Both the position numbers and the translations under genes were made by a program. From Thermomicrobiales bacterium (lineage in GTDB: Bacteria > Chloroflexota > Chloroflexia > Thermomicrobiales > UBA6265): a DNA stretch of 64,000 nt. The DNA is taken from NCBI GenBank assembly GCA_020432165.1, contig JAGQGU010000001.1:58655-122654 (forward strand), given 5' to 3'. Positions 1 through 64,000 of this stretch are shown piece after piece; position 1 is the stretch's first letter, and every line of letters starts with the position of its first letter. A model generated the notes under the pieces. That model ran no database searches. It had not been told where the DNA came from and saw only the letters and a list, made by a program, of their open reading frames with translations.

Positions 1-1059
1 GAGCCGGTGGAGAAGGATGGCATCGTTTACGCTCGCGGCGTCACCGACGACAAGGGCCAGCTTTTCATTCATGTGAAGGCGTTGGAGGCATACCTGAAGA
101 CCTCCGGCTCCGCTCCGGTGAATGTGAAGTACCTCATTGAGGGCGAAGAGGAGGTCTCCTCTCCGAACTTGCTGCCGTTCATTCAGGATCATCTGGAACT
201 GCTCTCCGCTGATGTTTGTGTCATCAGCGACTCTTCCATGGTTCGCATTGAGGAGCCCGCCGTTACGCACAGCCTGCGCGGTATGACCTATCTGGAAATC
301 CATGTGGATGGCCCAAGGGAGGATCTCCATAGCGGCTTCTATGGTGGTGCGGTACACAATCCGGCCGTAGCGCTCGTACAGATTCTCGATACTCTCTACA
401 ACGCCAATGGCACCATCGCTGTCGCTGGCTTCTACGACGATGTTGTTGAGCTGACGGACGAAGAGCGCGAGATGATTGCGCGCACCGATATGCCCGAGCA
501 ACAACTCAAGGATGCTACCGGGACGCCGAAGCAGTGGGGTGATGCAAACTACACCATCAAGGAACGTGTCTCCGCGCGCCCGACACTCGATATCAACGGC
601 ATCTGGGGTGGATATGCTGGCCCAGGCCCCAAGACGATTATCCCGGCGGCAGCCGGTGCCAAGCTTAGCTCGCGATTGGTTGCGAATCAGGATCCGAACA
701 AGATCTTTGAGTTGATCAAGGCACACATCGAGGGTGTTACACCGGACACGGTCAATGTCGAAGTGAAGCTGCTGACCACTGGTCGGCCGGCATTGATCCC
801 ATTCGACCTGCCCGAAATGCAGGCTGCCAAGCGTGCATATGAGCGTGGTTGGGGCCATACCCCTGTCTTCACGCGTGGTGGTGGCAGTATTCCGGTCGTC
901 GCCGATATCACTGATCTCATGAAGATCCCGGTGGTGATGATGGGCTACGGCCTCGACACCGATGGCTTGCACGCTCCAAATGAGCACTATCGCCTGGAGA
1001 TGTTCAATCGTGGTATTGAGACGGCCATCGTCTACCTTGAGGAACTTGCCTCGATCTAG
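1..1059 (+). CDS. M20 family dipeptidase/deacylase, 5' truncated by window edge
   Basis: Zinc-dependent aminoacyl or dipeptide hydrolase of the M20 family. The frame is open from base 1 (E-P-V-E-K-D-G...), so the true start lies outside the window; the GTG at 7 is only an internal codon. Visible family features are the metal-ligand segment GVTDDKGQL, the catalytic and metal-binding glutamates in EGEEEVSS, a dimerisation/lid region with DLHSGFYGG, and the C-terminal ligand segment LHAPNEHYRLE. No membrane segments are seen in the part present. A hairpin with a T-run follows, so this is probably the end of a transcript. Substrate is unknown; nearby peptide-uptake genes make a dipeptidase plausible. 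Confidence 0.9.
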   Translation, partial: EPVEKDGIVYARGVTDDKGQLFIHVKALEAYLKTSGSAPVNVKYLIEGEEEVSSPNLLPFIQDHLELLSADVCVISDSSMVRIEEPAVTHSLRGMTYLEIHVDGPREDLHSGFYGGAVHNPAVALVQILDTLYNANGTIAVAGFYDDVVELTDEEREMIARTDMPEQQLKDATGTPKQWGDANYTIKERVSARPTLDINGIWGGYAGPGPKTIIPAAAGAKLSSRLVANQDPNKIFELIKAHIEGVTPDTVNVEVKLLTTGRPALIPFDLPEMQAAKRAYERGWGHTPVFTRGGGSIPVVADITDLMKIPVVMMGYGLDTDGLHAPNEHYRLEMFNRGIETAIVYLEELASI

Positions 1060-1079
1060 CAATACGTATCGGAAGGGCG

Positions 1080-1107
1080 AGCAGGGATCAATATCGATCC
1101 CTGCTTT
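1080..1107 (+). terminator. Intrinsic terminator after M20 peptidase
   Basis: Perfect 9-bp stem GCAGGGATC / GATCCCTGC (1081-1089 and 1096-1104) with loop AATATC, extended by one A-T pair and followed by TTT. It sits 20 bases after the M20 stop codon. Confidence 0.6.
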
Positions 1108-1177
1108 GCCAATTTGATGGGCGAGTGTTGACCCATCGTTCGGCTCAAGCGCCTGGAGCATCGCGGAGGACCTTACC

Positions 1178-2239
1178 TTGTTGCCAGACCACCTCTCCAC
1201 GATGCAGATTATCCTCATCATCGCCCTGGGCGTCGTTGTTATCGTCCTCCTCGCGTTCATGCTCGTCCCCTGGTTGCGCATGATCCTCACGAAAACAGGA
1301 TTCGGGCACCCCTATCTCCTGGCTTTTCTGGAGAAAGGGCGCTTCGCTGCCCGGGCGTTCGTGATGATCCTGGGTATGCAGGGCTTGCTGCACCTCCTGG
1401 AGACCAGTGATGTCCGCTGGCCATCGCCGATCTATCATCTCCTGACGATATTGCTCATCGCAGCCGTGACCTGGTTCTTCTGCGCTGTTGTTCTCGCGAC
1501 CGAAGAGCTTCTGCTTAGCAAGATTTCCTGGCAAGAGGCCGGCCAACGGCGCATCGCTACCCAGGTGCTGATGATTCGGCGCATATTGCTCACCATCATC
1601 GTCCTGGCTGGGATGTGGGCGGTGCTCATGACCTTCCCGCAGGTGCAGTCATTTGGGCAGACGCTTTTGGCATCGGCAGGATTGCTATCGATTATCGCTG
1701 GTCTCGCTGCGCAGACGACCCTGACCAATGTCTTTGCTGGTATTCAGCTGGTTTTCACCAATGCGATTCGCGTTGACGACTTTATTTGCGTGGATGACCA
1801 GACTGGACGTGTCGATGACATTACCATGACCTATGTGGTGATTCGTCCTTGGGATGATCGCAAGCTGATTTATCCGACCTCCTATTTCATCAGTCACTCG
1901 TTTGAGAACTGGACCCAGATCGGTGATCCGATTCAAGGGTCAACGGAGATCGAGGTGGACTGGCTTGCTCCCATTGAGGAACTGCGGCAGGAGTTGAAGC
2001 GGGTCTTGGGAACCTCGCGGTTCTGGGATGGTCGGGAAGGGACTATGGTGGTGACCGAGGTGCTGGATGGGAAGGTGCAGCTGCTTATCACGCTCAGCGC
2101 CTCCAGTGCATCGAATCTTTTCTCGCTGAAATCAGAGGTGAGGGAAGCGCTGGTGACGTATGTGGTGCAGCATGCGCCACAGGCCATTCCGCGGGCGCGC
2201 TATGTGGTGCCATCGCGCCCCGATGATCATCAGGGGTAA
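1178..2239 (+). CDS. MscS family mechanosensitive ion channel
   Basis: Small-conductance mechanosensitive channel subunit that opens under membrane tension and releases osmolytes. The 353-residue protein has about five hydrophobic helices (roughly 9-34, 52-74, 86-110, 128-150, 158-185). The last corresponds to pore helix TM3 and runs into the beta domain: LAAQTTLTNVFAGIQLVF, then IRVDDFICVDDQTGRVDDI and IYPTSYFISHSFENW, which is the conserved MscS core. I chose TTG at 1178 because GGAGGA (1165-1170) lies 7 bases upstream; ATG at 1202 is possible. The gene converges on the next one with only 6 bases between stop codons. Confidence 0.9.
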   Translation: MLPDHLSTMQIILIIALGVVVIVLLAFMLVPWLRMILTKTGFGHPYLLAFLEKGRFAARAFVMILGMQGLLHLLETSDVRWPSPIYHLLTILLIAAVTWFFCAVVLATEELLLSKISWQEAGQRRIATQVLMIRRILLTIIVLAGMWAVLMTFPQVQSFGQTLLASAGLLSIIAGLAAQTTLTNVFAGIQLVFTNAIRVDDFICVDDQTGRVDDITMTYVVIRPWDDRKLIYPTSYFISHSFENWTQIGDPIQGSTEIEVDWLAPIEELRQELKRVLGTSRFWDGREGTMVVTEVLDGKVQLLITLSASSASNLFSLKSEVREALVTYVVQHAPQAIPRARYVVPSRPDDHQG

Positions 2240-2245
2240 ACCTGC

Positions 2246-4363
2246 CTAGTTGGCTGACGGTGCCCCGACGGGCGAAGGATGCTCCGCGGGTGCAGCTGCG
2301 TGCCATTCAGCGTCGAATGGCCTTGATGCAGAAGTAAGAACTCCCAACTCGGCCTCGCTGTCATCCAGCCAGCTAAGAAGCAGATCGTGGAGGCTCTCCG
2401 CACCGACAATGCCCTCTTCCGGCCACCAGAGTCTTTGCGGATGGTAGACGAATGGTCGCGTTTGGTAGCCACCAAGTCCGCCATGGCTCCCCACCAACTC
2501 CTCGAAGGCATAGACCTCATTGGTCGCCGGATCAACTGTGCTCATCACCAGGATATCGGGAGCGTTGTCAAAGCTGTCGGTGCGGCGGAGGTGATCGGCA
2601 GCGCGCTCGGGATAATGCTCGAGTGGATCTGTCTCTGTAACCTCATCGTTGCTGAGGTAGCGTATACCCTGCCTGCCCAGAACCAGAGCCCCTTCTGTTG
2701 CAGACTTCACCATCACGAAGCCGATATCAGGATTCGCCAGCAATCCGCTGATGAGGCGAGGCGAATGCTCAGTGATCTCCTCGAAGGTCAGCCTGCGCGA
2801 AAACTTGGGAAAGGAAATAAGACCCAGATTCCCACTTGCCAGTACCATCACGTCGTCAGCGGACGCCTTGCCAGTCCCCTCGTGTTCGGCCGCTTCCTCA
2901 TCTATGGATTGCATATGCCGCAGCGTGCTTTGTACCAGGCGCTTCGATCGCGGACTTAACTGGGATTGCAGTGCCTGCTCCAGGGAGAGACGAATTGCGG
3001 CTCGGTCTTCGATTGCGGAGTCGTGCACCTGAATGCTGGCTTCGGACGAGACAAGCTCCTCCACCAGATTGCCAAGTGTCTTACCGTTCCTTTGCCGAAA
3101 GGTGGCCCCCATACTCTGACCATGATCGGACAGTACGATGATGTGATAGGGACGAGCGGCGTGGGCGCTTTCGCGCCGGAGAACACCGATCATGTGATCG
3201 ATACGTGTCAGCACCTTGAAGGCATCGGTCCGGTCAATACCGCTGTGATGCGCAACTTCATCGTAGGCAAAGATGGTGCAGTAGACCGAGCTTACCCCGC
3301 GATACATATCCGCGAGCAACATGAATTGGGAGAGCTCAAGCATGAGAGTCGTGGTCGCGGCCCGCACCATCGCGTACTTAAAGGTACGTTTGACTCGCGG
3401 TTGCACGTGCTCTCGCCGCTGTCGCCATGCTTGCCAGCGTTCGCGGAAGATATCGCCAATCAGCAGTGCAGCTGTACGCATGATCATGTAAGGACTCGCC
3501 CACATCGTCAGGTAAGGACGGGTTGCTCCCGAGTTTCTCACACCAACGGTGCTGAAGGTGAGTAGGCTATCCGGTGCGTCCCCACTGAAGACATTCCAGC
3601 GGCTGGCACCATTGCGGAGAAGACCATCGCCACTGCTGAGATCGTCTTCAAGTTGCTTGGCTGCATTCATACTGGAGCTCACCATCAGTCGCTGGAGAGG
3701 TTTGTCGTACCAGCGAAATGCCGGAATGTTGTGGTTATTCCCCAGCAGAATGCCCGCCTGACTCGCGCTGGTTTGACTGCTGAGATCCGTCTCCCATTCG
3801 TTCAGGGTGTAGCTGCCATCCGCTTGCCAGGCTTCCAGATGCGGCATCCAACCGTCATCCAGAGCCCGCTGCAGAAGTGGCGCGGAAAGGCCATCGATCT
3901 CGATGAAGAGCGTCCCTGGTGTCTCTTCGGTATTGATCACGGGAAAAGTCCGGCGTAGTCGTTCGATAACGAACCAGGTATAGGCATCCGTATCGCGCAG
4001 CGAGAAGGCACCGGCGAAGAGGGTATAGCTGGCGGAGAGTCCGAGCGTTAACACGATACCCGTCTGTACATTGTCAATACGGAGGGAATGCAGGCCCACC
4101 TTGATGAGAACCTCGGAGATGAGGTAGACCAATCCGCCGCTCAACACGATCGCGATCAGGGGGAAGAGCAATGGCTGCACACGCGCCGAGATGCGATAGA
4201 CGAGGGGCCAACTCACGAACTGCGTGAGCGTGTAGATGAAGGCGACGAGCAGGACCGTAGGATCAGCACTAATGCTGAATCCGGGCACGAGTTGGGCGAG
4301 GAGAAGCAATGCTACTCCCTGTACCACTGAAACCGTAATGGCCCATCGCACCATGCGCAACAC
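2246..4363 (-). CDS. Membrane-anchored alkaline phosphatase-fold phosphodiesterase with holin-like N-terminus
   Basis: Large 705-residue protein. Residues 1-125 contain four hydrophobic helices resembling the mycobacterial-type phage-holin family; residues from about 145 on are a type I phosphodiesterase/nucleotide pyrophosphatase (alkaline phosphatase superfamily) domain. Metal and nucleophile motifs are TLFIEIDGLS at the start, SSQTSASQAGIL (probable Thr/Ser nucleophile), FAYDEVAHHSGID and IVLSDHGQSMG. The catalytic domain probably faces outside or is membrane-proximal and acts on phosphodiester substrates such as lipid headgroups or teichoic-type polymers; the substrate is not known. GTG start at 4363 follows a GAGGAG; ATG at 4354 is an alternative. 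It reads alone on this strand. Confidence 0.85.
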   Translation of the reverse strand: MLRMVRWAITVSVVQGVALLLLAQLVPGFSISADPTVLLVAFIYTLTQFVSWPLVYRISARVQPLLFPLIAIVLSGGLVYLISEVLIKVGLHSLRIDNVQTGIVLTLGLSASYTLFAGAFSLRDTDAYTWFVIERLRRTFPVINTEETPGTLFIEIDGLSAPLLQRALDDGWMPHLEAWQADGSYTLNEWETDLSSQTSASQAGILLGNNHNIPAFRWYDKPLQRLMVSSSMNAAKQLEDDLSSGDGLLRNGASRWNVFSGDAPDSLLTFSTVGVRNSGATRPYLTMWASPYMIMRTAALLIGDIFRERWQAWRQRREHVQPRVKRTFKYAMVRAATTTLMLELSQFMLLADMYRGVSSVYCTIFAYDEVAHHSGIDRTDAFKVLTRIDHMIGVLRRESAHAARPYHIIVLSDHGQSMGATFRQRNGKTLGNLVEELVSSEASIQVHDSAIEDRAAIRLSLEQALQSQLSPRSKRLVQSTLRHMQSIDEEAAEHEGTGKASADDVMVLASGNLGLISFPKFSRRLTFEEITEHSPRLISGLLANPDIGFVMVKSATEGALVLGRQGIRYLSNDEVTETDPLEHYPERAADHLRRTDSFDNAPDILVMSTVDPATNEVYAFEELVGSHGGLGGYQTRPFVYHPQRLWWPEEGIVGAESLHDLLLSWLDDSEAELGVLTSASRPFDAEWHAAAPAEHPSPVGAPSAN

Positions 4364-4469
4364 GTCGAAAGTTTCTCCTCACTCCCCGTCCACCAAGACT
4401 CCAGTGTAACGGGTTAGGGAAGGGGATATGAGATTGTGTCCACGCTCTATCGTAATAAGGGAAATTGCC

Positions 4470-4769
4470 TCAGCGATCTCGTGAGACCGCGATGGCATAG
4501 GGGTGCAGTGTCATATCGAACACCCCTGCGGACACTGCGGGATCCGCCTCCGCAATTGACCGTGCGGTGTCCGCGTCGGCTGCTTCAAAGATCACGATCC
4601 CGAATGTGCCGAGGTCCTCTTGTGTTCTGCCCGCCAGGATGAGAATTCCAGCATCGCGGAGAGATACCAGATACTGAAAATGATCACCTACGATCTTCGC
4701 TTCGGTATCGGTCGGATCAGTTACCATCTGTGGTCTGGCGGGAGTGATGCGGTAAAGCCATTCTGCCAT
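4470..4769 (-). CDS. YciI-like (YCII-related) small protein
   Basis: A 99-residue protein with the dimeric alpha/beta ferredoxin-like YCII fold: EWLYRITPARPQM at the start, HFQYLVSLRDAGILILAGRT in the middle and FDMTLHPYAIA at the end. YciI proteins are small cytoplasmic proteins with a conserved His/Asp pair, and their biochemical role is generally unknown. The ATG at 4769 is preceded by AGGAGC at good spacing. It lies upstream of the phosphodiesterase on the same strand, about 106 bases away, so the two may be co-transcribed, but nothing else links them. Confidence 0.75.
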   Translation of the reverse strand: MAEWLYRITPARPQMVTDPTDTEAKIVGDHFQYLVSLRDAGILILAGRTQEDLGTFGIVIFEAADADTARSIAEADPAVSAGVFDMTLHPYAIAVSRDR

Positions 4770-4926
4770 CGTGATGCTCCTGAATTGATTCAGTCAACAG
4801 AGGCCATGATCCCCGGAACATGAGTAAAGCGCAATCGTGGTGTATAGCATCTATTGTCGTGCCCGGCCATGGCTGGATCAATCGAATTATCGTGGGATTC
4901 AATTGCCTGATTCGAACCGAAGCAAC

Positions 4927-4948
4927 AAAAAAGCACCTTTCAGGTGCT
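4927..4948 (-). terminator. Rho-independent terminator of tRNA-Lys
   Basis: On the minus strand AGCACCT-GAA-AGGTGCT forms a 7-bp stem followed directly by a run of T (A 4927-4932 on the plus strand). It lies 32 bases downstream of the tRNA 3' end. Confidence 0.8.
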
Positions 4949-4980
4949 CCTCTTGGTGCGTTCGTGTTGTTTGTTCTTGG

Positions 4981-5052
<72 letters not shown>

Positions 5053-5163
5053 GGGCAAATACTACGTTTTCCAACCCCTCTTGTCAACCCGAATCGCTGT
5101 CTCACGTAGCGAGATCGGATCGATATACGTAACAATAGCGGTCACACACGGAGGGACACTCAC

Positions 5164-6078
5164 ATGGCCGCTTTCAACACATCACCAAGCCACGTCCTCA
5201 TCGCCGGAGCTACGGGCTTCGTTGGTACCGCACTGACGGCGTCTTTGCGCGCAGAAGGACACATCGTCACGGAACTGGTTCGCTCCCAGCAGCGCAACGA
5301 GCATCAGCGCATATGGCAACCTGCTGAACATCGCATCGAACCAGCCCTGATAGACAGCGCTGATACCGTGATCAATCTGGCTGGAGCATCAATCGCGGGA
5401 GGATGGTGGACCGAGAAACGCAAACACCTCATTCTGCAGAGTAGGTTGGACTGCACCTCGACATTGGCCGATACTATGGCCGCATCAGCTACTCCTCCGA
5501 GCCTCTTTATCAGCACCTCTGCTGTTGGATATTACGGGAGCCGTCCTGGCGAGGTGATCACAGAAGATACATCTGTCGGTGACGATTTTCTCGCGGATGT
5601 CTGCAGGCGATGGGAAGCAGCAGCTAATCCTGCTCGAGACATAGGTGTGCGCGTGGTGCACCCGCGCTTTGGATTGGTTCTTGCTGGCTCCGGCGGAATG
5701 TTGCCGGTGATCAAGAAGCCATTCCAGTTTGGCATCGGTGGGAAGATCGGCGGCGATCAGTACATGAGCTGGATCGATCTTGATGACCTGGTGCGCGCCA
5801 TGCAACTCATCATGAGCGACGCCGGAATACTTGGGCCAGTGAACTTCGTGGCGCCGAATCCGGTGACCAATGCCGAATTCACCAGAGCCATGGGCACTGC
5901 GCTCCATCGCCCGACCGTGATCCCGGTGCCCAGGGTGATCGCGAGTTCGTTAGGCGGAGAGTTGGTGCAACAATTGCTGCTTGCCGATCAGCGCGTGCTT
6001 CCGCAGAGGTTGCTGGACTCTGGATTCCAGTTTACGCATCCGACAATCGATGAGACCCTGGCCGCCGCATTCGCTTGA
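5164..6078 (+). CDS. TIGR01777 family NAD(P)-dependent epimerase-like protein
   Basis: Extended short-chain dehydrogenase fold (304 residues). The N-terminal Rossmann motif is GATGFVG (residues 15-21), then NLAGASIAGGWWTEKRK, the catalytic-region STSAVGYYG, and the characteristic C-terminal DUF1731 segment ending with Q-R-V-L-P-Q-R-L-L-D-S-G-F-Q-F. The family includes E. coli YfcH and plant GC1/SulA-like proteins; its substrate is not defined. ATG at 5164 is preceded by CGGAGGGACAC. No obvious operon partners; the next gene starts about 100 bases on. Confidence 0.88.
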   Translation: MAAFNTSPSHVLIAGATGFVGTALTASLRAEGHIVTELVRSQQRNEHQRIWQPAEHRIEPALIDSADTVINLAGASIAGGWWTEKRKHLILQSRLDCTSTLADTMAASATPPSLFISTSAVGYYGSRPGEVITEDTSVGDDFLADVCRRWEAAANPARDIGVRVVHPRFGLVLAGSGGMLPVIKKPFQFGIGGKIGGDQYMSWIDLDDLVRAMQLIMSDAGILGPVNFVAPNPVTNAEFTRAMGTALHRPTVIPVPRVIASSLGGELVQQLLLADQRVLPQRLLDSGFQFTHPTIDETLAAAFA

Positions 6079-6181
6079 GGCAGAGGAACACCATACGCTA
6101 ACAAAACACTGACCTTTGTATTGTCCTTTCAGAGTCGTCGAGAAAGACGAGTATGGAAGCACGATACAGAGGAGTACAGGT

Positions 6182-7294
6182 ATGAACACACGCGCAGCTG
6201 CACTGACATCAGTTGTCGATCGCCGCCGCTTTATCACGATCGCATCGGCGGGTATAGCGGCAGTAGGTCTGCACGTCCGCCCATCTTTTGCCCAGACGCC
6301 TGCCGCCAGCGATACGGCGATCGACCAGATTGTCTCTGCTGCAGATGCCTTTCTGGATACGCTTTCAGAGGAAGAGCGCAGCACCATGCTCTTCGATTGG
6401 TCGGATGATGAGCAAAAGCGCAATTGGTCGAATTTCCCGGCCGCGCTTGATCCACGCGATGGCCTGATGTGGGGCAACCTCAGTGAAGCCTCGCAGGCCG
6501 CCTGGCTCCCGGTAATGCAAACTACCTTGAGCGAGGATGGATATCGCCGCGTTACCTCCGCCTGGACCGCTGATGAAATCCTCAAGAATATGGAGGCTAA
6601 TGGCGAAGTCCCTGAAGGTGGCCCCGGCGGCAGCGGTGAGAGCGATTACGGTAGCGACAATTTCTACGTGGCGTTTATCGGTGAACCCGGTACCGATAGT
6701 GCCTGGCAATGGCAGTTCACCGGTCATCACACAACCGTCAACGCCACCATTGTGAATGGCCGCATCAGCCTCACCCCAAGTTTCTTTGGTAGCCAACCCA
6801 CCACATATACGGATGATGATGGCGAAGAGGTACGTCCCATTGGTGATATGAATGATGCTGCCTTTACGCTCATCAACGCGCTGGATGCCGATCAGCAGGC
6901 ACAGGCAGTGGTCGGAAGCAAACGCATCGACCTTGTCTCTGGGCCGATGGTTTCCGAGGTCGTGGAGCTTGCCGCGGAAGGCGTTCTCATCGCCGATCTC
7001 ACGGAAGAGCAGCAAGCCCTCGTGACCGATTTGGTCAGCAAATACACCGGTACGCTGAATGACGAGCATGCCGTCGCCCGCCTCGCCGAGGTGACGGATG
7101 TCTACGATCAGACCTACTTCGCCTGGTATGGCCCGACGGCATGGGATAGCGATGCCTACTGGCGTGTGGCCGGACCAACGATCATCGTCGAGTACTCGCC
7201 ACAAGATCAGTTGACCAATGATCCTCGCGATCATGTCCACGCTATCTATCGGGATCCCGGCAACGAGTACGGTATTCGTTACCAGAACGGATAG
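6182..7294 (+). CDS. Secreted DUF3500 domain protein with twin-arginine leader
   Basis: A 370-residue exported protein. The leader VDRRRFITIASAGIAAVG is a Tat-type twin-arginine signal and probable cleavage follows SFAQ. The mature part matches DUF3500: the early segment DWSDDEQKRNWSNFP, then WQWQFTGHHTTVNATIV and SLTPSFFGSQP, and late conserved YFAWYGP with WRVAGPTIIVEYSPQ. DUF3500 is found in secreted proteins of soil bacteria and its function is unknown. ATG at 6182 is chosen because GAGGAG lies upstream and it places the signal at the N-terminus. A bidirectional terminator separates it from the convergent transporter operon. Confidence 0.85.
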   Translation: MNTRAAALTSVVDRRRFITIASAGIAAVGLHVRPSFAQTPAASDTAIDQIVSAADAFLDTLSEEERSTMLFDWSDDEQKRNWSNFPAALDPRDGLMWGNLSEASQAAWLPVMQTTLSEDGYRRVTSAWTADEILKNMEANGEVPEGGPGGSGESDYGSDNFYVAFIGEPGTDSAWQWQFTGHHTTVNATIVNGRISLTPSFFGSQPTTYTDDDGEEVRPIGDMNDAAFTLINALDADQQAQAVVGSKRIDLVSGPMVSEVVELAAEGVLIADLTEEQQALVTDLVSKYTGTLNDEHAVARLAEVTDVYDQTYFAWYGPTAWDSDAYWRVAGPTIIVEYSPQDQLTNDPRDHVHAIYRDPGNEYGIRYQNG

Positions 7295-7331
7295 GCCCTT
7301 CTGGAGTAGTCAGAAGCTACGTAATTACGAT

Positions 7332-7364
7332 GAAGAGGTGGAGTCAGCCAGGCTCCACCTCTTC
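7332..7364. terminator. Bidirectional hairpin between convergent genes
   Basis: Perfect 12-bp stem GAAGAGGTGGAG / CTCCACCTCTTC with a 9-base loop lies between the DUF3500 gene and the convergent substrate-binding protein. There is no strong T-run on either side, so termination is inferred from position and stem strength. Confidence 0.55.
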
Positions 7365-7400
7365 GGTGCATATGCCTCCCCTGAAGAGAGGTCTGGGGAA

Positions 7401-8987
7401 TTATTCGGCCACATCGACCGCGTAGAGATCAATCACCTGATCAAGCCGCGGGTTGAATCCAATTACCCGGTTGCCAACGCCATACGTATCATGCGGCATG
7501 ATGAGATAGAGCGCCGGGGGATCATCGTAGGCGACTTGTGAGGCTTGTTGATAGAAGCCAACCTGCTCCTCCTCATCCAATGTCACCACGCCCTGGTAAA
7601 CCAGATCCGTGTATTCGTCGCTGAGAATGTGCCATTCGTACTTGCCTCCATGGGCAAAGAGATTGAGGTTATAGAACGGGTTTGGCGGCAGCAACAATCC
7701 TTGCTGATGTGGTCCAATCGTGAGATCGCCTTGGGCAGCAACGAATGCACCGGCTTCCAGACCTCGCTGATTCACCGTAATTCCTATCTGTTGGAGATAG
7801 GACGATACGATCTCTCCCAGCTCCTTGTGGACAGGTGAACGGTATGTGAACTGCATGGTGAAACCATCAGGGTATCCAGCCTCTGCCAGAAGGCTTTTCG
7901 CCAGATCTGGATCGTACTCGAACATGCTCAATTCAGGATTGAACCCGACCTCCTGCTCGGAGATCCACTGACCCTGCAGCGGCGATGCGTAGCCGAGATA
8001 GACCATATCCACGATCGCCTGCTTGTCCACGGCATGATTGAGAGCCTGACGCACGCGAACATCGGAGAGCTCCGGAGTCAGGCCGCTCTTCGTGTCGAAG
8101 AACATGGCGTACTTGCGCAGTCCGGGAACCGTCACCGCGGAGTTGGCGCTGCTGTTGGCCAACGTATCCAGCGCCTCGATCGGCACCGTTGTCAGGTCGA
8201 TCTCCTGGGCTTCCAATGCGGCCAATCGTGCGGTGTTCTCCGGAATAATGGAGAATGTGACGGTTTTTAGGGGATGCGGCCCATTCCAGTACGCATCGTT
8301 TCTGGTCAGGCGAACATATGAGTCCGTTGCCCATTCTTCGAGTACGAAGGGGCCAGTACCGATTGGCTTCAGACCAAATTCATCCGCGCCGATCTCCTGA
8401 TAATAGACAGGCGGGAAGACTGCACCACCACGAGCCAGGAAGCCGGTGAATGGTGCGAAAGCTGCAGTGAGATGAACTTGAACGGTATGATCGTCGATGA
8501 TCTCCGTACTGTCATAGATGTCAGGCAACAGATAGGTCTGGTATGGGGTTGCTGCCGCAAACTCGTCAATAGAGAACTTCACCGCTGTCGCATCCAGCGG
8601 CTCTCCGTTGCTGAAGCTCACACCTTGCTTGATTCTTAGTTCTAGTGTCGTATCGTCGACCCAGGAGAACTCTTCCGCCAACCAGGGCTCGATCGAGGCC
8701 CCATCCGCTGAGAACCGTACCAACTGCTCCACAATCTGACCGCTGATGTTCTGGAACGACGCATTCGTGGAGAGCGCCAGATTGAGCGTAGTCGGATTGA
8801 CTTCCTGACCGATGGTCAGGGTTTTCTCGCTCTGAAGGTTGGATTCTGGATACGGAGTTGCCTGGTAGAGGCGGTCTCGTCCCAGGGGGGTAGCTCCGGC
8901 CAGCACGTTCGTACCAGCTGTTCCCAATGCCACAGCAGTGGCGATCGAACCGCCGATAAACTGCCGTCGATTCTGACTAATGCTCAT
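7401..8987 (-). CDS. ABC transporter substrate-binding protein, family 5 (peptide type)
   Basis: Extracellular peptide-binding component (528 residues), last gene of the minus-strand peptide operon. The leader SQNRRQFIGGSIATAVALG is a twin-arginine signal; there is no lipobox cysteine, so anchoring is unclear. Family features: EEFSWVDDTTLELRIKQGVSFSNGEPLDATAVKFS, IGTGPFVLEEW, RLTRNDAYW, DVRVRQALNHAVDKQAIV, and near the end YDDPPALYLIMPHDTYGV. These identify the SBP_bac_5 family of di/oligopeptide (sometimes nickel or glutathione) binding proteins. AGGAG precedes the ATG. It lies 88 bases after dppC. No ATPase genes follow. Confidence 0.92.
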   Translation of the reverse strand: MSISQNRRQFIGGSIATAVALGTAGTNVLAGATPLGRDRLYQATPYPESNLQSEKTLTIGQEVNPTTLNLALSTNASFQNISGQIVEQLVRFSADGASIEPWLAEEFSWVDDTTLELRIKQGVSFSNGEPLDATAVKFSIDEFAAATPYQTYLLPDIYDSTEIIDDHTVQVHLTAAFAPFTGFLARGGAVFPPVYYQEIGADEFGLKPIGTGPFVLEEWATDSYVRLTRNDAYWNGPHPLKTVTFSIIPENTARLAALEAQEIDLTTVPIEALDTLANSSANSAVTVPGLRKYAMFFDTKSGLTPELSDVRVRQALNHAVDKQAIVDMVYLGYASPLQGQWISEQEVGFNPELSMFEYDPDLAKSLLAEAGYPDGFTMQFTYRSPVHKELGEIVSSYLQQIGITVNQRGLEAGAFVAAQGDLTIGPHQQGLLLPPNPFYNLNLFAHGGKYEWHILSDEYTDLVYQGVVTLDEEEQVGFYQQASQVAYDDPPALYLIMPHDTYGVGNRVIGFNPRLDQVIDLYAVDVAE

Positions 8988-9075
8988 GGTGAATACTCCT
9001 GTAATGTAGCGTGTTACGAATCGGAACTCCTGAAATCACGGATAGATACACCTCCCTTGTCGTGGCGTTGGCCAC

Positions 9076-9978
9076 CTAGGTATCTGCACGGCTACGGGGA
9101 TCAAACGCGTCGCGGATAGAGTCACCAATTACGTTGAAAATCAACACCACCAGCACGATTGCCAAACCTGGCGTGAACGCTACCCACCAGGCGTTGAACA
9201 TGTGGCTGCGACCGTCGCCGATCATGCCGCCCCAGGTCATCTCGGGTGGCTGTACACCCAGGCCCAGGAAGCTCACTGATGATTCAGACAGGACGATGGA
9301 TGCCAGGCTGAGCGTCGAAAGAACAAGGATCGGTGAGGCAGCATTGGGCAGCAGGTGATTCCAGATGATGTGAGGTGACCGCGCACCAACCGCTCGGGAT
9401 GCCTCGACGTACTCCATGCCCTGCAGCGACATGACCGTGCCGCGGATGACGCGGGTGTAACCCGCCCAGCCCGCCACGCCAAGGACGACGATCAGCGTCG
9501 ATTTACTCTGCCCTATGGCTACCACCAGGGCCAACACCAGGAGCAGCGTCGGGAACGCCAACATGATGTCGATGACTCTGGAGAGGATCGTGTCGAGCCA
9601 GCCGCGGAAATAGCCGATCGCCAGGCCAGCAATCGTGCCGGTGATCGTTGCAATCAGGGTGGCCAATACGGAGATCATCAGTGTCAGGCGTGTGCCAGCG
9701 AGCACGCGGTAGAAGAGGTCTCTTCCCAATGCATCCGTTCCCAGAAGATGGAACGATCCATCGGCTGCTGTCCCAGGTGCCTGGAGACGGAGCAGAAGAT
9801 TGATCTCAGATGCGCTGGTTGGCCACCACGAAGGGGGCACGAGGGCGATGAGAATCATCACAGCCAAACCGACGGTGCAAGCTCTGGTCAAGACTGAGCT
9901 ACGCCAGAAGACCTGGAAGCGACGTTGCCAGATACCCCGAACTGCGCGTTGATTACTCCCTGTACTTGCGAGACTCAT
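9076..9978 (-). CDS. dppC: Peptide ABC transporter permease, DppC type
   Basis: Inner-membrane permease (300 residues) with a N-terminal cytoplasmic segment and about six membrane helices. The LLGTDALGRDLFYRVLAGTRLTL motif after the first periplasmic region and the EAA loop EASRAVGARSPHIIWNHLLPN are diagnostic for the OppC/DppC family; the C-terminus has SFLGLGVQPPEMTWG. It pairs with the upstream DppB (15 bases apart) to form the channel. AAGGAT precedes ATG. The symbol is by family, and the transported solute is inferred from the adjoining peptidases. Confidence 0.92.
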   Translation of the reverse strand: MSLASTGSNQRAVRGIWQRRFQVFWRSSVLTRACTVGLAVMILIALVPPSWWPTSASEINLLLRLQAPGTAADGSFHLLGTDALGRDLFYRVLAGTRLTLMISVLATLIATITGTIAGLAIGYFRGWLDTILSRVIDIMLAFPTLLLVLALVVAIGQSKSTLIVVLGVAGWAGYTRVIRGTVMSLQGMEYVEASRAVGARSPHIIWNHLLPNAASPILVLSTLSLASIVLSESSVSFLGLGVQPPEMTWGGMIGDGRSHMFNAWWVAFTPGLAIVLVVLIFNVIGDSIRDAFDPRSRADT

Positions 9979-9992
9979 ATGGTGAGATCCTT

Positions 9993-10907
9993 TCAGTACC
10001 GGATGCGTGGATCGACAAGCGCATAGGCTACATCGACCAACAGATTCAACAAAACGACGAAGACTGTAAGTATCAGCACGGTGCCCTGAACGATGGGAAA
10101 ATCGCGCTGAGAGATGGCGTCGTAGGCGAATCGCCCAACACCTGGCCAGGCAAATACGGTCTCCGTGACAACAGCGCCCGAGAACAACACGCTGGATTGC
10201 AACGCAAGCAGCGTCAGCAGAGGAATGAGCACATTTCGCAGGGCGTGCTTCACGATAATGGTGCGTTCGTTCAGACCTTTGGCGCGAGCAGTGCGGATGT
10301 AGTCCAAATGCAGAACGTCCAGCATGGTGGCGCGGGTAAAGCGCACAATGACAGCGATGAGGTGAGAACTCAGCGTCAACACGGGCAGGATCAGGTGATC
10401 AATTCCGCCTCGACCACCGGTGGGGAGCCACTGAAGCTTTGCGCCGACGAAGATGATCAGCAGCAATCCCAGATAGAATCCGGGTACAGCCTGCCCGATG
10501 ATTACCGTTAGACGGACGATTTGATCGAACACGGTGTTGCGGAAGACCGAGGAGAGGACGCCGATAGTCACGCCAGTGACGATTGCGAATCCGAACGCAG
10601 CCAACCCCAGTTGTAGTGTTGCCGGTAGGCGACTCATGAATAGCTCTGTTACCGGTTGGTTCGTGCGAATGGATGTGCCGAGATCACCGTGCAGAATCCC
10701 CTTGATGTATGTGAGCAGCTGCTCAAGCAGCGGTTTGTCGAGTCCGTGTTGGGCACGGAATTCGTCCACGGCACTTTGGGGTGCTGTGTCTCCCAACACG
10801 AACGACGATGGATCACCTGTCACGCGCACGAGAAAGAAAGTCACCAGAATGACGCCCAGGAGTGTTGGAATGGCTAACAGCACGCGACGAATCACGTAAG
10901 CGAGCAT
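9993..10907 (-). CDS. dppB: Peptide ABC transporter permease, DppB type
   Basis: First permease of the importer (304 residues): a N-terminal helix (MLAYVIRRVLLAIPTLLGV), large external loop with LGLDKPL-like QHGLDKPLLEQLLTYIKG, then five further helices. The EAA loop is RTARAKGLNERTIIVKHALRN, and the C-terminus carries ETVFAWPGVGRFAYDAISQRDFP, both typical for DppB/OppB. Strong AAGGAGGA site. It follows the M28 peptidase by about 70 bases, across a stem-loop, and is clearly in the same operon by orientation. Confidence 0.92.
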   Translation of the reverse strand: MLAYVIRRVLLAIPTLLGVILVTFFLVRVTGDPSSFVLGDTAPQSAVDEFRAQHGLDKPLLEQLLTYIKGILHGDLGTSIRTNQPVTELFMSRLPATLQLGLAAFGFAIVTGVTIGVLSSVFRNTVFDQIVRLTVIIGQAVPGFYLGLLLIIFVGAKLQWLPTGGRGGIDHLILPVLTLSSHLIAVIVRFTRATMLDVLHLDYIRTARAKGLNERTIIVKHALRNVLIPLLTLLALQSSVLFSGAVVTETVFAWPGVGRFAYDAISQRDFPIVQGTVLILTVFVVLLNLLVDVAYALVDPRIRY

Positions 10908-10967
10908 GGTGTCCTCCTTGGGACCACGAACTTCGCTCCCTGACCATGACAGGGATGGCCCCGCTAT

Positions 10968-10988
10968 CCGCGGAACTCAGTTCCGCGG
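10968..10988. repeat. Hairpin over the M28 stop codon
   Basis: CCGCGGAAC-TCA-GTTCCGCGG is a perfect 9-bp GC-rich stem whose 3-base loop is the stop codon of the M28 gene. It could pause or protect the operon mRNA before dppB; no T-run, so not a normal terminator. Confidence 0.5.
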
Positions 10989-12389
10989 CGGGAATACTCC
11001 TTCGTCAATCTGGCGCTGGAGAATACCGGCTCTGGTCAACTGATCTCGAACTTCGTCTTCGCCCAGGCGGTGGGCAGGGAAGGTATCATCTTGCGCGATT
11101 CTGAGTGCGAGACGGGCACCCAATGCCGCGGATACCTGCAAGCCACGCAAATGCACCTTGTCCACGGTGTCCGCTTCGGTATGCCCCCAACCTCGGCCAA
11201 CGAGTCCGCCGGATCGCTCCATGGTGATGAGTTGACTGGTTTGGATTCCACGAACCGCAAAGGGGAATTGATCGGAATGCTGACTGTAGACATCAGCGAC
11301 GTCGAAGCGATAGTTCATGTCATCTTGAGCGGCTTCGAAATAGGCTTGCACATCCGGGAGGGAGAGCACTCGCAGGAACTCCGTTCCGGTCTCACCGCGG
11401 CCCGCACCATCCAGATTGAGCACGAATCGGTAGGTTTTCTGAGGAGTTTGCCCACAGTGGGTGCGGGCGTGGTAGTTGGAACCCAACAAACCAATCTCCT
11501 CGGAGCCGAAGGCGACAATTCGGATTGTGCGGCGAATCGTTCCCTTAAAAGCCGCAAGGGCGCGACCCGCTTCCATGGCGCTGAGCGTACCCGCCGCATC
11601 ATCGCCAGCACCTTGAGAGACATCGTGTCCATCAAAATGAGCGCCGATAACCACAATTTCATCCGGGAACTCGCTCCCCGGAATATCTCCGATAACGTTC
11701 CGCGATGTCGATTCGAAGGTCCTGTTATCAGTTTTGATCGTGAGCGATAACGCTGACTTCTTCGCGAATCGCCGGATTGTCATACCGGCTTCGTAGCTAA
11801 TGCCAATACCTGGGATAGCCGCCTCGCGAGAGGCCGCGTCGTCTCTGGTCGGATCACTACCCAGCAAGCTACCCGTAATGCGAAGTAGCCCGGGATTCTG
11901 ATTCATGAAGACGCATCCAACAGCCCCATAGGCAATAGCGCGTGCGAACTTGTCATTGCGATGACTGCGGCCCTTGACGCCGGGCTTGTTGGTTTCCGCG
12001 TTGGTCAGAACGATCTTGCCTCGAACTTCCTCGCCGAGGCGCTCGAAATCCTCTTCCTCACCATCACCCACGTCGATCATCGCCGCGGTGATCGTGGCTG
12101 AGGGACAGTAGGGCAAGGCGATCGCGGAAAGTTCTCGATCGATTGGTTCGGCTATCGATAGACTGCAGGAACCCCGTCCCCAACTGGCCATCGGGAACTC
12201 TTCGATGTGAACGTTTTCAAACCCATACTCGACCATTTTGCCTTTGAGGTACTCGGCACCATGTCGTTCGCTTTCGCTACCGCCGAAGCGATGGCCAATG
12301 ACATCACACAGGTGCACCAGCGTCTCGTACGATTCGCCGCTGGTCCAGATATCGCCGAGAATTTGACGATCCATTGCCTTCATATCCAT
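10977..12389 (-). CDS. M28 family zinc aminopeptidase/carboxypeptidase with PA domain
   Basis: Di-zinc exopeptidase (470 residues), probably cytoplasmic because no signal peptide is present. An inserted PA-like domain occupies roughly residues 125-215 (KIVLTNAETNKPG, AYGAVGCVFMNQNPG). The catalytic domain then shows the M28 metal ligands: GAHFDGHDVSQGAGDDAAG (His and bridging Asp), FGSEEIGLLGS (catalytic and ligand Glu), NLDGAG (Asp) and GWGHTEADT (His). ATG at 12389 is preceded by GGAGC. Between the M19 dipeptidase and dppB, it likely finishes hydrolysis of imported peptides. Exact specificity is unknown. Confidence 0.88.
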   Translation of the reverse strand: MDMKAMDRQILGDIWTSGESYETLVHLCDVIGHRFGGSESERHGAEYLKGKMVEYGFENVHIEEFPMASWGRGSCSLSIAEPIDRELSAIALPYCPSATITAAMIDVGDGEEEDFERLGEEVRGKIVLTNAETNKPGVKGRSHRNDKFARAIAYGAVGCVFMNQNPGLLRITGSLLGSDPTRDDAASREAAIPGIGISYEAGMTIRRFAKKSALSLTIKTDNRTFESTSRNVIGDIPGSEFPDEIVVIGAHFDGHDVSQGAGDDAAGTLSAMEAGRALAAFKGTIRRTIRIVAFGSEEIGLLGSNYHARTHCGQTPQKTYRFVLNLDGAGRGETGTEFLRVLSLPDVQAYFEAAQDDMNYRFDVADVYSQHSDQFPFAVRGIQTSQLITMERSGGLVGRGWGHTEADTVDKVHLRGLQVSAALGARLALRIAQDDTFPAHRLGEDEVRDQLTRAGILQRQIDEGVFPPRN

Positions 12390-12422
12390 GAATGTGCTCC
12401 ATTTCTGGTTTGTCTGGGCTAC

Positions 12423-13454
12423 CTACTTCCACACCTGGCCGAAGACGCGCATGAAGTTGCCGCCGAGGATCTTCTTGACATCGTCCGCGGAGAATCCGCG
12501 GCGGAGCAGGCTGTCGGTGAGGTTGATCCATTCGGGCCAATCGTTGAACCCGATCACATGCTTCTCGGTTGGACCATAACCAGCGAAGAAGGTCGGGAAG
12601 ACTTGCTCAAACGAACGTCGTCCCAGCTCGGAGTAGAAGTTGTCGTGGGAGAAGTTATCGGTCCCGATCCCGACATGGTCGATGCCGATGAGTTCTGCGA
12701 CATAAGCAATCTGGTCGACGAAATCGTCAATGGTCGGACGAACCCCACGCTCTTTCTCGATGAAGATCGAATGAGGACACAGACCAACGACACCACCTGT
12801 GGCGGCGGTTGCGCGAATCTGTTCATCATCGATATTGCGAGGATGTCCATTGAATGCGCGTACGCCGATGTGAGAGAAGATCACCGGATCCTTGGCGTAA
12901 GCCAGTGCATCGAGTGTGGTGCGTCGACCAACGTGCGAGAGATCCAGCACGACCCCGCACTTCTTCATGGTATCGATCACTTGTTCGCCACTACGTGTCA
13001 ATCCCTGATCGTTCTTCTCCATGCAGCCAGAACCAAGAGCATTGTGCTCGTTATAGGTCAGTTGCATGATGCGCACGCCAAGTTCAGCCAGAATCCAGAC
13101 GTTGCGAATGTCGTTGCCGACGCAGTTGAGCCCCTGAGTACTAAAGATGACGCCGATCTTGCCTTCCTGCTTGGCGGTGAGCAGATCTTCTGCGGTGCGA
13201 ACCTGCATCATGCGGTGCGACATACTATCGACCATTAGTGCACCCTGATAGAGATGAGCAAGAGCTTCCGGCATCTCGATTGGAAACGAATCGGCGATGA
13301 GCGAGTGGCTGAAGGCCGTGACTCCGCTCTTCTGGATGTGCTCGAGCATGAGATCAGGAGTTTCCTCGGTGGGATTGATTGGTCGTTCCAGATGGCAGAA
13401 GAGTCCGTCGATGATCACGCTCTCTTCATGAACGGTGGATGTGAGGGGTTCCAT
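12423..13454 (-). CDS. M19 (renal dipeptidase-like) dipeptidase
   Basis: First gene of the peptide operon, 343 residues. M19 amidohydrolase-fold markers: VIIDGLFCHLE (a variant of the usual D-G-H-N-D start), LTYNEHNALGSG, VVLDLSHVGRRTTLDAL, FSHIGVRAFNGHPRNIDDEQI, and late HVGIGTDNFSHDN. The N-terminal metal motif departs from the common His-x-Asp form (L-F-C-H), so metal geometry may differ. M19 enzymes split dipeptides and sometimes D-amino-acid dipeptides. AAAGGA precedes ATG. The promoter and operator lie just upstream at 13525-13597. Confidence 0.85.
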   Translation of the reverse strand: MEPLTSTVHEESVIIDGLFCHLERPINPTEETPDLMLEHIQKSGVTAFSHSLIADSFPIEMPEALAHLYQGALMVDSMSHRMMQVRTAEDLLTAKQEGKIGVIFSTQGLNCVGNDIRNVWILAELGVRIMQLTYNEHNALGSGCMEKNDQGLTRSGEQVIDTMKKCGVVLDLSHVGRRTTLDALAYAKDPVIFSHIGVRAFNGHPRNIDDEQIRATAATGGVVGLCPHSIFIEKERGVRPTIDDFVDQIAYVAELIGIDHVGIGTDNFSHDNFYSELGRRSFEQVFPTFFAGYGPTEKHVIGFNDWPEWINLTDSLLRRGFSADDVKKILGGNFMRVFGQVWK

Positions 13455-13524
13455 GGTGTTGAGTTCCTTTCGTATAGATTCTGTGGTGCGGGTGGTGTAC
13501 CCTTCGTCACCAGTTCATGTGAAC

Positions 13525-13550
13525 ACGTCTATATCTAGTTATATAGATGT
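13525..13550. promoter_or_regulatory. Probable GntR operator (inverted repeat)
   Basis: Inverted repeat ACGTCTATAT / ATATAGATGT (13525-13534 and 13541-13550, 9 of 10 paired) around a 6-base centre. It sits just downstream of the predicted minus-strand transcription start and about 70 bases ahead of the M19 gene, where a bound repressor would block elongation. The adjacent divergent GntR/UTRA gene is the natural ligand. Confidence 0.65.
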
Positions 13551-13568
13551 CTAGAAGACCATATGACT

Positions 13569-13597
13569 ATGCTAAGAATGGAACAAATTCTTGTCAA
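13569..13597 (-). promoter_or_regulatory. Predicted sigma-70 promoter of the peptide operon
   Basis: On the minus strand TTGACA (13597-13592), a 17-base spacer, then TAGCAT (13574-13569). The predicted start is near 13562, immediately before the inverted repeat. The rest of the 328-base gap 13455-13782 holds a GC-rich region and a short palindrome CGGTT-N6-AACCG around 13619; I see no gene in it. Confidence 0.6.
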
Positions 13598-13782
13598 TAG
13601 GGGTGGTGGAATATCTCCCGGTTGACATGTAACCGAGGGCCCAATCGAGGGAGGACACGCATACTGGTTTCATCGGCGCAAATGGTGAAGACTTAGTGCA
13701 CGAGAACGAAATGAAGTGTGTCGGCGGCGATCACGGATTTGTCGAGGAGTAACCCGAGGTTGGTGCGAGTCTGGAGGGTAAT

Positions 13783-14547
13783 GTGAACACGATAGATCGT
13801 AGTCTCCCAATAGCTACCTATTTCCAGATTGCTCGCGATCTGCAATCGCGAATAGGGAGTGGAGAGTGGAACGCCACAAGAAAACTGCCTTCTGAAGCGC
13901 AGCTTGCGCACGACTACGGTGTTAGTCGCATGACAGTTCGTCAGGCACTGGCCGAGCTGGATAAAGATGGGATCGTGCGCAGACGGCAAGGGGTAGGGAC
14001 CTTTATTGGTGAAGCAGCTGACCGCCATGGGCGCGTGACAATGACAATGTCATCGACCATGATTGTGCGACGTGCCTTGGTGGATATGGGTTATGACCCG
14101 GAGATGCGGCTCACGCAGGCAAAGGTGATTCCGGTACCCAGTGAGGACATCGCCCGTGCCCTGCAAATCCGTGATGATGAGATGGTGGCGTTTGTTGAGC
14201 GCAGCTTCATCGTTGACGGTAAGGGGCTCGTGTTGTCCCACTCTTTTCTCCCGCATCGGCTGGTCGAGGGGATTTTGGATCGCCCGTTGGTAAACGACTC
14301 GATTCATGAGACGCTTTCGCATCGCTATGGTATTTACGTCGAGCGATCACAGCGGTGGATCGAAGCAGTCCGGGCTACCGATGACGAAGCGCAAGCCCTG
14401 AGCGTCGAGGTTGGGAGTCCTCAACTCCTCTTTACCAGTCTCTTTCTCGACACGAAATCTCAACCAGTGGAGTATGTGCGGACCGTCTGGCCAGGTGATT
14501 CCATTCGCATCTTCCTCGAGCAGCGGGTCGAGTTGAATCAGGTGTGA
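13783..14547 (+). CDS. GntR family regulator, HutC/UTRA subfamily
   Basis: Transcription factor of 254 residues: winged helix at about 1-75 (PSEAQLAHDYGVSRMTVRQALAELDKDGIVRRRQGVGTF) followed by a UTRA effector-binding domain (about 90-245). UTRA regulators bind small metabolites and generally repress an adjacent operon. GTG at 13783 is preceded by GGAGGG. It is divergent from the peptide operon and likely controls it through the operator at 13525-13550; the effector (peptide or amino acid) is inferred only from context. A paralogue at 53886-54656 sits in an equivalent arrangement. Confidence 0.9.
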   Translation: MNTIDRSLPIATYFQIARDLQSRIGSGEWNATRKLPSEAQLAHDYGVSRMTVRQALAELDKDGIVRRRQGVGTFIGEAADRHGRVTMTMSSTMIVRRALVDMGYDPEMRLTQAKVIPVPSEDIARALQIRDDEMVAFVERSFIVDGKGLVLSHSFLPHRLVEGILDRPLVNDSIHETLSHRYGIYVERSQRWIEAVRATDDEAQALSVEVGSPQLLFTSLFLDTKSQPVEYVRTVWPGDSIRIFLEQRVELNQV

Positions 14548-14551
14548 GAAG

Positions 14552-14586
14552 TATAAGGGCCACCGATGAATTTGGTGGCCCTTATA
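14552..14586. terminator. Bidirectional terminator between gntR and gatA
   Basis: Perfect 13-bp stem TATAAGGGCCACC / GGTGGCCCTTATA with a 9-base loop, placed between the convergent ends of the GntR gene and gatA. The A/T-rich stem base gives partial U-runs in both directions. Confidence 0.65.
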
Positions 14587-14612
14587 TGTTGCCAGGCGTA
14601 TAGAGACAGAAA

Positions 14613-16070
14613 CTAGACTGTGGCCAGTTCCTTGTAGAATCCAGCCGCCTGCTCGTATGCATGAGCGATGCCGAGCAAGGTGCTCTCATCGAACGCTTTG
14701 GCGAAGAACTGCATTCCTACCGGGAGTCCATCGCTGAATCCGGCCGGAACACTGATGCCCGGAATACCGGCCATATTTGCAGGAATCGTAAAGACATCTG
14801 CAAGATACATCGCATAGGGATCGTCGGTACGGCTGCCCATCTCGAATGCAACTGTCGGCGAGGTGGGGGCGACAATCGCGTCCACCGTTTCAAACGCAGT
14901 ATCGAAATCCTGCTTGATCAGTGTGCGTACCTTCTGTGCCTTCACATAGTAGGCATCGTAGTAGCCGGAACTGAGCGCATAGGTGCCCAGCATAATTCGG
15001 CGCTTCACTTCCGGACCAAATCCCTGACCGCGTGTGCGCATGTAGGTATCGATCAGGTCGTCGCCCTCAATGCGATTGCCGAAGCGCACGCCATCGTATC
15101 GCGCCAGATTCGCACTCGCCTCCGCCGGTGCGGTGATGTAGTAGGTCGCCAATGCATACTCGGTGTGAGGAAGCGATACCTCCACCAACTCGGCACCGAG
15201 ATCCTGCAGCTGCTTCAGCGCGGCCTGCATGGCGGCATCAACGCCAGTTTCCATACCATCGACGGAATATTCCTTGGCTACACCGATCTTGATACCTTTG
15301 AGGTCACTCCCGAATTTCTCGGTGAAGCTCGGTACATCGATTGGTGCCGAGGTGCTATCCATTCGATCCTGACCCGCGATACTGCGGAGCATGATCGCCG
15401 TGTCCTCCACGGTGCGGGTGAACGGTCCGATCTGATCCAGCGAGCTGGCGAAGGGGAGCAACCCGAAGCGACTAACGCGACCGTAGGTTGGTTTCAGACC
15501 AACAATGCCGCAGAAACCGGCGGGCTGGCGGATAGAGCCACCGGTATCAGAACCGAGAGAAATCACCGCTTCCCGGGCAGCCACCGCCGCGGCAGAACCA
15601 CCACTGGAACCGCCTGGTACACGATTCTCGCCCCAGGGATTCAACGTCGGGCCGAAGGCTGAGTTCTCTGTGGAAGAGCCCATCGCAAACTCATCGGTAT
15701 TGGTCTTGCCCAGGAAAACCGCACCCTGTTCGCGCAACTTCGCGACCACGGTAGCATCGTAGGGGCTGACATAGCCTTCCAGAATCTTGCTGGCGGCAGT
15801 TGTCGGAGCATCGGTGGTGCAGAGGATATCCTTCAGCGCTACCGGCACACCGGTGAGATCACGCACATCATCGCCAGCTGCAATGCGGGTATCGGCCGCC
15901 GCTGCTTGCGCGAGGGCGATATCGGTCATTACATGCAGGTAGGAGTGTATCTTCGGTTCAACCGCATCTATGCGATCAAGATAGGCGTTGGTCAACTCAA
16001 CCGACGATATCTCGCGCGCATCCAGCGCTCGGCGGCTTTCGGCAGCGGTCAACAGGGTCAAATCGCTCAC
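14613..16070 (-). CDS. gatA: Asp-tRNA(Asn)/Glu-tRNA(Gln) amidotransferase subunit A
   Basis: Glutaminase subunit of the transamidation complex that makes Gln-tRNA(Gln) or Asn-tRNA(Asn). The 485-residue length is normal. The amidase-signature triad is visible: Lys80 in [10 protein letters not shown], Ser155 in [11 protein letters not shown] and nucleophile Ser179 in [18 protein letters not shown]. It overlaps gatC by 4 bases (ATGA). gatB is not in the window, so it is encoded elsewhere. Cytoplasmic. Confidence 0.96.
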
Positions 16071-16375
16071 GCCGAACCTCCCTCGTCGCCACCAAGTACG
16101 GCGGAAACAGCGAAGAATCCGTCGTAGTGGGCGGGAGCGTTTTGCAGCGCAGTCTCCTGGCTGAAACTCGGGCGTGGCTCATCGGTGCGCCAAACATTGC
16201 TTAGCGCAATCACCTGGGCGGTCGGTGGAATCGCGTCCGTATCCAACTCGTTCAATACATCAATATGTCCAAGAATCGAGGAGAGCTGCTCCTGCATATT
16301 CGCGAGCTCGGCATCGTCCATTCCCAGACGAGCGAGCTGGGCGACATGCTGAACATCCTCACGGGAAAGGCTCAT
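16067..16375 (-). CDS. gatC: Asp-tRNA(Asn)/Glu-tRNA(Gln) amidotransferase subunit C
   Basis: Small stabilising subunit (102 residues) that wraps around GatA and GatB. It begins [21 protein letters not shown], the typical GatC start, and ends with the [11 protein letters not shown] region corresponding to the usual C-terminal tail. ATGGAGACACC upstream supplies the ribosome site. It overlaps gatA by 4 bases and lies 74 bases after nagA on the same strand, so the murein-recycling operon may read through into gatCA. Confidence 0.93.
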
Positions 16376-16449
16376 GGTGTCTCCATTAACTCAGTGCACA
16401 GCGGTACCACGGTGGGCATCCCTGCGCAGATTCTACCACTGGAGGCAGA

Positions 16450-17589
16450 CTACTCTGCGACGCGCCACTTCACCTCGCCGGCGACTGTGGTCGAGGTCGG
16501 CTGCAGATCGCGATTCCAGGTGGTGATATCGGCGCGCGCGCCGACAACCAGTCGACCGCGGCGTTCGTCGTTCAGCAATCGTGCCGGGACAGCGGTCATC
16601 ATGTGGATGCCTTGAGCAGGTGTGCATTCGCTCCAATCCACCAGATTGCGCAATGCCTGATCGATAGTGAGAATGCTGCCCGCCAGCGTGCCATCCGCCA
16701 GGCGGGCACTGGTTTCGTCGACGATCACATTCATCGTCCCGAGTGGATAGGTGCCCGGACCAAGACCCGTGGCCGCCATCATATCGGAGACGATGACGAT
16801 GCCGTCAAAGCCTTTGGCAGCGATGGCAAGCCGCACGGTCGCGGGATGACTGTGAATACCATCCGGTATCAATCCAGCTGTTACGCGCTCATCTACCATC
16901 GTCGCCACCATCGCGCCGGGTTCACGGTGATGGATCGCGGTCATGGCGTTGAAGAGATGCGTCGCCTTGCGCGCACCAGCGTCGATACCAGCAATGAACT
17001 CCTCATAGGTCGCATTGGTATGGCCCAGACTTACCAGAATTCCGGCATCGACCATCTGCCGAATCCGGGGCAGGTTCCCCTCCCGTTCGGGCGAGAGCGT
17101 GACCAGAGCGATCGAGTCCTGTTCCAGCCAACTTTGGAAGAGTTCTTCACTGGCGGCGAGAATGAACTCCGGCTTGTGGGCGCCCTTCTTCTCCAGGGTC
17201 AAAAACGGACCCTCCAGATGAAAGCCGAGTGGCACTGCTCCTGCATCGGGATTCCGATGTTTCCACGCCTCGCAGATCGGTGGATAGGTCTCTGCCGCAG
17301 AGGTCACCACCGTCGGTAACCACGCTGTTACGCCTGTTTCCAAAAAACGCTCGGAGATCAGATCGATGTGGGCTGGATCATCGTCGATTTGCGCACCATA
17401 CGCACCATTCACCTGAAGATCAATGAGGCCGGGCGAAATCAGATCGGCATCGATCACCGTATCGGGCAGGTTTCCATCGGAGAGTAGCGTGCGTTGAATA
17501 CTGGTGATAACTCCATCTTCCGCGATGATCGTAGATGGTGCGGTATGTGTGCCGACAACGGCGTGGCCGCGAAAGGCGATAGCGCTCAT
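16450..17589 (-). CDS. nagA: N-acetylglucosamine-6-phosphate deacetylase
   Basis: Amidohydrolase converting GlcNAc-6-P to glucosamine-6-P plus acetate. The 379-residue length is normal. Motifs: LQVNGAYG (in place of L-Q-x-N-G), HLEGPFL, GHTNATY, THLFNAMTAIHHREPG, IPDGIHSHP and VSDMMAATG, supplying the metal and substrate ligands. Its start overlaps the kinase stop by 4 bases. It is the last step of the murQ-kinase-nagA set, which feeds murein sugars into amino-sugar catabolism. No nagB is seen here. Confidence 0.93.
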   Translation of the reverse strand: MSAIAFRGHAVVGTHTAPSTIIAEDGVITSIQRTLLSDGNLPDTVIDADLISPGLIDLQVNGAYGAQIDDDPAHIDLISERFLETGVTAWLPTVVTSAAETYPPICEAWKHRNPDAGAVPLGFHLEGPFLTLEKKGAHKPEFILAASEELFQSWLEQDSIALVTLSPEREGNLPRIRQMVDAGILVSLGHTNATYEEFIAGIDAGARKATHLFNAMTAIHHREPGAMVATMVDERVTAGLIPDGIHSHPATVRLAIAAKGFDGIVIVSDMMAATGLGPGTYPLGTMNVIVDETSARLADGTLAGSILTIDQALRNLVDWSECTPAQGIHMMTAVPARLLNDERRGRLVVGARADITTWNRDLQPTSTTVAGEVKWRVAE

Positions 17590-18500
17590 ACTTTGCTCTC
17601 CTTGCTCGCGATCGCGCGAGCACCGGTCAAGGCAGGATCGGTCACATGCTGTACCGCGCCAATCTCCCAGTTCTCTTTCAGCCTGGCCAATACCCGCTGC
17701 TCGAACATCGGCACATGAGTGAGCATGCCGCCCACCATGGCCAGATTCAACGCCAGCCCCAGGCTGAGCTTGCGGGCAACAGCGTCTGCGTAGACCGCGA
17801 GATCATCAGCGACGTCGTTGATGATCTGGATGCTGACCGCATCGCCATGATTGGCCTCGGCAACTACCACGCGACTCAGGCGGGCGATATCGCCCTTGGT
17901 TGTCTTCACATCATAGATGCGATTGATGATGGAGTAGGGGTCGGTGAGTTCATACAGCTCTGTGAAGCGATCGACCAGCGATGTCCATGGTCCATAACCA
18001 TCGATATACGCCGAATACTGATAAAGCGCCTTGCGGGCGATATCATACCCGCTCCCGTAGTCTCCGAAGATGTGGCCCCAGCCACTGGCACGGTGACGTT
18101 TCCCTTCAGGATTGCGGCCGAAGGCGATACTCCCAGTGCCGCTAACGAGCACGATCCCGACCTCCCCTGGCAGTGCTCCCATGGCGAGTTCAGCATCGTT
18201 GGTGAGCCGCAAATCCCTGGTGAGATGCTCGAGGCGTGGTTGAAGCTGGGCCTGATCCTCAGGGCGATCCGAGCCAGAGAGTCCGCACCAGAGACCAGCC
18301 AGAGGCATGGCGATGCCAGCTGTGCCACAGGTCTTCTCGACCAAATCACAGAGTACGCCGGCAGCATTAGCATGGCCGATGACGGCGGAGTTAGATGTTG
18401 TTGTCGTCGCGCGAGCAACTTCGTTACCGGTGTCATCAACTACAACGATTGCGGTCTTGGTACCGCCGCCATCGACACCGGCATAGAACATCGTGCTCAT
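17586..18500 (-). CDS. N-acetylglucosamine/N-acetylmuramic acid kinase, BadF/BadG type
   Basis: ASKHA-fold sugar kinase (304 residues) with phosphate loop [21 protein letters not shown] at the N-terminus, [10 protein letters not shown], second phosphate loop [15 protein letters not shown] and [16 protein letters not shown]. This is the eukaryotic NAGK/BadF family. Between murQ and nagA with 4-base overlaps on both sides, it should phosphorylate free GlcNAc and/or MurNAc so that MurQ and NagA can act. The dual MurK-like activity is inference; no PTS transporter for MurNAc is seen nearby, which favours it. Confidence 0.88.
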
Positions 18501-19414
18501 GCCATGCCCCCTTCAACGACTGTGCGGATACGTCCACCAGCTTGCGCCAGCTGCGACCTGGCTGTCTCTGGTGACACCCCCGTGAGCGACGAAACAATCG
18601 CTGCCTTAACATCGCCGCCTGCAGCTTCCAACGCCGCCCGCGCTTCTTCGGCAGTGAGATCAGTCGCTTCACTTACGATGCGCACAGCTCTCACCCGCAG
18701 CTTTTCGTTCGTTGGTTGCACATCGACCATCAAGTTGCCGAATGTCTTGCCTAACCGGATCATGGCTCCGGTACTGAGCATATTCAGCACCAGTTTCTGC
18801 GCTGTGCCCGACTTCATTCTCGTTGAACCCGTCACGACTTCTGGTCCGGATGGCACCTCAATGGGGATCTCCGCCGCTTCGCCCAGCACCGATCCAGGCG
18901 AGCTACAGATGCAAGCTGTGAGTGCACCGACTTCGCGTGCGTATGCGATCGCGCCGAGCACATATGGTGTGCGTCCGCTTGCGGCAATGCCAACAACGGT
19001 ATCGTTCGCAGTGAGTCCAATCTCTTTTAGTGCCGCAGCGCCTGCCTCGGGCGAATCCTCAACGTGTTCAACAGCATGACGTAGCGCATGATCGCCACCG
19101 GCGATGATGCCGACCACCAGTTCGGGAGGAGTGTTATAGGTTGGTGGACACTCTGACGCATCCAGCACACCCAGTCGTCCACTCGTGCCCGCACCGATAT
19201 AGATCAGCCGGCCACCACGTCCGATGCGCTCAACGATGCCATCAACTGCGCGCGCGATCTGCGGAATCACCGTGGCTACCGCCGGAGCTACTCTGGCATC
19301 TTCGCTATTGATCACGGTCAGCATTTCGAGCGTTGATAGTCGATCGATCTCGCTCGAATTCGGATTTCGTTGTTCGGTGGCGATGCGCGATAAATCGGGC
19401 TCACACGTACTCAT
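18497..19414 (-). CDS. murQ: N-acetylmuramic acid-6-phosphate etherase
   Basis: Cleaves the lactyl ether of MurNAc-6-P to give GlcNAc-6-P and D-lactate. SIS-fold protein, 305 residues from ATG 19414. Motifs: [20 protein letters not shown] at the N-terminus, [50 protein letters not shown], and [23 protein letters not shown], all classic MurQ; a UBA-like helical C-terminus follows (about 250-300). I chose 19414 rather than upstream codons because the conserved N-terminus starts there after GGGAGC. First gene of the murQ-kinase-nagA operon. Confidence 0.95.
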
Positions 19415-19547
19415 TGATGCTCCCTGGCGATCGGCAAAATACATCCGCATTGGGGCGGATTTCATACCCCTATTTTCGCACGAAATACTCCTTCCGGTCG
19501 GGTATCGGCGTGGTAAGCTAGGGTTTGGTATGTCGGGAGAGGTCCTC

Positions 19548-20849
19548 ATGCGCCTGCGCACTGCCGCTAGCTACAATCCAGTTGTGAGCAAGCGCCTGAA
19601 GAGCAGTCTGGTCCTGCTGTGTCTGGCGATCGTTTTGGCCTCGTGTGGTTCCAGTGAGGACGATGGCGGGCCACAATTCGTCAATGATCCGCGTCCGACC
19701 TCGACCGTCAGCGCTACAGCCACAACAGCTCCCACCGCCCCTCCGACAGCGACGGCTGCAGCTACGCAGTCCGCATCTCGTCTGCTCGACACGCGTAGCG
19801 CGCCGCGATTTGTCTACCTCACTATTAATGATGTGTTGACATCCTACGATACTGCGAACCGTGTCTTTACCACTCTGGATGTTTCCGAGGATATGAGTGT
19901 CGTGGATTACGCGGCATCCCCTACCGGTGATCGGGTCGGGATTCTGGCGGTCCGGAGTAACCGATTAGTGGTGCAGTTCTACGGTGCGGATGGAGCAGCG
20001 TTGAGTGATTTCATCCTGCTTTCGGTACCTCCGGTGGTACAGGTTCAGGCGACGCCAGAGAGTGCGACGCCGGTCGTGCTTATTCCGGATCGGTCCGATC
20101 AGATGCACATCGACTGGGTACCCCAGGGCAATGCTGTCATTGTTTCTGGGCCAGGTGTGAGCCAGCATGTTTCGATGAGTGGCGCTGTGATGCCCATTAG
20201 TCGCACAGGCACCAGCGGCGACGTCGTAAGGGCTATCTGGAGTCCTATGGATTCGCAGATTGCTATTCAGACGCGGACGCAGAACGGTGATCAGAGAGTG
20301 TATATGCTCGATATGGGTCACGATGAAGCGACTGAGCTGGATCTCTTCTCGGACGAAAGTGGTATGGTACTCAGCAATCTTCAGTGGTTACCGAGTGGCC
20401 TCGGCCTGGTGGTTGTTGCTGGCACACTCTCCGACGGTGTGGTGATGCACGGTCAACTCTATGTCTATCGCTTTGCGGATGAAGAGCCAACGATGCTCGC
20501 TACCAGTGGACAGGGAGGCCCCAACGCCACTATCACCCATGCCGCCGTCTCGCCGGATGGTCATTCCGTGGTCTACGCGGTCATGGTGAACGATGCGGGA
20601 GGTTGGTACCTGCATTCACTTTGGGTGAAGAGCATTAAGGGTGGACCAGCCGTCGAGATTCCCACAACGAGTGCTGCGCCTATCACTTCTTTGCAATGGA
20701 GCGACGAGGGCGTCATCTGGCAGCAGGCGGATGGCACGCTGATGGTGGTTGGCAAGTCACTGGAACCCCGACCGCTCGGCACCGAACCTCAGGCGACCCC
20801 GGTCTCGACGCCCCAGGCAACCCCGGTGAACGACACCCCGGTCGGATAA
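19548..20849 (+). CDS. Lipoprotein with TolB/WD40-like repeats
   Basis: A 433-residue predicted lipoprotein: basic n-region, hydrophobic [15 protein letters not shown] with lipobox L-A-S-C at Cys33, then a Thr/Ala/Pro-rich spacer (about 45-85). The rest resembles a beta-propeller of PD40/WD40 blades: [84 protein letters not shown]. The end is Pro/Thr-rich. No catalytic motif is seen; probable extracellular scaffold or binding protein. ATG at 19548 follows GGGAGAGG; TTG and GTG codons nearby are less likely. Divergent from murQ. Confidence 0.75.
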
Positions 20850-20900
20850 CCCTCGGCTGAGACGTAAACACGCACAGATTCCTGTTCTGTGAAGATCGTT

Positions 20901-22961
20901 CTAGCTTTCTCCTTCCGGGTCGATCTCTTCGGCATCGAAGATGTTCCGAAGCGCCCGTAGCGAATCAGTCGCATCAATCTCGGGCGCGATGCTCTCGGTG
21001 GGTGTGTTCTGGGCTGGCTCTTCGGCAACTTCAGGTACCGCTGGAGCCGATGTTGTTCTTGGAGTACGGCTGCGGAAATCTTCGGTGGTGAAACACTCCA
21101 GCGTTAGCGGTGTCCCCATGACTCTGGTCAGGACATCTTCCACGATTGGACGGGTGTCGTCCGAGTTCATCTTGCCAGCGTGAAATGGGTAGGGGACGGT
21201 AAGAATGACTTTGTTCCCCTCCAGCGCCGCCGGATCCATTTCACTCATCAATGCGCCAATGCGTACATTCACCGCACTCACATCGGCGCGCACCTGACCC
21301 CAACGATTGCGCAGTGTTTCCAACCCCAAACGTCCGCCTGAGGTAGAACGTTGCGGCTGTGGTGCCGGTGCTGCTGGTTGTTCATGAGCAGGGGCCGGAT
21401 CGGAGGCTGGCTGCAGCGGGCCAGGTTGTGGCCGGGGCGTTTGCTCCTGCGGTGTTGGTTGCCGACGTTCACCGCTGCGAACCCGATTGATGAGCGATCC
21501 CGATCCTGCCGGCTTCATCTCCGGTTGAGGTGATGCTGGTGCGGATGGTTGCTGGATTTGCGGAGCTGGCTGTTGGGCAGGACGAGATCCTCGTAAAGCG
21601 CCCTCGACCACCGCAATCTCCAGCGGCAACTGTGCGATGGTGGCGTGCTTCACCTTGAAGTCGATATCGCCTAGCAAGCGTGTGAGTTCGGCCAACTCAC
21701 CCAGATCGAACCGTTGCGCCAGTTGCTTGCCAGTGGCATCCAGATCGCTGAGCCCGCCGGATTTCTCCAGCAGGAGCTCACGCATATAGGTCAACAACTG
21801 GCGTGCCAGTTGGCGGACATCCTCGCCGTCCGCCACGGCATCGCCAATAGCCCGCACACCCATACCCGCGTCTCGATCAGCAAGGGCGGTCGCAATCGCT
21901 TCTACACGATCATTGCGGCTGACACCGAGCACGGTCCGCAGGAGATCGACGGTCACGTGCGTTCCTGCATCATCGGCGTTTTCGCGATAGACCGCCACCT
22001 GATCGAGTAACCCCTGGGCATCGCGGAGTGAACCGGTGGCATGTCGCGCGATCATCACCTTGGCGTCGTCTTCGATCTCGATCTGCTCCGCTGCTGCAAT
22101 CTTGGTCAGATTCGCGACCATTGCATCCAGGGGGATGCGACGGAAATCGAAGCGCTGACAACGGCTGACAATCGTCTGCAAGAGATCCTCCGGATCGGTT
22201 GTCGCCAAAATGAACTTCGTATGCGCAGGTGGTTCTTCCAGTGTTTTCAGGAAGGCGTTTGCTGCGGCACCGGTGATCTGGTGCGCCTCGTCGATAATGT
22301 AGAACTTCGTGCGCAACTGTGTGGGAGCGTATTTGACGCGTTCGCGGAGATCGCGAATATCGTCGATACCGCGATTACTGGCAGCATCGATCTCAATGAC
22401 ATCTGTGGTAGCCCCGCTATTGATAGCGACGCAACTGCGGCATACATTGCAGGGTCGGTTGTGGGGATCGGGATCCTCGCAGTTGACTGCCTTGGCAAGA
22501 ATGCGGGCAGTGGTCGTTTTGCCAGTTCCACGCGGACCGCAGAAGAGGTACGCATGCGCGATTCGATCCAGCGCGATCGCATTGCGTAGCGTATTAACAA
22601 CGTGATCCTGACCAAAAAGATCATCGGCATCGAACGATTGCGGTCGATATTTACGATAGAGCGCGGTGGGCGTCGCGTTTGCAACGGGAAGCGGTGGTGC
22701 GATGATTGCTGTTTCCAGTGGGATATCAGCCACACTCGTGTCTATGATTTCCGATGCTGCCCCGTCGTCCTCTATCACTACATCAAGAATGACGGGAGTC
22801 TCTTCCGTGGTGATACCTTCGTTCTGAGCAATGTCGTCAGCATCCTGTTGGTGTGATTCTTCGACACCCGGTTCGTCATCGGTTTCTTCCGCTGTCGGTT
22901 CGTCATTCTCCGGCTCTTTCGGGCCGTAGGCGCTCAAATCGAACAGCGATCCATCAAACAT
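20901..22961 (-). CDS. dnaX: DNA polymerase III gamma/tau subunit with acidic N-terminal extension
   Basis: Clamp-loader ATPase. The conserved domain starts with ALYRKYRPQSF at residue 100; Walker A GPRGTGKTT is at about 142-150, zinc module cysteines at 161, 171, 174 and 177, then DEAHQITGAAANAFLKTLEEPP (Walker B region) and SRCQRFDFRRI. A Pro/Gln-rich linker (about 480-560) leads to a tau-type C-terminus. The first 99 residues form an unusual acidic extension (many E/D). ATG 22961 is chosen: it avoids overlap with divergent rsmI and GGAG lies upstream. No A6G-type slippery run was noticed, so a gamma form by frameshift is not supported. Confidence 0.92.
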   Translation of the reverse strand: MFDGSLFDLSAYGPKEPENDEPTAEETDDEPGVEESHQQDADDIAQNEGITTEETPVILDVVIEDDGAASEIIDTSVADIPLETAIIAPPLPVANATPTALYRKYRPQSFDADDLFGQDHVVNTLRNAIALDRIAHAYLFCGPRGTGKTTTARILAKAVNCEDPDPHNRPCNVCRSCVAINSGATTDVIEIDAASNRGIDDIRDLRERVKYAPTQLRTKFYIIDEAHQITGAAANAFLKTLEEPPAHTKFILATTDPEDLLQTIVSRCQRFDFRRIPLDAMVANLTKIAAAEQIEIEDDAKVMIARHATGSLRDAQGLLDQVAVYRENADDAGTHVTVDLLRTVLGVSRNDRVEAIATALADRDAGMGVRAIGDAVADGEDVRQLARQLLTYMRELLLEKSGGLSDLDATGKQLAQRFDLGELAELTRLLGDIDFKVKHATIAQLPLEIAVVEGALRGSRPAQQPAPQIQQPSAPASPQPEMKPAGSGSLINRVRSGERRQPTPQEQTPRPQPGPLQPASDPAPAHEQPAAPAPQPQRSTSGGRLGLETLRNRWGQVRADVSAVNVRIGALMSEMDPAALEGNKVILTVPYPFHAGKMNSDDTRPIVEDVLTRVMGTPLTLECFTTEDFRSRTPRTTSAPAVPEVAEEPAQNTPTESIAPEIDATDSLRALRNIFDAEEIDPEGES

Positions 22962-23065
22962 TGAAGCAACTCCGGGGACTGCGCCACACTTCGGTGAAGC
23001 ACCGATCATGGCGGGTATGTGACAGAACCCAAGTATAGCCGTTGGTGTACAGGCCGGAGAATCAG

Positions 23066-23881
23066 ATGGGCACGCTCTACGTCGTCGCAACACCAATCGG
23101 TAACCTGCAGGATATGACTCCCCGTGCAGTGGAAACGCTGAGGTCGGTATCGCTTATTGCGGCAGAGGATACGCGTCACAGTCGGACGCTAATGACGCAT
23201 TTCGATATTTCCACGCCCATGATCAGCTACCACCATCACAATCGGAGTCAGCGTGAACAGACGCTTCTCGACGCGCTGGAGCAGGGGGATGTTGCGATCA
23301 TTACCGATGCGGGTACACCAGCGATTGCGGATCCCGGACAGGAGATTGTCGCGGCCGCGCACGAGGCTGGGCACGCAGTGATACCGATTCCTGGCGCCAG
23401 TGCCGCTATTGCGGCCGTGAGTGCCAGCGGCCTGGTGAGCGGCCCCTTCATCTTCCTCGGATTCATCGATCGCAAGGGTGAAGAGCGCACCTCCATGCTT
23501 GGGCGTGCGATGTCCACCACCTGGCCGGTCGTCCTTTTCGAAAGTCCCAATCGGCTGGGAACGACATTGCAGGAACTCCTTCAGGTCTTCGGGAATCGAC
23601 GCTGTGTCATTGCCCGTGAGTTGACCAAGAAGTTCGAGGAAATCACCTCTGGAGAATTATCGTTGCTTGCTACTACATATGCTGAAATAGATGTACGAGG
23701 AGAGATTGTCATCGTTGTGGGGGCGGGCGGTGAAGAGGCAGCAGTGGGTGACATCGATGATATAGCTCGCAGCCTCCTGGCTCAGGGACTCAAACCCGCC
23801 AAGGCCGCCCGCGAACTCGCCCAGATTGCCGGCATCACTGGTGATGTTGCATACGACATCATACGCAAAGTGCCGCGATAA
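23066..23881 (+). CDS. rsmI: 16S rRNA (cytidine-1402 2'-O) methyltransferase
   Basis: SAM-dependent tetrapyrrole-methylase-fold enzyme of 271 residues that 2'-O-methylates C1402 of 16S rRNA. Family signatures: GTLYVVATPIGNLQDMTPRA at the N-terminus, IAAEDTRHSRTLMTHF, ITDAGTPAIADPGQEIV, PIPGASAAIAAVSASGL and FIFLGFIDRKGEER. The C-terminal segment (LKPAKAARELAQIAGI) matches the usual helical tail. ATG at 23066 follows CCGGAGA by 5 bases. Divergent from dnaX with about 100 bases between starts. Confidence 0.94.
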   Translation: MGTLYVVATPIGNLQDMTPRAVETLRSVSLIAAEDTRHSRTLMTHFDISTPMISYHHHNRSQREQTLLDALEQGDVAIITDAGTPAIADPGQEIVAAAHEAGHAVIPIPGASAAIAAVSASGLVSGPFIFLGFIDRKGEERTSMLGRAMSTTWPVVLFESPNRLGTTLQELLQVFGNRRCVIARELTKKFEEITSGELSLLATTYAEIDVRGEIVIVVGAGGEEAAVGDIDDIARSLLAQGLKPAKAARELAQIAGITGDVAYDIIRKVPR

Positions 23882-23911
23882 TCCATCGTCATTCCGAAGT
23901 CGTAGAAACAC

Positions 23912-24015
23912 GTAGGGGGCGATCTCCGGAGGAGTATCGACCCTGGTGTCGCGCCCGGCACTATATGGCCCGAAATGGTCAGCTCGGGCGGATACCTTCC
24001 AGCATCCGCCCCTAC
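23912..24015. repeat. Intergenic palindromic repeat element (GTAGGGG...CCCCTAC ends)
   Basis: A 104-base element with terminal inverted repeats GTAGGGG (23912) and CCCCTAC (24009-24015), a long imperfect hairpin in the left half, and the perfect 8-bp hairpin GGGCGGAT / ATCCGCCC (23986-24011) in the right half. It fills the gap between the convergent rsmI and rodA stops. A similar arrangement occurs at 43119-43185, and related hairpins at 39278-39323. Likely a dispersed repeat that may also end transcription. Confidence 0.6.
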
Positions 24016-24017
24016 GG

Positions 24018-25187
24018 CTATGAATTGAGCGGTTGGAATCCCAGCTTCCGGTGATGCATGCGTATGCTCTGAAGGATTCCGATGAAGGCCATACTCGTCC
24101 ACAGCGAGCTCACGCCCGCGCTCACAAACGGCAGCGTGATACCGGCCACTGGCATCAATCCCACATTCATACCGATATTGAGTGTGGCCTGGAAGAAGAA
24201 CATACCTGCGGCGCAGATAGCAATCATTTGGCCAAATTGATCGCGCGCGACTTCTGCAACGATCAGGCATCGCCAGATGAGAATCACCATCGCGATGATG
24301 AGTCCAGTCATGCCCACGAAGCCGAACATACCGCTGGCATGCGCGAAGATAAAGTCCGATTCTGCTACACCGAGGAGATTCAGCGTACTCTGGGTTCCGC
24401 CCCGAATACCTTCCCCGAAGATCCCACCTGCACCGATAGCCGTGCGCGCCTGAATGATCTGGTACCCGGCTCCGAGTTCATCGATGGTTGGATTGAAGCT
24501 CACGCGCAAACGTGTTTTCTGATACTCCTGCAAAACAAACTGCCAGGCAAAGAGACCGAAAAGCGGCATCATGATCACTGTCAGCCAGATCCACAATTTG
24601 CTGGTACGCATGGCCATAAGGCTGCTGAACCAAATAGCGATATAGACCATGGTCTGCCCGAGATCGGGACCGATAAGGATCAGCCCCGAGGGGAGTGCAA
24701 CGATTAGCCCGGCAATGACGAAGTTGCTCAGTCTCCGCATTTCATATCCCTGGCCAGCGCAATAGGAGGCCAGGGCAAGAACCGTGGTGATCTTGGTGAA
24801 CTCACTCGGTTGGATCAGTGTGAAACCGACATTGATCCAGTTCTGAGCACCACCAACTGTCACACCAAGCGGTGTCTGGACCGCGAGCAACAACAGGATA
24901 CCTCCAGCATACAGAGGCCACACCACCGCTTCCAGATAGCGATAATCCACGGTAGCGAAGAAGAACATGATTCCGAGACCGATGATGCCAAAGAGGAGGT
25001 GCTTGGTGCCATCGTTGAAGAGCTCCTGGGCGGGATTCGGTAGACCTACCGCACTCCAGATGCTAATGGTGCCAAAGGCCATGAGCACGCCCATGGTCAG
25101 GAATAGCATCCAGTCAAAATCGCGCCAGCGGTCGGTGGACACGCTATACGCGGGTACATTGAGTTTGTGACGTCCGGGCATATACAT
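24018..25187 (-). CDS. rodA: FtsW/RodA/SpoVE family peptidoglycan polymerase (SEDS)
   Basis: Polytopic SEDS glycosyltransferase building peptidoglycan; about ten hydrophobic helices across 389 residues. Motifs: VGGAQNWINVGFTLIQPSEFTKI with the SEDS Trp and the conserved QPSEF box, ILIGPDLGQTMVY (catalytic Asp region), YQIIQARTAIGAGGIFGEGI, ESDFIFAHASGMFGFVG and PVAGITLPFVSAG near the end. RodA assignment over FtsW is from the QPSEFTK and compact form and is tentative. ATG 25187 or 25181 both lack a clear ribosome site. No partner PBP gene is adjacent. Confidence 0.9.
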   Translation of the reverse strand: MYMPGRHKLNVPAYSVSTDRWRDFDWMLFLTMGVLMAFGTISIWSAVGLPNPAQELFNDGTKHLLFGIIGLGIMFFFATVDYRYLEAVVWPLYAGGILLLLAVQTPLGVTVGGAQNWINVGFTLIQPSEFTKITTVLALASYCAGQGYEMRRLSNFVIAGLIVALPSGLILIGPDLGQTMVYIAIWFSSLMAMRTSKLWIWLTVIMMPLFGLFAWQFVLQEYQKTRLRVSFNPTIDELGAGYQIIQARTAIGAGGIFGEGIRGGTQSTLNLLGVAESDFIFAHASGMFGFVGMTGLIIAMVILIWRCLIVAEVARDQFGQMIAICAAGMFFFQATLNIGMNVGLMPVAGITLPFVSAGVSSLWTSMAFIGILQSIRMHHRKLGFQPLNS

Positions 25188-25293
25188 GGCAGGCGAGGGA
25201 TGGTCTCCGGGGTGAACGTACCTACACACTTCTCTGCTGATCGTACACCACTTGGCTGTAACAATGCCGCCACAATCAATCCGGCAAACACGG

Positions 25294-25299
25294 TATAAT
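25294..25299 (+). promoter_or_regulatory. Consensus -10 box ahead of the NfeD-flotillin pair
   Basis: A perfect TATAAT lies 44 bases upstream of the NfeD-like start. No good -35 was seen at 16-18 bases upstream, so the promoter assignment rests on the -10 and position only. Confidence 0.4.
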
Positions 25300-25342
25300 T
25301 TGATTGAACACATCCCCTATTTGTCACGGGAAGGAGTTATCA

Positions 25343-25951
25343 ATGTTTCCAATCAACGATCTTTTTGATGCTTTTCTCGTTGGCGGATTCCTTTTCGGTG
25401 TTTTGTTCACTCTGGCCACGGTATTGCTTGGTTTTGGCGATGTCGGTGCGGATCATGGTGGTGACATCGGTCACGATGTCGGCCACGATCTTGATCATGG
25501 TGGTGAGCATGGTTTCGAACTCCTTAACGTCAGTTCAATCCTGGCGTTTATCACCTGGTTTTGCGGTGTTACCTATCTCTTGCGCAACGGCTTCGGATGG
25601 GTAGTTGGGCTCGCGCTCATCGTCGGGATCGTCTTCGGTGTGGCTGGTGCCTGGCTGATTTCCTGGTTTCTCTATTCGTTTCTACGCAAGAACAGCCCTG
25701 AACTCGATCCGCATGATTGGGATCAAATTGGTCAGATCGGTCATGTCAGTAGCACGATTCTGCCGAATGGCTATGGTGAAATCGTTTTTGAGCGACACGG
25801 CTCGCGACATGCGTTACCTGCGCGATCAAAGAATGAGATAGGGATCGGAAGAGACATCGAGGTCGTTATCTTGTCAGTGGAGAAAGGCGTCGCCATTGTG
25901 CAGCCCTGGGCTGAACTGATGGATGAAATCAGTCTCGATGATGAGGATTGA
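25343..25951 (+). CDS. NfeD-like membrane protein with His/Asp-rich loop
   Basis: Membrane protein of 202 residues. It has a N-terminal hydrophobic helix (about 10-30), then an unusual His/Asp/Gly-rich stretch (GDVGADHGGDIGHDVGHDLD, about 33-60), two further helices (about 65-115) and a C-terminal OB-fold-like domain (GQIGHVSSTILPNGYGEIVF...). NfeD proteins act with flotillins in membrane microdomains; the gene is 30 bases ahead of a flotillin, which supports this. AAGGAG (25331-25336) sets the ATG at 25343. The His-rich loop could bind a metal ion; that is inference. Confidence 0.75.
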   Translation: MFPINDLFDAFLVGGFLFGVLFTLATVLLGFGDVGADHGGDIGHDVGHDLDHGGEHGFELLNVSSILAFITWFCGVTYLLRNGFGWVVGLALIVGIVFGVAGAWLISWFLYSFLRKNSPELDPHDWDQIGQIGHVSSTILPNGYGEIVFERHGSRHALPARSKNEIGIGRDIEVVILSVEKGVAIVQPWAELMDEISLDDED

Positions 25952-25981
25952 GCCAATGTCGGCTCGTAAGGAGAGGTGTTT

Positions 25982-27547
25982 ATGGACCTAATCTCGATTC
26001 TGACCATTGTTGGTGTAATGGTCGTTGTGCTGCTGCTGTTGGCAGTTATCATCGCGCGGCTCTACCGTAAGGTTGGTCCAAACGAAGCGCTCATCGTTTA
26101 CGGTTTCGGTGGTACCAAGGTTGTTAAGGGCAGCGGCAAGGTGATCTGGCCGATGATCCAGCAGAGCCGCGAGCTTAGTCTGGAGCTGATGAGCTTCGAT
26201 GTCGCACCCACCCAGGATCTCTACACCAATCAGGGTGTGGCAGTGAATGTGGAGGCGGTTGCGCAGATCAAGGTGAAGTCGGATCCGGTCAGCATTCTCA
26301 CTGCCTCCGAGCAGTTCCTCAGCATGAATTACGAAGCCATGCAGGGACTGATCCGGTTGGTGATGGAAGGTCATCTGCGCGGTATCGTCGGTCAGCTCAC
26401 CGTTGAAGCGATTGTGAAAGAACCAGAGATGGTTGCTGATCGCATGCGTGCGAACGTGGCCGAGGATATGTCGAAGATGGGTCTCGAGGTGGTGAGCTTC
26501 ACCATCCGCGAGGTCACCGATTCCAACGAGTACATCCTGAATATGGGTAAGCCGGATGTCGCGCTCGTGCGCCGCACAGCCGATATCGCCATGGCAGAGG
26601 CAGAACGCGATACTGCTATTCGCCGTGCTCAGGCGATGCGCGAGGCCAAGATCGCTGAAGCTGCGGCTGAGCAGGAGAAGGTGCTGGCGGAATCACTCAG
26701 CCAAACCAAGCAGGCCGAGGCCGTGCGTGACCTGAACCTCAAGCAGGCCGAGTACGAGCGTTCGGTGCAAGAACAGCGAGCCCAGGCCGACAAGGCTTAT
26801 GAGATTGAGGCCAGCATCCAGCAGCAGAAGATTGTGCAGGAGCAGGTTCGCGTTGAGCAGGTGCGCAAGCAAGGCGAGATCGCGGTGCAAGAGGCCGAAA
26901 TCCTCCGCCGTGAGAAGGAATTGATCGCCACCGTGCTTCGTGCGGCGGAAGTGGAGAAGCAGCGTATCGAAACGCTTGCGGAAGCCGATCGCCAGCGACA
27001 GGTGCTTCAGGCACAGGCGCAAGCGGAGAAGACGCGACTCGAAGGTGAGGCGCAGGCCGAGGTTGTGCGCATCACCGGTCAGGCCGAGGCTGAGATCATT
27101 CTGGCCAAGGGCAAGTCCGAGGCCGATGCCATGCAGATCAAGGCGGCTGCGTTCCAGAACTACAATCAGGCCGCGATCCTGGACAAGCTGCTTAGCCAAA
27201 TGCCAGAGATGGTGCGCGCTGCGGCCGAGCCACTCAATCGGGTGGACAAGATTACGGTGGTCTCCACCGGCGGCGATGGCGATGGTGCCACCACCGGTAT
27301 GAATCGCATCACTGGCGATATGACGCAGTTGGTTGCTCAGGTTCCGGCATTGCTGGAAGCACTGACTGGCGTGAATCTGCAGGAGCTGCTGAAGCACGTT
27401 CCGGGTACACAGGAGAACTACCAGCAACCGGCCAAGCGCACAGCACCTGCGCGCAAGCCTGCCGAATCGACGGACAAGGTCGATGCCGAGCCGGTTACTG
27501 AACCGGCGCAAGTGGTTGTCCCCGCCGAAGACGAGGACGTTTCGTAA
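25982..27547 (+). CDS. Flotillin family (SPFH) membrane scaffold protein
   Basis: Membrane microdomain scaffold of 521 residues. A N-terminal hydrophobic anchor (about 3-27) leads into the SPFH/band-7 domain (RKVGPNEALIVYGFGGTKVVKG through VRRTADIAMAEAERD), then a long Ala/Glu/Gln-rich coiled coil (about 200-390), typical for FloA/FloT-type proteins, and a Pro/Ala-rich acidic tail. GGAGAGG precedes the ATG at 25982. It is translated just after the NfeD-like gene and the pair forms the standard flotillin-NfeD unit. A 10-bp hairpin follows. Confidence 0.93.
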   Translation: MDLISILTIVGVMVVVLLLLAVIIARLYRKVGPNEALIVYGFGGTKVVKGSGKVIWPMIQQSRELSLELMSFDVAPTQDLYTNQGVAVNVEAVAQIKVKSDPVSILTASEQFLSMNYEAMQGLIRLVMEGHLRGIVGQLTVEAIVKEPEMVADRMRANVAEDMSKMGLEVVSFTIREVTDSNEYILNMGKPDVALVRRTADIAMAEAERDTAIRRAQAMREAKIAEAAAEQEKVLAESLSQTKQAEAVRDLNLKQAEYERSVQEQRAQADKAYEIEASIQQQKIVQEQVRVEQVRKQGEIAVQEAEILRREKELIATVLRAAEVEKQRIETLAEADRQRQVLQAQAQAEKTRLEGEAQAEVVRITGQAEAEIILAKGKSEADAMQIKAAAFQNYNQAAILDKLLSQMPEMVRAAAEPLNRVDKITVVSTGGDGDGATTGMNRITGDMTQLVAQVPALLEALTGVNLQELLKHVPGTQENYQQPAKRTAPARKPAESTDKVDAEPVTEPAQVVVPAEDEDVS

Positions 27548-27584
27548 CTCCGGTACTCCACACTTGCCAGCATTTGGGATAATG

Positions 27585-27610
27585 AATGGGAGGCTACACC
27601 GCCTCCCATT
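27585..27610. terminator. Hairpin after flotillin gene
   Basis: Perfect 10-bp stem AATGGGAGGC / GCCTCCCATT with loop TACACC, 38 bases beyond the flotillin stop. Only a weak T content follows, so it may attenuate rather than end transcription before the DUF3090 gene. Confidence 0.5.
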
Positions 27611-27635
27611 CCTGTTAAGGAGAGAGTGCCACAGT

Positions 27636-28160
27636 ATGGACAACATTCCCGGAGGCGATGCCCGGTTGGTCATCCCACAGGCGCTGGGCGAGCCCGGCAA
27701 GCGTCGCTTTCGCATCGTGGTGGTGGTGAGCGGTCTTACCTGGATTCTGTGGATGGAGAAGCAGCAGGTGCAGGCGCTTGGTCTCGCGATGGAGCAGATC
27801 CTGGAGTACATTCCCGTGCGGGAACCCGAATGGACCGTGGAAGGCGATGTGATCGACGAGGATACCGATCTGCAGTTTCGTGTCGGTCGCATCGAAATGG
27901 GATTCGACTCCAACGATCAGGTCGTGGTCATCGCCGCGCACGATATTCAGCAAGAGGAGATGGACGCGTCACCCAATCTTCGCTTCCGCATGACGTTGCC
28001 AATGGCGCGGGCATTTGCGGAAGAGACTGCTGATCTCATGAACAAGGGACGACCTATCTGCCCGATGTGTGGCATGCCTAAGGAAGACGAACATGTCTGC
28101 CCGGAGCAGAACGGTCATCTACCCTACGATCTCGACGATCCCTTTGTCGAACTAACATGA
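27636..28160 (+). CDS. DUF3090 (TIGR03847) family protein
   Basis: A 174-residue conserved protein of unknown function found mainly in Actinobacteria and Chloroflexi. Beginning GKRRFRIVVVVSGLTWILWMEKQQVQAL, and middle DLQFRVGRIEMGFDSNDQVVVIAA are typical. The C-terminus carries a four-Cys/His zinc-ribbon-like motif, RPICPMCGMPKEDEHVCPEQNGH. In actinobacteria this gene is often near a histidine-phosphatase or kinase of phosphorylated metabolites; here it stands between flotillin and an MFS exporter. ATG at 27636 is preceded by TAAGGAGAGAG. Confidence 0.88.
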   Translation: MDNIPGGDARLVIPQALGEPGKRRFRIVVVVSGLTWILWMEKQQVQALGLAMEQILEYIPVREPEWTVEGDVIDEDTDLQFRVGRIEMGFDSNDQVVVIAAHDIQQEEMDASPNLRFRMTLPMARAFAEETADLMNKGRPICPMCGMPKEDEHVCPEQNGHLPYDLDDPFVELT

Positions 28161-28188
28161 CCACTTTGTTCAGGGAAGGTGGTGCACT

Positions 28189-29367
28189 GTGACCGACTCG
28201 GCCACCAACCAGCGCATGCGCCCGGCGCTCTATGCCTTTCTGGCGTTGCTCCTTGGATTTTCCAGTATCAGCACTGATCTTTATCTTCCCGCTATGCCGA
28301 CAATGGAGCTCGAGTTCGGGGCCAACCACGGTGCGCTGGAATGGACTGTATCTGGCTATCTGCTCGGATTCAGCATCGGACAGCTCTTCTGGGGACCCTT
28401 CAGCGATCGTCGAGGGCGCAAACTCCCGTTAGCAATCGGTATCAGCATCTTCATCGTTGGATCACTCGGCTGCAGTCTCGCCGGTGGTGTAACCGTGTTG
28501 CTACTCTGCCGTATCGTCCAGGCGCTCGGCGCAAGTGCGGCGGTCGTTATCGGCCGCGCCATTGTGGCGGATCTGTATCAAGGCAGAGCCGCTGCGCAGG
28601 TTCTCTCTACTCTGACTGCAATCATGGTGATCGCACCTATGATCGGCCCAAGTCTCGGTGCCCGTATCCTGGATTGGTTTGGTTGGAACGCTATTTTCTG
28701 GTTTCTCGGTGTCGTCGGTGTGATCGCGCTCGTTCTTTTGGTGACGATTCTGCCGGAGACACATCCGTCCCAGCGCCGCGCCAATATTGATACGACCTCT
28801 TTTCGCGATATCCTGGGTAATCGCCGTCTGGTTCTTTATGGACTCATCACCGGCGCGTATACGGCTGGCGTCTTTAGTTATGTCGCTGGTTCGTCGTTCG
28901 CGTTTGTTTCCTGGTACGGACTCTCGCCAGATGCGTATGGGCTTGTCTTCGGAGCAGGTGCGCTGGGCATCATCGGTATGAATCTGCTCAATCGCCGCAT
29001 GGTGGCCACACGCGGTGTCGATCACATGCTTTTCATCGGCGTGGTCATAGCGGTTGTGTTCAGTGCGCTGGCACTCGTGGCTGCGCTTGTCGGGGTGAAT
29101 GCATGGCTCTTTGGAGCCCTTTTACTCGGCTACTGTCTCAGCAATGGGCTTATCTCCGCCAATGCGCTCTCTGGTGGACTCAATACGGTTGAGCATGGTC
29201 GCGGCCGCGCCTCTGCCTTTCTCGGGTTTACCCAGTATGGCGGCGGTATGGTTGGCTCGCTGATTCTGGGATTTTTGGCCAATGGCACGCTTATGCCGCT
29301 GGTAACCATGCTCTTCGCGACGAGTGTTGTTTGTGCCCTGTTTGCGAGCCGTCTTCACAGAGTGTGA
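28189..29367 (+). CDS. Bcr/CflA-type MFS drug exporter
   Basis: Twelve-helix major facilitator exporter (392 residues). The start PALYAFLALLLGFSSISTDLYLPAMPTM and the loop QLFWGPFSDRRGRKLP (MFS motif A) are typical for Bcr/CflA multidrug transporters, as are RIVQALGASAAVVIGRAIVAD (motif B) and MIGPSLGARI (motif C region). GTG at 28189 follows a GGAAGGTGG stretch. Located 28 bases after the DUF3090 gene. Substrate unknown. Confidence 0.9.
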   Translation: MTDSATNQRMRPALYAFLALLLGFSSISTDLYLPAMPTMELEFGANHGALEWTVSGYLLGFSIGQLFWGPFSDRRGRKLPLAIGISIFIVGSLGCSLAGGVTVLLLCRIVQALGASAAVVIGRAIVADLYQGRAAAQVLSTLTAIMVIAPMIGPSLGARILDWFGWNAIFWFLGVVGVIALVLLVTILPETHPSQRRANIDTTSFRDILGNRRLVLYGLITGAYTAGVFSYVAGSSFAFVSWYGLSPDAYGLVFGAGALGIIGMNLLNRRMVATRGVDHMLFIGVVIAVVFSALALVAALVGVNAWLFGALLLGYCLSNGLISANALSGGLNTVEHGRGRASAFLGFTQYGGGMVGSLILGFLANGTLMPLVTMLFATSVVCALFASRLHRV

Positions 29368-29420
29368 CCCCGTTGGTATTGTGACGGCATTGTGTACGTA
29401 ATCATTTGGGAGAGTGTGCA

Positions 29421-30188
29421 ATGTCAGTCGAAGCAATCGTCAAGGCCGCCGAGGGAAAGGGCGCCCGTATCGGCTATTTTGCGCTCATGCCGGATGGTTC
29501 CAGCAACGGACATCGGCAGGATGAGATTTTCCTCTCCGCCAGCACCATCAAGATCGCGATAATGATCGAGCTTTTCCGCCAGATTGATGCGGGCAAGCTC
29601 AGCCTGAGTGATACCTATACCTTGACCGAAGCCGACAGGGTTCCCGGTAGCGGTATTTTGCAGGAGATGCATACGGGTTTGGAGATGACCCTGCGCGATG
29701 TCTGCTACCTCATGATCAGCATCAGCGATAATTCGGCCACAAATATCCTCATCAATCACGTTGGTATGGAGAATGTGAACGCCACGATGCGGTCGATGGG
29801 TGTGCACCAGAGTGTGCTTGGGCGACCAATGCGGGGACGCCCGGCATTAGAGGGCGAGCCGGAGAACCTTGCTACACCAGCCGAGTTCGTGACGATGGTG
29901 AACGCCATTCTGGAGGGCACCGCGGCCAGTGCCAACAGCTGCATGTCCATGATGGAGATGCTGCAGCTCCAGAGCAATGATCGCCGCATCGGTCGCTTTG
30001 TGCCGGAAGGCACGGTTTGGGGCAGCAAAACCGGTAGCTTTACTACGGTGGTTAACGATGCTGGCTTCGTGGCGACTCCGGATGGACCGCTGGTTGTCGC
30101 GGTCTATACCGAGGATGTGCCCGACATGGTCGTGGGTGAGATCATCATCAGTGAGATCGTGCGGGAGTTGCTGGCGACGATCTCGTGA
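29421..30188 (+). CDS. Class A beta-lactamase-fold serine hydrolase, no signal peptide
   Basis: Penicillin-binding-fold serine hydrolase of 255 residues. The three active-site boxes are intact: S41-T-I-K44, S102-D-N104 and K203-T-G205. The omega-loop region reads LEGEPENLATP (Glu144 or Glu146 could be the general base), shorter than in classical class A enzymes. Strikingly the protein starts directly with the folded domain (MSVEAIVKAAEGKGARIGYF) and has no export signal, so it is probably cytoplasmic and may be an esterase or amidase rather than an antibiotic-resistance enzyme. ATG 29421 follows GGGAGAG. Confidence 0.85.
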   Translation: MSVEAIVKAAEGKGARIGYFALMPDGSSNGHRQDEIFLSASTIKIAIMIELFRQIDAGKLSLSDTYTLTEADRVPGSGILQEMHTGLEMTLRDVCYLMISISDNSATNILINHVGMENVNATMRSMGVHQSVLGRPMRGRPALEGEPENLATPAEFVTMVNAILEGTAASANSCMSMMEMLQLQSNDRRIGRFVPEGTVWGSKTGSFTTVVNDAGFVATPDGPLVVAVYTEDVPDMVVGEIIISEIVRELLATIS

Positions 30189-30302
30189 TCCTGCCAATGT
30201 GGTAGAGGCTCTCATAGTGGCGTGATATACGCTATATTGGCGGCCAGCTACCAATTCAGATCGAAGGTGTCGGTTCGCTGTGGCTGGAAACGATGGTGAG
30301 AC

Positions 30303-30974
30303 ATGCAAGAAGTAATCGGGAGTCTCTTACCTTACGCCCTGACCATCGCCTTTGGTCCTATCCCCATTATTACCATCGCGATCATGCTGCAGACTCCCTC
30401 ACCCAAGCGAACCGGTGCTAATTTCGCTGTTGGCTGGATACTGGGGTTGACGATACTGGCTGCTCTCTTGACGATGCTTTCGTCGCAAGTTCCGGCCGGT
30501 GATGCCGATCATCCGCGGCGTTGGATCGGATTGATTCAGATGGTGCTTGGCGCAGCCATGCTGGCGCTGGCGGCCAAGAAGATTCGTTCGCGGATAGGAT
30601 CAGTAGAGGAAGCCGTCGTTCCCGGCTTTCTCTCGTCTCTGGCGGAGACAACACCAGGGAAGGCCGTAGTGGTCGGCGTGGTGGCCTCTGCCATCAATCC
30701 CAAGCACGTGATTCTGATACTACCGATAGGAACGCTTATTGCCCAGAACGGGCTGAGTTCGGCTCAGGCCCTGGTTTCGATCGGGCTCTTTGTTGTCCTG
30801 GCGTCGATCACTGTCGCCGGTACTGCTATCGCCTATGTGGTCTCTCCTGATCGGGTCGGAAAGATCGTTGATATCGGCTATCGCTGGATGGTACGCAACA
30901 TGGCGGTCGTTTCTGCGGCAGTGTTAATTTTGATCGGTGTCAACATCCTCGGTAAGGGCATCGCCAACTGGTAG
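30303..30974 (+). CDS. GAP/Sap (sulfolipid-1-addressing-like) membrane protein
   Basis: Integral membrane protein of 223 residues with six hydrophobic helices. The N-terminus SLLPYALTIAFGPIPIITIAIML, central GAAMLALAAKKI and VVASAINPKHVILILPIGTLIA match the GAP family (named for glycopeptidolipid export; related to Sap of mycobacteria), thought to move lipids or small molecules across the membrane. Start ATG 30303. It converges on the MutS-like pair with only 7 bases between the stop codons. Confidence 0.8.
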   Translation: MQEVIGSLLPYALTIAFGPIPIITIAIMLQTPSPKRTGANFAVGWILGLTILAALLTMLSSQVPAGDADHPRRWIGLIQMVLGAAMLALAAKKIRSRIGSVEEAVVPGFLSSLAETTPGKAVVVGVVASAINPKHVILILPIGTLIAQNGLSSAQALVSIGLFVVLASITVAGTAIAYVVSPDRVGKIVDIGYRWMVRNMAVVSAAVLILIGVNILGKGIANW

Positions 30975-30981
30975 TGGAGTA

Positions 30982-32475
30982 TCAAGCTCCGAATATCCGC
31001 GCGTAGAGATCGCGACCAAAGCTGGTGGCCAGTGGTGGATTCTCGGTCAGCTTGAAGGTGTGAGTGCCATCGTCACCACGCTCGGCGCGCAGGAGCAGAA
31101 CGTTATCGCTTCCCTGCATCTCAAACCCGTGCGCCAGATCGTAGAGATGCGTCACATACACCACCTTCACCCCTGCTTCGGTCATGGCTTGCACCACTTG
31201 CCGACCGATTTCCGATCCCTCGCGCTCATTCGTGGACGCGAATGATTCGTTGCAGAGAAGCATGTTGCCAGGAGTGATCTGGTCGGCAATCTCGCTCATT
31301 CGTCGCACTTCCTCCTCGAATTTGCCGACATTCATACTCGTGTCTTCCTCCCGTTTGTAGTGGGTGAAGAGTCCAGTCACGATATTTGCGCGCAAGCTGG
31401 AGGCTGGCACGAACATACCGCACTGTGCCATCAATTGCGCCAATCCCGTACCACGGAGGAATGTCGATTTCCCGCCCTGATTCGCGCCTGTGATCATGAT
31501 GAGCGACTTGCTATCAGCAGCGATATCGTTGCCCACGACCCGACTCGTTGGATCCATCTGTAATGCCAGAGAGACATCGTAGAGACCGGTTGCAGAAAAG
31601 ACCAGTTGATCTGAGGAATACATATCCGGAAAGCAGACTGGCAACTCTCTGGTTGCCAGTTCGTGGTGGAGATGCAGGCAGGCGAGATAGAAGGCGCATT
31701 CCGTTCGCAGTGCATTGAAGAATGCGCGGATGTGATCGGCCGCATGTGCGACAGCATTGGCCACATCCACCACACCGCGATTGTGCATGTTATCCAGTGC
31801 CTGGAATCCGGCATCGTCGCGTGGTGCGATCTCGAATGAATAGGCATCACGGCTGAGAGCAACCGGCACCAGATCACGCCACCCGGCCGGCTTTGGCGCA
31901 AGCAGACGATAATGCATCGGCTTGCCAACCTGACCGATGGTCGCCTGCATCGTTGCTCCGCGGCGGAGCTCGAGATCATGCACGTGCGTCATGATTTCAT
32001 TGAGGTAGTCCTCGCTCAACTCGGATTGCGTTGCCGCCAGAAATCGTTTGAGACCCTCCGACCGTATCTCACTGGCCGATTTCGCCATGATCTGGTGGAT
32101 TTGGCGGAGAAGCGGCACATACGCCGCCAGCAGGTGAATGGAACCGGTCAGCGCCGCACCTGGATTACTGCGCATAAAGCCAAAGTAGTGTTGCCGTTGT
32201 ACTTCCAGCGCTTCTACAGCAACCCGATAGATATCACGGAACAGCTCGGGAAGCTGCAGGCAGTCTTGCAGGATATGTTGCCGATAGCGAATCACATCGG
32301 GTTCGGGAGGTGCTGCCAACACAATCTGTCGAACGGTTGTATAGAAGAACCTGTCGCCAGCGGCCATCGCGTTAAAGAGCACATCGAGCTCCAAATCGGA
32401 TGACATCGATTCGAGATTCGTAGGCAGCGCGCCCTGCGCGATGACATCGATAGGGAAGAGGAGATAGGGTTTCAT
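30982..32475 (-). CDS. MutS-like ATPase, second of a tandem pair
   Basis: A 497-residue protein with MutS core (lever/clamp helices about 30-290) and ATPase domain. Walker A is GANQGGKST at 330-338; the Walker B site is LLCNESFAST, with Asn where most MutS proteins have Asp; the His switch region VVYVTHLYDLAHGF follows. The mismatch-binding domain I of true MutS (F-x-E motif) is absent, so it is more like short MutS-related ATPases than a mismatch sensor. Its start overlaps the upstream gene's stop by 4 bases, so the two are translated together and may form a heterodimer. Confidence 0.85.
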   Translation of the reverse strand: MKPYLLFPIDVIAQGALPTNLESMSSDLELDVLFNAMAAGDRFFYTTVRQIVLAAPPEPDVIRYRQHILQDCLQLPELFRDIYRVAVEALEVQRQHYFGFMRSNPGAALTGSIHLLAAYVPLLRQIHQIMAKSASEIRSEGLKRFLAATQSELSEDYLNEIMTHVHDLELRRGATMQATIGQVGKPMHYRLLAPKPAGWRDLVPVALSRDAYSFEIAPRDDAGFQALDNMHNRGVVDVANAVAHAADHIRAFFNALRTECAFYLACLHLHHELATRELPVCFPDMYSSDQLVFSATGLYDVSLALQMDPTSRVVGNDIAADSKSLIMITGANQGGKSTFLRGTGLAQLMAQCGMFVPASSLRANIVTGLFTHYKREEDTSMNVGKFEEEVRRMSEIADQITPGNMLLCNESFASTNEREGSEIGRQVVQAMTEAGVKVVYVTHLYDLAHGFEMQGSDNVLLLRAERGDDGTHTFKLTENPPLATSFGRDLYARIFGA

Positions 32476-34070
32476 GATGTGATCCTTGCCTTGAGGTGCT
32501 CATAGTCGATGCCGTACTTCTTGCTGATCGCTGCCGCATACGCCAATCCATCCGCCTCGCGGCGCACAATGGAGAAAGTGCGCCGCGATGGATCGTCGGG
32601 ATCGACTACCGCAACCATGCTCACCGTTGCATCGTTCAGTGATGCCAATTCATCAATGAAGGTGACGTAGACGCAGAGCAGCCCTTTCTCCAGCATCCGC
32701 TGGAGAATTTCTTTCCCGAGGTAGACGGCGTCGCTCAGCATGGTCGAACTGAAGGTCTCGTTTAGGACGACAAGGCTCTCGGCAGTTGCCTCATCCAAAA
32801 TCCCGTGCACGCGCATGAGATCGTTCTCCAGGCCACTACGGAGTGTGGAGACGCGTTCCTCCTGATCGAAATGGCAGAAGATCTGGTCTGGGAGGAAGAG
32901 CCGCACCAATGTTCCGGGCACGCATAGCCCCAGTGCGGCCAGATAATGCATCTGCCCGATCATGCGGGCGAAGGTTGTTTTGCCGCCCTGATTCGGTCCC
33001 GTCACCACCAGAGCGCGTTCATGCCCGGAGAGATGCACATCGTTAGTCACAACCCGCTTGCCTTCGCGCGCGAGTTTGGCGGCTAACGCGATATCGTACC
33101 CGCCGTTGATCTCCAGTCCTCGCGATAATCCCGAGATCTCGGGATAGCAGAACGTCATCCCTCGGGACCGTATCGGTGCGATATAGTCGAGATAGCTGAG
33201 GTAAAACTGCACGTCGCGCGCGAATCGGTGGATGACCGCATCCATAAATTGTGCATTGCGCTGGCAGAATGCCGCGAGTTCCGCGAACTCAACCGGAAAG
33301 AGCTGGGCGACCAACTCGACGACACGATTCTCTACATACCCGGCATCCGGTATTGGTGGATTATCGAATGCATCTCCGGTTGCATCCTCCTCCTTGAACC
33401 GGTCGAAGGTTCGCTCAACCTCCCGGGGGTAATCCTCTTCTTCCTCATACTTCCGCACCGTCACGCGGCCATTGTTGATATTGACGGTATAGGGAATAGC
33501 ACCGATCATCTCGCCTACCTTCTGGCCATCGATTGCCATCGCCACAAATGACGCGGAATTCACATAGGTGGAGAGATAGTTTCGCAGACCGGTGAATGCC
33601 AGAGAATTCGGTGCTGCATCATGGAGTTGATCGGCAAGTACCTGCACGGCATCTGTGTAGATCGTCATGGCGTCGTGTAACCAACGATCGCGGCCGTGTG
33701 GGAACTCCTGCTTCAGCGCGAACGCATGATGTCTCTCGGCCACCTCCATCCGTGCCGCAAAACGATCAATGGCCGCGCGTAACTCTGATCGTTCCAGATC
33801 ACGCTGAGCATCCTGGCGATAGTGGAGCGTCTCTATATCCCGGAGTGGCTGATAGAAGAAGGGGAGGAGATGGCTGGTTTCACGATCTCTGGTCAGATCT
33901 GCGACCACGAGATCGAGATTCAGATCGTGGAAACAGGCAGGCTCGCGTTCAACGTTCGGAGCGATTTCACCTGGATGGACGAAAAGCACACTCTCGAAAG
34001 GTGCTGCATCAGCCAACCCGGGAGTCGACTCGTTTGGGATTGAAACGGTGGGGGATGGTGAAGACTGCAT
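32472..34070 (-). CDS. MutS-like ATPase, first of a tandem pair
   Basis: A 532-residue relative of the following gene. Core helical region about 60-330, then Walker A GPNQGGKTT, Q-loop and the Walker B segment LVVLNETFSST (Asn again replacing Asp), followed by LLCVYVTFIDELASL. No domain I or connector typical for full-length MutS. The His-switch residue present in its partner (VTHLYDL) is Phe here (VTFIDEL), suggesting the two ATPase sites are not equivalent. ATG at 34070 is preceded by GGGAAG at 5 bases. The 30 bases upstream offer other in-frame starts with poorer sites. Confidence 0.85.
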   Translation of the reverse strand: MQSSPSPTVSIPNESTPGLADAAPFESVLFVHPGEIAPNVEREPACFHDLNLDLVVADLTRDRETSHLLPFFYQPLRDIETLHYRQDAQRDLERSELRAAIDRFAARMEVAERHHAFALKQEFPHGRDRWLHDAMTIYTDAVQVLADQLHDAAPNSLAFTGLRNYLSTYVNSASFVAMAIDGQKVGEMIGAIPYTVNINNGRVTVRKYEEEEDYPREVERTFDRFKEEDATGDAFDNPPIPDAGYVENRVVELVAQLFPVEFAELAAFCQRNAQFMDAVIHRFARDVQFYLSYLDYIAPIRSRGMTFCYPEISGLSRGLEINGGYDIALAAKLAREGKRVVTNDVHLSGHERALVVTGPNQGGKTTFARMIGQMHYLAALGLCVPGTLVRLFLPDQIFCHFDQEERVSTLRSGLENDLMRVHGILDEATAESLVVLNETFSSTMLSDAVYLGKEILQRMLEKGLLCVYVTFIDELASLNDATVSMVAVVDPDDPSRRTFSIVRREADGLAYAAAISKKYGIDYEHLKARITS

Positions 34071-34348
34071 ATGACTTCCCTGACGAGCGCGTAAACGCAC
34101 GGAGTAGAAGTCATCAGCCGCGGGAGCGGCGGTTCGAGGCGGCCTTCATCGCCTGCACCCATGGTACTCGTTGTCGGGTTGATGTCAAATCGGGAGTAGG
34201 GAGTCTGCGTTAAGCATCTGGAGACACTGATGGTGACGGCTGTGAGGAACTGCTTGAGTCTCTTCCCTGCTACCAGACCTCTCGTGGCTTAGCGGTGGAA
34301 TGATGTCTCGCGGGCGCATACAAGATTGAATTCGACTTCAACCCGATT
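34071..34348. other. Gap between MutS-like pair and iron-type binding protein
   Basis: About 280 bases between divergent genes. No coding signal, RNA motif or strong repeat was seen until the palindrome at 34349. The octamer ATTCGACT occurs at 34329-34336 and again inside the palindrome at 34357-34364, which could be a second half-site. Confidence 0.4.
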
Positions 34349-34385
34349 CATAATAAATTCGACTAAAACAGTCGGAATTATTATG
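34349..34385. promoter_or_regulatory. 37-bp palindrome upstream of binding protein (possible metal-regulator operator)
   Basis: Arms CATAATAAATTCGACT (34349-34364) and AGTCGGAATTATTATG (34370-34385) pair at 14 of 16 positions around AAAAC. It ends 9 bases before the binding-protein ATG. Its A/T-rich outer part resembles Fur-type GATAAT repeats. As RNA it would also form a hairpin beside the ribosome site. Confidence 0.55.
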
Positions 34386-34394
34386 AGGTGTTCT

Positions 34395-35420
34395 ATGCCC
34401 AACTCAATATCCACAACATTGTCCCGTCGAACGCGTGTGGCAGCTTCGCTTGCGAGTGGAGCTGCGTTGGTGTCTCATCCGCACGTGTCGGCCCAGAATG
34501 CTACGCCTGCTGACGCTGGATGGAGCTACACCGACGTGTTAGGGCGGACTATCACCCTTCCCAGTGCGCCAACTTCTATTGCAGCGCAGATCGGAACAGC
34601 GGCCTCATTGTGGGATTTTGGGGTTGAGGTCTCAACTGTCTTTGGCTGGACTGCTGCAAATTATCCGGATGGAGATCATGTGGCATGGGGCAGTATCGAC
34701 GTCTCCAAGGTTGAGATGGTGAGCAATGTAGACGCCTCATTCAATCTCGAGGCACTCATTCTCCAGGAGCCGGAGATCATCGTGACCTGGTGCTGGGACC
34801 GCGAGCTCGGTCTCGAAGCGTTGGCCGATGTCGATAGCAGCATCCTGGACCAGTTGCAGGAGATCGCTCCGATCATGGTGATTCGTCAGGGAGACGATAA
34901 TGAGGTCGAGCTCGGTCTCCATGAAGCTTTCGCAGCTGCCCTGGGTGCGGATATCGAGAGTGTCGATCTCGAGGAAGCGCGCGAAACCTATGCCTCGCGT
35001 GTGGCAGAGGTGTCCGCTATCGCGCAGGCACGATCGGAGATCTCGGTACTATTCGGCAGCTTCGGTGAGGCCGAGGGCTTTTACGTCGCCGGACCCGATT
35101 ACGTATCCGATCTTGGTCAGCTGCGCTCGTTGGGTGTGAACATTGCCAACGATGGTTCGCCCACGTCGACCTCCTACTGGGAAATGCTTAGCTACGAACA
35201 GGCGCTTCTCTATCCGAGCGATGTGATTTTCGTGGACCAGTACGGTTCTGCCAAGACACTGGAAGATCTGCGAGAGCTGACCACTATCAACATGCATCCG
35301 GCCGTGGAGGCGGGACAGGTTGGCCCGTGGAAGCGCGATCTCCCGATCAGTTATCAAGGCCTCACTGAGTTTCTGGATTCGGTTCTGGATCAGCTGCGTG
35401 TCGCCGAGAAGGTGAGCTAA
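34395..35420 (+). CDS. Iron-siderophore type ABC transporter substrate-binding protein
   Basis: Class III (FecB/FhuD-type) periplasmic-binding fold, 341 residues. The leader TTLSRRTRVAASLASGAALVS is twin-arginine-like, cut probably after VSAQ. Mature domain: WSYTDVLGRTITLPSAPTSIAAQ at the start, then ALILQEPEIIVTWC, SSILDQLQEIAPIMVI, a long linking helix and YPSDVIFVDQYG in the second lobe. Such proteins bind ferric siderophores, haem or cobalamin. No permease or ATPase gene follows, so its transporter is elsewhere. GAGGTG is the ribosome site for ATG 34395. Confidence 0.82.
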   Translation: MPNSISTTLSRRTRVAASLASGAALVSHPHVSAQNATPADAGWSYTDVLGRTITLPSAPTSIAAQIGTAASLWDFGVEVSTVFGWTAANYPDGDHVAWGSIDVSKVEMVSNVDASFNLEALILQEPEIIVTWCWDRELGLEALADVDSSILDQLQEIAPIMVIRQGDDNEVELGLHEAFAAALGADIESVDLEEARETYASRVAEVSAIAQARSEISVLFGSFGEAEGFYVAGPDYVSDLGQLRSLGVNIANDGSPTSTSYWEMLSYEQALLYPSDVIFVDQYGSAKTLEDLRELTTINMHPAVEAGQVGPWKRDLPISYQGLTEFLDSVLDQLRVAEKVS

Positions 35421-35497
35421 GGCCGATCTGTCGGGCGGCGAAGAGTGACCGCCGCCCGGCATACTCATTGCCTTTTGTATCGAACCACCACATTAAG

Positions 35498-35526
35498 TTG
35501 ACACCTGCCGCATACCCTCGTACCAT
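35498..35526 (+). promoter_or_regulatory. Predicted promoter of the ilv-leu leader
   Basis: TTGACA (35498-35503), exactly 17 bases, TACCAT (35521-35526). Transcription would begin near 35533, at the 5' edge of a 6-bp hairpin (GCACAC 35533-35538 with GTGTGC 35548-35553). Confidence 0.65.
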
Positions 35527-35574
35527 ACAGAGGCACACGCAATGGGTGTGTGCACCGTTTCACGATCGGATGAT

Positions 35575-35673
35575 ATGAAGCGCTTCCCGCTGTTCACCGT
35601 AGTAGTACTCCTTATTACTGGGCTCCTTCTTGTAGGGAGCATTTGTGGTGAGCGAGGGCAGCGAGCAGCGTAA
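35575..35673 (+). CDS. ilv leader peptide (attenuator)
   Basis: A 32-codon reading frame, too short for most gene callers, starting MKRFPLF and continuing TVVVLLITGLLLVG. Fourteen consecutive codons include four Val, five Leu and one Ile: three GTA codons in a row, then CTC-CTT-ATT and CTC-CTT-CTT-GTA. It lies between a good promoter and an intrinsic terminator, directly ahead of ilvB, which is the arrangement of a leader peptide controlling a branched-chain amino acid operon by ribosome stalling. The ribosome site is weak (CGGATGAT). A pause-type hairpin GCTCC/GGAGC lies inside it (35622-35640). Confidence 0.75.
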   Translation: MKRFPLFTVVVLLITGLLLVGSICGERGQRAA

Positions 35674-35700
35674 GCTGACATACGGACGAGAAACGTACTG

Positions 35701-35727
35701 GCCTCCTCACTGAAGGGAGGCTTTTTT
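35701..35727 (+). terminator. Attenuator terminator before ilvB
   Basis: Stem GCCTCC / GGAGGC (35701-35706 with 35716-35721) plus a closing T-G pair, followed by six T. It lies 27 bases after the leader-peptide stop and 155 bases before ilvB. An alternative pairing of GGGAG (35635-35639, in the leader codons) with CTCCT (35703-35707) would break it. Confidence 0.8.
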
Positions 35728-35882
35728 GATGCTCCGGAACAACGATGTCCACGGTGCATTCGATTTCCTCCCGCATGGGTCATCCATTGCAGGGAGCGCG
35801 GTTGAGATCAACGCTGATCGCGAACCGGAACTCGAAGAGCCAGATTGTTCATGGCCAGTATGGCCAATGCAGGAGCAGAGAC

Positions 35883-37616
35883 ATGGTTGCCACAGATCCC
35901 ACAACTCAACGTACGGAAGCCAATCAGCATACCCAGCCCGAGGTGCTCACCGGTGCGCAGATCGTCTGCCGCGCTATCGAGGCCGAGGGCGTCAGCACAG
36001 TATTTGGCTATCCGGGTGGTGCTGTTATTCCGCTCTACGATGCGATTCCGGAAGCGAACCTGCACCACGTTCTGACCCGTTTTGAGCAATGGTCTGGTAT
36101 GGCCGCCATCGGCTATGCTCGCGCGACCGGGAAGGTCGGCTGCTGTATCGCTACCTCTGGTCCCGGTGCGACCAATCTGGTGACGGCGTTGGCCGATGCT
36201 ATGCTGGATTCCGTGCCGATTGTCGCCATTACCGGTCAGGTGATTGAGCCGTTGATCGGTCGCGATGGTTTCCAGGAAGTCGATATCACCGGCATCACCT
36301 TGCCCGTGACCAAGCACAACTACATCGTGCACGATGTGAACGAAATCGCTTCCACCATTAAGGAAGCATTCTATTTGGCACGATCCGGTCGACCTGGCCC
36401 GGTGTTGGTGGATATTCCCAAGAACATCTTCCAGGCCAAAACCGAGTACATCCCCGCCAAACTCACTCCACGCAAGAGCTATCAGCCCACCACTATTCCG
36501 AATATGCGCCAGGTGCGTCTCGCCGCCGATGCCATTGCGCAGGCCAAGCGTCCGCTCATTATGGCCGGCCACGGTGTCATTCTGAGCAACGCCGAAGACG
36601 AGTTCACGGAGTTTGTGGAGAAGACCGGTATCCCGACCATCTTCACGCTGCTTGGCCTCGGTGCCATGGACGAACTGCACCCTCTCGCTATCGGCATGAT
36701 GGGTATGCACGGCCATCGCCGCGCCAACCGGGCGCTGGATGAGTGCGATCTGCTGATCAACTTTGGTGCCCGCTTCGACGATCGTGCCACCGGCAAGCTT
36801 TCCGGATTCGCGCCGAACGCCAAGGTGATTCACGTTGATATCGATCCAGCCGAGATCGGCAAGAACGTCCAGACGGCTGTGCCGGTTGTCGGTGACGTTA
36901 AGGAAGTACTGAAGCTCCTCACCCCGGAAGTGCAGGCCGGTGATCACACCTCCTGGCGCAATTGGATCGAGGGTCAGCACAATCGCGTCCTGCGTGCCGC
37001 GCTGGAGGATCGTCCGGATTGGCCAGAGCCGTACGCGATTATCAAAGAAATCGCTGATGTCACCAACCACGATGCCATCGTCACCACCGATGTTGGCCAA
37101 CATCAGATGTGGGCGGCCCAGCACCTGGGCGTGAAGCATGGCAAGCGCTGGATCACCAGTGGTGGTCTGGGTACCATGGGCTTCGGTTTGCCCAGTGCCA
37201 TTGGTGCGAAGATGGGTCGGCCAGACCTCGAGGTCTGGACCATCGTCGGCGATGGTGGCTTCCAGATGAGCGGCACCGAACTTGCCACCTCTGTGCAGGA
37301 GGGGCTGGATATCAATATCGCCATTATCAATAACGGCTATCTCGGTATGGTGCGGCAATGGCAGGATCTCTTCCATGCCCGCAACTACTCCGAAGTCGCG
37401 ATCAGTGGACCTGACTTCGTGAAGCTCGCCGAGGCGTATGGTGCCACCGGTATCCGTGTCACTACCGATGCCGAGATTCGACCGGCAATCGAGAAGGCGC
37501 GCTCCATCAAGGGGCCGGTGCTCATCGATTTCGTGGTTGAGCCCGAGGCGAATGTCTACCCGATGGTTGCACCCGGTGCTGCTAATTCGCAGATGATCGA
37601 AGGCAATGGAGAGTAA
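35883..37616 (+). CDS. ilvB: Acetolactate synthase large subunit
   Basis: Thiamine-diphosphate enzyme making acetolactate or acetohydroxybutyrate, first step of Val/Leu/Ile synthesis. 577 residues, normal length. FGYPGGAVIPLYDAI and the catalytic Glu segment RFEQWSGMAAIGYARATGKVG in the N-terminal domain, FAD/central domain GLGAMDELHPLAIGMMGMHG, and the ThDP motif GDGGFQMSGTELAT...NN at the C-terminus. ATG 35883 has GGAGCAGAGAC upstream; earlier in-frame ATGs lie within the leader. It heads the ilvBNC-leuA-leuCDB operon. Confidence 0.95.
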   Translation: MVATDPTTQRTEANQHTQPEVLTGAQIVCRAIEAEGVSTVFGYPGGAVIPLYDAIPEANLHHVLTRFEQWSGMAAIGYARATGKVGCCIATSGPGATNLVTALADAMLDSVPIVAITGQVIEPLIGRDGFQEVDITGITLPVTKHNYIVHDVNEIASTIKEAFYLARSGRPGPVLVDIPKNIFQAKTEYIPAKLTPRKSYQPTTIPNMRQVRLAADAIAQAKRPLIMAGHGVILSNAEDEFTEFVEKTGIPTIFTLLGLGAMDELHPLAIGMMGMHGHRRANRALDECDLLINFGARFDDRATGKLSGFAPNAKVIHVDIDPAEIGKNVQTAVPVVGDVKEVLKLLTPEVQAGDHTSWRNWIEGQHNRVLRAALEDRPDWPEPYAIIKEIADVTNHDAIVTTDVGQHQMWAAQHLGVKHGKRWITSGGLGTMGFGLPSAIGAKMGRPDLEVWTIVGDGGFQMSGTELATSVQEGLDINIAIINNGYLGMVRQWQDLFHARNYSEVAISGPDFVKLAEAYGATGIRVTTDAEIRPAIEKARSIKGPVLIDFVVEPEANVYPMVAPGAANSQMIEGNGE

Positions 37617-37620
37617 ATCG

Positions 37621-38154
37621 ATGGAATCCCAACACACACTCGTCCTGCTGGTGGAAGATCATCCTGGTGTGCTCAACCGGGTGGTCAGCCTCATGCGCCG
37701 ACGTTCCTTTAATATCGATTCGATCACGGTCGGCCACTCCGAGCAGCCGAATGTCAGTCGTATGACCATTCAGTTGCGCGGCGAAGCCGAGGATATTGAG
37801 CAGGCTGGCAAGCAGCTGTACAAGCTGCTGGAAGTCATCAAGGTCATCGATCTCCAGCCATCCGAGGCCATGATCCGCGAGCTGGTGCTCGTCAAGGTCG
37901 CTGCCAAGGGAGCGATCCGGGCGGAAGTCGTGCAGACCGCATCCATCTATGGCGCACGGGTGTTGGACGCCACGCCAAACAGTGTCATGATCGAGATGGC
38001 GGGCACCGAGGAGGAGATCGAATCCTTCCTCACCATGATGCGGGTCTACGGTATCCGCGAGATGGTGCGCAGCGGCAAGGTCGCACTCCCGCGCACGCTC
38101 AGCAAGAAGACTGATAGCCAGACACGGCACATGAATCCGCTGGCTGCCGATTAA
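37621..38154 (+). CDS. ilvN: Acetolactate synthase regulatory small subunit
   Basis: ACT-domain regulatory subunit (177 residues) that activates IlvB and confers valine feedback inhibition. It begins HTLVLLVEDHPGVLNRVVSLMRRRSFNIDSI, the conserved ACT helix with N-x-x-S/T valine-site region, then SRMTIQL and a second half ALPRT. I favour ATG 37621 (after GGAGAG, 5 bases past the ilvB stop); ATG 37606 overlapping ilvB is also possible. Confidence 0.93.
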   Translation: MESQHTLVLLVEDHPGVLNRVVSLMRRRSFNIDSITVGHSEQPNVSRMTIQLRGEAEDIEQAGKQLYKLLEVIKVIDLQPSEAMIRELVLVKVAAKGAIRAEVVQTASIYGARVLDATPNSVMIEMAGTEEEIESFLTMMRVYGIREMVRSGKVALPRTLSKKTDSQTRHMNPLAAD

Positions 38155-38236
38155 TCACGCGTTTCACTTGACCTCACGGTGGGGTCACGAACGAACCCGG
38201 TAGCACGGTGCTATCGACATGGAGGATTCCGGAACA

Positions 38237-39274
38237 ATGGTCGCAAAGATCTATTACGAAAACGACGCCACGCTTGCTCCGCTTCAGGACAAGACGGTTG
38301 CCATCCTTGGCTACGGTGCCCAGGGGCACGCACACGCGCTCAACCTGCGCGATAGCGGTATCAGCGTTGTTGTCGGTCTCAAGGACGGCAGCAAGAGCAT
38401 CGCCAAGGCCGAGGCTGAGGGTCTCAAGGTTCTGCCGGTGGCAGAGGCCGTCAAGATCGCCGATGTGGTGATGGTGCTCGTGCCGGATCATCTGCAGAAG
38501 GCGATTTACGAGAGCGAGATTGAGCCAAATCTGACCGCTGGCAAGACGCTCATGTTTGCCCATGGCTTCGCCATTCACTTCAAGGCGATTGTGCCCCCGG
38601 CCGATATCGATGTCAGCATGTGTGCCCCGAAGGCACCGGGTCAGCGTGTACGCGAACTCTTCCAGGAGGGCATCGGCGTTCCGGGTCTGGTCGCGATCGC
38701 GCAGGACGCTACCGGCAACGCCATGGAGACCGCGCTCGCCTACGCTCGCGGTATCGGTTGCCTGAACGCTGGTGTGTTGGAGACCACGTTCCGTGAAGAG
38801 ACCGAGACAGATCTCTTCGGCGAGCAGGCCGTGCTTTGCGGTGGCGTCAGCGCACTGATGATGGCTGGCTTCGAGACATTGGTGGAAGCCGGTTACGAGC
38901 CAGAGAGTGCCTACTTCGAGTGCGTCCATGAGATGAAGCTCATTGTCGACCTGATCTACGAAGGTGGTATGACCCTCATGCGCCAGGTGGTCAGCGATAC
39001 CGCTGAGTATGGCGACTACATCACTGGTCCGAAGATCATCACCGCCGAGACCAAGAAGGCGATGAAGCAGGTTCTGACCGATATCCAGGATGGCACCTTT
39101 GCCACCAACTGGATCGCCGAGAACGAGACCGGCCGCGAGGGCTTCCTTCAGCTTCGCGCCGATAACGAAGGTCATCAGGTGGAGCAGGTCGGTGCCGAGC
39201 TGCGCGCGATGATGCCGTTCCTGAAGAGTGGCAAGGCCGCTCGAGAGGCTGCTGCAGCCAAGCGCAATTCATAA
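38237..39274 (+). CDS. ilvC: Ketol-acid reductoisomerase (class I)
   Basis: NAD(P)H- and Mg-dependent isomerase/reductase converting acetolactate to dihydroxyisovalerate. 345 residues, a class I enzyme. Rossmann motif [13 protein letters not shown], cofactor loop [24 protein letters not shown], then metal ligands EQAVLCGG and [13 protein letters not shown] 38237 follows GGAGGA (38222-38227); ATG 38219 adds six residues. Two small hairpins lie in the gap from ilvN. Confidence 0.95.
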
Positions 39275-39277
39275 TAG

Positions 39278-39323
39278 GGGCGGACCTACGCGTCCGCCCG
39301 CTTGGGAGGGCGTGTGCCCTCCC
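39278..39323. repeat. Two tandem perfect hairpins between ilvC and leuA
   Basis: GGGCGGAC / GTCCGCCC (39278-39299, loop CTACGC) followed by GGGAGGG / CCCTCCC (39304-39323, loop CGTGTG). Neither has a T-run. The first matches the GGGCGG hairpin of the element at 23912-24015, so this is probably a worn copy of the same repeat, lying inside the operon. Confidence 0.6.
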
Positions 39324-39340
39324 GCAGAAAGGGCAAGGAA

Positions 39341-40933
39341 ATGAGCGACGGAGAGATTAACGTATCGGCTGCTGAAGATCGCGTGATTGTGTTCGACACC
39401 ACCCTTCGTGATGGCGAGCAATCCCCCGGTGCAACACTTACGGCAGAAGAGAAACTCGAAGTTGCGGATGCCCTTTTCAAGCTCCAGGTGGATGTGATCG
39501 AGGCCGGATTCCCGGCCGCCTCGCCCGGCGACTTTGAAGCCGTGCGCGAAATCGCCCGCCGCAGCGCCGGTACCGGTGTTACCATCGCCGGTCTGGCCCG
39601 TGCGGTCCCTGGCGATATCGAACGATGTGCGCAAGCGGTCTCCGAAGCGGAGAAGCCGCGCATCCACACCTTTATTGCCACCAGCGATATCCACCTGAAG
39701 TACAAGCTGCGCATGACCCGCGAGCAGGTGATTGAGCGTGTGCGCGAAAGCGTGACTCTGGCGAAGTCCTTCGTGGATGATGTCGAGTTCTCTTGCGAGG
39801 ATGCTACCCGTTCCGATCGCGAGTTCATGGCGGAAGTTTTCAGTGTCGCGGTCGAGTGTGGTGCTACCACCCTCAATATCCCGGACACGAACGGCTACAC
39901 CACACCGATCGAGTACATCGAGCTGATCTCCTGGCTGAAAGACAACATCCGTATGAGCGATGATGTCGTGCTCTCCGTGCACTGCCACGATGATCTCGGT
40001 ATGGCTACTGCCAACACCTTGGCCGCGATTAGCGCCGGTGCGCGTCAGGTAGAGGTGACTATCAATGGTATCGGCGAGCGTGCCGGCAACACTGCTTTGG
40101 AAGAAGTGGTGATGGCGTTGGATACTCGCCCGACTGTCTACAACGGTTTGACCACACGTATCGTCAAGAATCGCCTGGTGCCAACCAGCCGCCTGTTGAG
40201 CAACCTGACCGGGTTGGCCGTGCAGGCGAACAAGGCGATTGTCGGCGCCAACGCGTTTGCTCACGAGTCCGGAATCCATCAGGATGGCGTCCTCAAGGAG
40301 CGTTCCACTTACGAGATCATGAATCCGGAAGATGTGGGTTGGACCGGGACCAGCCTGGTGCTGGGCAAGCATAGTGGCCGTGCTGGTTTCCGGGCCGCGC
40401 TGAAGGATTTGGGCATCAAGCTGGAAGATGATGCCATGCAGCATGCCTACGAGCGCTTCCTGGAACTGGCGGATCGCAAGAAGCACGTCACTGGTGCCGA
40501 TATCGAGGCACTGGTTGCCGATGAGATTGTTGTCTCCGGCAGCGCTATTCATCTTGACGATTTCAGCGTCACATCCGGCAAGGGTGGCGATGCCAACGCC
40601 ATGGTTGTTGTCAGCCGCGATGGTCAGCAATTCGCTGGCCGTGCCAATGGCAATGGTCCGATCGATGCTCTCCTTGGAGCCATTGATACTGCCCTCAATC
40701 TTGAAACTGAGCTTGCTTACTTCCAGGTGGAAGCCGTGACGCCGGGCGAGGATGCCCAGGGTCAGGTGCACATGCGTGTGCGTCACGATGGCCAAATGTA
40801 CAGCGGCCATGGCCTGGCTACCGATACGGTGGAAGCATCGGCCAAGGCCTATTTGGCGGCAGTGAGTCACATCGTGACCAACCAGCCGGAAGTGGTGTTG
40901 GCAGCGACTTCTTCGACATCGCGATGGACCTGA
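39341..40933 (+). CDS. leuA: 2-Isopropylmalate synthase
   Basis: First committed step of leucine synthesis: ketoisovalerate plus acetyl-CoA. 530 residues with the catalytic TIM barrel starting FDTTLRDGEQSPGATLTAEEKLE, metal ligands in VHCHDDLGMATANTLAA, GIGERAGNTALEEV, and a C-terminal LeuA dimer/allosteric domain (about 400-515) for leucine feedback. AAGGAA precedes ATG 39341. The next gene starts two bases after its stop. Confidence 0.95.
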   Translation: MSDGEINVSAAEDRVIVFDTTLRDGEQSPGATLTAEEKLEVADALFKLQVDVIEAGFPAASPGDFEAVREIARRSAGTGVTIAGLARAVPGDIERCAQAVSEAEKPRIHTFIATSDIHLKYKLRMTREQVIERVRESVTLAKSFVDDVEFSCEDATRSDREFMAEVFSVAVECGATTLNIPDTNGYTTPIEYIELISWLKDNIRMSDDVVLSVHCHDDLGMATANTLAAISAGARQVEVTINGIGERAGNTALEEVVMALDTRPTVYNGLTTRIVKNRLVPTSRLLSNLTGLAVQANKAIVGANAFAHESGIHQDGVLKERSTYEIMNPEDVGWTGTSLVLGKHSGRAGFRAALKDLGIKLEDDAMQHAYERFLELADRKKHVTGADIEALVADEIVVSGSAIHLDDFSVTSGKGGDANAMVVVSRDGQQFAGRANGNGPIDALLGAIDTALNLETELAYFQVEAVTPGEDAQGQVHMRVRHDGQMYSGHGLATDTVEASAKAYLAAVSHIVTNQPEVVLAATSSTSRWT

Positions 40934-40934
40934 T

Positions 40935-41681
40935 ATGACCACACGCGAAGATGTTATCTGGCAGAATGCCGCGGTAGCCGCCAACTACGGCGTTAGCCGC
41001 ACTGCCATTCCATTTGTCGATATGCACTTCGAGGTTATGCATCGTTTGCTCGATGCCGCTGACCTCGAGGTCACCAATCTCCTTGATCTCGGGTGTGGTG
41101 ACGGTATTGTCACCACTGAGGTCATGCGGAAGCAGCCGGTGCAGCAGGCGACATTGCAGGATTTCTCCGATCCATTTCTGGATGCTGCCCGCGCACGATT
41201 TGAGGGAGCTGATCTCGATATCGCCTTCGTTGCTGGCGATTTCCGGGAGAACGACTGGCACGCTGCCATCACAGCACGCGGCCCCTTTGATCTCATTGCC
41301 AGCCGCTTCGCCATCCATCACATTCCTGATGAAATGAAACGCGCGCTCTATGAGCAGGTCTTCCGGTGGTTGAAGCCGGGCGGAATGTTCATCCAGATCG
41401 AGCACGTCGCGAGCGCGACAGCACTCTACAATCGCGCGTACGATAAGTTGATGGTGGATTGCCTCTACGCAGCCCGCGGCCACGAGGCCGACTACGATGA
41501 GGTCTACGCCAGCTATCGCGATCGTGCGGATGGTGGCGCCAATATCCTGGCCCCGGTTTGGGATCAGGTGCAGTGGTTGCGCGAGATCGGCTTTGTCGAT
41601 GCCGATTGTGCGTTCAAGTGTTTTGAGTTATCCGTATTTGCCGGTCGTAAACCGGCACAGGCAGAAGGAATCGTTTCGTGA
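40935..41681 (+). CDS. Class I SAM-dependent methyltransferase inside the leu operon
   Basis: A 248-residue methyltransferase with motif [18 protein letters not shown], post-I segment, and the [33 protein letters not shown] region typical for Methyltransf_25/11. It begins one base after the leuA stop and its own stop overlaps leuC by 4 bases, so it is a full member of the operon. The substrate is not evident; a role linked to leucine or to an isopropylmalate-derived product is only a guess. Related context (methyltransferase between leuA and leuC) is worth comparing. Confidence 0.85.
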
Positions 41682-43084
41682 CCCAGCCGAAAACACTGGC
41701 CGAGAAACTTTGGGATCGGCATGTGGTACGCCACGCCGAGAATGAGCCGGATCTGCTCTATATCGATTTGCACCTGGTGCATGAGGTGACCAGTCCCCAG
41801 GCATTCGATGGTCTGCGGATGCATGGTCGTCAGGTGCGCCGACCCGATCTCACTATTGCCACAGCCGATCACAACGTGCCGACGATCGGCATCAACCTTC
41901 CCGTGGCCGATCCGATCTCTGCCAAGCAGCTGAGCAAGCTAAGCGAAAACGCCCGCGATTTCGGTATCAAGCTGCATCCCATGGGGGCACCTGGCCAGGG
42001 TATCGTGCATATCATCGGACCAGAGCAGGGTCTCACCCAGCCTGGTATGACGATCGTTTGCGGCGATAGCCACACCAGCACCCACGGCGCTTTTGGCGCG
42101 CTCGCCTTCGGTATTGGTACCAGCGAAGTGGAGCATGTGCTCGCGACACAGACCTTGCCGCAGAATCGCCCGCAAACAATGGCGATCACGGTCGATGGCA
42201 CATTGCAGGAAGGCGTCACTGCCAAGGATGTGATCCTCGCTATCATCGGCAAGATCGGCACCGGCGGTGGTGTCGGCGCGATTGTTGAGTACCGGGGCGA
42301 GGTCATCCGCAATCTCTCGATGGAAGGTCGCATGACCATCTGCAATATGAGCATTGAGGGTGGCGCCAAGGCCGGTATGATCGCGCCCGATGACACTACC
42401 TACGCCTATGTCGAAGGCCGCCAGTACGCGCCCAAGGGTGCCGAGTGGGAAGCGGCATTGGACGACTGGCGCACGCTTCCGACTGATGTGGATGCCACTT
42501 ACGATCGCGAAGTCATTCTGGATGGCAATCTGATTCGACCTCACGTCAGCTGGGGGACCAACCCCGGCCAGGTGACGAGCATCGATATGACTGTCCCGGA
42601 TCCCGATTCCTTTGAATCCGAAGGCGATCGTGATGCGGCGGCGCGCGCGCTGAAGTACATGGATTTGATTCCGGGTACCCCAATGCGGGATATCAAGGTC
42701 GATACCATCTTCCTCGGTAGTTGCACCAATGCCCGTATTGAAGATCTCCGCAGCGCGGCCAGTATCCTGCAGGGACGCCATGTCGCCAATGGTATGCGCG
42801 CGATGGTGGTTCCTGGTTCAATGCGCGTGAAGATGCAGGCCGAACAGGAAGGTCTGGATAAGATCTTCCAGGAGGCCGGTTTCGAGTGGCGTTCGGCTGG
42901 TTGCTCCATGTGCCTTGGCATGAATCCGGACCAGCTTGCTCCTGGTGAGCGTTGCGCCAGCACCAGCAATCGCAACTTCGAAGGTCGGCAGGGCAAGGGT
43001 GGTCGCACGCACCTTGTCTCACCGCAAGTTGCCGCTGCCACTGCTGTACTCGGTCACTTCGGCACACCCGCCGATCTGAATTAG
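41678..43084 (+). CDS. leuC: 3-Isopropylmalate dehydratase large subunit
   Basis: Aconitase-family subunit with [4Fe-4S] cluster that isomerises 2- to 3-isopropylmalate with LeuD. 468 residues, normal. Cluster and active-site motifs: [35 protein letters not shown] and [13 protein letters not shown] (the two clustered cysteines), plus [20 protein letters not shown] start overlaps the methyltransferase stop by 4 bases. Confidence 0.96.
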
Positions 43085-43118
43085 GAGCGGATTCGTATCC
43101 TATTGTCCCATCGCCATT

Positions 43119-43185
43119 CGGTAGCAGGGGAGCTGGTCTCCCCTTCAGAGGGCGATATGAGGGCAGATAAACTGCCCTTCTACCG
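43119..43185. repeat. Palindromic repeat element between leuC and leuD
   Basis: Terminal inverted repeats CGGTAG (43119-43124) and CTACCG (43180-43185) enclose two perfect hairpins, GGGGAG/CTCCCC (43127-43143) and AGGGCAG/CTGCCCT (43160-43178). Same two-hairpin layout with GTAG/CTAC ends as 23912-24015. It occupies most of the 136-base gap. Confidence 0.6.
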
Positions 43186-43220
43186 ATCAACACCATCAGC
43201 GCCTGCTTTAGGAGAACGCA

Positions 43221-43838
43221 ATGGAACCAATCAAGAAAATCGAGGGACGAATCGCTCCACTCGACCGCAGTGATGTTGATACCGATCAGATTATTCCCGC
43301 CGTTTGGCTGAAGCGGGTTGAACGCACCGGCTTCGGTGAAGGGCTCTTCTCCGCCTGGCGCGAGAGCGATCCGAACTTTGTGCTGAACAAACCGGAGTTC
43401 GAGGGCACCAGGGTGCTGGTTGCTGGTCCGAATTTCGGCACCGGCTCCAGCCGCGAACACGCGGTTTGGGCGCTGATGGATTACGGTTTTCAGGCTGTGA
43501 TCTCGCCGAAGTTTGGCGATATCTTCCGCAACAACGCCACCAAGGCGGGACTCGTTCCGGTGCAGGTGGATGATGCCTTCGGTGCCGAGCTTATGGAAGC
43601 CGCGTTGGAGCATCCCTTCCTGGAAGTCGTAGTCGATGTCGAGACGCGCACCGTTTTGGTGCCGCGGCTCGGTATGCAGACGACGTTCCCGCTGGACGAG
43701 TTCACCCAGCATCGTTTGTTGAACGGGTTGGATGATATCGGTATTACGCTGCAACACGCCGATGAGGTGGAAGCTTACGAGGCGCAGCGCAAGCCCTGGC
43801 TGCCCAAGGTCGATCATCCGGAGGCGAAGGTTTCATGA
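43221..43838 (+). CDS. leuD: 3-Isopropylmalate dehydratase small subunit
   Basis: Swivelling-domain partner of LeuC, 205 residues (normal). Motifs: GRIAPLDRSDVDTDQIIPA at the N-terminus, GPNFGTGSSREHAVWALMDYGFQAVISPKFGDIFRNNA for the substrate loop. AGGAGAACGCA is the ribosome site. Overlaps leuB by 4 bases. Confidence 0.95.
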   Translation: MEPIKKIEGRIAPLDRSDVDTDQIIPAVWLKRVERTGFGEGLFSAWRESDPNFVLNKPEFEGTRVLVAGPNFGTGSSREHAVWALMDYGFQAVISPKFGDIFRNNATKAGLVPVQVDDAFGAELMEAALEHPFLEVVVDVETRTVLVPRLGMQTTFPLDEFTQHRLLNGLDDIGITLQHADEVEAYEAQRKPWLPKVDHPEAKVS

Positions 43839-44908
43839 CATCGTTCAATATTGTTCTGCTACCCGGTGACGGCGTTGGTCCCGATGTTATTGCCGAGGCT
43901 GTCCGTGTTTCTGAAGCTGCTGCAGCCAGGTTCGGCTTTACGCTGAATTTCGATACGCGTCTGATCGGTGGTTGTGCCATCGATGCATATGGCACCTCTC
44001 TGCGCGATGAAGATATCGAGGCCGCCCGTGCTGCCGATGCTGTGCTGCTCGGCGCGGTTGGTGGCCCCAAATGGGATAATCCATCCGCCAGTGTGCGCCC
44101 GGAGCAGGGATTGCTGAAGATTCGTAAGGAGCTGGGCCTTTTCGCGAATCTGCGCCCGGTTACCGCAAATGAATCGCTCCTGGCTGCCTCGCCGATTAAG
44201 GAAGAGCGTATTCGCGGTACAGATATGTTGGTGGTGCGAGAGCTCACCGGCGGTATCTACTTCGGTGATCGCAAGCGCTGGAACGATGAGCAGGGTCGCG
44301 TGGCGATGGACACGCTGATCTATCACGAGTATGAAGTACAGCGTATCGTCGAACTCGCTTTCGAGTTGGCACGTGGACGTAAAGGTCATGTCACCAGCGT
44401 CGATAAGGCCAATGTGCTCGATTCCAGCCGCATGTGGCGCGAGATCGCGACCGAGATTGGTGCTGCCAATCCGGATATCAGGCTCGATCATATGCTGGTT
44501 GACGCGATGACGATGAAGCTGGTGCAGCAGCCGAACGCCTACGATGTCATCGTTACCGAGAACATGTTTGGCGACATCCTTACTGACGAAGCCTCGGTGC
44601 TCGGTGGCAGTATCGGATTGCTGCCTTCGGCGTCCCTGGGCGCTCCCGGTGAGAATGGTCGCCGCATCGGGCTGTACGAGCCGATTCACGGCTCGGCTCC
44701 AGATATCGCGGGGCAGGGGATTGCCAATCCTGCGGGTACTATTCTTTCCGCTGCCATGATGATGCGCATGTCGCTCAACCAACCGGAGGCTGCTGCAGCT
44801 ATTGAGGCTGCCGTCGATGCTGCCATCAACGCCGGCATTCGCACCGGCGATCTGGGCGGTACTGCCAGCACGAGCGAGTTCGGCGACGCCGTCGTTGCCG
44901 CCCTGTAG
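43835..44908 (+). CDS. leuB: 3-Isopropylmalate dehydrogenase
   Basis: NAD-dependent oxidative decarboxylase, third step of leucine synthesis. 357 residues. Motifs: LLPGDGVGPDVIAEAV, AVGGPKWDN, RELTGGIYFGDR, DKANVLDSSRMWRE, HMLVDAMTMKLVQQPNAYDVIVTENMFGDILTDEAS and EPIHGSAPDIAGQGIANP. Last gene of the ilv-leu operon; hairpins follow at 44935 and 45009. Confidence 0.96.
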   Translation: MTSFNIVLLPGDGVGPDVIAEAVRVSEAAAARFGFTLNFDTRLIGGCAIDAYGTSLRDEDIEAARAADAVLLGAVGGPKWDNPSASVRPEQGLLKIRKELGLFANLRPVTANESLLAASPIKEERIRGTDMLVVRELTGGIYFGDRKRWNDEQGRVAMDTLIYHEYEVQRIVELAFELARGRKGHVTSVDKANVLDSSRMWREIATEIGAANPDIRLDHMLVDAMTMKLVQQPNAYDVIVTENMFGDILTDEASVLGGSIGLLPSASLGAPGENGRRIGLYEPIHGSAPDIAGQGIANPAGTILSAAMMMRMSLNQPEAAAAIEAAVDAAINAGIRTGDLGGTASTSEFGDAVVAAL

Positions 44909-44934
44909 CACCGCATCAGGGTGGTTCTGTCTAG

Positions 44935-44955
44935 GCCCGGGGTTTATCCCCGGGC
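44935..44955. repeat. GC-rich hairpin after leuB
   Basis: Perfect 8-bp stem GCCCGGGG / CCCCGGGC, loop TTTAT, no T-run. 26 bases after the leuB stop; may protect the 3' end of the operon mRNA. Confidence 0.5.
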
Positions 44956-45008
44956 GCGTGGCCAGGTCTCATGGATCACTTGTAATTAGTAAGTAAGTAT
45001 CTTAAAGT

Positions 45009-45040
45009 AACCGGGTGCACACATGGCACCTGGTTTCGTT
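45009..45040 (+). terminator. Probable terminator of the ilv-leu operon
   Basis: Stem AACCGGGTGC / GCACCTGGTT (one G-T pair) with a 7-base loop, followed by TTCGTTTCT. It lies just before the FMN-reductase gene, so it separates that gene from the operon. Confidence 0.55.
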
Positions 45041-45059
45041 TCTATCAAGGAATTGCTCC

Positions 45060-45650
45060 ATGAACTCTGCTCCGCTCAATCTTGCGATCATCATCGGCTC
45101 CGTGCGCGAGGGTCGTTTCGGTCCCACCGTTGCTCGCTGGTTCGCCGGTCAGGCCGCGGCTCACGGTGGCTACAACGTCAATGTGATTGACCTCGCCGAT
45201 TACGACATCCCGAGCAACATGACTCGCAATAGCGATGTCGAGCGCTTCTCTGAGCAGATCGCAGTCGCCGATGCTATCGTCGTGGTGACCCAGGAGTACA
45301 ATCACAGCTTCGCTGGCCCTCTAAAGACGGCCATTGATGCGCTGAAGAAGGAATGGCATGGCAAGCCCGTCGGCTTCGTTGCCTACGGCGGTATTTCCGG
45401 TGGTTTGCGCGCCGTCGAAGCACTGCGCATCGTCTTCGCTGAGGTTCATGCCACCACCATTCGCGAATCCGTTGCCTTCCCACTGGCGTGGCAGAAGTTC
45501 GATGCTAATGGTCAGCCGGTCGAAGCCGAGATCGTGGGCACCGCCGCTAAGCTTATGCTGGATAACCTGGAGTGGTGGGGCGTTGCGCTTCGCGAAATGC
45601 GCGACCGTGCACCATACGGTCAGCCATTGAGCGCGGTTGTTGCTGATTAG
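45060..45650 (+). CDS. NADPH-dependent FMN reductase family protein
   Basis: Flavodoxin-fold oxidoreductase, 196 residues. LNLAIIIGSVREGRFGPTVARWF binds the FMN phosphate; VVTQEYNHSFAGPLKTAIDALKKEWHGKPVGFVAYGG is the diagnostic COG0431 stretch. Members reduce FMN, quinones, chromate or azo compounds; the substrate cannot be told. ATG at 45060 after AAGGAATTGCTCC. Convergent with the next gene. Confidence 0.9.
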   Translation: MNSAPLNLAIIIGSVREGRFGPTVARWFAGQAAAHGGYNVNVIDLADYDIPSNMTRNSDVERFSEQIAVADAIVVVTQEYNHSFAGPLKTAIDALKKEWHGKPVGFVAYGGISGGLRAVEALRIVFAEVHATTIRESVAFPLAWQKFDANGQPVEAEIVGTAAKLMLDNLEWWGVALREMRDRAPYGQPLSAVVAD

Positions 45651-45736
45651 GTGATCGTCGAAGGGTGATGCATCCTGGCTCCGTGTCGCTGGGTCGAGGT
45701 GTATCGCCACGTGGCGAAGCATGACGCCGACGATTG

Positions 45737-46552
45737 CTATCCCGCTGTTAGAGGCTCCGCACTCGTGACACGGTCCATGAATCCCGTCAGCTTGCCCAGC
45801 GGGTAGCTGCGGACCACTATCGGTTCAGCGTACGGCTCGGTAGTTAGGATCCTGAGCACATCTATCGCTTCCACCCGAAAAGATCCAAAGGTCGTATCCC
45901 GGTACGGTGTCAATATGGACACCAGGTTACCGGGATCGGCCTTTTCTGTGTACTGAGCGATCACGAACTCGGGTAGATAGGGATACCGTGTCTTCGGCGG
46001 CTGACTGACGAAGTCGACCAATACATCGTGAATGCGGCTAAACCATCCGTTGTCATGGACATCCAGAATAGCGGTATCGATATAGCTGTTTGCTCCGCCC
46101 ACTTTTACATCAAAGGGGCGGAAGTCGCGCAAACTGAGCGCACACTGCTCCAGATACTCATCCAGCCAGTGATCGGTGATCTCATCCCGTCCGTTGGGAT
46201 ACTCGCTGAGATATCCGAGCTCCTGTACCGTGATGTTGTATGTGGTGGGTGGGACCAGGCGCACATAGTCCAACTGGTCGAGGGTATTGGTGAGGTTTGT
46301 GAGATCGTCGCCAAAACTGATCTCTGGTATGCGCGCGCAAACCAGAACGAGGTCCCCACTACGGCGATAGAAATCCTCGGTATCGTGGCGACCATCGACT
46401 ACCTGGTCAATCTGGCGCAAGTTTGCCCAGATGCGACGGTAGCTTTCGTCCTGCTCGCTGGGCACATCTGGCAGCCACCACAGCGGATGCCGCCACTTCA
46501 GCACCCAGCTGGACGCGGATTTCATCCATTTGCGAAATCCGGTAGCGTCCAT
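45737..46552 (-). CDS. Degenerate 2H-phosphoesterase-like (LigT fold) protein
   Basis: A 271-residue protein without clear signal or membrane helices; a Trp-rich N-terminus (residues 16-27). The layout resembles the 2'-5' RNA ligase/2H superfamily: the first motif position reads VPPTTYNITVQELGYL (residues 101-115) and the second LPEFVIAQY (193-201), followed by TTFGSFRVEAIDVLRI. In active relatives these sites carry H-x-T/S; here the first is N106-I-T and the second E-F-V, so both catalytic His are absent. If the fold call is right, it is a non-catalytic binding protein. It starts 2 bases after greA in the same operon. Confidence 0.55.
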   Translation of the reverse strand: MDATGFRKWMKSASSWVLKWRHPLWWLPDVPSEQDESYRRIWANLRQIDQVVDGRHDTEDFYRRSGDLVLVCARIPEISFGDDLTNLTNTLDQLDYVRLVPPTTYNITVQELGYLSEYPNGRDEITDHWLDEYLEQCALSLRDFRPFDVKVGGANSYIDTAILDVHDNGWFSRIHDVLVDFVSQPPKTRYPYLPEFVIAQYTEKADPGNLVSILTPYRDTTFGSFRVEAIDVLRILTTEPYAEPIVVRSYPLGKLTGFMDRVTSAEPLTAG

Positions 46553-46554
46553 CT

Positions 46555-47025
46555 CTAGGTGATGCTTTTGATCGTGATCTGTGCCGGGCCGCCGGGAGTC
46601 TCCACCGTGAAGACATCTCCAACACGACGACCCTTCATCTGGCTTCCAATCGGCGATTCTTCCGAGATCTCGTTCTTCATTGGCTGGGCTTCTGCCGGAC
46701 CAACGATCTTGTAAACCTCTTCATCGCCATCGAAATCAACGGTGACCGTGCGACCCATGCCAACGATACTGGTATCGGAATCGCCATCATCCATGATCTC
46801 GGCGTTGCGGAGTGTCTCCTCCAGCTCGGTGATGCGCTTCTCCAGCATCGCCTGATCCTGACGAGCGACATCGTAGGCGGCGTTCTCGCGAAGGTCACCA
46901 TGAGAGCGGGCCTCAGCCACAGCGGCAATCACCTCAGGCCGTTTTACCTCAATCAGTTCCTGCAATTCGGCCGAGACGCGCTCAAAACCTTCTGCAGTGA
47001 ATTTGACCTTCTTGTACTTGTCCAA
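46555..47025 (-). CDS. greA: Transcription elongation factor GreA
   Basis: Cleavage factor that rescues backtracked RNA polymerase. N-terminal coiled coil (KFTAEGFERVSAELQELIEVKRPEV, ARSHGDLRENAAYDVAR, with the D-L-x-E-N tip) and C-terminal FKBP-like domain (VTVDFDGDEEVYKIVGPAEAQPM, SPIGSQMKGRRVGDVF). I chose TTG 47025 (156 residues, normal for GreA, with AGAGG upstream) over TTG 47079, which would add 18 poorly conserved residues. Confidence 0.93.
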   Translation of the reverse strand: MDKYKKVKFTAEGFERVSAELQELIEVKRPEVIAAVAEARSHGDLRENAAYDVARQDQAMLEKRITELEETLRNAEIMDDGDSDTSIVGMGRTVTVDFDGDEEVYKIVGPAEAQPMKNEISEESPIGSQMKGRRVGDVFTVETPGGPAQITIKSIT

Positions 47026-47099
47026 TGTTCCAACCTCTGGTCGTTCCCCCGCCGAAATCAACCAACCTGGGTACAACAACGGCGGACGCTTTGCCTATA

Positions 47100-47136
47100 G
47101 CTGGCACCATCGCTTTATGCAAAGACTGGTGCCAGC
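47100..47136. repeat. Stem-loop between ridA-like gene and greA
   Basis: GCTGGCACC (47100-47108) pairs with GGTGCCAGC (47128-47136), with an inner CTTT/AAAG. No T-run. It lies between two genes on the minus strand and could reduce read-through into greA. Confidence 0.4.
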
Positions 47137-47166
47137 GAGGCTCACTACGATTTGTATCTGCAGATA

Positions 47167-47616
47167 TTACTCGAATTCAAACGTCGCTTCTATTTCCACC
47201 GTGATTTGACCCGGGAGCGAGCCCATCCCGACGGCCGAGCGCGTATGTTTACCGGCATCGCCCAGCACTTCCACGAGGAGATCGCTGCAACCATTGATCA
47301 CCTGTGGATGCTTGCCGAAGTAGGGATCGGCATTGACCATGCCCAGTACCTTCACGGTTTTGGTCACGCGATCAAGGCTCCCAAGTGCAGCCTGCACGGT
47401 CGCCAAAATCTGCAGTCCACAGCTACGAGCGGATTCGTACGCCTGTTCTGGCGTGATATCTGCACCGACTTTGCCCGTCGGATGCTCGTTACCGGGGCCA
47501 GTGCCGGCGATGAAGAGCAGATTACCTGTTGTCTGCCAACGTACATAATTTGCCGCTGGATTCACCGGCTCCGGCAGTTCGATACCCAGTTCTTTTAGTC
47601 GTGCTTCTGCGGACAT
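47167..47616 (-). CDS. RidA/YjgF family protein (YoaB-like)
   Basis: Rid-family trimeric protein, 149 residues: [25 protein letters not shown] start and [22 protein letters not shown] end. This subgroup lacks the standard arginine-containing RidA deaminase motif, so enamine deamination is uncertain. It is 14 bases after an aminotransferase gene, a common partner for Rid proteins, which deal with reactive imine/enamine products of PLP enzymes. ATG 47616 after AAGGAGTACAC. Confidence 0.85.
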
Positions 47617-47630
47617 GTGTACTCCTTCGG

Positions 47631-48821
47631 CTACTTGTAGCCCAAAACATTACCAATGCGATCAAGCGAGTGCTGCAGAAGCTCATCGCTGGTAGCAAAG
47701 CTGAGGCGGAAATGCCCGGTGCAGCTATCGCCGAAGGCGGTGCCCGGCACCACGGCGACATGCGCGTCGTCCAACAGCTTCGTGCAGAGATCTTCGATCG
47801 ACATACCGGTCCCCCGACCATCAACATAGCCGTAGAATGCGCCCTCGATCGGATCGACATGTAGGCCATTGATGGCGTTGAGACCGTCTGTGATCAAAGC
47901 CCGGCGACGATCCCATGCGGCTACCATCTCGTGGATGATGTCCTGTGGGCCGCTGTAGGCCGCCACAGCACCCGCCATCGCGAAGGATGTCGCGCAGGTG
48001 ACCGAGTGCGATTGCAGCAGACTGATTTTCTTGATGAAGTTTGTTGGGCCAGCAACATAGCCCAGCCGCCAACCAGTCATGGCATATGCCTTGCTGAGGC
48101 CATTGAACGTCAGGGTGCGCTCGTGCATATCTGGCAATGTGGCGATGCTGATGTGGACGTTGTCTCCGAAGATGATCTTCTCATACATCTCATCCGTGAA
48201 GACGATGATATCGTGTGCCTTGGCGAAATCAGCGATAGTCGTAAGTTCGTCGATCGTGGCCACACGTCCGGTTGGGTTATTGGGAGAGTTCAGCAGAATA
48301 ATGCGCGTCTGCGGTGTGACGTACTCCTCCAGAATGTCGCGTGTGATCGCAAACTGGTTGTCCGGGCTCAGCGGTACACCGATGGCGCGGCCGCCAGCGA
48401 GTTCAACCATAGGCTTGTAACTCACCCAGGCTGGCTCCAGCAGCATCACATCTACACCCGGCTCCACAAAGGCCATAATCGCCTGAAAGATCGCGCTCTT
48501 GCCGCCCGGGGTGACGATGATATCCGTCTTCGGATTCACCGCAATTTCGTTGTCCTCATGCAGCTTTTTGGCGATCGCTTCCAGCAGCGCCGGTGTACCC
48601 GGGCTGGGAGCATAGTGAGTATCGCCAGCGTTCATCGCAGCGGCGGCGGCCTCGCGAATATGTGCGGGCGTGATGAAATCCGGATCGCCACCACCGAGAT
48701 CGATGACATCGATCCCTTCCGCCCGCAATTCGCGTGCGCGTTGGCTCACCGCCAACGTCGGCGAGGGCGCCACGCCGAGCACACGGCTGGCGAATAGTTC
48801 CTGAGACTTTTGCTCTGTCAT
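47631..48821 (-). CDS. Class I/II pyridoxal-phosphate aminotransferase (aspartate type)
   Basis: Fold-type I aminotransferase, 396 residues. IDLGGGDPDFITPAHI, THYAPSPGTPALLEAIAKKL, PNNPTGRVATIDEL, TDEMYEKIIF, and the PLP-lysine motif SKAYAMTGWRLGYVAGP, with RLSFATSDE near the C-terminus for the carboxylate-binding Arg. This is the aspartate/prephenate aminotransferase Ib group. ATG 48821 has GGTGAG upstream. It heads aminotransferase-ridA-greA-2H-like. Confidence 0.92.
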   Translation of the reverse strand: MTEQKSQELFASRVLGVAPSPTLAVSQRARELRAEGIDVIDLGGGDPDFITPAHIREAAAAAMNAGDTHYAPSPGTPALLEAIAKKLHEDNEIAVNPKTDIIVTPGGKSAIFQAIMAFVEPGVDVMLLEPAWVSYKPMVELAGGRAIGVPLSPDNQFAITRDILEEYVTPQTRIILLNSPNNPTGRVATIDELTTIADFAKAHDIIVFTDEMYEKIIFGDNVHISIATLPDMHERTLTFNGLSKAYAMTGWRLGYVAGPTNFIKKISLLQSHSVTCATSFAMAGAVAAYSGPQDIIHEMVAAWDRRRALITDGLNAINGLHVDPIEGAFYGYVDGRGTGMSIEDLCTKLLDDAHVAVVPGTAFGDSCTGHFRLSFATSDELLQHSLDRIGNVLGYK

Positions 48822-49090
48822 TGTGCTCACCACCATTTAACTGAACGCGACATATTGAGGACCAGATTGCGGGTATTGTACCCTGTTAACAGAGGCGCGG
48901 AATCGTAAATATTATGGCTATGCTGATCGCACGAAGCAGGAAAAATATCCTGTGCGAATCGACCAATCCGGATTGCTACCGGAACATTCGGAGGCTGAGC
49001 AGCGTTAGGTTTGCAATGGCAAATCAGTACGGATGTTGGCTGAGGAAGAGGACGAGAAATCAGCCTGGAGATAGTGAAGAGGAGAGTCTC
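48822..49090. other. Divergent upstream region
   Basis: 270 bases between the aminotransferase start and the first secreted-protein gene. It presumably holds two promoters but no convincing -35/-10 pair was fixed, and no repeat was seen. Confidence 0.3.
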
Positions 49091-51337
49091 ATGCAGACAA
49101 CAGGTATCGCGAAGCTTCGGCGCATGACCACGTTCCTGATGGTTGCGCTCATGCTTGCCAGCTCGATTGTTGTTCCACAACAGGCGAGTGCGGCGGAGAC
49201 AATCACGAGTCAGCTTACTGGCGTCAACATCACCTACGATTCCCCTTACCAACTCCAAACCGATATGGGCTATGCGGATGATACCAGCGAGATGATCGTC
49301 TTCGCCGGGTATGGCGATGTGCTGGCAATGGGATTTCTGCCTGCATCAATAGATCTCAATGGTGCTCGCGATCTGCTTCTGGAGTCACTTTTCACGGATG
49401 TGGAAGCGATCAATACCGTTGATCGCGGCGATTACACGGGCGTCTCCTACTCACTGGATATCGTCAATTTCGATGGTTCCGAGATGGGCGTCTTCTCGCT
49501 CTTTATGAACCAGCGATCACACGGTTTCGCTGAGTTCTATTTCTATATTGCCCCACCATCAATCTTTGCCAGCGGGATGGCAACTGTGCAGAGCGCAATC
49601 GCTGTCAACGGCACAGGTATCTTCCAGGGTGTTGATTCCACTGCGATGGGCAACATGGTCACCGCGAACGTTGGCTCTACCGGCGGTACTGAGGGCACTG
49701 ATCTTGGCGATATCGAGGATGATGATGTCACGCCGACAGAAGAGGTTGTTGCGGATAACGGTGATGCAGATGCCTATGTGGCAACAATTCAGGATCATCG
49801 TGATCAGTTCGCGGACTCCTGGCTCACATTCAACGGAGCGTTGAGCGATCTTGTCGACGCTGACACCGATGCGGCGAAGACTGAGGCGATTCAGAAGACC
49901 GCTACCGAGGCGCAGGCCTGGCAGGGATATCTGGCAGATGCGCAGTCACTTTCTGCACCTGCCGGGTATGAGGACGTTCAGGATGCCTATCTCAACTGGG
50001 CGGGATCAATCTCTGATCTTGGCGATATCTGGATGGGGTATCTCCAGGGTGACGGATCGACCTACGACCAGTTCACTGCTCAGCTGGAGGTGGTGAACGA
50101 TTCCTCGGACAGTCTTACGGACGCTCTGGTTGCTGCCGATGGTTCAACTAAGACCACGACACCAACCGAGGAAGCGACGAAGGAAACCACCACATCAACA
50201 AGTGCTGGCGATGCGGATGAGTATCTGGCAACCATCAATGATGAACGCACGGCCTTCACTGATTCATTCGTGACGTTCGCAACCGCGCTCACCGATTTCA
50301 CCAATGCAACATCTGATGCCGACAAGACTGCGGCATTGCAGACAACCGTCGATGAAGCAGCGACATGGCCGGGTTATCTGGATACCGCTCAATCTCTTAC
50401 GCCTCCACAGGGCTATGAGGATGTTCACGATGCGTACCTGAACTGGGCTGGTGCCGTGGCAGATTTGGGCGATATTTGGTTCCAGATTCTCAATAGCGAA
50501 GGTGCCACTTTGGATGACTTCAGTGCTGCCTCGGCGGCGGTTGATTCAGCATCTGCGGACCTTGATGATGCCATTGCCGATGCTCAGGGGTCGGCGAACG
50601 TTGCCACCGAGGAAGCGACGCAAGAGTCCAACACTGGCTCCAGCGGCACGCGCTCCACACGGACCACCGCTACTGAAGTCGCCACCGAGGAGGCAACCAC
50701 CACCACTATCGGCGGTACCCGCAGTACACGCTCCACGGGAACTGAGGAAGCCACCGAGGAGACGAATACGAGCGAGACCAAGGGTAGCTCTGGTAGAACG
50801 ACCAACTCTACGTCGTCTTCTCATTCCGAATGGGAGGGACCTGCTACAGGCGTGACCATTACCTGGGATGACGAGCACTTTGTTCTGGACGAATCGATCG
50901 ATCCTCAGACCAGTGATGCCTCAACCGGACGAGATTATCTTGAGCTCCTGATGGATGGCAATCCGGTGTCGGTCTATCTGGCCACCACGAACAATGGCGA
51001 TGCGTCCGCTACGATACAGAACCTTGCCGGAGACCAGGAAGCTGTCAACAGCGCATTTGGTGCTGACGCCGAACTGGCCCTCACGGAGATCGATGCGGAG
51101 AGTAGTGCTGCGCTCGTGCTTGTGGATCCGGACGCCAATATCTGGATGTATGTCCAGTTCACCTGTCTCAATACAGCGTGCGATACCATGGCCGCGCTTT
51201 TCGTCACCGCAGAGGGCGCTGACCTGACCGACATACTCGATGAGATGGAGCAAGGCATCACCGTGGATGGTGAGGCCGTGCCACTGGCGATCCCGTCCTC
51301 TGACATCGATGACGCAATCCTTGAGTCTGGTAACTGA
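49091..51337 (+). CDS. Large secreted protein: SELTG-type domains flanking two helical repeats
   Basis: Exported 748-residue protein. Signal peptide 1-34 (hydrophobic TTFLMVALMLASSIVV, cut near QASA). Region 36-180 is an SELTG-type domain (ITSQLTGVNITYDS ... SAIAVNGTG). Residues 224-348 and 374-498 are two copies of one helical repeat (A-W/T-W-x-GYL-x-x-AQSL, GYEDV-x-DAYLNWAG, DLGDIW). Residues 500-578 are a Ser/Thr/Glu linker with GTRSTR twice. Residues 580-731 form a second SELTG-like domain (WEGPATGVTITWDDEHFVLD ... GITVDGEAV). There is a Cys pair near 692-697. No catalytic motif or cell-wall anchor. First of a three-gene operon; 8 bases to the next. Confidence 0.7.
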   Translation: MQTTGIAKLRRMTTFLMVALMLASSIVVPQQASAAETITSQLTGVNITYDSPYQLQTDMGYADDTSEMIVFAGYGDVLAMGFLPASIDLNGARDLLLESLFTDVEAINTVDRGDYTGVSYSLDIVNFDGSEMGVFSLFMNQRSHGFAEFYFYIAPPSIFASGMATVQSAIAVNGTGIFQGVDSTAMGNMVTANVGSTGGTEGTDLGDIEDDDVTPTEEVVADNGDADAYVATIQDHRDQFADSWLTFNGALSDLVDADTDAAKTEAIQKTATEAQAWQGYLADAQSLSAPAGYEDVQDAYLNWAGSISDLGDIWMGYLQGDGSTYDQFTAQLEVVNDSSDSLTDALVAADGSTKTTTPTEEATKETTTSTSAGDADEYLATINDERTAFTDSFVTFATALTDFTNATSDADKTAALQTTVDEAATWPGYLDTAQSLTPPQGYEDVHDAYLNWAGAVADLGDIWFQILNSEGATLDDFSAASAAVDSASADLDDAIADAQGSANVATEEATQESNTGSSGTRSTRTTATEVATEEATTTTIGGTRSTRSTGTEEATEETNTSETKGSSGRTTNSTSSSHSEWEGPATGVTITWDDEHFVLDESIDPQTSDASTGRDYLELLMDGNPVSVYLATTNNGDASATIQNLAGDQEAVNSAFGADAELALTEIDAESSAALVLVDPDANIWMYVQFTCLNTACDTMAALFVTAEGADLTDILDEMEQGITVDGEAVPLAIPSSDIDDAILESGN

Positions 51338-51345
51338 CTCACGCT

Positions 51346-52434
51346 ATGCGCTCACTCAATCGTCGTACCGCACTGACCATGCTCGTATCCACTTTGACAG
51401 CATCAAAGTGGATACGAGCGGGCGCGGTTTCTCTCTACACATCGGAGCTCACTGGTTGGTCCGTTGAGGTGCGTGGGGATCACCTTCTGCTCGATCACAC
51501 GGTAGTCGAGGAATATCCTCACGGCACCGGTGAACGTTTCTATCTCTCGAGTATCAACGGATCGGGTAAAGCCGAAATCAGCTTCTTCGACGACACCGAT
51601 ACCCCAATCATCACTATTGATGTCCTGCTGGCGGAGTTTGAATCCCGCACCAGTCACCTTGAGGTCATCGAGCGAGGTAGTGTCGCCTCGACGACGTATG
51701 CGCTTGTCAGCTTCAGGGCGCAACAGACGGATGGCTATTACTACATTGAGGTGGCACAGGACGTTACCGGCAATGTCGATATGCTGCAGGGTTTCTCCGG
51801 TGCCAGCACCGAATTCCTGACCGAGCTTGGGTTCGCCAGGGACGATGTGACCATAGATGGTGCACCTTTTCTGGGAGCACCCGTGGTCGATCTCGCCGCC
51901 GTTGTCTCCGCCCATCAGCAGCGGCTCGCTGAGCTGGCCGCGACACCGGTGGTGAACCTCGTCGCTTTCCGTCTCTATCCTGCGGAACTCCGCGTAACAT
52001 CGCCCGTTACCGTTTACGATCACTACACCAGCGATGTTTTGGAGACGGTCTACTTCCATTCGTCCTCCGGTGCAGCCAATGGACTCGTTGGCTTCCTGCG
52101 GGATGATAGCCCCACCGCCAGGGATGTCCTCACCACCATCGTGAGCAATCAACCCCAGGGAGAACAGCCCCCGGAAGAGCTTCGGCTGGATGTATCAGAC
52201 GACGATTCTGCGCTCGGTCTCTACCTTGTACCCGGGAGCGCTGGCGATATGGCGATGCTCATTCGGGTTACGCGTGCTGATCCGGATTTCTGGCGTATCG
52301 AATCCATTGCTGCGCCGCCGGATGATATGGTGGGCGAGTGCGCCGAGCTCACTGCGGGAACGCAAATCGACGGTGTACCGTTATTCGATAGAGTAGATTT
52401 CGTTCAGATTCTGCAATCGCTCAGTGGTAGTTGA
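51346..52434 (+). CDS. Secreted protein, two SELTG-type domains; leader carries inverted duplication
   Basis: A 362-residue relative of the next gene. Leader: NRRTALTMLVSTLTASKWIRAGA, with a twin-arginine but an h-region cut short by K-W-I-R, which comes from a perfect inverted duplication in the DNA (51381-51419). Domain 1 about 32-180 (YTSELTGWSVEVRGDHLLLD ... EVAQDVTGNVDMLQGF ... VTIDGAPF) and a second similar region about 195-350 ending TQIDGVPLF. Whether it is still exported is uncertain. Function unknown. 25 bases separate it from the next gene. Confidence 0.65.
   Translation: MRSLNRRTALTMLVSTLTASKWIRAGAVSLYTSELTGWSVEVRGDHLLLDHTVVEEYPHGTGERFYLSSINGSGKAEISFFDDTDTPIITIDVLLAEFESRTSHLEVIERGSVASTTYALVSFRAQQTDGYYYIEVAQDVTGNVDMLQGFSGASTEFLTELGFARDDVTIDGAPFLGAPVVDLAAVVSAHQQRLAELAATPVVNLVAFRLYPAELRVTSPVTVYDHYTSDVLETVYFHSSSGAANGLVGFLRDDSPTARDVLTTIVSNQPQGEQPPEELRLDVSDDDSALGLYLVPGSAGDMAMLIRVTRADPDFWRIESIAAPPDDMVGECAELTAGTQIDGVPLFDRVDFVQILQSLSGS
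51381..51419. repeat. Perfect 17-bp inverted duplication within a coding sequence
   Basis: GCTCGTATCCACTTTGA (51381-51397) and its exact reverse complement (51403-51419), separated by CAGCA. The frame stays open across it and encodes part of the leader peptide. Confidence 0.95.
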
Positions 52435-52459
52435 CATCACATCGAGAACTGGAGCAACC

Positions 52460-53788
52460 ATGAAGTCATTCATTCGTCCGTTAGCCACCGTTGTCATGGC
52501 GGCATCCCTGGCGGTTTCCGCCGGTAGCGCCTTTGCCCAGACGCAGGATTTTGAACCGGAATTCTATGAATCTCAGCTGTCCGGTTTTGAGATAAATGTG
52601 TCTGGTCCCACGTTCGAAATCACCGCCGCCGATTTGCAGCACTATTCCAACGGTGATGGTGAGGTCGTTACGATCGACTCTGAACTCTCCAGTGCCGAAG
52701 TAAGCTTCTTCGATGACGACGATACCCCGGACGAATCGATCGATGCCTACCTGGGCAGCCTGGAGCAGGTGGCCGAGAACTATGTCGTCGTTGACCGGGA
52801 TACGGATGGGGATGTTTCCTATGCGCTCGCCAGCTTCGAGTATCAGGGTGTGCCGTTCATCTACTACGTTCAGGTAACCCAGGATGTGGTTGGCAATGTC
52901 GACTTCTTCGAATCCTTCCTCTCGACCACAGACAACTTCGGGAGCGAGATGGGTATTGCCCAGGATGAAATCGATATAGATGGCAGTGGTTTTGCTGAGA
53001 ATGTCGATGCCGATGAGCTGGTCGATATGGCTGCCAATGGCGAGAGTTCCACCACAACCGAGGATTCTACCGCCACCGATGTCAGCGAAGAGGATGAGAG
53101 TGCGCTTGATGCTCATCTGGATGACGTCGCTAATAGTGAGACCGCCAGCGATCCGCGTGAAGGCGCTCGCCTGGGCAGCAACACCAACGCGGACGAAAGT
53201 ACCCCTGTTACTGAAGAGACAGATGACGATACACCGGTTAGCGATATCGTCGGTACACTGACCGATTCGAGTTGGCAGGGACCGATCTTTGAGCATGAGA
53301 TCGGTTGGGATGACAACTGGGTAGTCGATCCGTCTATCGATGGAGCCATCGTCTCTGATGAAGACGAACAGATCGAGAGCCTGCTGATTACCAGCGATTC
53401 TTACCGGACCACGCCGTTTATCTACATTGCCGTGCACGATGCTGGCGGCAATACCCCGGCAGACTATCTGGAGTATTGGTCGTCGGATGAGTATCTGCAG
53501 GAGCAAGTGCTGGGTGCGGATGGAGGCGATGCTGAAATTCTTACCACCCGCAGCCGTAGTAGCGGCGTGGCGATCGTGATCCAGTACACCGATGACAATG
53601 AGACGTACATCATGGTCCGACAGATGGTCGAACTTGAGGACGGCACACTCATGGTGCTAGTCATCGATACCTCGGTCGATGAGATCAGCCAGGTCTACAG
53701 CGACGCGCACGATGGCATCACCTTCGATGGCGATGAGCTTCCGCAGATTCTCACCCAGTCGCAGCTCGACCGCGTTCTGGGCGAATAA
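52460..53788 (+). CDS. Secreted protein with two SELTG-type domains and acidic linker
   Basis: A 442-residue exported protein. Sec-type signal about 1-26 (LATVVMAASLAVSAGSAFAQ). Domain 1 about 36-185 (YESQLSGFEINVSGPTFEI ... VQVTQDVVGNVDFFESF ... IDIDGSGF), an acidic Ser/Thr/Glu linker about 190-262, and domain 2 about 270-430 (WQGPIFEHEIGWDDNWVVDP ... GITFDGDEL). The W-x-GP...WDD start is shared with the last domain of the 49091 protein. Very acidic, no Cys, no anchor. Last gene of the three-gene operon; a terminator follows. Confidence 0.7.
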   Translation: MKSFIRPLATVVMAASLAVSAGSAFAQTQDFEPEFYESQLSGFEINVSGPTFEITAADLQHYSNGDGEVVTIDSELSSAEVSFFDDDDTPDESIDAYLGSLEQVAENYVVVDRDTDGDVSYALASFEYQGVPFIYYVQVTQDVVGNVDFFESFLSTTDNFGSEMGIAQDEIDIDGSGFAENVDADELVDMAANGESSTTTEDSTATDVSEEDESALDAHLDDVANSETASDPREGARLGSNTNADESTPVTEETDDDTPVSDIVGTLTDSSWQGPIFEHEIGWDDNWVVDPSIDGAIVSDEDEQIESLLITSDSYRTTPFIYIAVHDAGGNTPADYLEYWSSDEYLQEQVLGADGGDAEILTTRSRSSGVAIVIQYTDDNETYIMVRQMVELEDGTLMVLVIDTSVDEISQVYSDAHDGITFDGDELPQILTQSQLDRVLGE

Positions 53789-53819
53789 CCTAGCTCATTT
53801 CCGAAGAGGAGTTATCTTG

Positions 53820-53860
53820 AATCCTGTCCATGCCCGTCTTTGTGGTATGGGCAGGATTTC
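53820..53860. terminator. Terminator between secreted-protein operon and GntR gene
   Basis: A 15-bp stem with two G-T pairs (53820-53834 with 53844-53858, closing AATCCTG/CAGGATT) and a 9-base loop, followed by TTC. It lies between convergent genes. Confidence 0.6.
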
Positions 53861-53885
53861 GTGTGAGATGAAACCGTCTCCATCC

Positions 53886-54656
53886 TCACACCTCTGGATC
53901 GAGCGATGGCTCAGACGTGCCGGAAACCAGATGTAACCGCATTTGATCAGTAATCAGACGAGTGCACATGAACACCATCGGCTCGTTATGTTGATCCATG
54001 AACGCAGTGTCCAGTTTCATGATGGTTGATCTGGGCGCCACGTTGAGCAGGGCAACATCCTGGTCATTCGCCTCCGCAACCTGAATCCAGTGATCGGATG
54101 ATCCTGTGGTGAGTCCGTATCGATCCAGGAGTGTTTGCCTCACCGAATTATTTATGAGACCTTTGGCTGCCAGATCGGGGAATCGCATCGGCGAGAGATG
54201 GTTCTGGATCCATGCGAATGGAGCGTGATCGACGGTGATCAGTCGTCGGATCACGACATGTCCTTCGCAGTTCTCCGTACCCAGAAACGTTCTTGCCTCA
54301 TCTGGTACATCCGTGACCAAATCCAGATCCAGAGTCTCGATTTGGGAGTCATGACCCGCGTTGCGCAAACTTGCTGTGATATCCACCATCATGCCAATGG
54401 TGGGGGAGAGCGTTTCCGGTACACGTTTCACAAATGTACCGGAGGGCCGATGGCGAACAACGATGCGATCTTTCTCCAACTCGGTCAGCGCCTGGCGTAC
54501 AGTTACCCGGCTGACCTCATAGGCATCCGCCAGTTCGATCTCGCTTGGCAGCCGATCACCAATACCCCATTCCTGACGTGCGATTCTCCGCTGCAAACTC
54601 AACGCAATCTGGTGATAGATCGGTAATTTCCCATTTCGATCAATGAGTGTTGACAA
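53886..54656 (-). CDS. GntR family regulator, HutC/UTRA subfamily (second copy)
   Basis: Winged-helix (LPSEIELADAYEVSRVTVRQALTELEKDRIVVRHRPSGTFV) plus UTRA effector domain, 256 residues from TTG 54656, which follows GGAGAG by 6 bases; ATG 54689 or 54704 would add up to 16 residues. Paralogue of the regulator at 13783. It is divergent from a TPR protein and a peptide-type transporter, which it probably represses. Effector unknown. Confidence 0.88.
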   Translation of the reverse strand: MSTLIDRNGKLPIYHQIALSLQRRIARQEWGIGDRLPSEIELADAYEVSRVTVRQALTELEKDRIVVRHRPSGTFVKRVPETLSPTIGMMVDITASLRNAGHDSQIETLDLDLVTDVPDEARTFLGTENCEGHVVIRRLITVDHAPFAWIQNHLSPMRFPDLAAKGLINNSVRQTLLDRYGLTTGSSDHWIQVAEANDQDVALLNVAPRSTIMKLDTAFMDQHNEPMVFMCTRLITDQMRLHLVSGTSEPSLDPEV

Positions 54657-54757
54657 GGCTCGCTCTCCAAGAGTGACCAATCTGAACATGTTGCATGCAT
54701 ACAAGAATACTCGCCTACACCTTCAAGTGTTGTCCGATCAATTCCTGACACCGCCTA

Positions 54758-54810
54758 TTGACAAAATTTGACCATTGAATAGTCTATTGTCTATATGTTG
54801 ATACTATAGT
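54758..54810. promoter_or_regulatory. Promoter/operator region of the second transporter module
   Basis: TTGACA (54758) and TTGACC (54768-54773) lie ahead of TATATG (54792-54797; 18 bases from the second). The octamer GTCTATAT (54789-54796) is identical to a half-site of the operator at 13525-13550, and ACTATAGT (54803-54810) is a short palindrome beside it. Likely site of action of the adjacent GntR protein. Confidence 0.45.
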
Positions 54811-54949
54811 ACAAAGGATTATCGATGGAATACCGGAGTGAGGGCGAATGCTGGCTATAGGTCGGCAACAAGCAGGGGAGGTGAAACCACAGTTCGTCGC
54901 CAGGTTACGTGTGCTGGATATGTCCCATTGAACCAAAAGGAGTAGTCTC

Positions 54950-55780
54950 TTGTCTCTCGATCAATACATCAATCTCTCCAAAAAGACCTTTGTCGATGGT
55001 ATGGCTTCATATGAGGGTCAGGTTCGTCTCTATCCCTTGGCCGATGTCAGTTCAGCATCGGTTGATGAGCTCGATGCCGAAATCGAGAAATCGCCGAACG
55101 ATGCCGAGCTCTATCTCAAGAAGGGCATTGCACTCAGCCGCGAATCGCTGCATCACCAGGAGGCTATCGACGTTTTCTCCAAGGGTCTGCTGCTTGATCC
55201 GTTCAATGCCATGCTCTATCGCTGGCGTGGTCACAAGCACCTGAATGTGCGCGAGTTCAATGCTGGTCGTTCCGATCTCGAGCTCTCTTCCCGTCTCGAT
55301 CCCTCGAACTGGGATACCTGGTACCACCTTGGGCTGGGCAACTACCTCTGTGGCGATTTCGAACGCGCGGAGAAGGCCTATCGCGAGTGCTGGAACATGA
55401 CCGATACCGATGACAAGCGCGTCGCTATCGCCGATTGGCTCTACATGACGCTGATGCGCCTCGGTCGTAAAGATGATGCCCTGGCCGTGCTGGACTTCGT
55501 CACCCCGGAGATCGACGCCGGACCGAATGAGGCCTATTTCGCCCGTCTGTTGATGTACAAGGGCATTGGTAGCCCGGACGATCTGCTCGAAGGCGCCGAC
55601 ATCGCCGATGTCAACTTTGTCACGCTCGGCTATGGCCTGGGCAACCACTTCTACTGCGCCGGTGATATTGATCGCGCGGTCGCGATTTGGTCGGATGTAC
55701 TGAAGGGCAGTTACTGGTCCGCATTCGGCTGCATTGCTTCTGAGGTTGAGTTGCGTCGTTTGGGACGCATGCCCGAGTAA
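54950..55780 (+). CDS. TPR-repeat cytoplasmic protein heading the transporter operon
   Basis: A 276-residue protein built of tetratricopeptide-like repeats: DAELYLKKGIALSRESLHHQEAIDVFSKGLLLDPFNAMLYRWRGHKHLNV, then LDPSNWDTWYHLGLGNYLCGDFERAEKAYREC, and a last copy near NHFYCAGDIDRAVAIWSDVL. No signal or catalytic residues, so a protein-interaction or regulatory role. TTG 54950 follows AAAAGGAG. It lies 50 bases ahead of the substrate-binding protein and is in the operon, which is unusual for a peptide transporter. Confidence 0.75.
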   Translation: MSLDQYINLSKKTFVDGMASYEGQVRLYPLADVSSASVDELDAEIEKSPNDAELYLKKGIALSRESLHHQEAIDVFSKGLLLDPFNAMLYRWRGHKHLNVREFNAGRSDLELSSRLDPSNWDTWYHLGLGNYLCGDFERAEKAYRECWNMTDTDDKRVAIADWLYMTLMRLGRKDDALAVLDFVTPEIDAGPNEAYFARLLMYKGIGSPDDLLEGADIADVNFVTLGYGLGNHFYCAGDIDRAVAIWSDVLKGSYWSAFGCIASEVELRRLGRMPE

Positions 55781-55830
55781 ACATTGAACTCTTCCGGAGC
55801 GTCTTCTCCGGATAAGAAGGAGTAGGGAAC

Positions 55831-57477
55831 ATGAATCGCACGTCTACAATGGATCGACGTTCTGTACTGAAGGCCGGTGCCGTTATCGGCGGTATGGCTG
55901 CCACCTTTGGCGATCCGCTGCATGCCCTTGGCTATACCGGCACCAGCCGCAAACTGGCCGCCCAGCAGGCTGGTGTGGCGAACCTCTTTATGAGCTCGTC
56001 GCCGGACACATTCCTGCCGCACTACAGCATTGGTGCCTATTCCCGTTTTATTGGCACCCTTATCTTCCCACGATTGATGCGTTACTCGGAGGAGGCCGAA
56101 GTCATTCCGTACCTCGCCGAATCCTATGAGTTGAGCGATGATGCGCTGACCTATACCTTCCACCTGACACCGGGTGCAGTCTGGAGCGATGGCACACCAC
56201 TCACCGCAAACGATGTTGCCTGGACCTACACGATGGCCTTCCACGGCGATTACACCGGTACCCGGCAGGTGGAAGCCCCGGTGAAGGGCGGTGACGTCTA
56301 TCGCAGTGGCGAAGCCGAGACGGTTGAAGGCATTGTGGTGGTGGATGACACCACTATTCAGTTCACCCTGGATACACCGACGTCCAGCTTCGTTGAGAAT
56401 GTGGCGCAGTTCTTCTGGATTCTGCCGGCACATGCTTTCGATGGCATCGAGATCATCGACATCGCCCAGTCGGAGATGGCCCGCACTCCTACCGTTACGG
56501 CCGGTCCGCTCACGTTTGTGAAGTATGAGACCGATCAGTACGTCGAGCTGGCTGCGAATCCGGATTTCATCCTGGGTGCTCCGCAGATTCAGTCCTTCAT
56601 TGTCAAGATTCTGCGCAACGATGTTGCGCTGGCGCAGTTCGAAACCGGCGAGTTGGACGCCACCACCAAGGTTGGTGTCATGCTCCCGCAGGACGTCGAG
56701 AAATTGGAGAGCCTGGGTCTCGAGGTGACACCTGTCCCCGGTAGTGCACTGCAGTCGATGGGTATCAACAATGCTCGCGAGTACTTCGCCGACAAGCGCG
56801 TGCGTCAGGCGCTGGCCCATGCCATCGATCGCCAGGCCATTATCGATGCGCTATTGATGGGATATGGTCAGATCCTGAATGCCAAGGTGCCGACCTTCAG
56901 CCCTTACTACAATCCGGAAACCGAAGGTTTGCTTCAGTACGATCCTGATCTGGCCAAGCAGCTTCTGGAAGAAGCGGGTTGGGACTTTGACCGTCAGATC
57001 TCGCTCTTCGTGCCGACCGGAAATGTCACACGCGAGCGTTCTGGTCCAATCATCCAGCAATATCTGCAGGCGGTCGGCATTAAGGTTGAGATCGAGACGA
57101 TGGAGTTCGCGACCCAGTCTGAGCGCGTCGATGCCGGTGAGGCCGATCTCTGGCTCGTGGGTTCGAGCTTCGTCACCTTCGATCCGGACCAAACTTCTTC
57201 GTTCCACTCGGAGTCTCTGCCACCATCTGGCTGGAACTCCTGGCATTGGAGTAATGCCGAAGCCGATCAGGCAATGGAAGATGGACTGGCTGCAACGACC
57301 TTCGAGGAGCGAAAGGAAGCAAATGATCGTCTGCAGATGATCATGGCGGACGATGTACCGGCCGTCTTCCTCTATCACCCGGAGGACATCCACGTCATCT
57401 CCAAGCGACTCGTCAACGCCAAACCAACCAGCGTTGGCATCGAGTGGAATATTCAGGAATGGCAGCTCTCCCAGTAG
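55831..57477 (+). CDS. ABC transporter substrate-binding protein, family 5 (second copy)
   Basis: A 548-residue extracellular solute-binding protein. Leader TMDRRSVLKAGAVIGGMAA is twin-arginine. Family 5 features: LAESYELSDDALTYTFHLTPGAVWSDGTPLTANDVAWTYTM, AGPLTFVKYE (in place of GTGPF), DKRVRQALAHAIDRQAI, and the late DVPAVFLYHPEDIHVISKRL. AAGGAG precedes ATG. A 28-base perfect palindrome lies directly after its stop, before dppB. Substrate is probably peptide but not provable here. Confidence 0.92.
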   Translation: MNRTSTMDRRSVLKAGAVIGGMAATFGDPLHALGYTGTSRKLAAQQAGVANLFMSSSPDTFLPHYSIGAYSRFIGTLIFPRLMRYSEEAEVIPYLAESYELSDDALTYTFHLTPGAVWSDGTPLTANDVAWTYTMAFHGDYTGTRQVEAPVKGGDVYRSGEAETVEGIVVVDDTTIQFTLDTPTSSFVENVAQFFWILPAHAFDGIEIIDIAQSEMARTPTVTAGPLTFVKYETDQYVELAANPDFILGAPQIQSFIVKILRNDVALAQFETGELDATTKVGVMLPQDVEKLESLGLEVTPVPGSALQSMGINNAREYFADKRVRQALAHAIDRQAIIDALLMGYGQILNAKVPTFSPYYNPETEGLLQYDPDLAKQLLEEAGWDFDRQISLFVPTGNVTRERSGPIIQQYLQAVGIKVEIETMEFATQSERVDAGEADLWLVGSSFVTFDPDQTSSFHSESLPPSGWNSWHWSNAEADQAMEDGLAATTFEERKEANDRLQMIMADDVPAVFLYHPEDIHVISKRLVNAKPTSVGIEWNIQEWQLSQ

Positions 57478-57484
57478 AGCGCCT

Positions 57485-57512
57485 GGAGCATGGCCGCATG
57501 CGGCCATGCTCC
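57485..57512. repeat. 28-bp perfect palindrome after the binding-protein gene
   Basis: GGAGCATGGCCGCA and its reverse complement with no spacer (57485-57498, 57499-57512), no T-run. In transporter operons such stem-loops often protect the binding-protein mRNA and lower permease expression. Confidence 0.7.
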
Positions 57513-57552
57513 TCCTTCCCGCACCAACGATCGATAGAGGCAACGAGCGTAT

Positions 57553-58500
57553 ATGGCGCGCTACATTTTACGAAGACTTTTGATAGCGATACCGACCCTG
57601 CTGGTGATCAGCATGGTTACCTTTGTGTTGATTGATTTGATGCCGGGTGATGCGGTCGATATGATGGTCGATCCGTCCGGGAGTGCACAGTCGATCGAGC
57701 GTCGTCGTGAGGCTATGGGCCTCAACGATCCGATCTATGTGCGCTATTTCTACTGGTTATCGGAAGTGGTGAAAGGCAATCTGGGTTACTCCGCAGTCAA
57801 CAACTGGCCAGTAGCAGATCAGGTGCTGGAGCGAGTTGTACCTACGCTTACATTGATGGGCACAGCACTTCTGGTGAGTCTGGCATTGGCCTTTCCCATC
57901 GGCGTTGTTTCCGCGGTCAAGAGCAACTCCCGTCTGGATAATGTCCTGACTGTTCTGACCTTCTCAGGTATCTCGTTACCGACATTTTTCGTTGGCCTGG
58001 CGGGTATCTATATCTTCGCGGTGCAACTTAAATGGGTGCCGACCTCAATGATGCAGACCCCGGGAGGTGATGGATCATTTCTGGATCGCTTGCATCACCT
58101 TGTTCTCCCGGTCGCAGTCCTGGCCATCCATCAGGTGGCTCTCTATATGCGGCTTATTCGGTCGTCGGTGATTGAGTCGATGAGGAAGGATTACGTTCGT
58201 ACTGCACGTGCCAAAGGTCTGAACGAACAGGCTGTGGTGCTCCGGCACGCGGTGCGTAACAGTCTTTTGCCGGTGGTGAGCGTGTTGGGGGTGCAGTTGC
58301 CGGCGCTCTTCAGTGGTGCGGTTGTCACCGAACAGATTTTTGCCTGGCCAGGTATTGGTCGTCTGCTGGTCAACTCGGTCTATGGACGCGACTATCCGGT
58401 GCTGATGGCGATCATCATGGTTACGGCTGTCCTGGTGGTTCTCAGCAATCTACTCACCGACATCCTTTATGCCGCCGTCGATCCCAGAATCCACTACTAG
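57553..58500 (+). CDS. dppB: Peptide ABC transporter permease, DppB type (second copy)
   Basis: Permease of 315 residues with N-terminal helix ARYILRRLLIAIPTLLVIS, external loop with RREAMGLNDPIYVRYFYWLSEV, and five more helices. EAA loop RTARAKGLNEQAVVLRHAVRN and C-terminal TEQIFAWPGIGRLLVNSVYGRDYP. Compared with the copy at 9993, the EAA loop is nearly the same. Symbol is by family. Confidence 0.92.
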   Translation: MARYILRRLLIAIPTLLVISMVTFVLIDLMPGDAVDMMVDPSGSAQSIERRREAMGLNDPIYVRYFYWLSEVVKGNLGYSAVNNWPVADQVLERVVPTLTLMGTALLVSLALAFPIGVVSAVKSNSRLDNVLTVLTFSGISLPTFFVGLAGIYIFAVQLKWVPTSMMQTPGGDGSFLDRLHHLVLPVAVLAIHQVALYMRLIRSSVIESMRKDYVRTARAKGLNEQAVVLRHAVRNSLLPVVSVLGVQLPALFSGAVVTEQIFAWPGIGRLLVNSVYGRDYPVLMAIIMVTAVLVVLSNLLTDILYAAVDPRIHY

Positions 58501-58508
58501 GAGTGACC

Positions 58509-59411
58509 ATGGCCGTGCTATCACCAGAGACACCGACCAACTCACTCCTCGCTGCCCACAAGCCGAAGCGCTCCTCGAGCCGCGTTTGGAAGGCGTTCAA
58601 GGGAAACAAGAAGGCGTGGTTCGGTGTCGTCACCTTATTGCTCATCATATTAGCTGCGATCTTCGCGCCCGTGCTCACATCCTACCCGCCGCAACTCATC
58701 GATATGATGTCGTTTCAGGTGGGACCAAACTCCGCGCATCCGCTGGGTACCGATTCTGTCGGTCGAGACGTCTGGTCTCGACTCCTGTATGGAGCTAGAG
58801 TCTCCCTTTTGGTGAGCCTGGTGGCGGTCACGATCAATATCGTGGTGGGTTCGCTGCTGGGTGCCGTTGCGGGGTACTTCGGAGGATCCGTTGATCAGAT
58901 CATCATGCGCATCAGCGATAGTATCCTGGCATTCCCGTTGCTGATTCTCGTGATTGTGGCTGTGGCTATATGGGGTTCCAGTCTGCTCAATCTGGTGATC
59001 GTGATTGGCCTCATGAGTTGGCCCTCTACCGCGCGTATCGTGCGTGGACAAGTCCTCTCGATTCGCAACGAGGATTACGTTGCGGCCGCGACAACCATTG
59101 GTGCACCCCGCAGTCGCATCATCCGTGCGCATATTTTGCCGAACACCCTGGCGCCGATCATCGTGATTGCAACCTTCGATGCTGCCTCCATCGTCTTGCT
59201 GGAAGGCTCGCTCTCGTTTCTCGGTCTGGGCGTGCAACCTCCGAATCCCAGCTGGGGCAATATGCTCAGCGATGCCCAATCGCTGGTGATTCTCGAATCG
59301 ATGCCGTGGCTTTGGCTCCCTCCCGGATTGGCGATAGCTCTTACCGTCCTCTCGTTGAATTTCCTGGGCGATGCCCTCAGAGAGGCATTTGATCCCACGT
59401 CACATCGCTAG
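58509..59411 (+). CDS. dppC: Peptide ABC transporter permease, DppC type (second copy)
   Basis: A 300-residue permease: basic N-terminal cytoplasmic part, first helix (WFGVVTLLLIILAAIFAPVL), HPLGTDSVGRDVWSRLLYGARVSLLVSL and EAA loop AAATTIGAPRSRIIRAHILPN, then SLSFLGLGVQPPNPSWG. ATG 58509 follows AGGAG; GTG 58503 overlaps that site and is less likely. Ends the channel genes; no ATPases follow. Confidence 0.92.
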   Translation: MAVLSPETPTNSLLAAHKPKRSSSRVWKAFKGNKKAWFGVVTLLLIILAAIFAPVLTSYPPQLIDMMSFQVGPNSAHPLGTDSVGRDVWSRLLYGARVSLLVSLVAVTINIVVGSLLGAVAGYFGGSVDQIIMRISDSILAFPLLILVIVAVAIWGSSLLNLVIVIGLMSWPSTARIVRGQVLSIRNEDYVAAATTIGAPRSRIIRAHILPNTLAPIIVIATFDAASIVLLEGSLSFLGLGVQPPNPSWGNMLSDAQSLVILESMPWLWLPPGLAIALTVLSLNFLGDALREAFDPTSHR

Positions 59412-59474
59412 AAAGGGGCGCGTTCAAGAATTTTCGTTCTATATGCTGTTTGGTTTTTATCCACGGAGTAAACA

Positions 59475-59846
59475 ATGTCGAACAAAGTCGTTTTCACAGG
59501 TAAACCGGGCGCTGTTCTTTCCAAGGCCGTCAAGGCTGGTGGTTTTCTCTTCCTCACTGGTCATGTGGCTGGCCCCAAGGACCAGATTGATGCCACCAGC
59601 ATCGATAGCCAAACCAGGGGTACGCTGGAGAGCATCTCGCGCACACTCAAGGAGTGTGGCGCCAGCATGGAGGATGTCGTGCGTGTCACGGTCTACCTCA
59701 CTGACATGAATAACAAGCCCGGTATGGATGCCGCGTATCGTGAGTTCTTCCCGATCGATCCACCCGCTCGTTCCACCATCGGTGTGAAGGAACTTGGTGG
59801 TGATGAGTATTTGATCGAGGTCGATGTCATCGCTATCGCTGAATAG
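59475..59846 (+). CDS. RidA family imine/enamine deaminase
   Basis: A 123-residue Rid protein with the canonical active-site Arg in ARSTIGVKELGG near residue 100 and VTVYLTDMNN. RidA hydrolyses 2-aminoacrylate and related imines released by PLP enzymes. It follows dppC by 63 bases on the same strand, so it may belong to the second transporter operon. A second, more divergent Rid protein is at 47167. ATG 59475 has GGAG upstream. Confidence 0.9.
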   Translation: MSNKVVFTGKPGAVLSKAVKAGGFLFLTGHVAGPKDQIDATSIDSQTRGTLESISRTLKECGASMEDVVRVTVYLTDMNNKPGMDAAYREFFPIDPPARSTIGVKELGGDEYLIEVDVIAIAE

Positions 59847-59857
59847 TTAATCCTTTA

Positions 59858-59887
59858 GGGTGGATCTGGCTCAGCCAGCATCCACCC
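59858..59887. terminator. Hairpin after RidA gene
   Basis: GGGTGGAT / ATCCACCC closes an inner CTGGC/GCCAG stem with loop TCA and one bulged C. No T-run; it lies 12 bases past the stop and before the groESL promoter, so it probably ends the transporter transcript. Confidence 0.5.
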
Positions 59888-59937
59888 GCATCCTCCGTCT
59901 TGTCCTTAACTTCCCTTCACAACACGATAATTCCGTA

Positions 59938-59965
59938 TTAGCACTCTACCCTTGCGGAGTGCTAA
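59938..59965. promoter_or_regulatory. CIRCE element (HrcA operator) with 10-base spacer
   Basis: TTAGCACTC (59938-59946) and GAGTGCTAA (59957-59965) are exact CIRCE arms, but the spacer is 10 bases rather than the usual 9. It overlaps the -35 region of the groESL promoter, so HrcA repression is expected. hrcA is not in the window. Confidence 0.92.
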
Positions 59966-59980
59966 TTGCCGTGCTATGAT
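59952..59980 (+). promoter_or_regulatory. groESL promoter
   Basis: -10 TATGAT at 59975-59980, 17 bases downstream of TTGCGG (59952-59957), which lies within the CIRCE element. The leader to groES is about 90 bases. Confidence 0.6.
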
Positions 59981-60072
59981 TTTTGGCGTAGAGATCAGCA
60001 TGTTACGTGTGCTGATTCGATGTGTGTAGTTTTACTTGGCACGGATCGTGTCAATGTATTGGAGGAAACGCA

Positions 60073-60369
60073 ATGTCTGAGTTGAACCTCAAGCCGTTGG
60101 GTGATCGCCTGGTCATCAAGCCAGCTGGTCGCGAAGAGATGACCGCCAGCGGTATTGTCCTGCCGGACACCGCCAAGGAGAAGCCGCAGCGCGGCACTAT
60201 CGTGGCTGCCGGTGAAGGCCGTCGCGATGACGATGGCAATCGCATCCCGCTGGATGTCAAGGTGGGTGACGAAGTCCTCTTCGCCAAGTACGCCGGCACC
60301 GAGTTCAAGCTGGACGATCAGGATCTCCTCATCCTCGCCGAGAAGGATGTTCTCGCCGTTATCGGCTAG
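60073..60369 (+). CDS. groES: GroES co-chaperonin
   Basis: Heptameric lid of the GroEL folding chamber, 98 residues. [39 protein letters not shown] with the mobile loop, and [21 protein letters not shown] plus the C-terminal strand. ATTGGAGGAAACGCA precedes ATG 60073. groEL follows by 54 bases. Confidence 0.97.
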
Positions 60370-60417
60370 TCATCGGCTGCAAAGTGGGCATGGATGCCCG
60401 TCATTCCAATGGAGTAA

Positions 60418-62052
<1,635 letters not shown>

Positions 62053-62100
62053 TCCTCCACAGCAACATCGAAGCTTTCGCTTTCGGCGGGAGTTTCCCGA

Positions 62101-62131
62101 ACACCCCAGGCTCACCGGCCTGGGGTGTTTT
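62101..62131 (+). terminator. groESL terminator
   Basis: 11-bp perfect stem ACACCCCAGGC / GCCTGGGGTGT with a 6-base loop, then TTT. 48 bases after the groEL stop. Confidence 0.8.
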
Positions 62132-62222
62132 GGTATATCTGGAACCGGATATCTGACATCGGCGTTACTATTGCAACGAAACACACGCCTTGAATATCGG
62201 TCAAGCAAAAGGAGAGATTGCC

Positions 62223-63398
62223 GTGAACACAACCAGCCGTCGCGTAATCGTGCGCGGAATGAGCGCCGCCGCTGCTGCCAGCATCCTGGCCTCCACCAGC
62301 AAGGTCTTTGCCGCCCAGGCCAATGACCGCGAGTACGTATCCGAGCTCACCAACTCCGTCGTCGAACTCACCAACGATGACTTTACGTTTGCTGAAGACT
62401 CGTTTGATGTACGTTCCTTCGATGAGTACACGCAAGAGTACCTGTCGATCAGCACCGGTCGATCCACCGTCGAGATTATGTTCGTTCAGAACGGGAATGA
62501 GCCCGCTGATTTTGTCGATGTGATCCGCCAGCGCTATCAGGAGAATTACGATACGTTTGAGGATGGCGATAGCGACGAGGTGGATGGCAGTATCTGGTTC
62601 ACTGCGGCAACCCTCTTCAACGACCAGCAGATCAACATCTATGGTGAGTACCAAACCGGCGCCTACGATAGTGCCGATCTGTTGGTGCTGGTGAACGCCT
62701 GGAGCGACGAGATTGTCGATGAGATAGAAGCCGCGCAGAATGGTATTTTGGTTGGCGATGCGCCGCCGTTGCTTATGCTCGCTGGAGACGATCCTGCTGA
62801 TTTGGTCTTCCCGGTCCTCGGTTCTACTTCGACGACTTCCACGGGGACCCGGAGCACGCGATCGAGCCGCACGTCGTCTACAGACGACGACGACAACACC
62901 TCCGAAACGCGTAACTCCACCAGAGGTAACGACGATACCAAGACAACATCGACCGATGCCGATTCGACGGATTATCGCGAGGCAGTAACCGCGCATCGAG
63001 AAGAGTTCCTCGATTCCTTCGCAGTCTTCGCGACTTCGCTCGCAGCCATGACCGCAGAAGACGCCACCGACGCCGATCTCACCGATGCCGTCACCACCAT
63101 CGATGGGTTGGCTGCTGACTGGATCACCTATCCGGATACCTATGCCGAACTCACAGCACCATCATCCGAGCGGACGCTGAAGAAGCTCTACAAGACCTGG
63201 TGCGATGAGATCGCTACGCTTGGCGAGAGTTGGAACAATGCTCGCAACAGCACCGCCTCCGTCGAGGTCATGTTCAACCAGATTGATGTGGTTGATCAGG
63301 CCGACAAGGCACTGGCAGCGGAACTCGGCATGGCCCGTGGTGACTTCCGTCGATCCCGACAGTTGGCGTCACGGAGTCGCCAGATACGCTTGATCTAG
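62223..63398 (+). CDS. Secreted protein: SELTG-type domain plus one helical domain
   Basis: A 391-residue exported protein. Leader TTSRRVIVRGMSAAAAASIL is twin-arginine type, cut near FAAQ. Domain about 38-185 begins YVSELTNSVVELTNDDFTF and ends AQNGILVGDAPP. A Ser/Thr/Arg/Asp linker (about 205-250) contains GTRSTRS, as in the 49091 protein. The last part (about 255-375) matches the helical repeat of 49091 (AVTAHREEFLDSFAVFATSL ... WITYPDTYAELTAP ... LYKTWCDEIATLGESW). GTG 62223 has AAGGAGAG upstream. Function unknown. Confidence 0.68.
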   Translation: MNTTSRRVIVRGMSAAAAASILASTSKVFAAQANDREYVSELTNSVVELTNDDFTFAEDSFDVRSFDEYTQEYLSISTGRSTVEIMFVQNGNEPADFVDVIRQRYQENYDTFEDGDSDEVDGSIWFTAATLFNDQQINIYGEYQTGAYDSADLLVLVNAWSDEIVDEIEAAQNGILVGDAPPLLMLAGDDPADLVFPVLGSTSTTSTGTRSTRSSRTSSTDDDDNTSETRNSTRGNDDTKTTSTDADSTDYREAVTAHREEFLDSFAVFATSLAAMTAEDATDADLTDAVTTIDGLAADWITYPDTYAELTAPSSERTLKKLYKTWCDEIATLGESWNNARNSTASVEVMFNQIDVVDQADKALAAELGMARGDFRRSRQLASRSRQIRLI

Positions 63399-63410
63399 GT
63401 TGTCTGCTAT

Positions 63411-63435
63411 GGCCCGAGACGCACTGTCTCGGGCC
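63411..63435 (+). terminator. Terminator after secreted-protein gene
   Basis: Perfect 10-bp stem GGCCCGAGAC / GTCTCGGGCC, loop GCACT, followed by GTAATATTT. Confidence 0.65.
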
Positions 63436-63524
63436 GTAATATTTCCGGCGTGGGGAACTGCATCCCCTGGCCCATCGTTACCTGAACAATGCCAATACGG
63501 GCGGAAGAGAAACGCGAGGAACTG

Positions 63525-64000
63525 ATGAACCGTTTCTGGAAATCTACAACCATCGCAGTCGCAACCACATTGTTGGTTGCCATGCCGTGGCTCTCAGCTT
63601 CGGCACAACCAGCAGCGAGTGATACCGTTTTTGTTTCGGAACTCACCGGCGAGGAAGTTAACCTCGGTAATAGTGGCGCCTTCGAGTTTATGCCAGATGT
63701 ATATAGCGTCACGGAAAGCGGAGACTATGCAGAGGAATACATCTGGTACACCGGAGGCTACTCCAACTTCGAGGTGATCCTGGTGCAGGGGCCAACCGAT
63801 GCCACGGAGTATATGGATATCACCGATAGCAATATGGGAACGTTCTATGACGCGTGGGACGTGATCGATAGCCAGGATGATGGCGATACCTCGTGGTTCC
63901 TCGGTGAAGCCAACTACCAGGGTACTGATCTGCTTGTGTACTTTGAGTATCAGACCGATGTCTTCGGCGATGTCGACCTTGCCTATATGCAGTTCGCAGA
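63525..64000 (+). CDS. Secreted SELTG-type protein, 3' truncated by window edge
   Basis: Open to the window end (158 codons seen). Signal peptide about 1-28: FWKSTTIAVATTLLVAMPWL, cut near ASAQ. The domain opens FVSELTGEEVNLGNSGAFEF and holds ANYQGTDLLVYFEYQTDVFG followed by DVDLAYMQF, parallel to YVQVTQDVVGNVDFFESF of the 52460 protein. ATG 63525 follows GCGAGGA. Role unknown; fifth member of this family in the window. Confidence 0.65.
   Translation, partial: MNRFWKSTTIAVATTLLVAMPWLSASAQPAASDTVFVSELTGEEVNLGNSGAFEFMPDVYSVTESGDYAEEYIWYTGGYSNFEVILVQGPTDATEYMDITDSNMGTFYDAWDVIDSQDDGDTSWFLGEANYQGTDLLVYFEYQTDVFGDVDLAYMQFA

Follow-up and report, generated by a model that had tools for sequence, protein, structure and literature searches.

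The window, i.e., the whole stretch of 64,000 nucleotides that was analysed, originates from a Thermomicrobiales bacterium and harbours a cluster of genes for secreted-looking proteins at positions 48914 to 53788, two of which are paralogous to each other. All three genes considered here are located on the forward strand. The central one (51346 to 52434) encodes a protein of 362 amino acids with a signal-peptide-like leader. Its putative start codon at 51346 is the earliest ATG in this frame and yields a signal-peptide-like n-region; alternative in-frame starts are ATG 51379 and TTG 51394, and no clear ribosome-binding site was seen by eye in front of 51346. The upstream gene is listed as an 807-aa open reading frame (ORF) at 48914 to 51337. 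This listed start is probably placed too far 5', and ATG 49091, which is preceded by the purine-rich sequence GAAGAGGAGAG and opens a signal-peptide-like leader, is the likelier one. The downstream gene, a paralogue of the central gene, occupies positions 52424 to 53788 as counted from its listed start, and its leader, which has an uncharged core, begins at ATG 52460. Searches against Pfam and NCBIfam returned no family at E-values up to 1 for the central gene product or for either neighbour.

Relatives of the central gene product were matched in four of 61 genomes by protein search, all of one genus and including the genome studied here. By means of an alignment search, matches were obtained in eight of 32 family genomes, namely all four of the genus and four outside it, the latter being weak (E-values of 1.5e-7 or worse). 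A separate contig search recovered no relatives with the single protein and three loci with the alignment. The orthologues of genomes G003 and G001 share 47% and 38% identity over the matched part (44% and 35% across the ORF), and in both genomes the gene adjoins homologues of the window neighbours, in G001 with a 209-aa ORF in between. Genome G002 holds only a more distant homologue. Furthermore, a weak relative of the family (E-values of 5.6e-6 and 2.9e-4) is located at window positions 63561 to 64000 and beyond (C76:122215-123426). Genome G003 possesses two close copies of the cluster, one on contig C82 (L004) and one on contig C61 (L007, L010, L012). In the latter, the matches for the counterpart of the central gene are split between two separate open frames, that of the downstream paralogue contains an in-frame TGA, and this copy looks decayed or misassembled as judged from its sequence.

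A Perfect Inverted Repeat within the Leader Codons

The leader of the central gene contains a perfect inverted duplication at positions 51381 to 51419, as claimed in the original prediction. Arm 1 (GCTCGTATCCACTTTGA, 51381 to 51397, forward strand) is separated by 43 nt from the stop codon of the upstream gene, which ends at 51337. It comprises the third base of the codon for Met12, the codons CTC-GTA-TCC-ACT-TTG (L-V-S-T-L) and a single base of the T codon thereafter. The 5-nt spacer CAGCA (51398 to 51402) would form the loop and makes up most of the subsequent codons ACA-GCA (T-A). Arm 2 (TCAAAGTGGATACGAGC, 51403 to 51419), the exact reverse complement of arm 1, encodes S-K-W-I-R (TCA-AAG-TGG-ATA-CGA) and supplies two bases of the next A codon (GCG). 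In total, the 17+5+17 arrangement spans codons 12 to 25 of the 362-codon ORF, corresponding to +36 to +74 relative to ATG 51346. The claim that the reading frame had survived also holds, as the ORF from 51346 to 52434 is open to its end, and the gene is thus not visibly broken.

The pair is the sole inverted repeat with arms of at least 12 bp that the repeat finder reported in 50801 to 52400. Apart from its two arms, the 17-mer has no further copy with up to two mismatches in the 105-contig assembly and none elsewhere in the window with up to three mismatches; in viral contigs, no exact arm pair with a spacer of 0–30 nt was found. Being single-copy in the assembly and without an exact counterpart in the viral contigs, the arm pair does not belong to a repeat family on this evidence, and a dispersed repeat or mobile hairpin element was rejected on these grounds.

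Inverted Repeats in the Genome Sample

In order to place the repeat in a wider context, perfect inverted repeats with arms of at least 10 bp and spacers of at most 30 nt were recorded in a sample of 505,423 of the 3,216,338 genome bases. This sample consisted of the entire contig C76 (347,742 bases, including the window) and 20 other contigs, each represented by its first 20 kb or, where shorter, by its whole length. For gene calling, a simple script based on codon usage was employed instead of a standard gene finder, giving 419 genes with 437,235 bases (86.5% coding). Of the 74 repeats recorded altogether, 21 were located wholly within predicted genes, and the other 53 were situated between genes or across gene edges. 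At least 13 bp of arm length was reached by 24 repeats. All except two of these, the 17-bp leader pair and one 14-bp pair, were intergenic or crossed gene edges (22 of 24). Long hairpins as such are hence not rare in the sample, and nearly all of them are located outside predicted genes. With its 17-bp arms, the leader pair is the longest of the in-gene repeats across the 419 predicted genes.

Its length exceeds what is expected by chance for in-gene sequence. In 40 codon shuffles of the 437,235 gene bases, the maximum arm was 15 bp, seen once, and 17 bp never occurred; the mean per replicate was 0.3 repeats with arms of at least 13 bp and 0.05 with arms of at least 15 bp. The earlier statement that a 17-bp pair is beyond chance was thereby borne out. 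Shorter in-gene arms are common (21 repeats observed vs. 15.4 expected from the shuffles at 10 bp or more), which could speak for leader codons that became complementary by accident; given that none of the shuffles exceeded 15 bp, this explanation is extremely improbable. At arms of at least 11 bp, 11 in-gene repeats were observed vs. 3.7 expected, so that part of the signal may be a feature of these genes in general.

The prevalence of long repeats at intergenic or gene-edge positions is what intrinsic terminators would produce, and the leader repeat could accordingly be such a terminator, or the hairpin of a mobile element, crossed by an ORF by chance. This is very unlikely. No T-run follows the stem, and a scan of positions 51200 to 51700 detected neither terminator-like nor promoter-like sites, for which reasons an intrinsic terminator was rejected; a mobile-element hairpin is at odds with the single copy in the assembly. 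Moreover, the codons preceding the repeat (M-R-S-L-N-R-R) resemble a genuine n-region, and GTG 51469, the next in-frame start past the hairpin, would cut off the conserved E-L residues and the first strand.

Predicted Structure of the Transcript

The original prediction had also suggested that a structure might arise near the 5' end of the mRNA, and folding predictions agree with this. The 39-mer alone folds with -27.7 kcal/mol as RNA and -19.1 kcal/mol as DNA, and in a context of 124 nt the hairpin reaches a z-score of -4.32, with none of 200 shuffles folding as well. A stem starting 36 nt into an ORF is beyond the usual initiation footprint. Provided that 51346 is the start, a strong block of initiation is therefore unlikely, and the stable mRNA hairpin is probably tolerated.

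The hairpin might also have been selected as such, stabilising or separating the transcript of the upstream cistron or tuning translation, with the leader codons being subordinate. This explanation is compatible with the high predicted stability and with the start of the stem 44 nt past the end of the upstream stop codon; were ATG 51379 used, the third base of the start codon would moreover be part of the stem. The position at +36 to +74 is compatible with it, too. Inverted repeats are reported in PMC6060812 to be enriched in E. coli approximately 25–60 bp past the start codon, where they perhaps act as riboregulators, and a regulatory role of the leader hairpin is possible in the light of that report. 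Like these E. coli repeats, the leader repeat is located a few tens of bp past the start codon, but its 17-bp arm is far above the 5-bp arm length from which the repeats in PMC6060812 were screened. Against selection for the hairpin stand the lack of a terminator-like site in the scan and the result of a comparison with Rfam, in which the region 48000 to 55000 gave no match at gathering scores; a known structured RNA was rejected on the same basis. Furthermore, the matching leaders of both readable orthologues (G003 and G001), the leader of the G002 homologue and the starts of three paralogues, including the downstream one, all proved free of inverted repeats of at least 8 bp. A selected hairpin is thus considered rather unlikely. 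Within the seven stretches searched in this comparison, the sole matches were an 80% pair in the portion of the G003 orthologue that encodes the mature protein and, in G001, an 8-bp pair where an upstream gene ends.

Comparison of Leaders among Orthologues and Paralogues

An alignment of orthologous 5' ends, proposed along with the original prediction, was feasible at the protein level for two readable leaders, those of G003 and G001, neither of which contains the hairpin, whereas no DNA match extended across the leader. With a query of 601 bases (51200 to 51800), G001 and G002 gave no DNA match, and the match in G003 was confined to query bases 531 to 597, well inside the gene. In the protein alignment, all three orthologues share residues E34-L35 (as numbered in the window protein) without variation. 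Counted from the likely start up to the conserved E, the leader has 33 residues in the window gene product, compared with 38 in G003 and 46 in G001, taking GTG at L004:1393 and ATG at L005:1393 as the putative starts of the latter two. Up to the conserved E-L, the window leader is accordingly shorter by five and 13 residues, respectively. As it is no longer than the leaders of the two orthologues, arm 2 takes the place of other residues and does not represent a simple gain of four. The earlier claim that the repeat adds K-W-I-R is thus not supported.

Eight leaders were compared in total, comprising those of the window gene, the two orthologues, the three paralogues, the G002 homologue and the upstream gene. 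Opposite arm 2, other leaders feature uncharged residues such as SSSVVTAQ and PALAVQ, and K-W-I-R at this position was found in none of the other seven. The longest stretch free of D, E, K, R and H amounts to 13 residues in the window leader vs. 18–24 in the other seven, and the best 8-residue hydropathy is 1.91 vs. 2.35–3.50 (Kyte-Doolittle scale). The core of the window leader is therefore the shortest and least hydrophobic of the eight. Since arm 1 encodes the expected leader core and arm 2 the odd K-W-I-R, arm 2 is likely the copied arm and arm 1 likely the original one, as far as can be deduced from the sequence. Codon usage was also considered as a pointer to the original arm and proved uninformative, the geometric means being 0.41 and 0.40; arm 2 contains the rare codon ATA, which accounts for 5% of Ile codons.

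Proposed Origin by Template Switching

Based on these results, it is quite probable that a lineage-specific template switch during replication overwrote the remainder of the leader with a reverse-complement copy of arm 1, and the fold-back origin put forward in the original prediction is retained as the best reading of the 17-bp pair. The reverse-complement copy adjoins its presumed source, as is characteristic of template switching. In the proposed course of events, a short-range switch, or the completion of a pre-existing short quasi-palindrome, would have copied arm 1 as its reverse complement just 3' of itself, across the second half of the signal-peptide codons, before replication resumed on the original template with the frame kept. 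TGA and TCA, the three inner bases on each side of the loop, could have primed the fold-back, which is speculative. We infer from the sequence that arm 1 was the source, that a single event was involved and that it followed this mechanism.

An artefact of library preparation or assembly was considered as well, namely a fold-back chimera among the reads from which a metagenome-assembled genome was built. The characteristics of the assembly (105 contigs, 98.31% completeness, 3.34% contamination) fit a metagenome assembly, and a second genome of the species was not found in the searches. A simple fold-back chimera carries on in reverse complement, but here the sequence returns to the codons of the domain in frame and the remaining ORF is open; moreover, the host contig C76 is 347,742 bases long. 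An artefact is for these reasons distinctly unlikely. Both alternatives, selection for an mRNA hairpin and an error in the assembly, are less likely than a template switch.

The 14-bp pair (C76:43526-43559, L020:3526-3559), a perfect repeat with a 6-nt spacer, was evaluated as a parallel case of template switching. It is located in a gene whose product we take to be a luciferase-like monooxygenase. The region was matched in three of the four genus genomes, including the one studied here, with 73% identity in G003 and 66% in G001, and both of these relatives exhibit an imperfect pair at the site. Arm 1 has three positions, and arm 2 has two, at which G003 and G001 agree with each other and differ from this genome. 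Changes on both arms do not support a single clean switch, and the pair was rejected as a parallel case; its sequence is in line with a protein-constrained quasi-palindrome that was homogenised slowly or repeatedly. By analogy, the 17-bp leader repeat may also have grown from an imperfect pair.

The leader repeat looks like an example of a known mutation type and not like a new system. Template switches are described in PMC8794818 as making perfect stems in one event, and those reported for yeast coding genes in PMC8604942 replace up to five adjacent residues; the latter source cites E. coli thyA and rpsL for mutations of this kind. With the template-switch or quasi-palindrome corrections of Ripley's model, as presented in PMC8604942, the leader repeat shares the perfect repeat within a gene, the short spacer and the preserved frame, and several neighbouring residues are affected as in the cases given there. 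The yeast cases were inferred relative to a parental node, whereas the leader repeat is known here without a parent sequence. Similarly, it resembles the hairpin-creating switches of PMC8794818 in its new perfect stem and in the reverse-complement copy beside the source, but the cases compared are situated in genes for microRNA and rRNA and were followed along trees, whereas the leader repeat involves protein codons without a traced ancestor. Perfect inverted repeats within protein-coding sequence are also known from the mitochondrial palindromes of Nematomorpha (PMC6649704). There, the repeats are numerous, reach up to 284 bp and encode conserved residues on both arms, in contrast to a single 17-bp pair whose arm 2 is not conserved as protein. 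Among the titles and abstract openings surveyed, no bacterial signal peptide altered by template switching was found, which does not prove that none has been described. By itself, the leader repeat is one example from a lineage known here from metagenome-type assemblies only. If confirmed in close relatives, it would provide a clear bacterial case of an export signal rewritten in one step. As template switching alters several adjacent residues and signal peptides tolerate change, such footprints could survive in leaders.

Possible Consequences for Protein Export

It is possible that arm 2 disabled export of the protein, as the original prediction had considered. The n-region of the leader is still basic, and 13 uncharged residues as well as an A-G-A site are retained, from which it follows that export may be weakened and not lost. 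With two basic residues behind an export core that is shorter and less hydrophobic, export via the Sec pathway would likely be weaker.

A further scenario, which is highly doubtful, is that one fold-back event re-aimed the protein from Sec to Tat, or to a retained membrane anchor, while the adjacent paralogue stayed with Sec. The shortened core, with K and R just after it, would then act behind a twin-arginine n-region. Tat signal peptides carry a motif resembling S/T-R-R-x-F-L-K, and compared with this consensus, the N-R-R-T-A-L-T of the leader represents only a partial twin-arginine motif. The genome encodes TatC.
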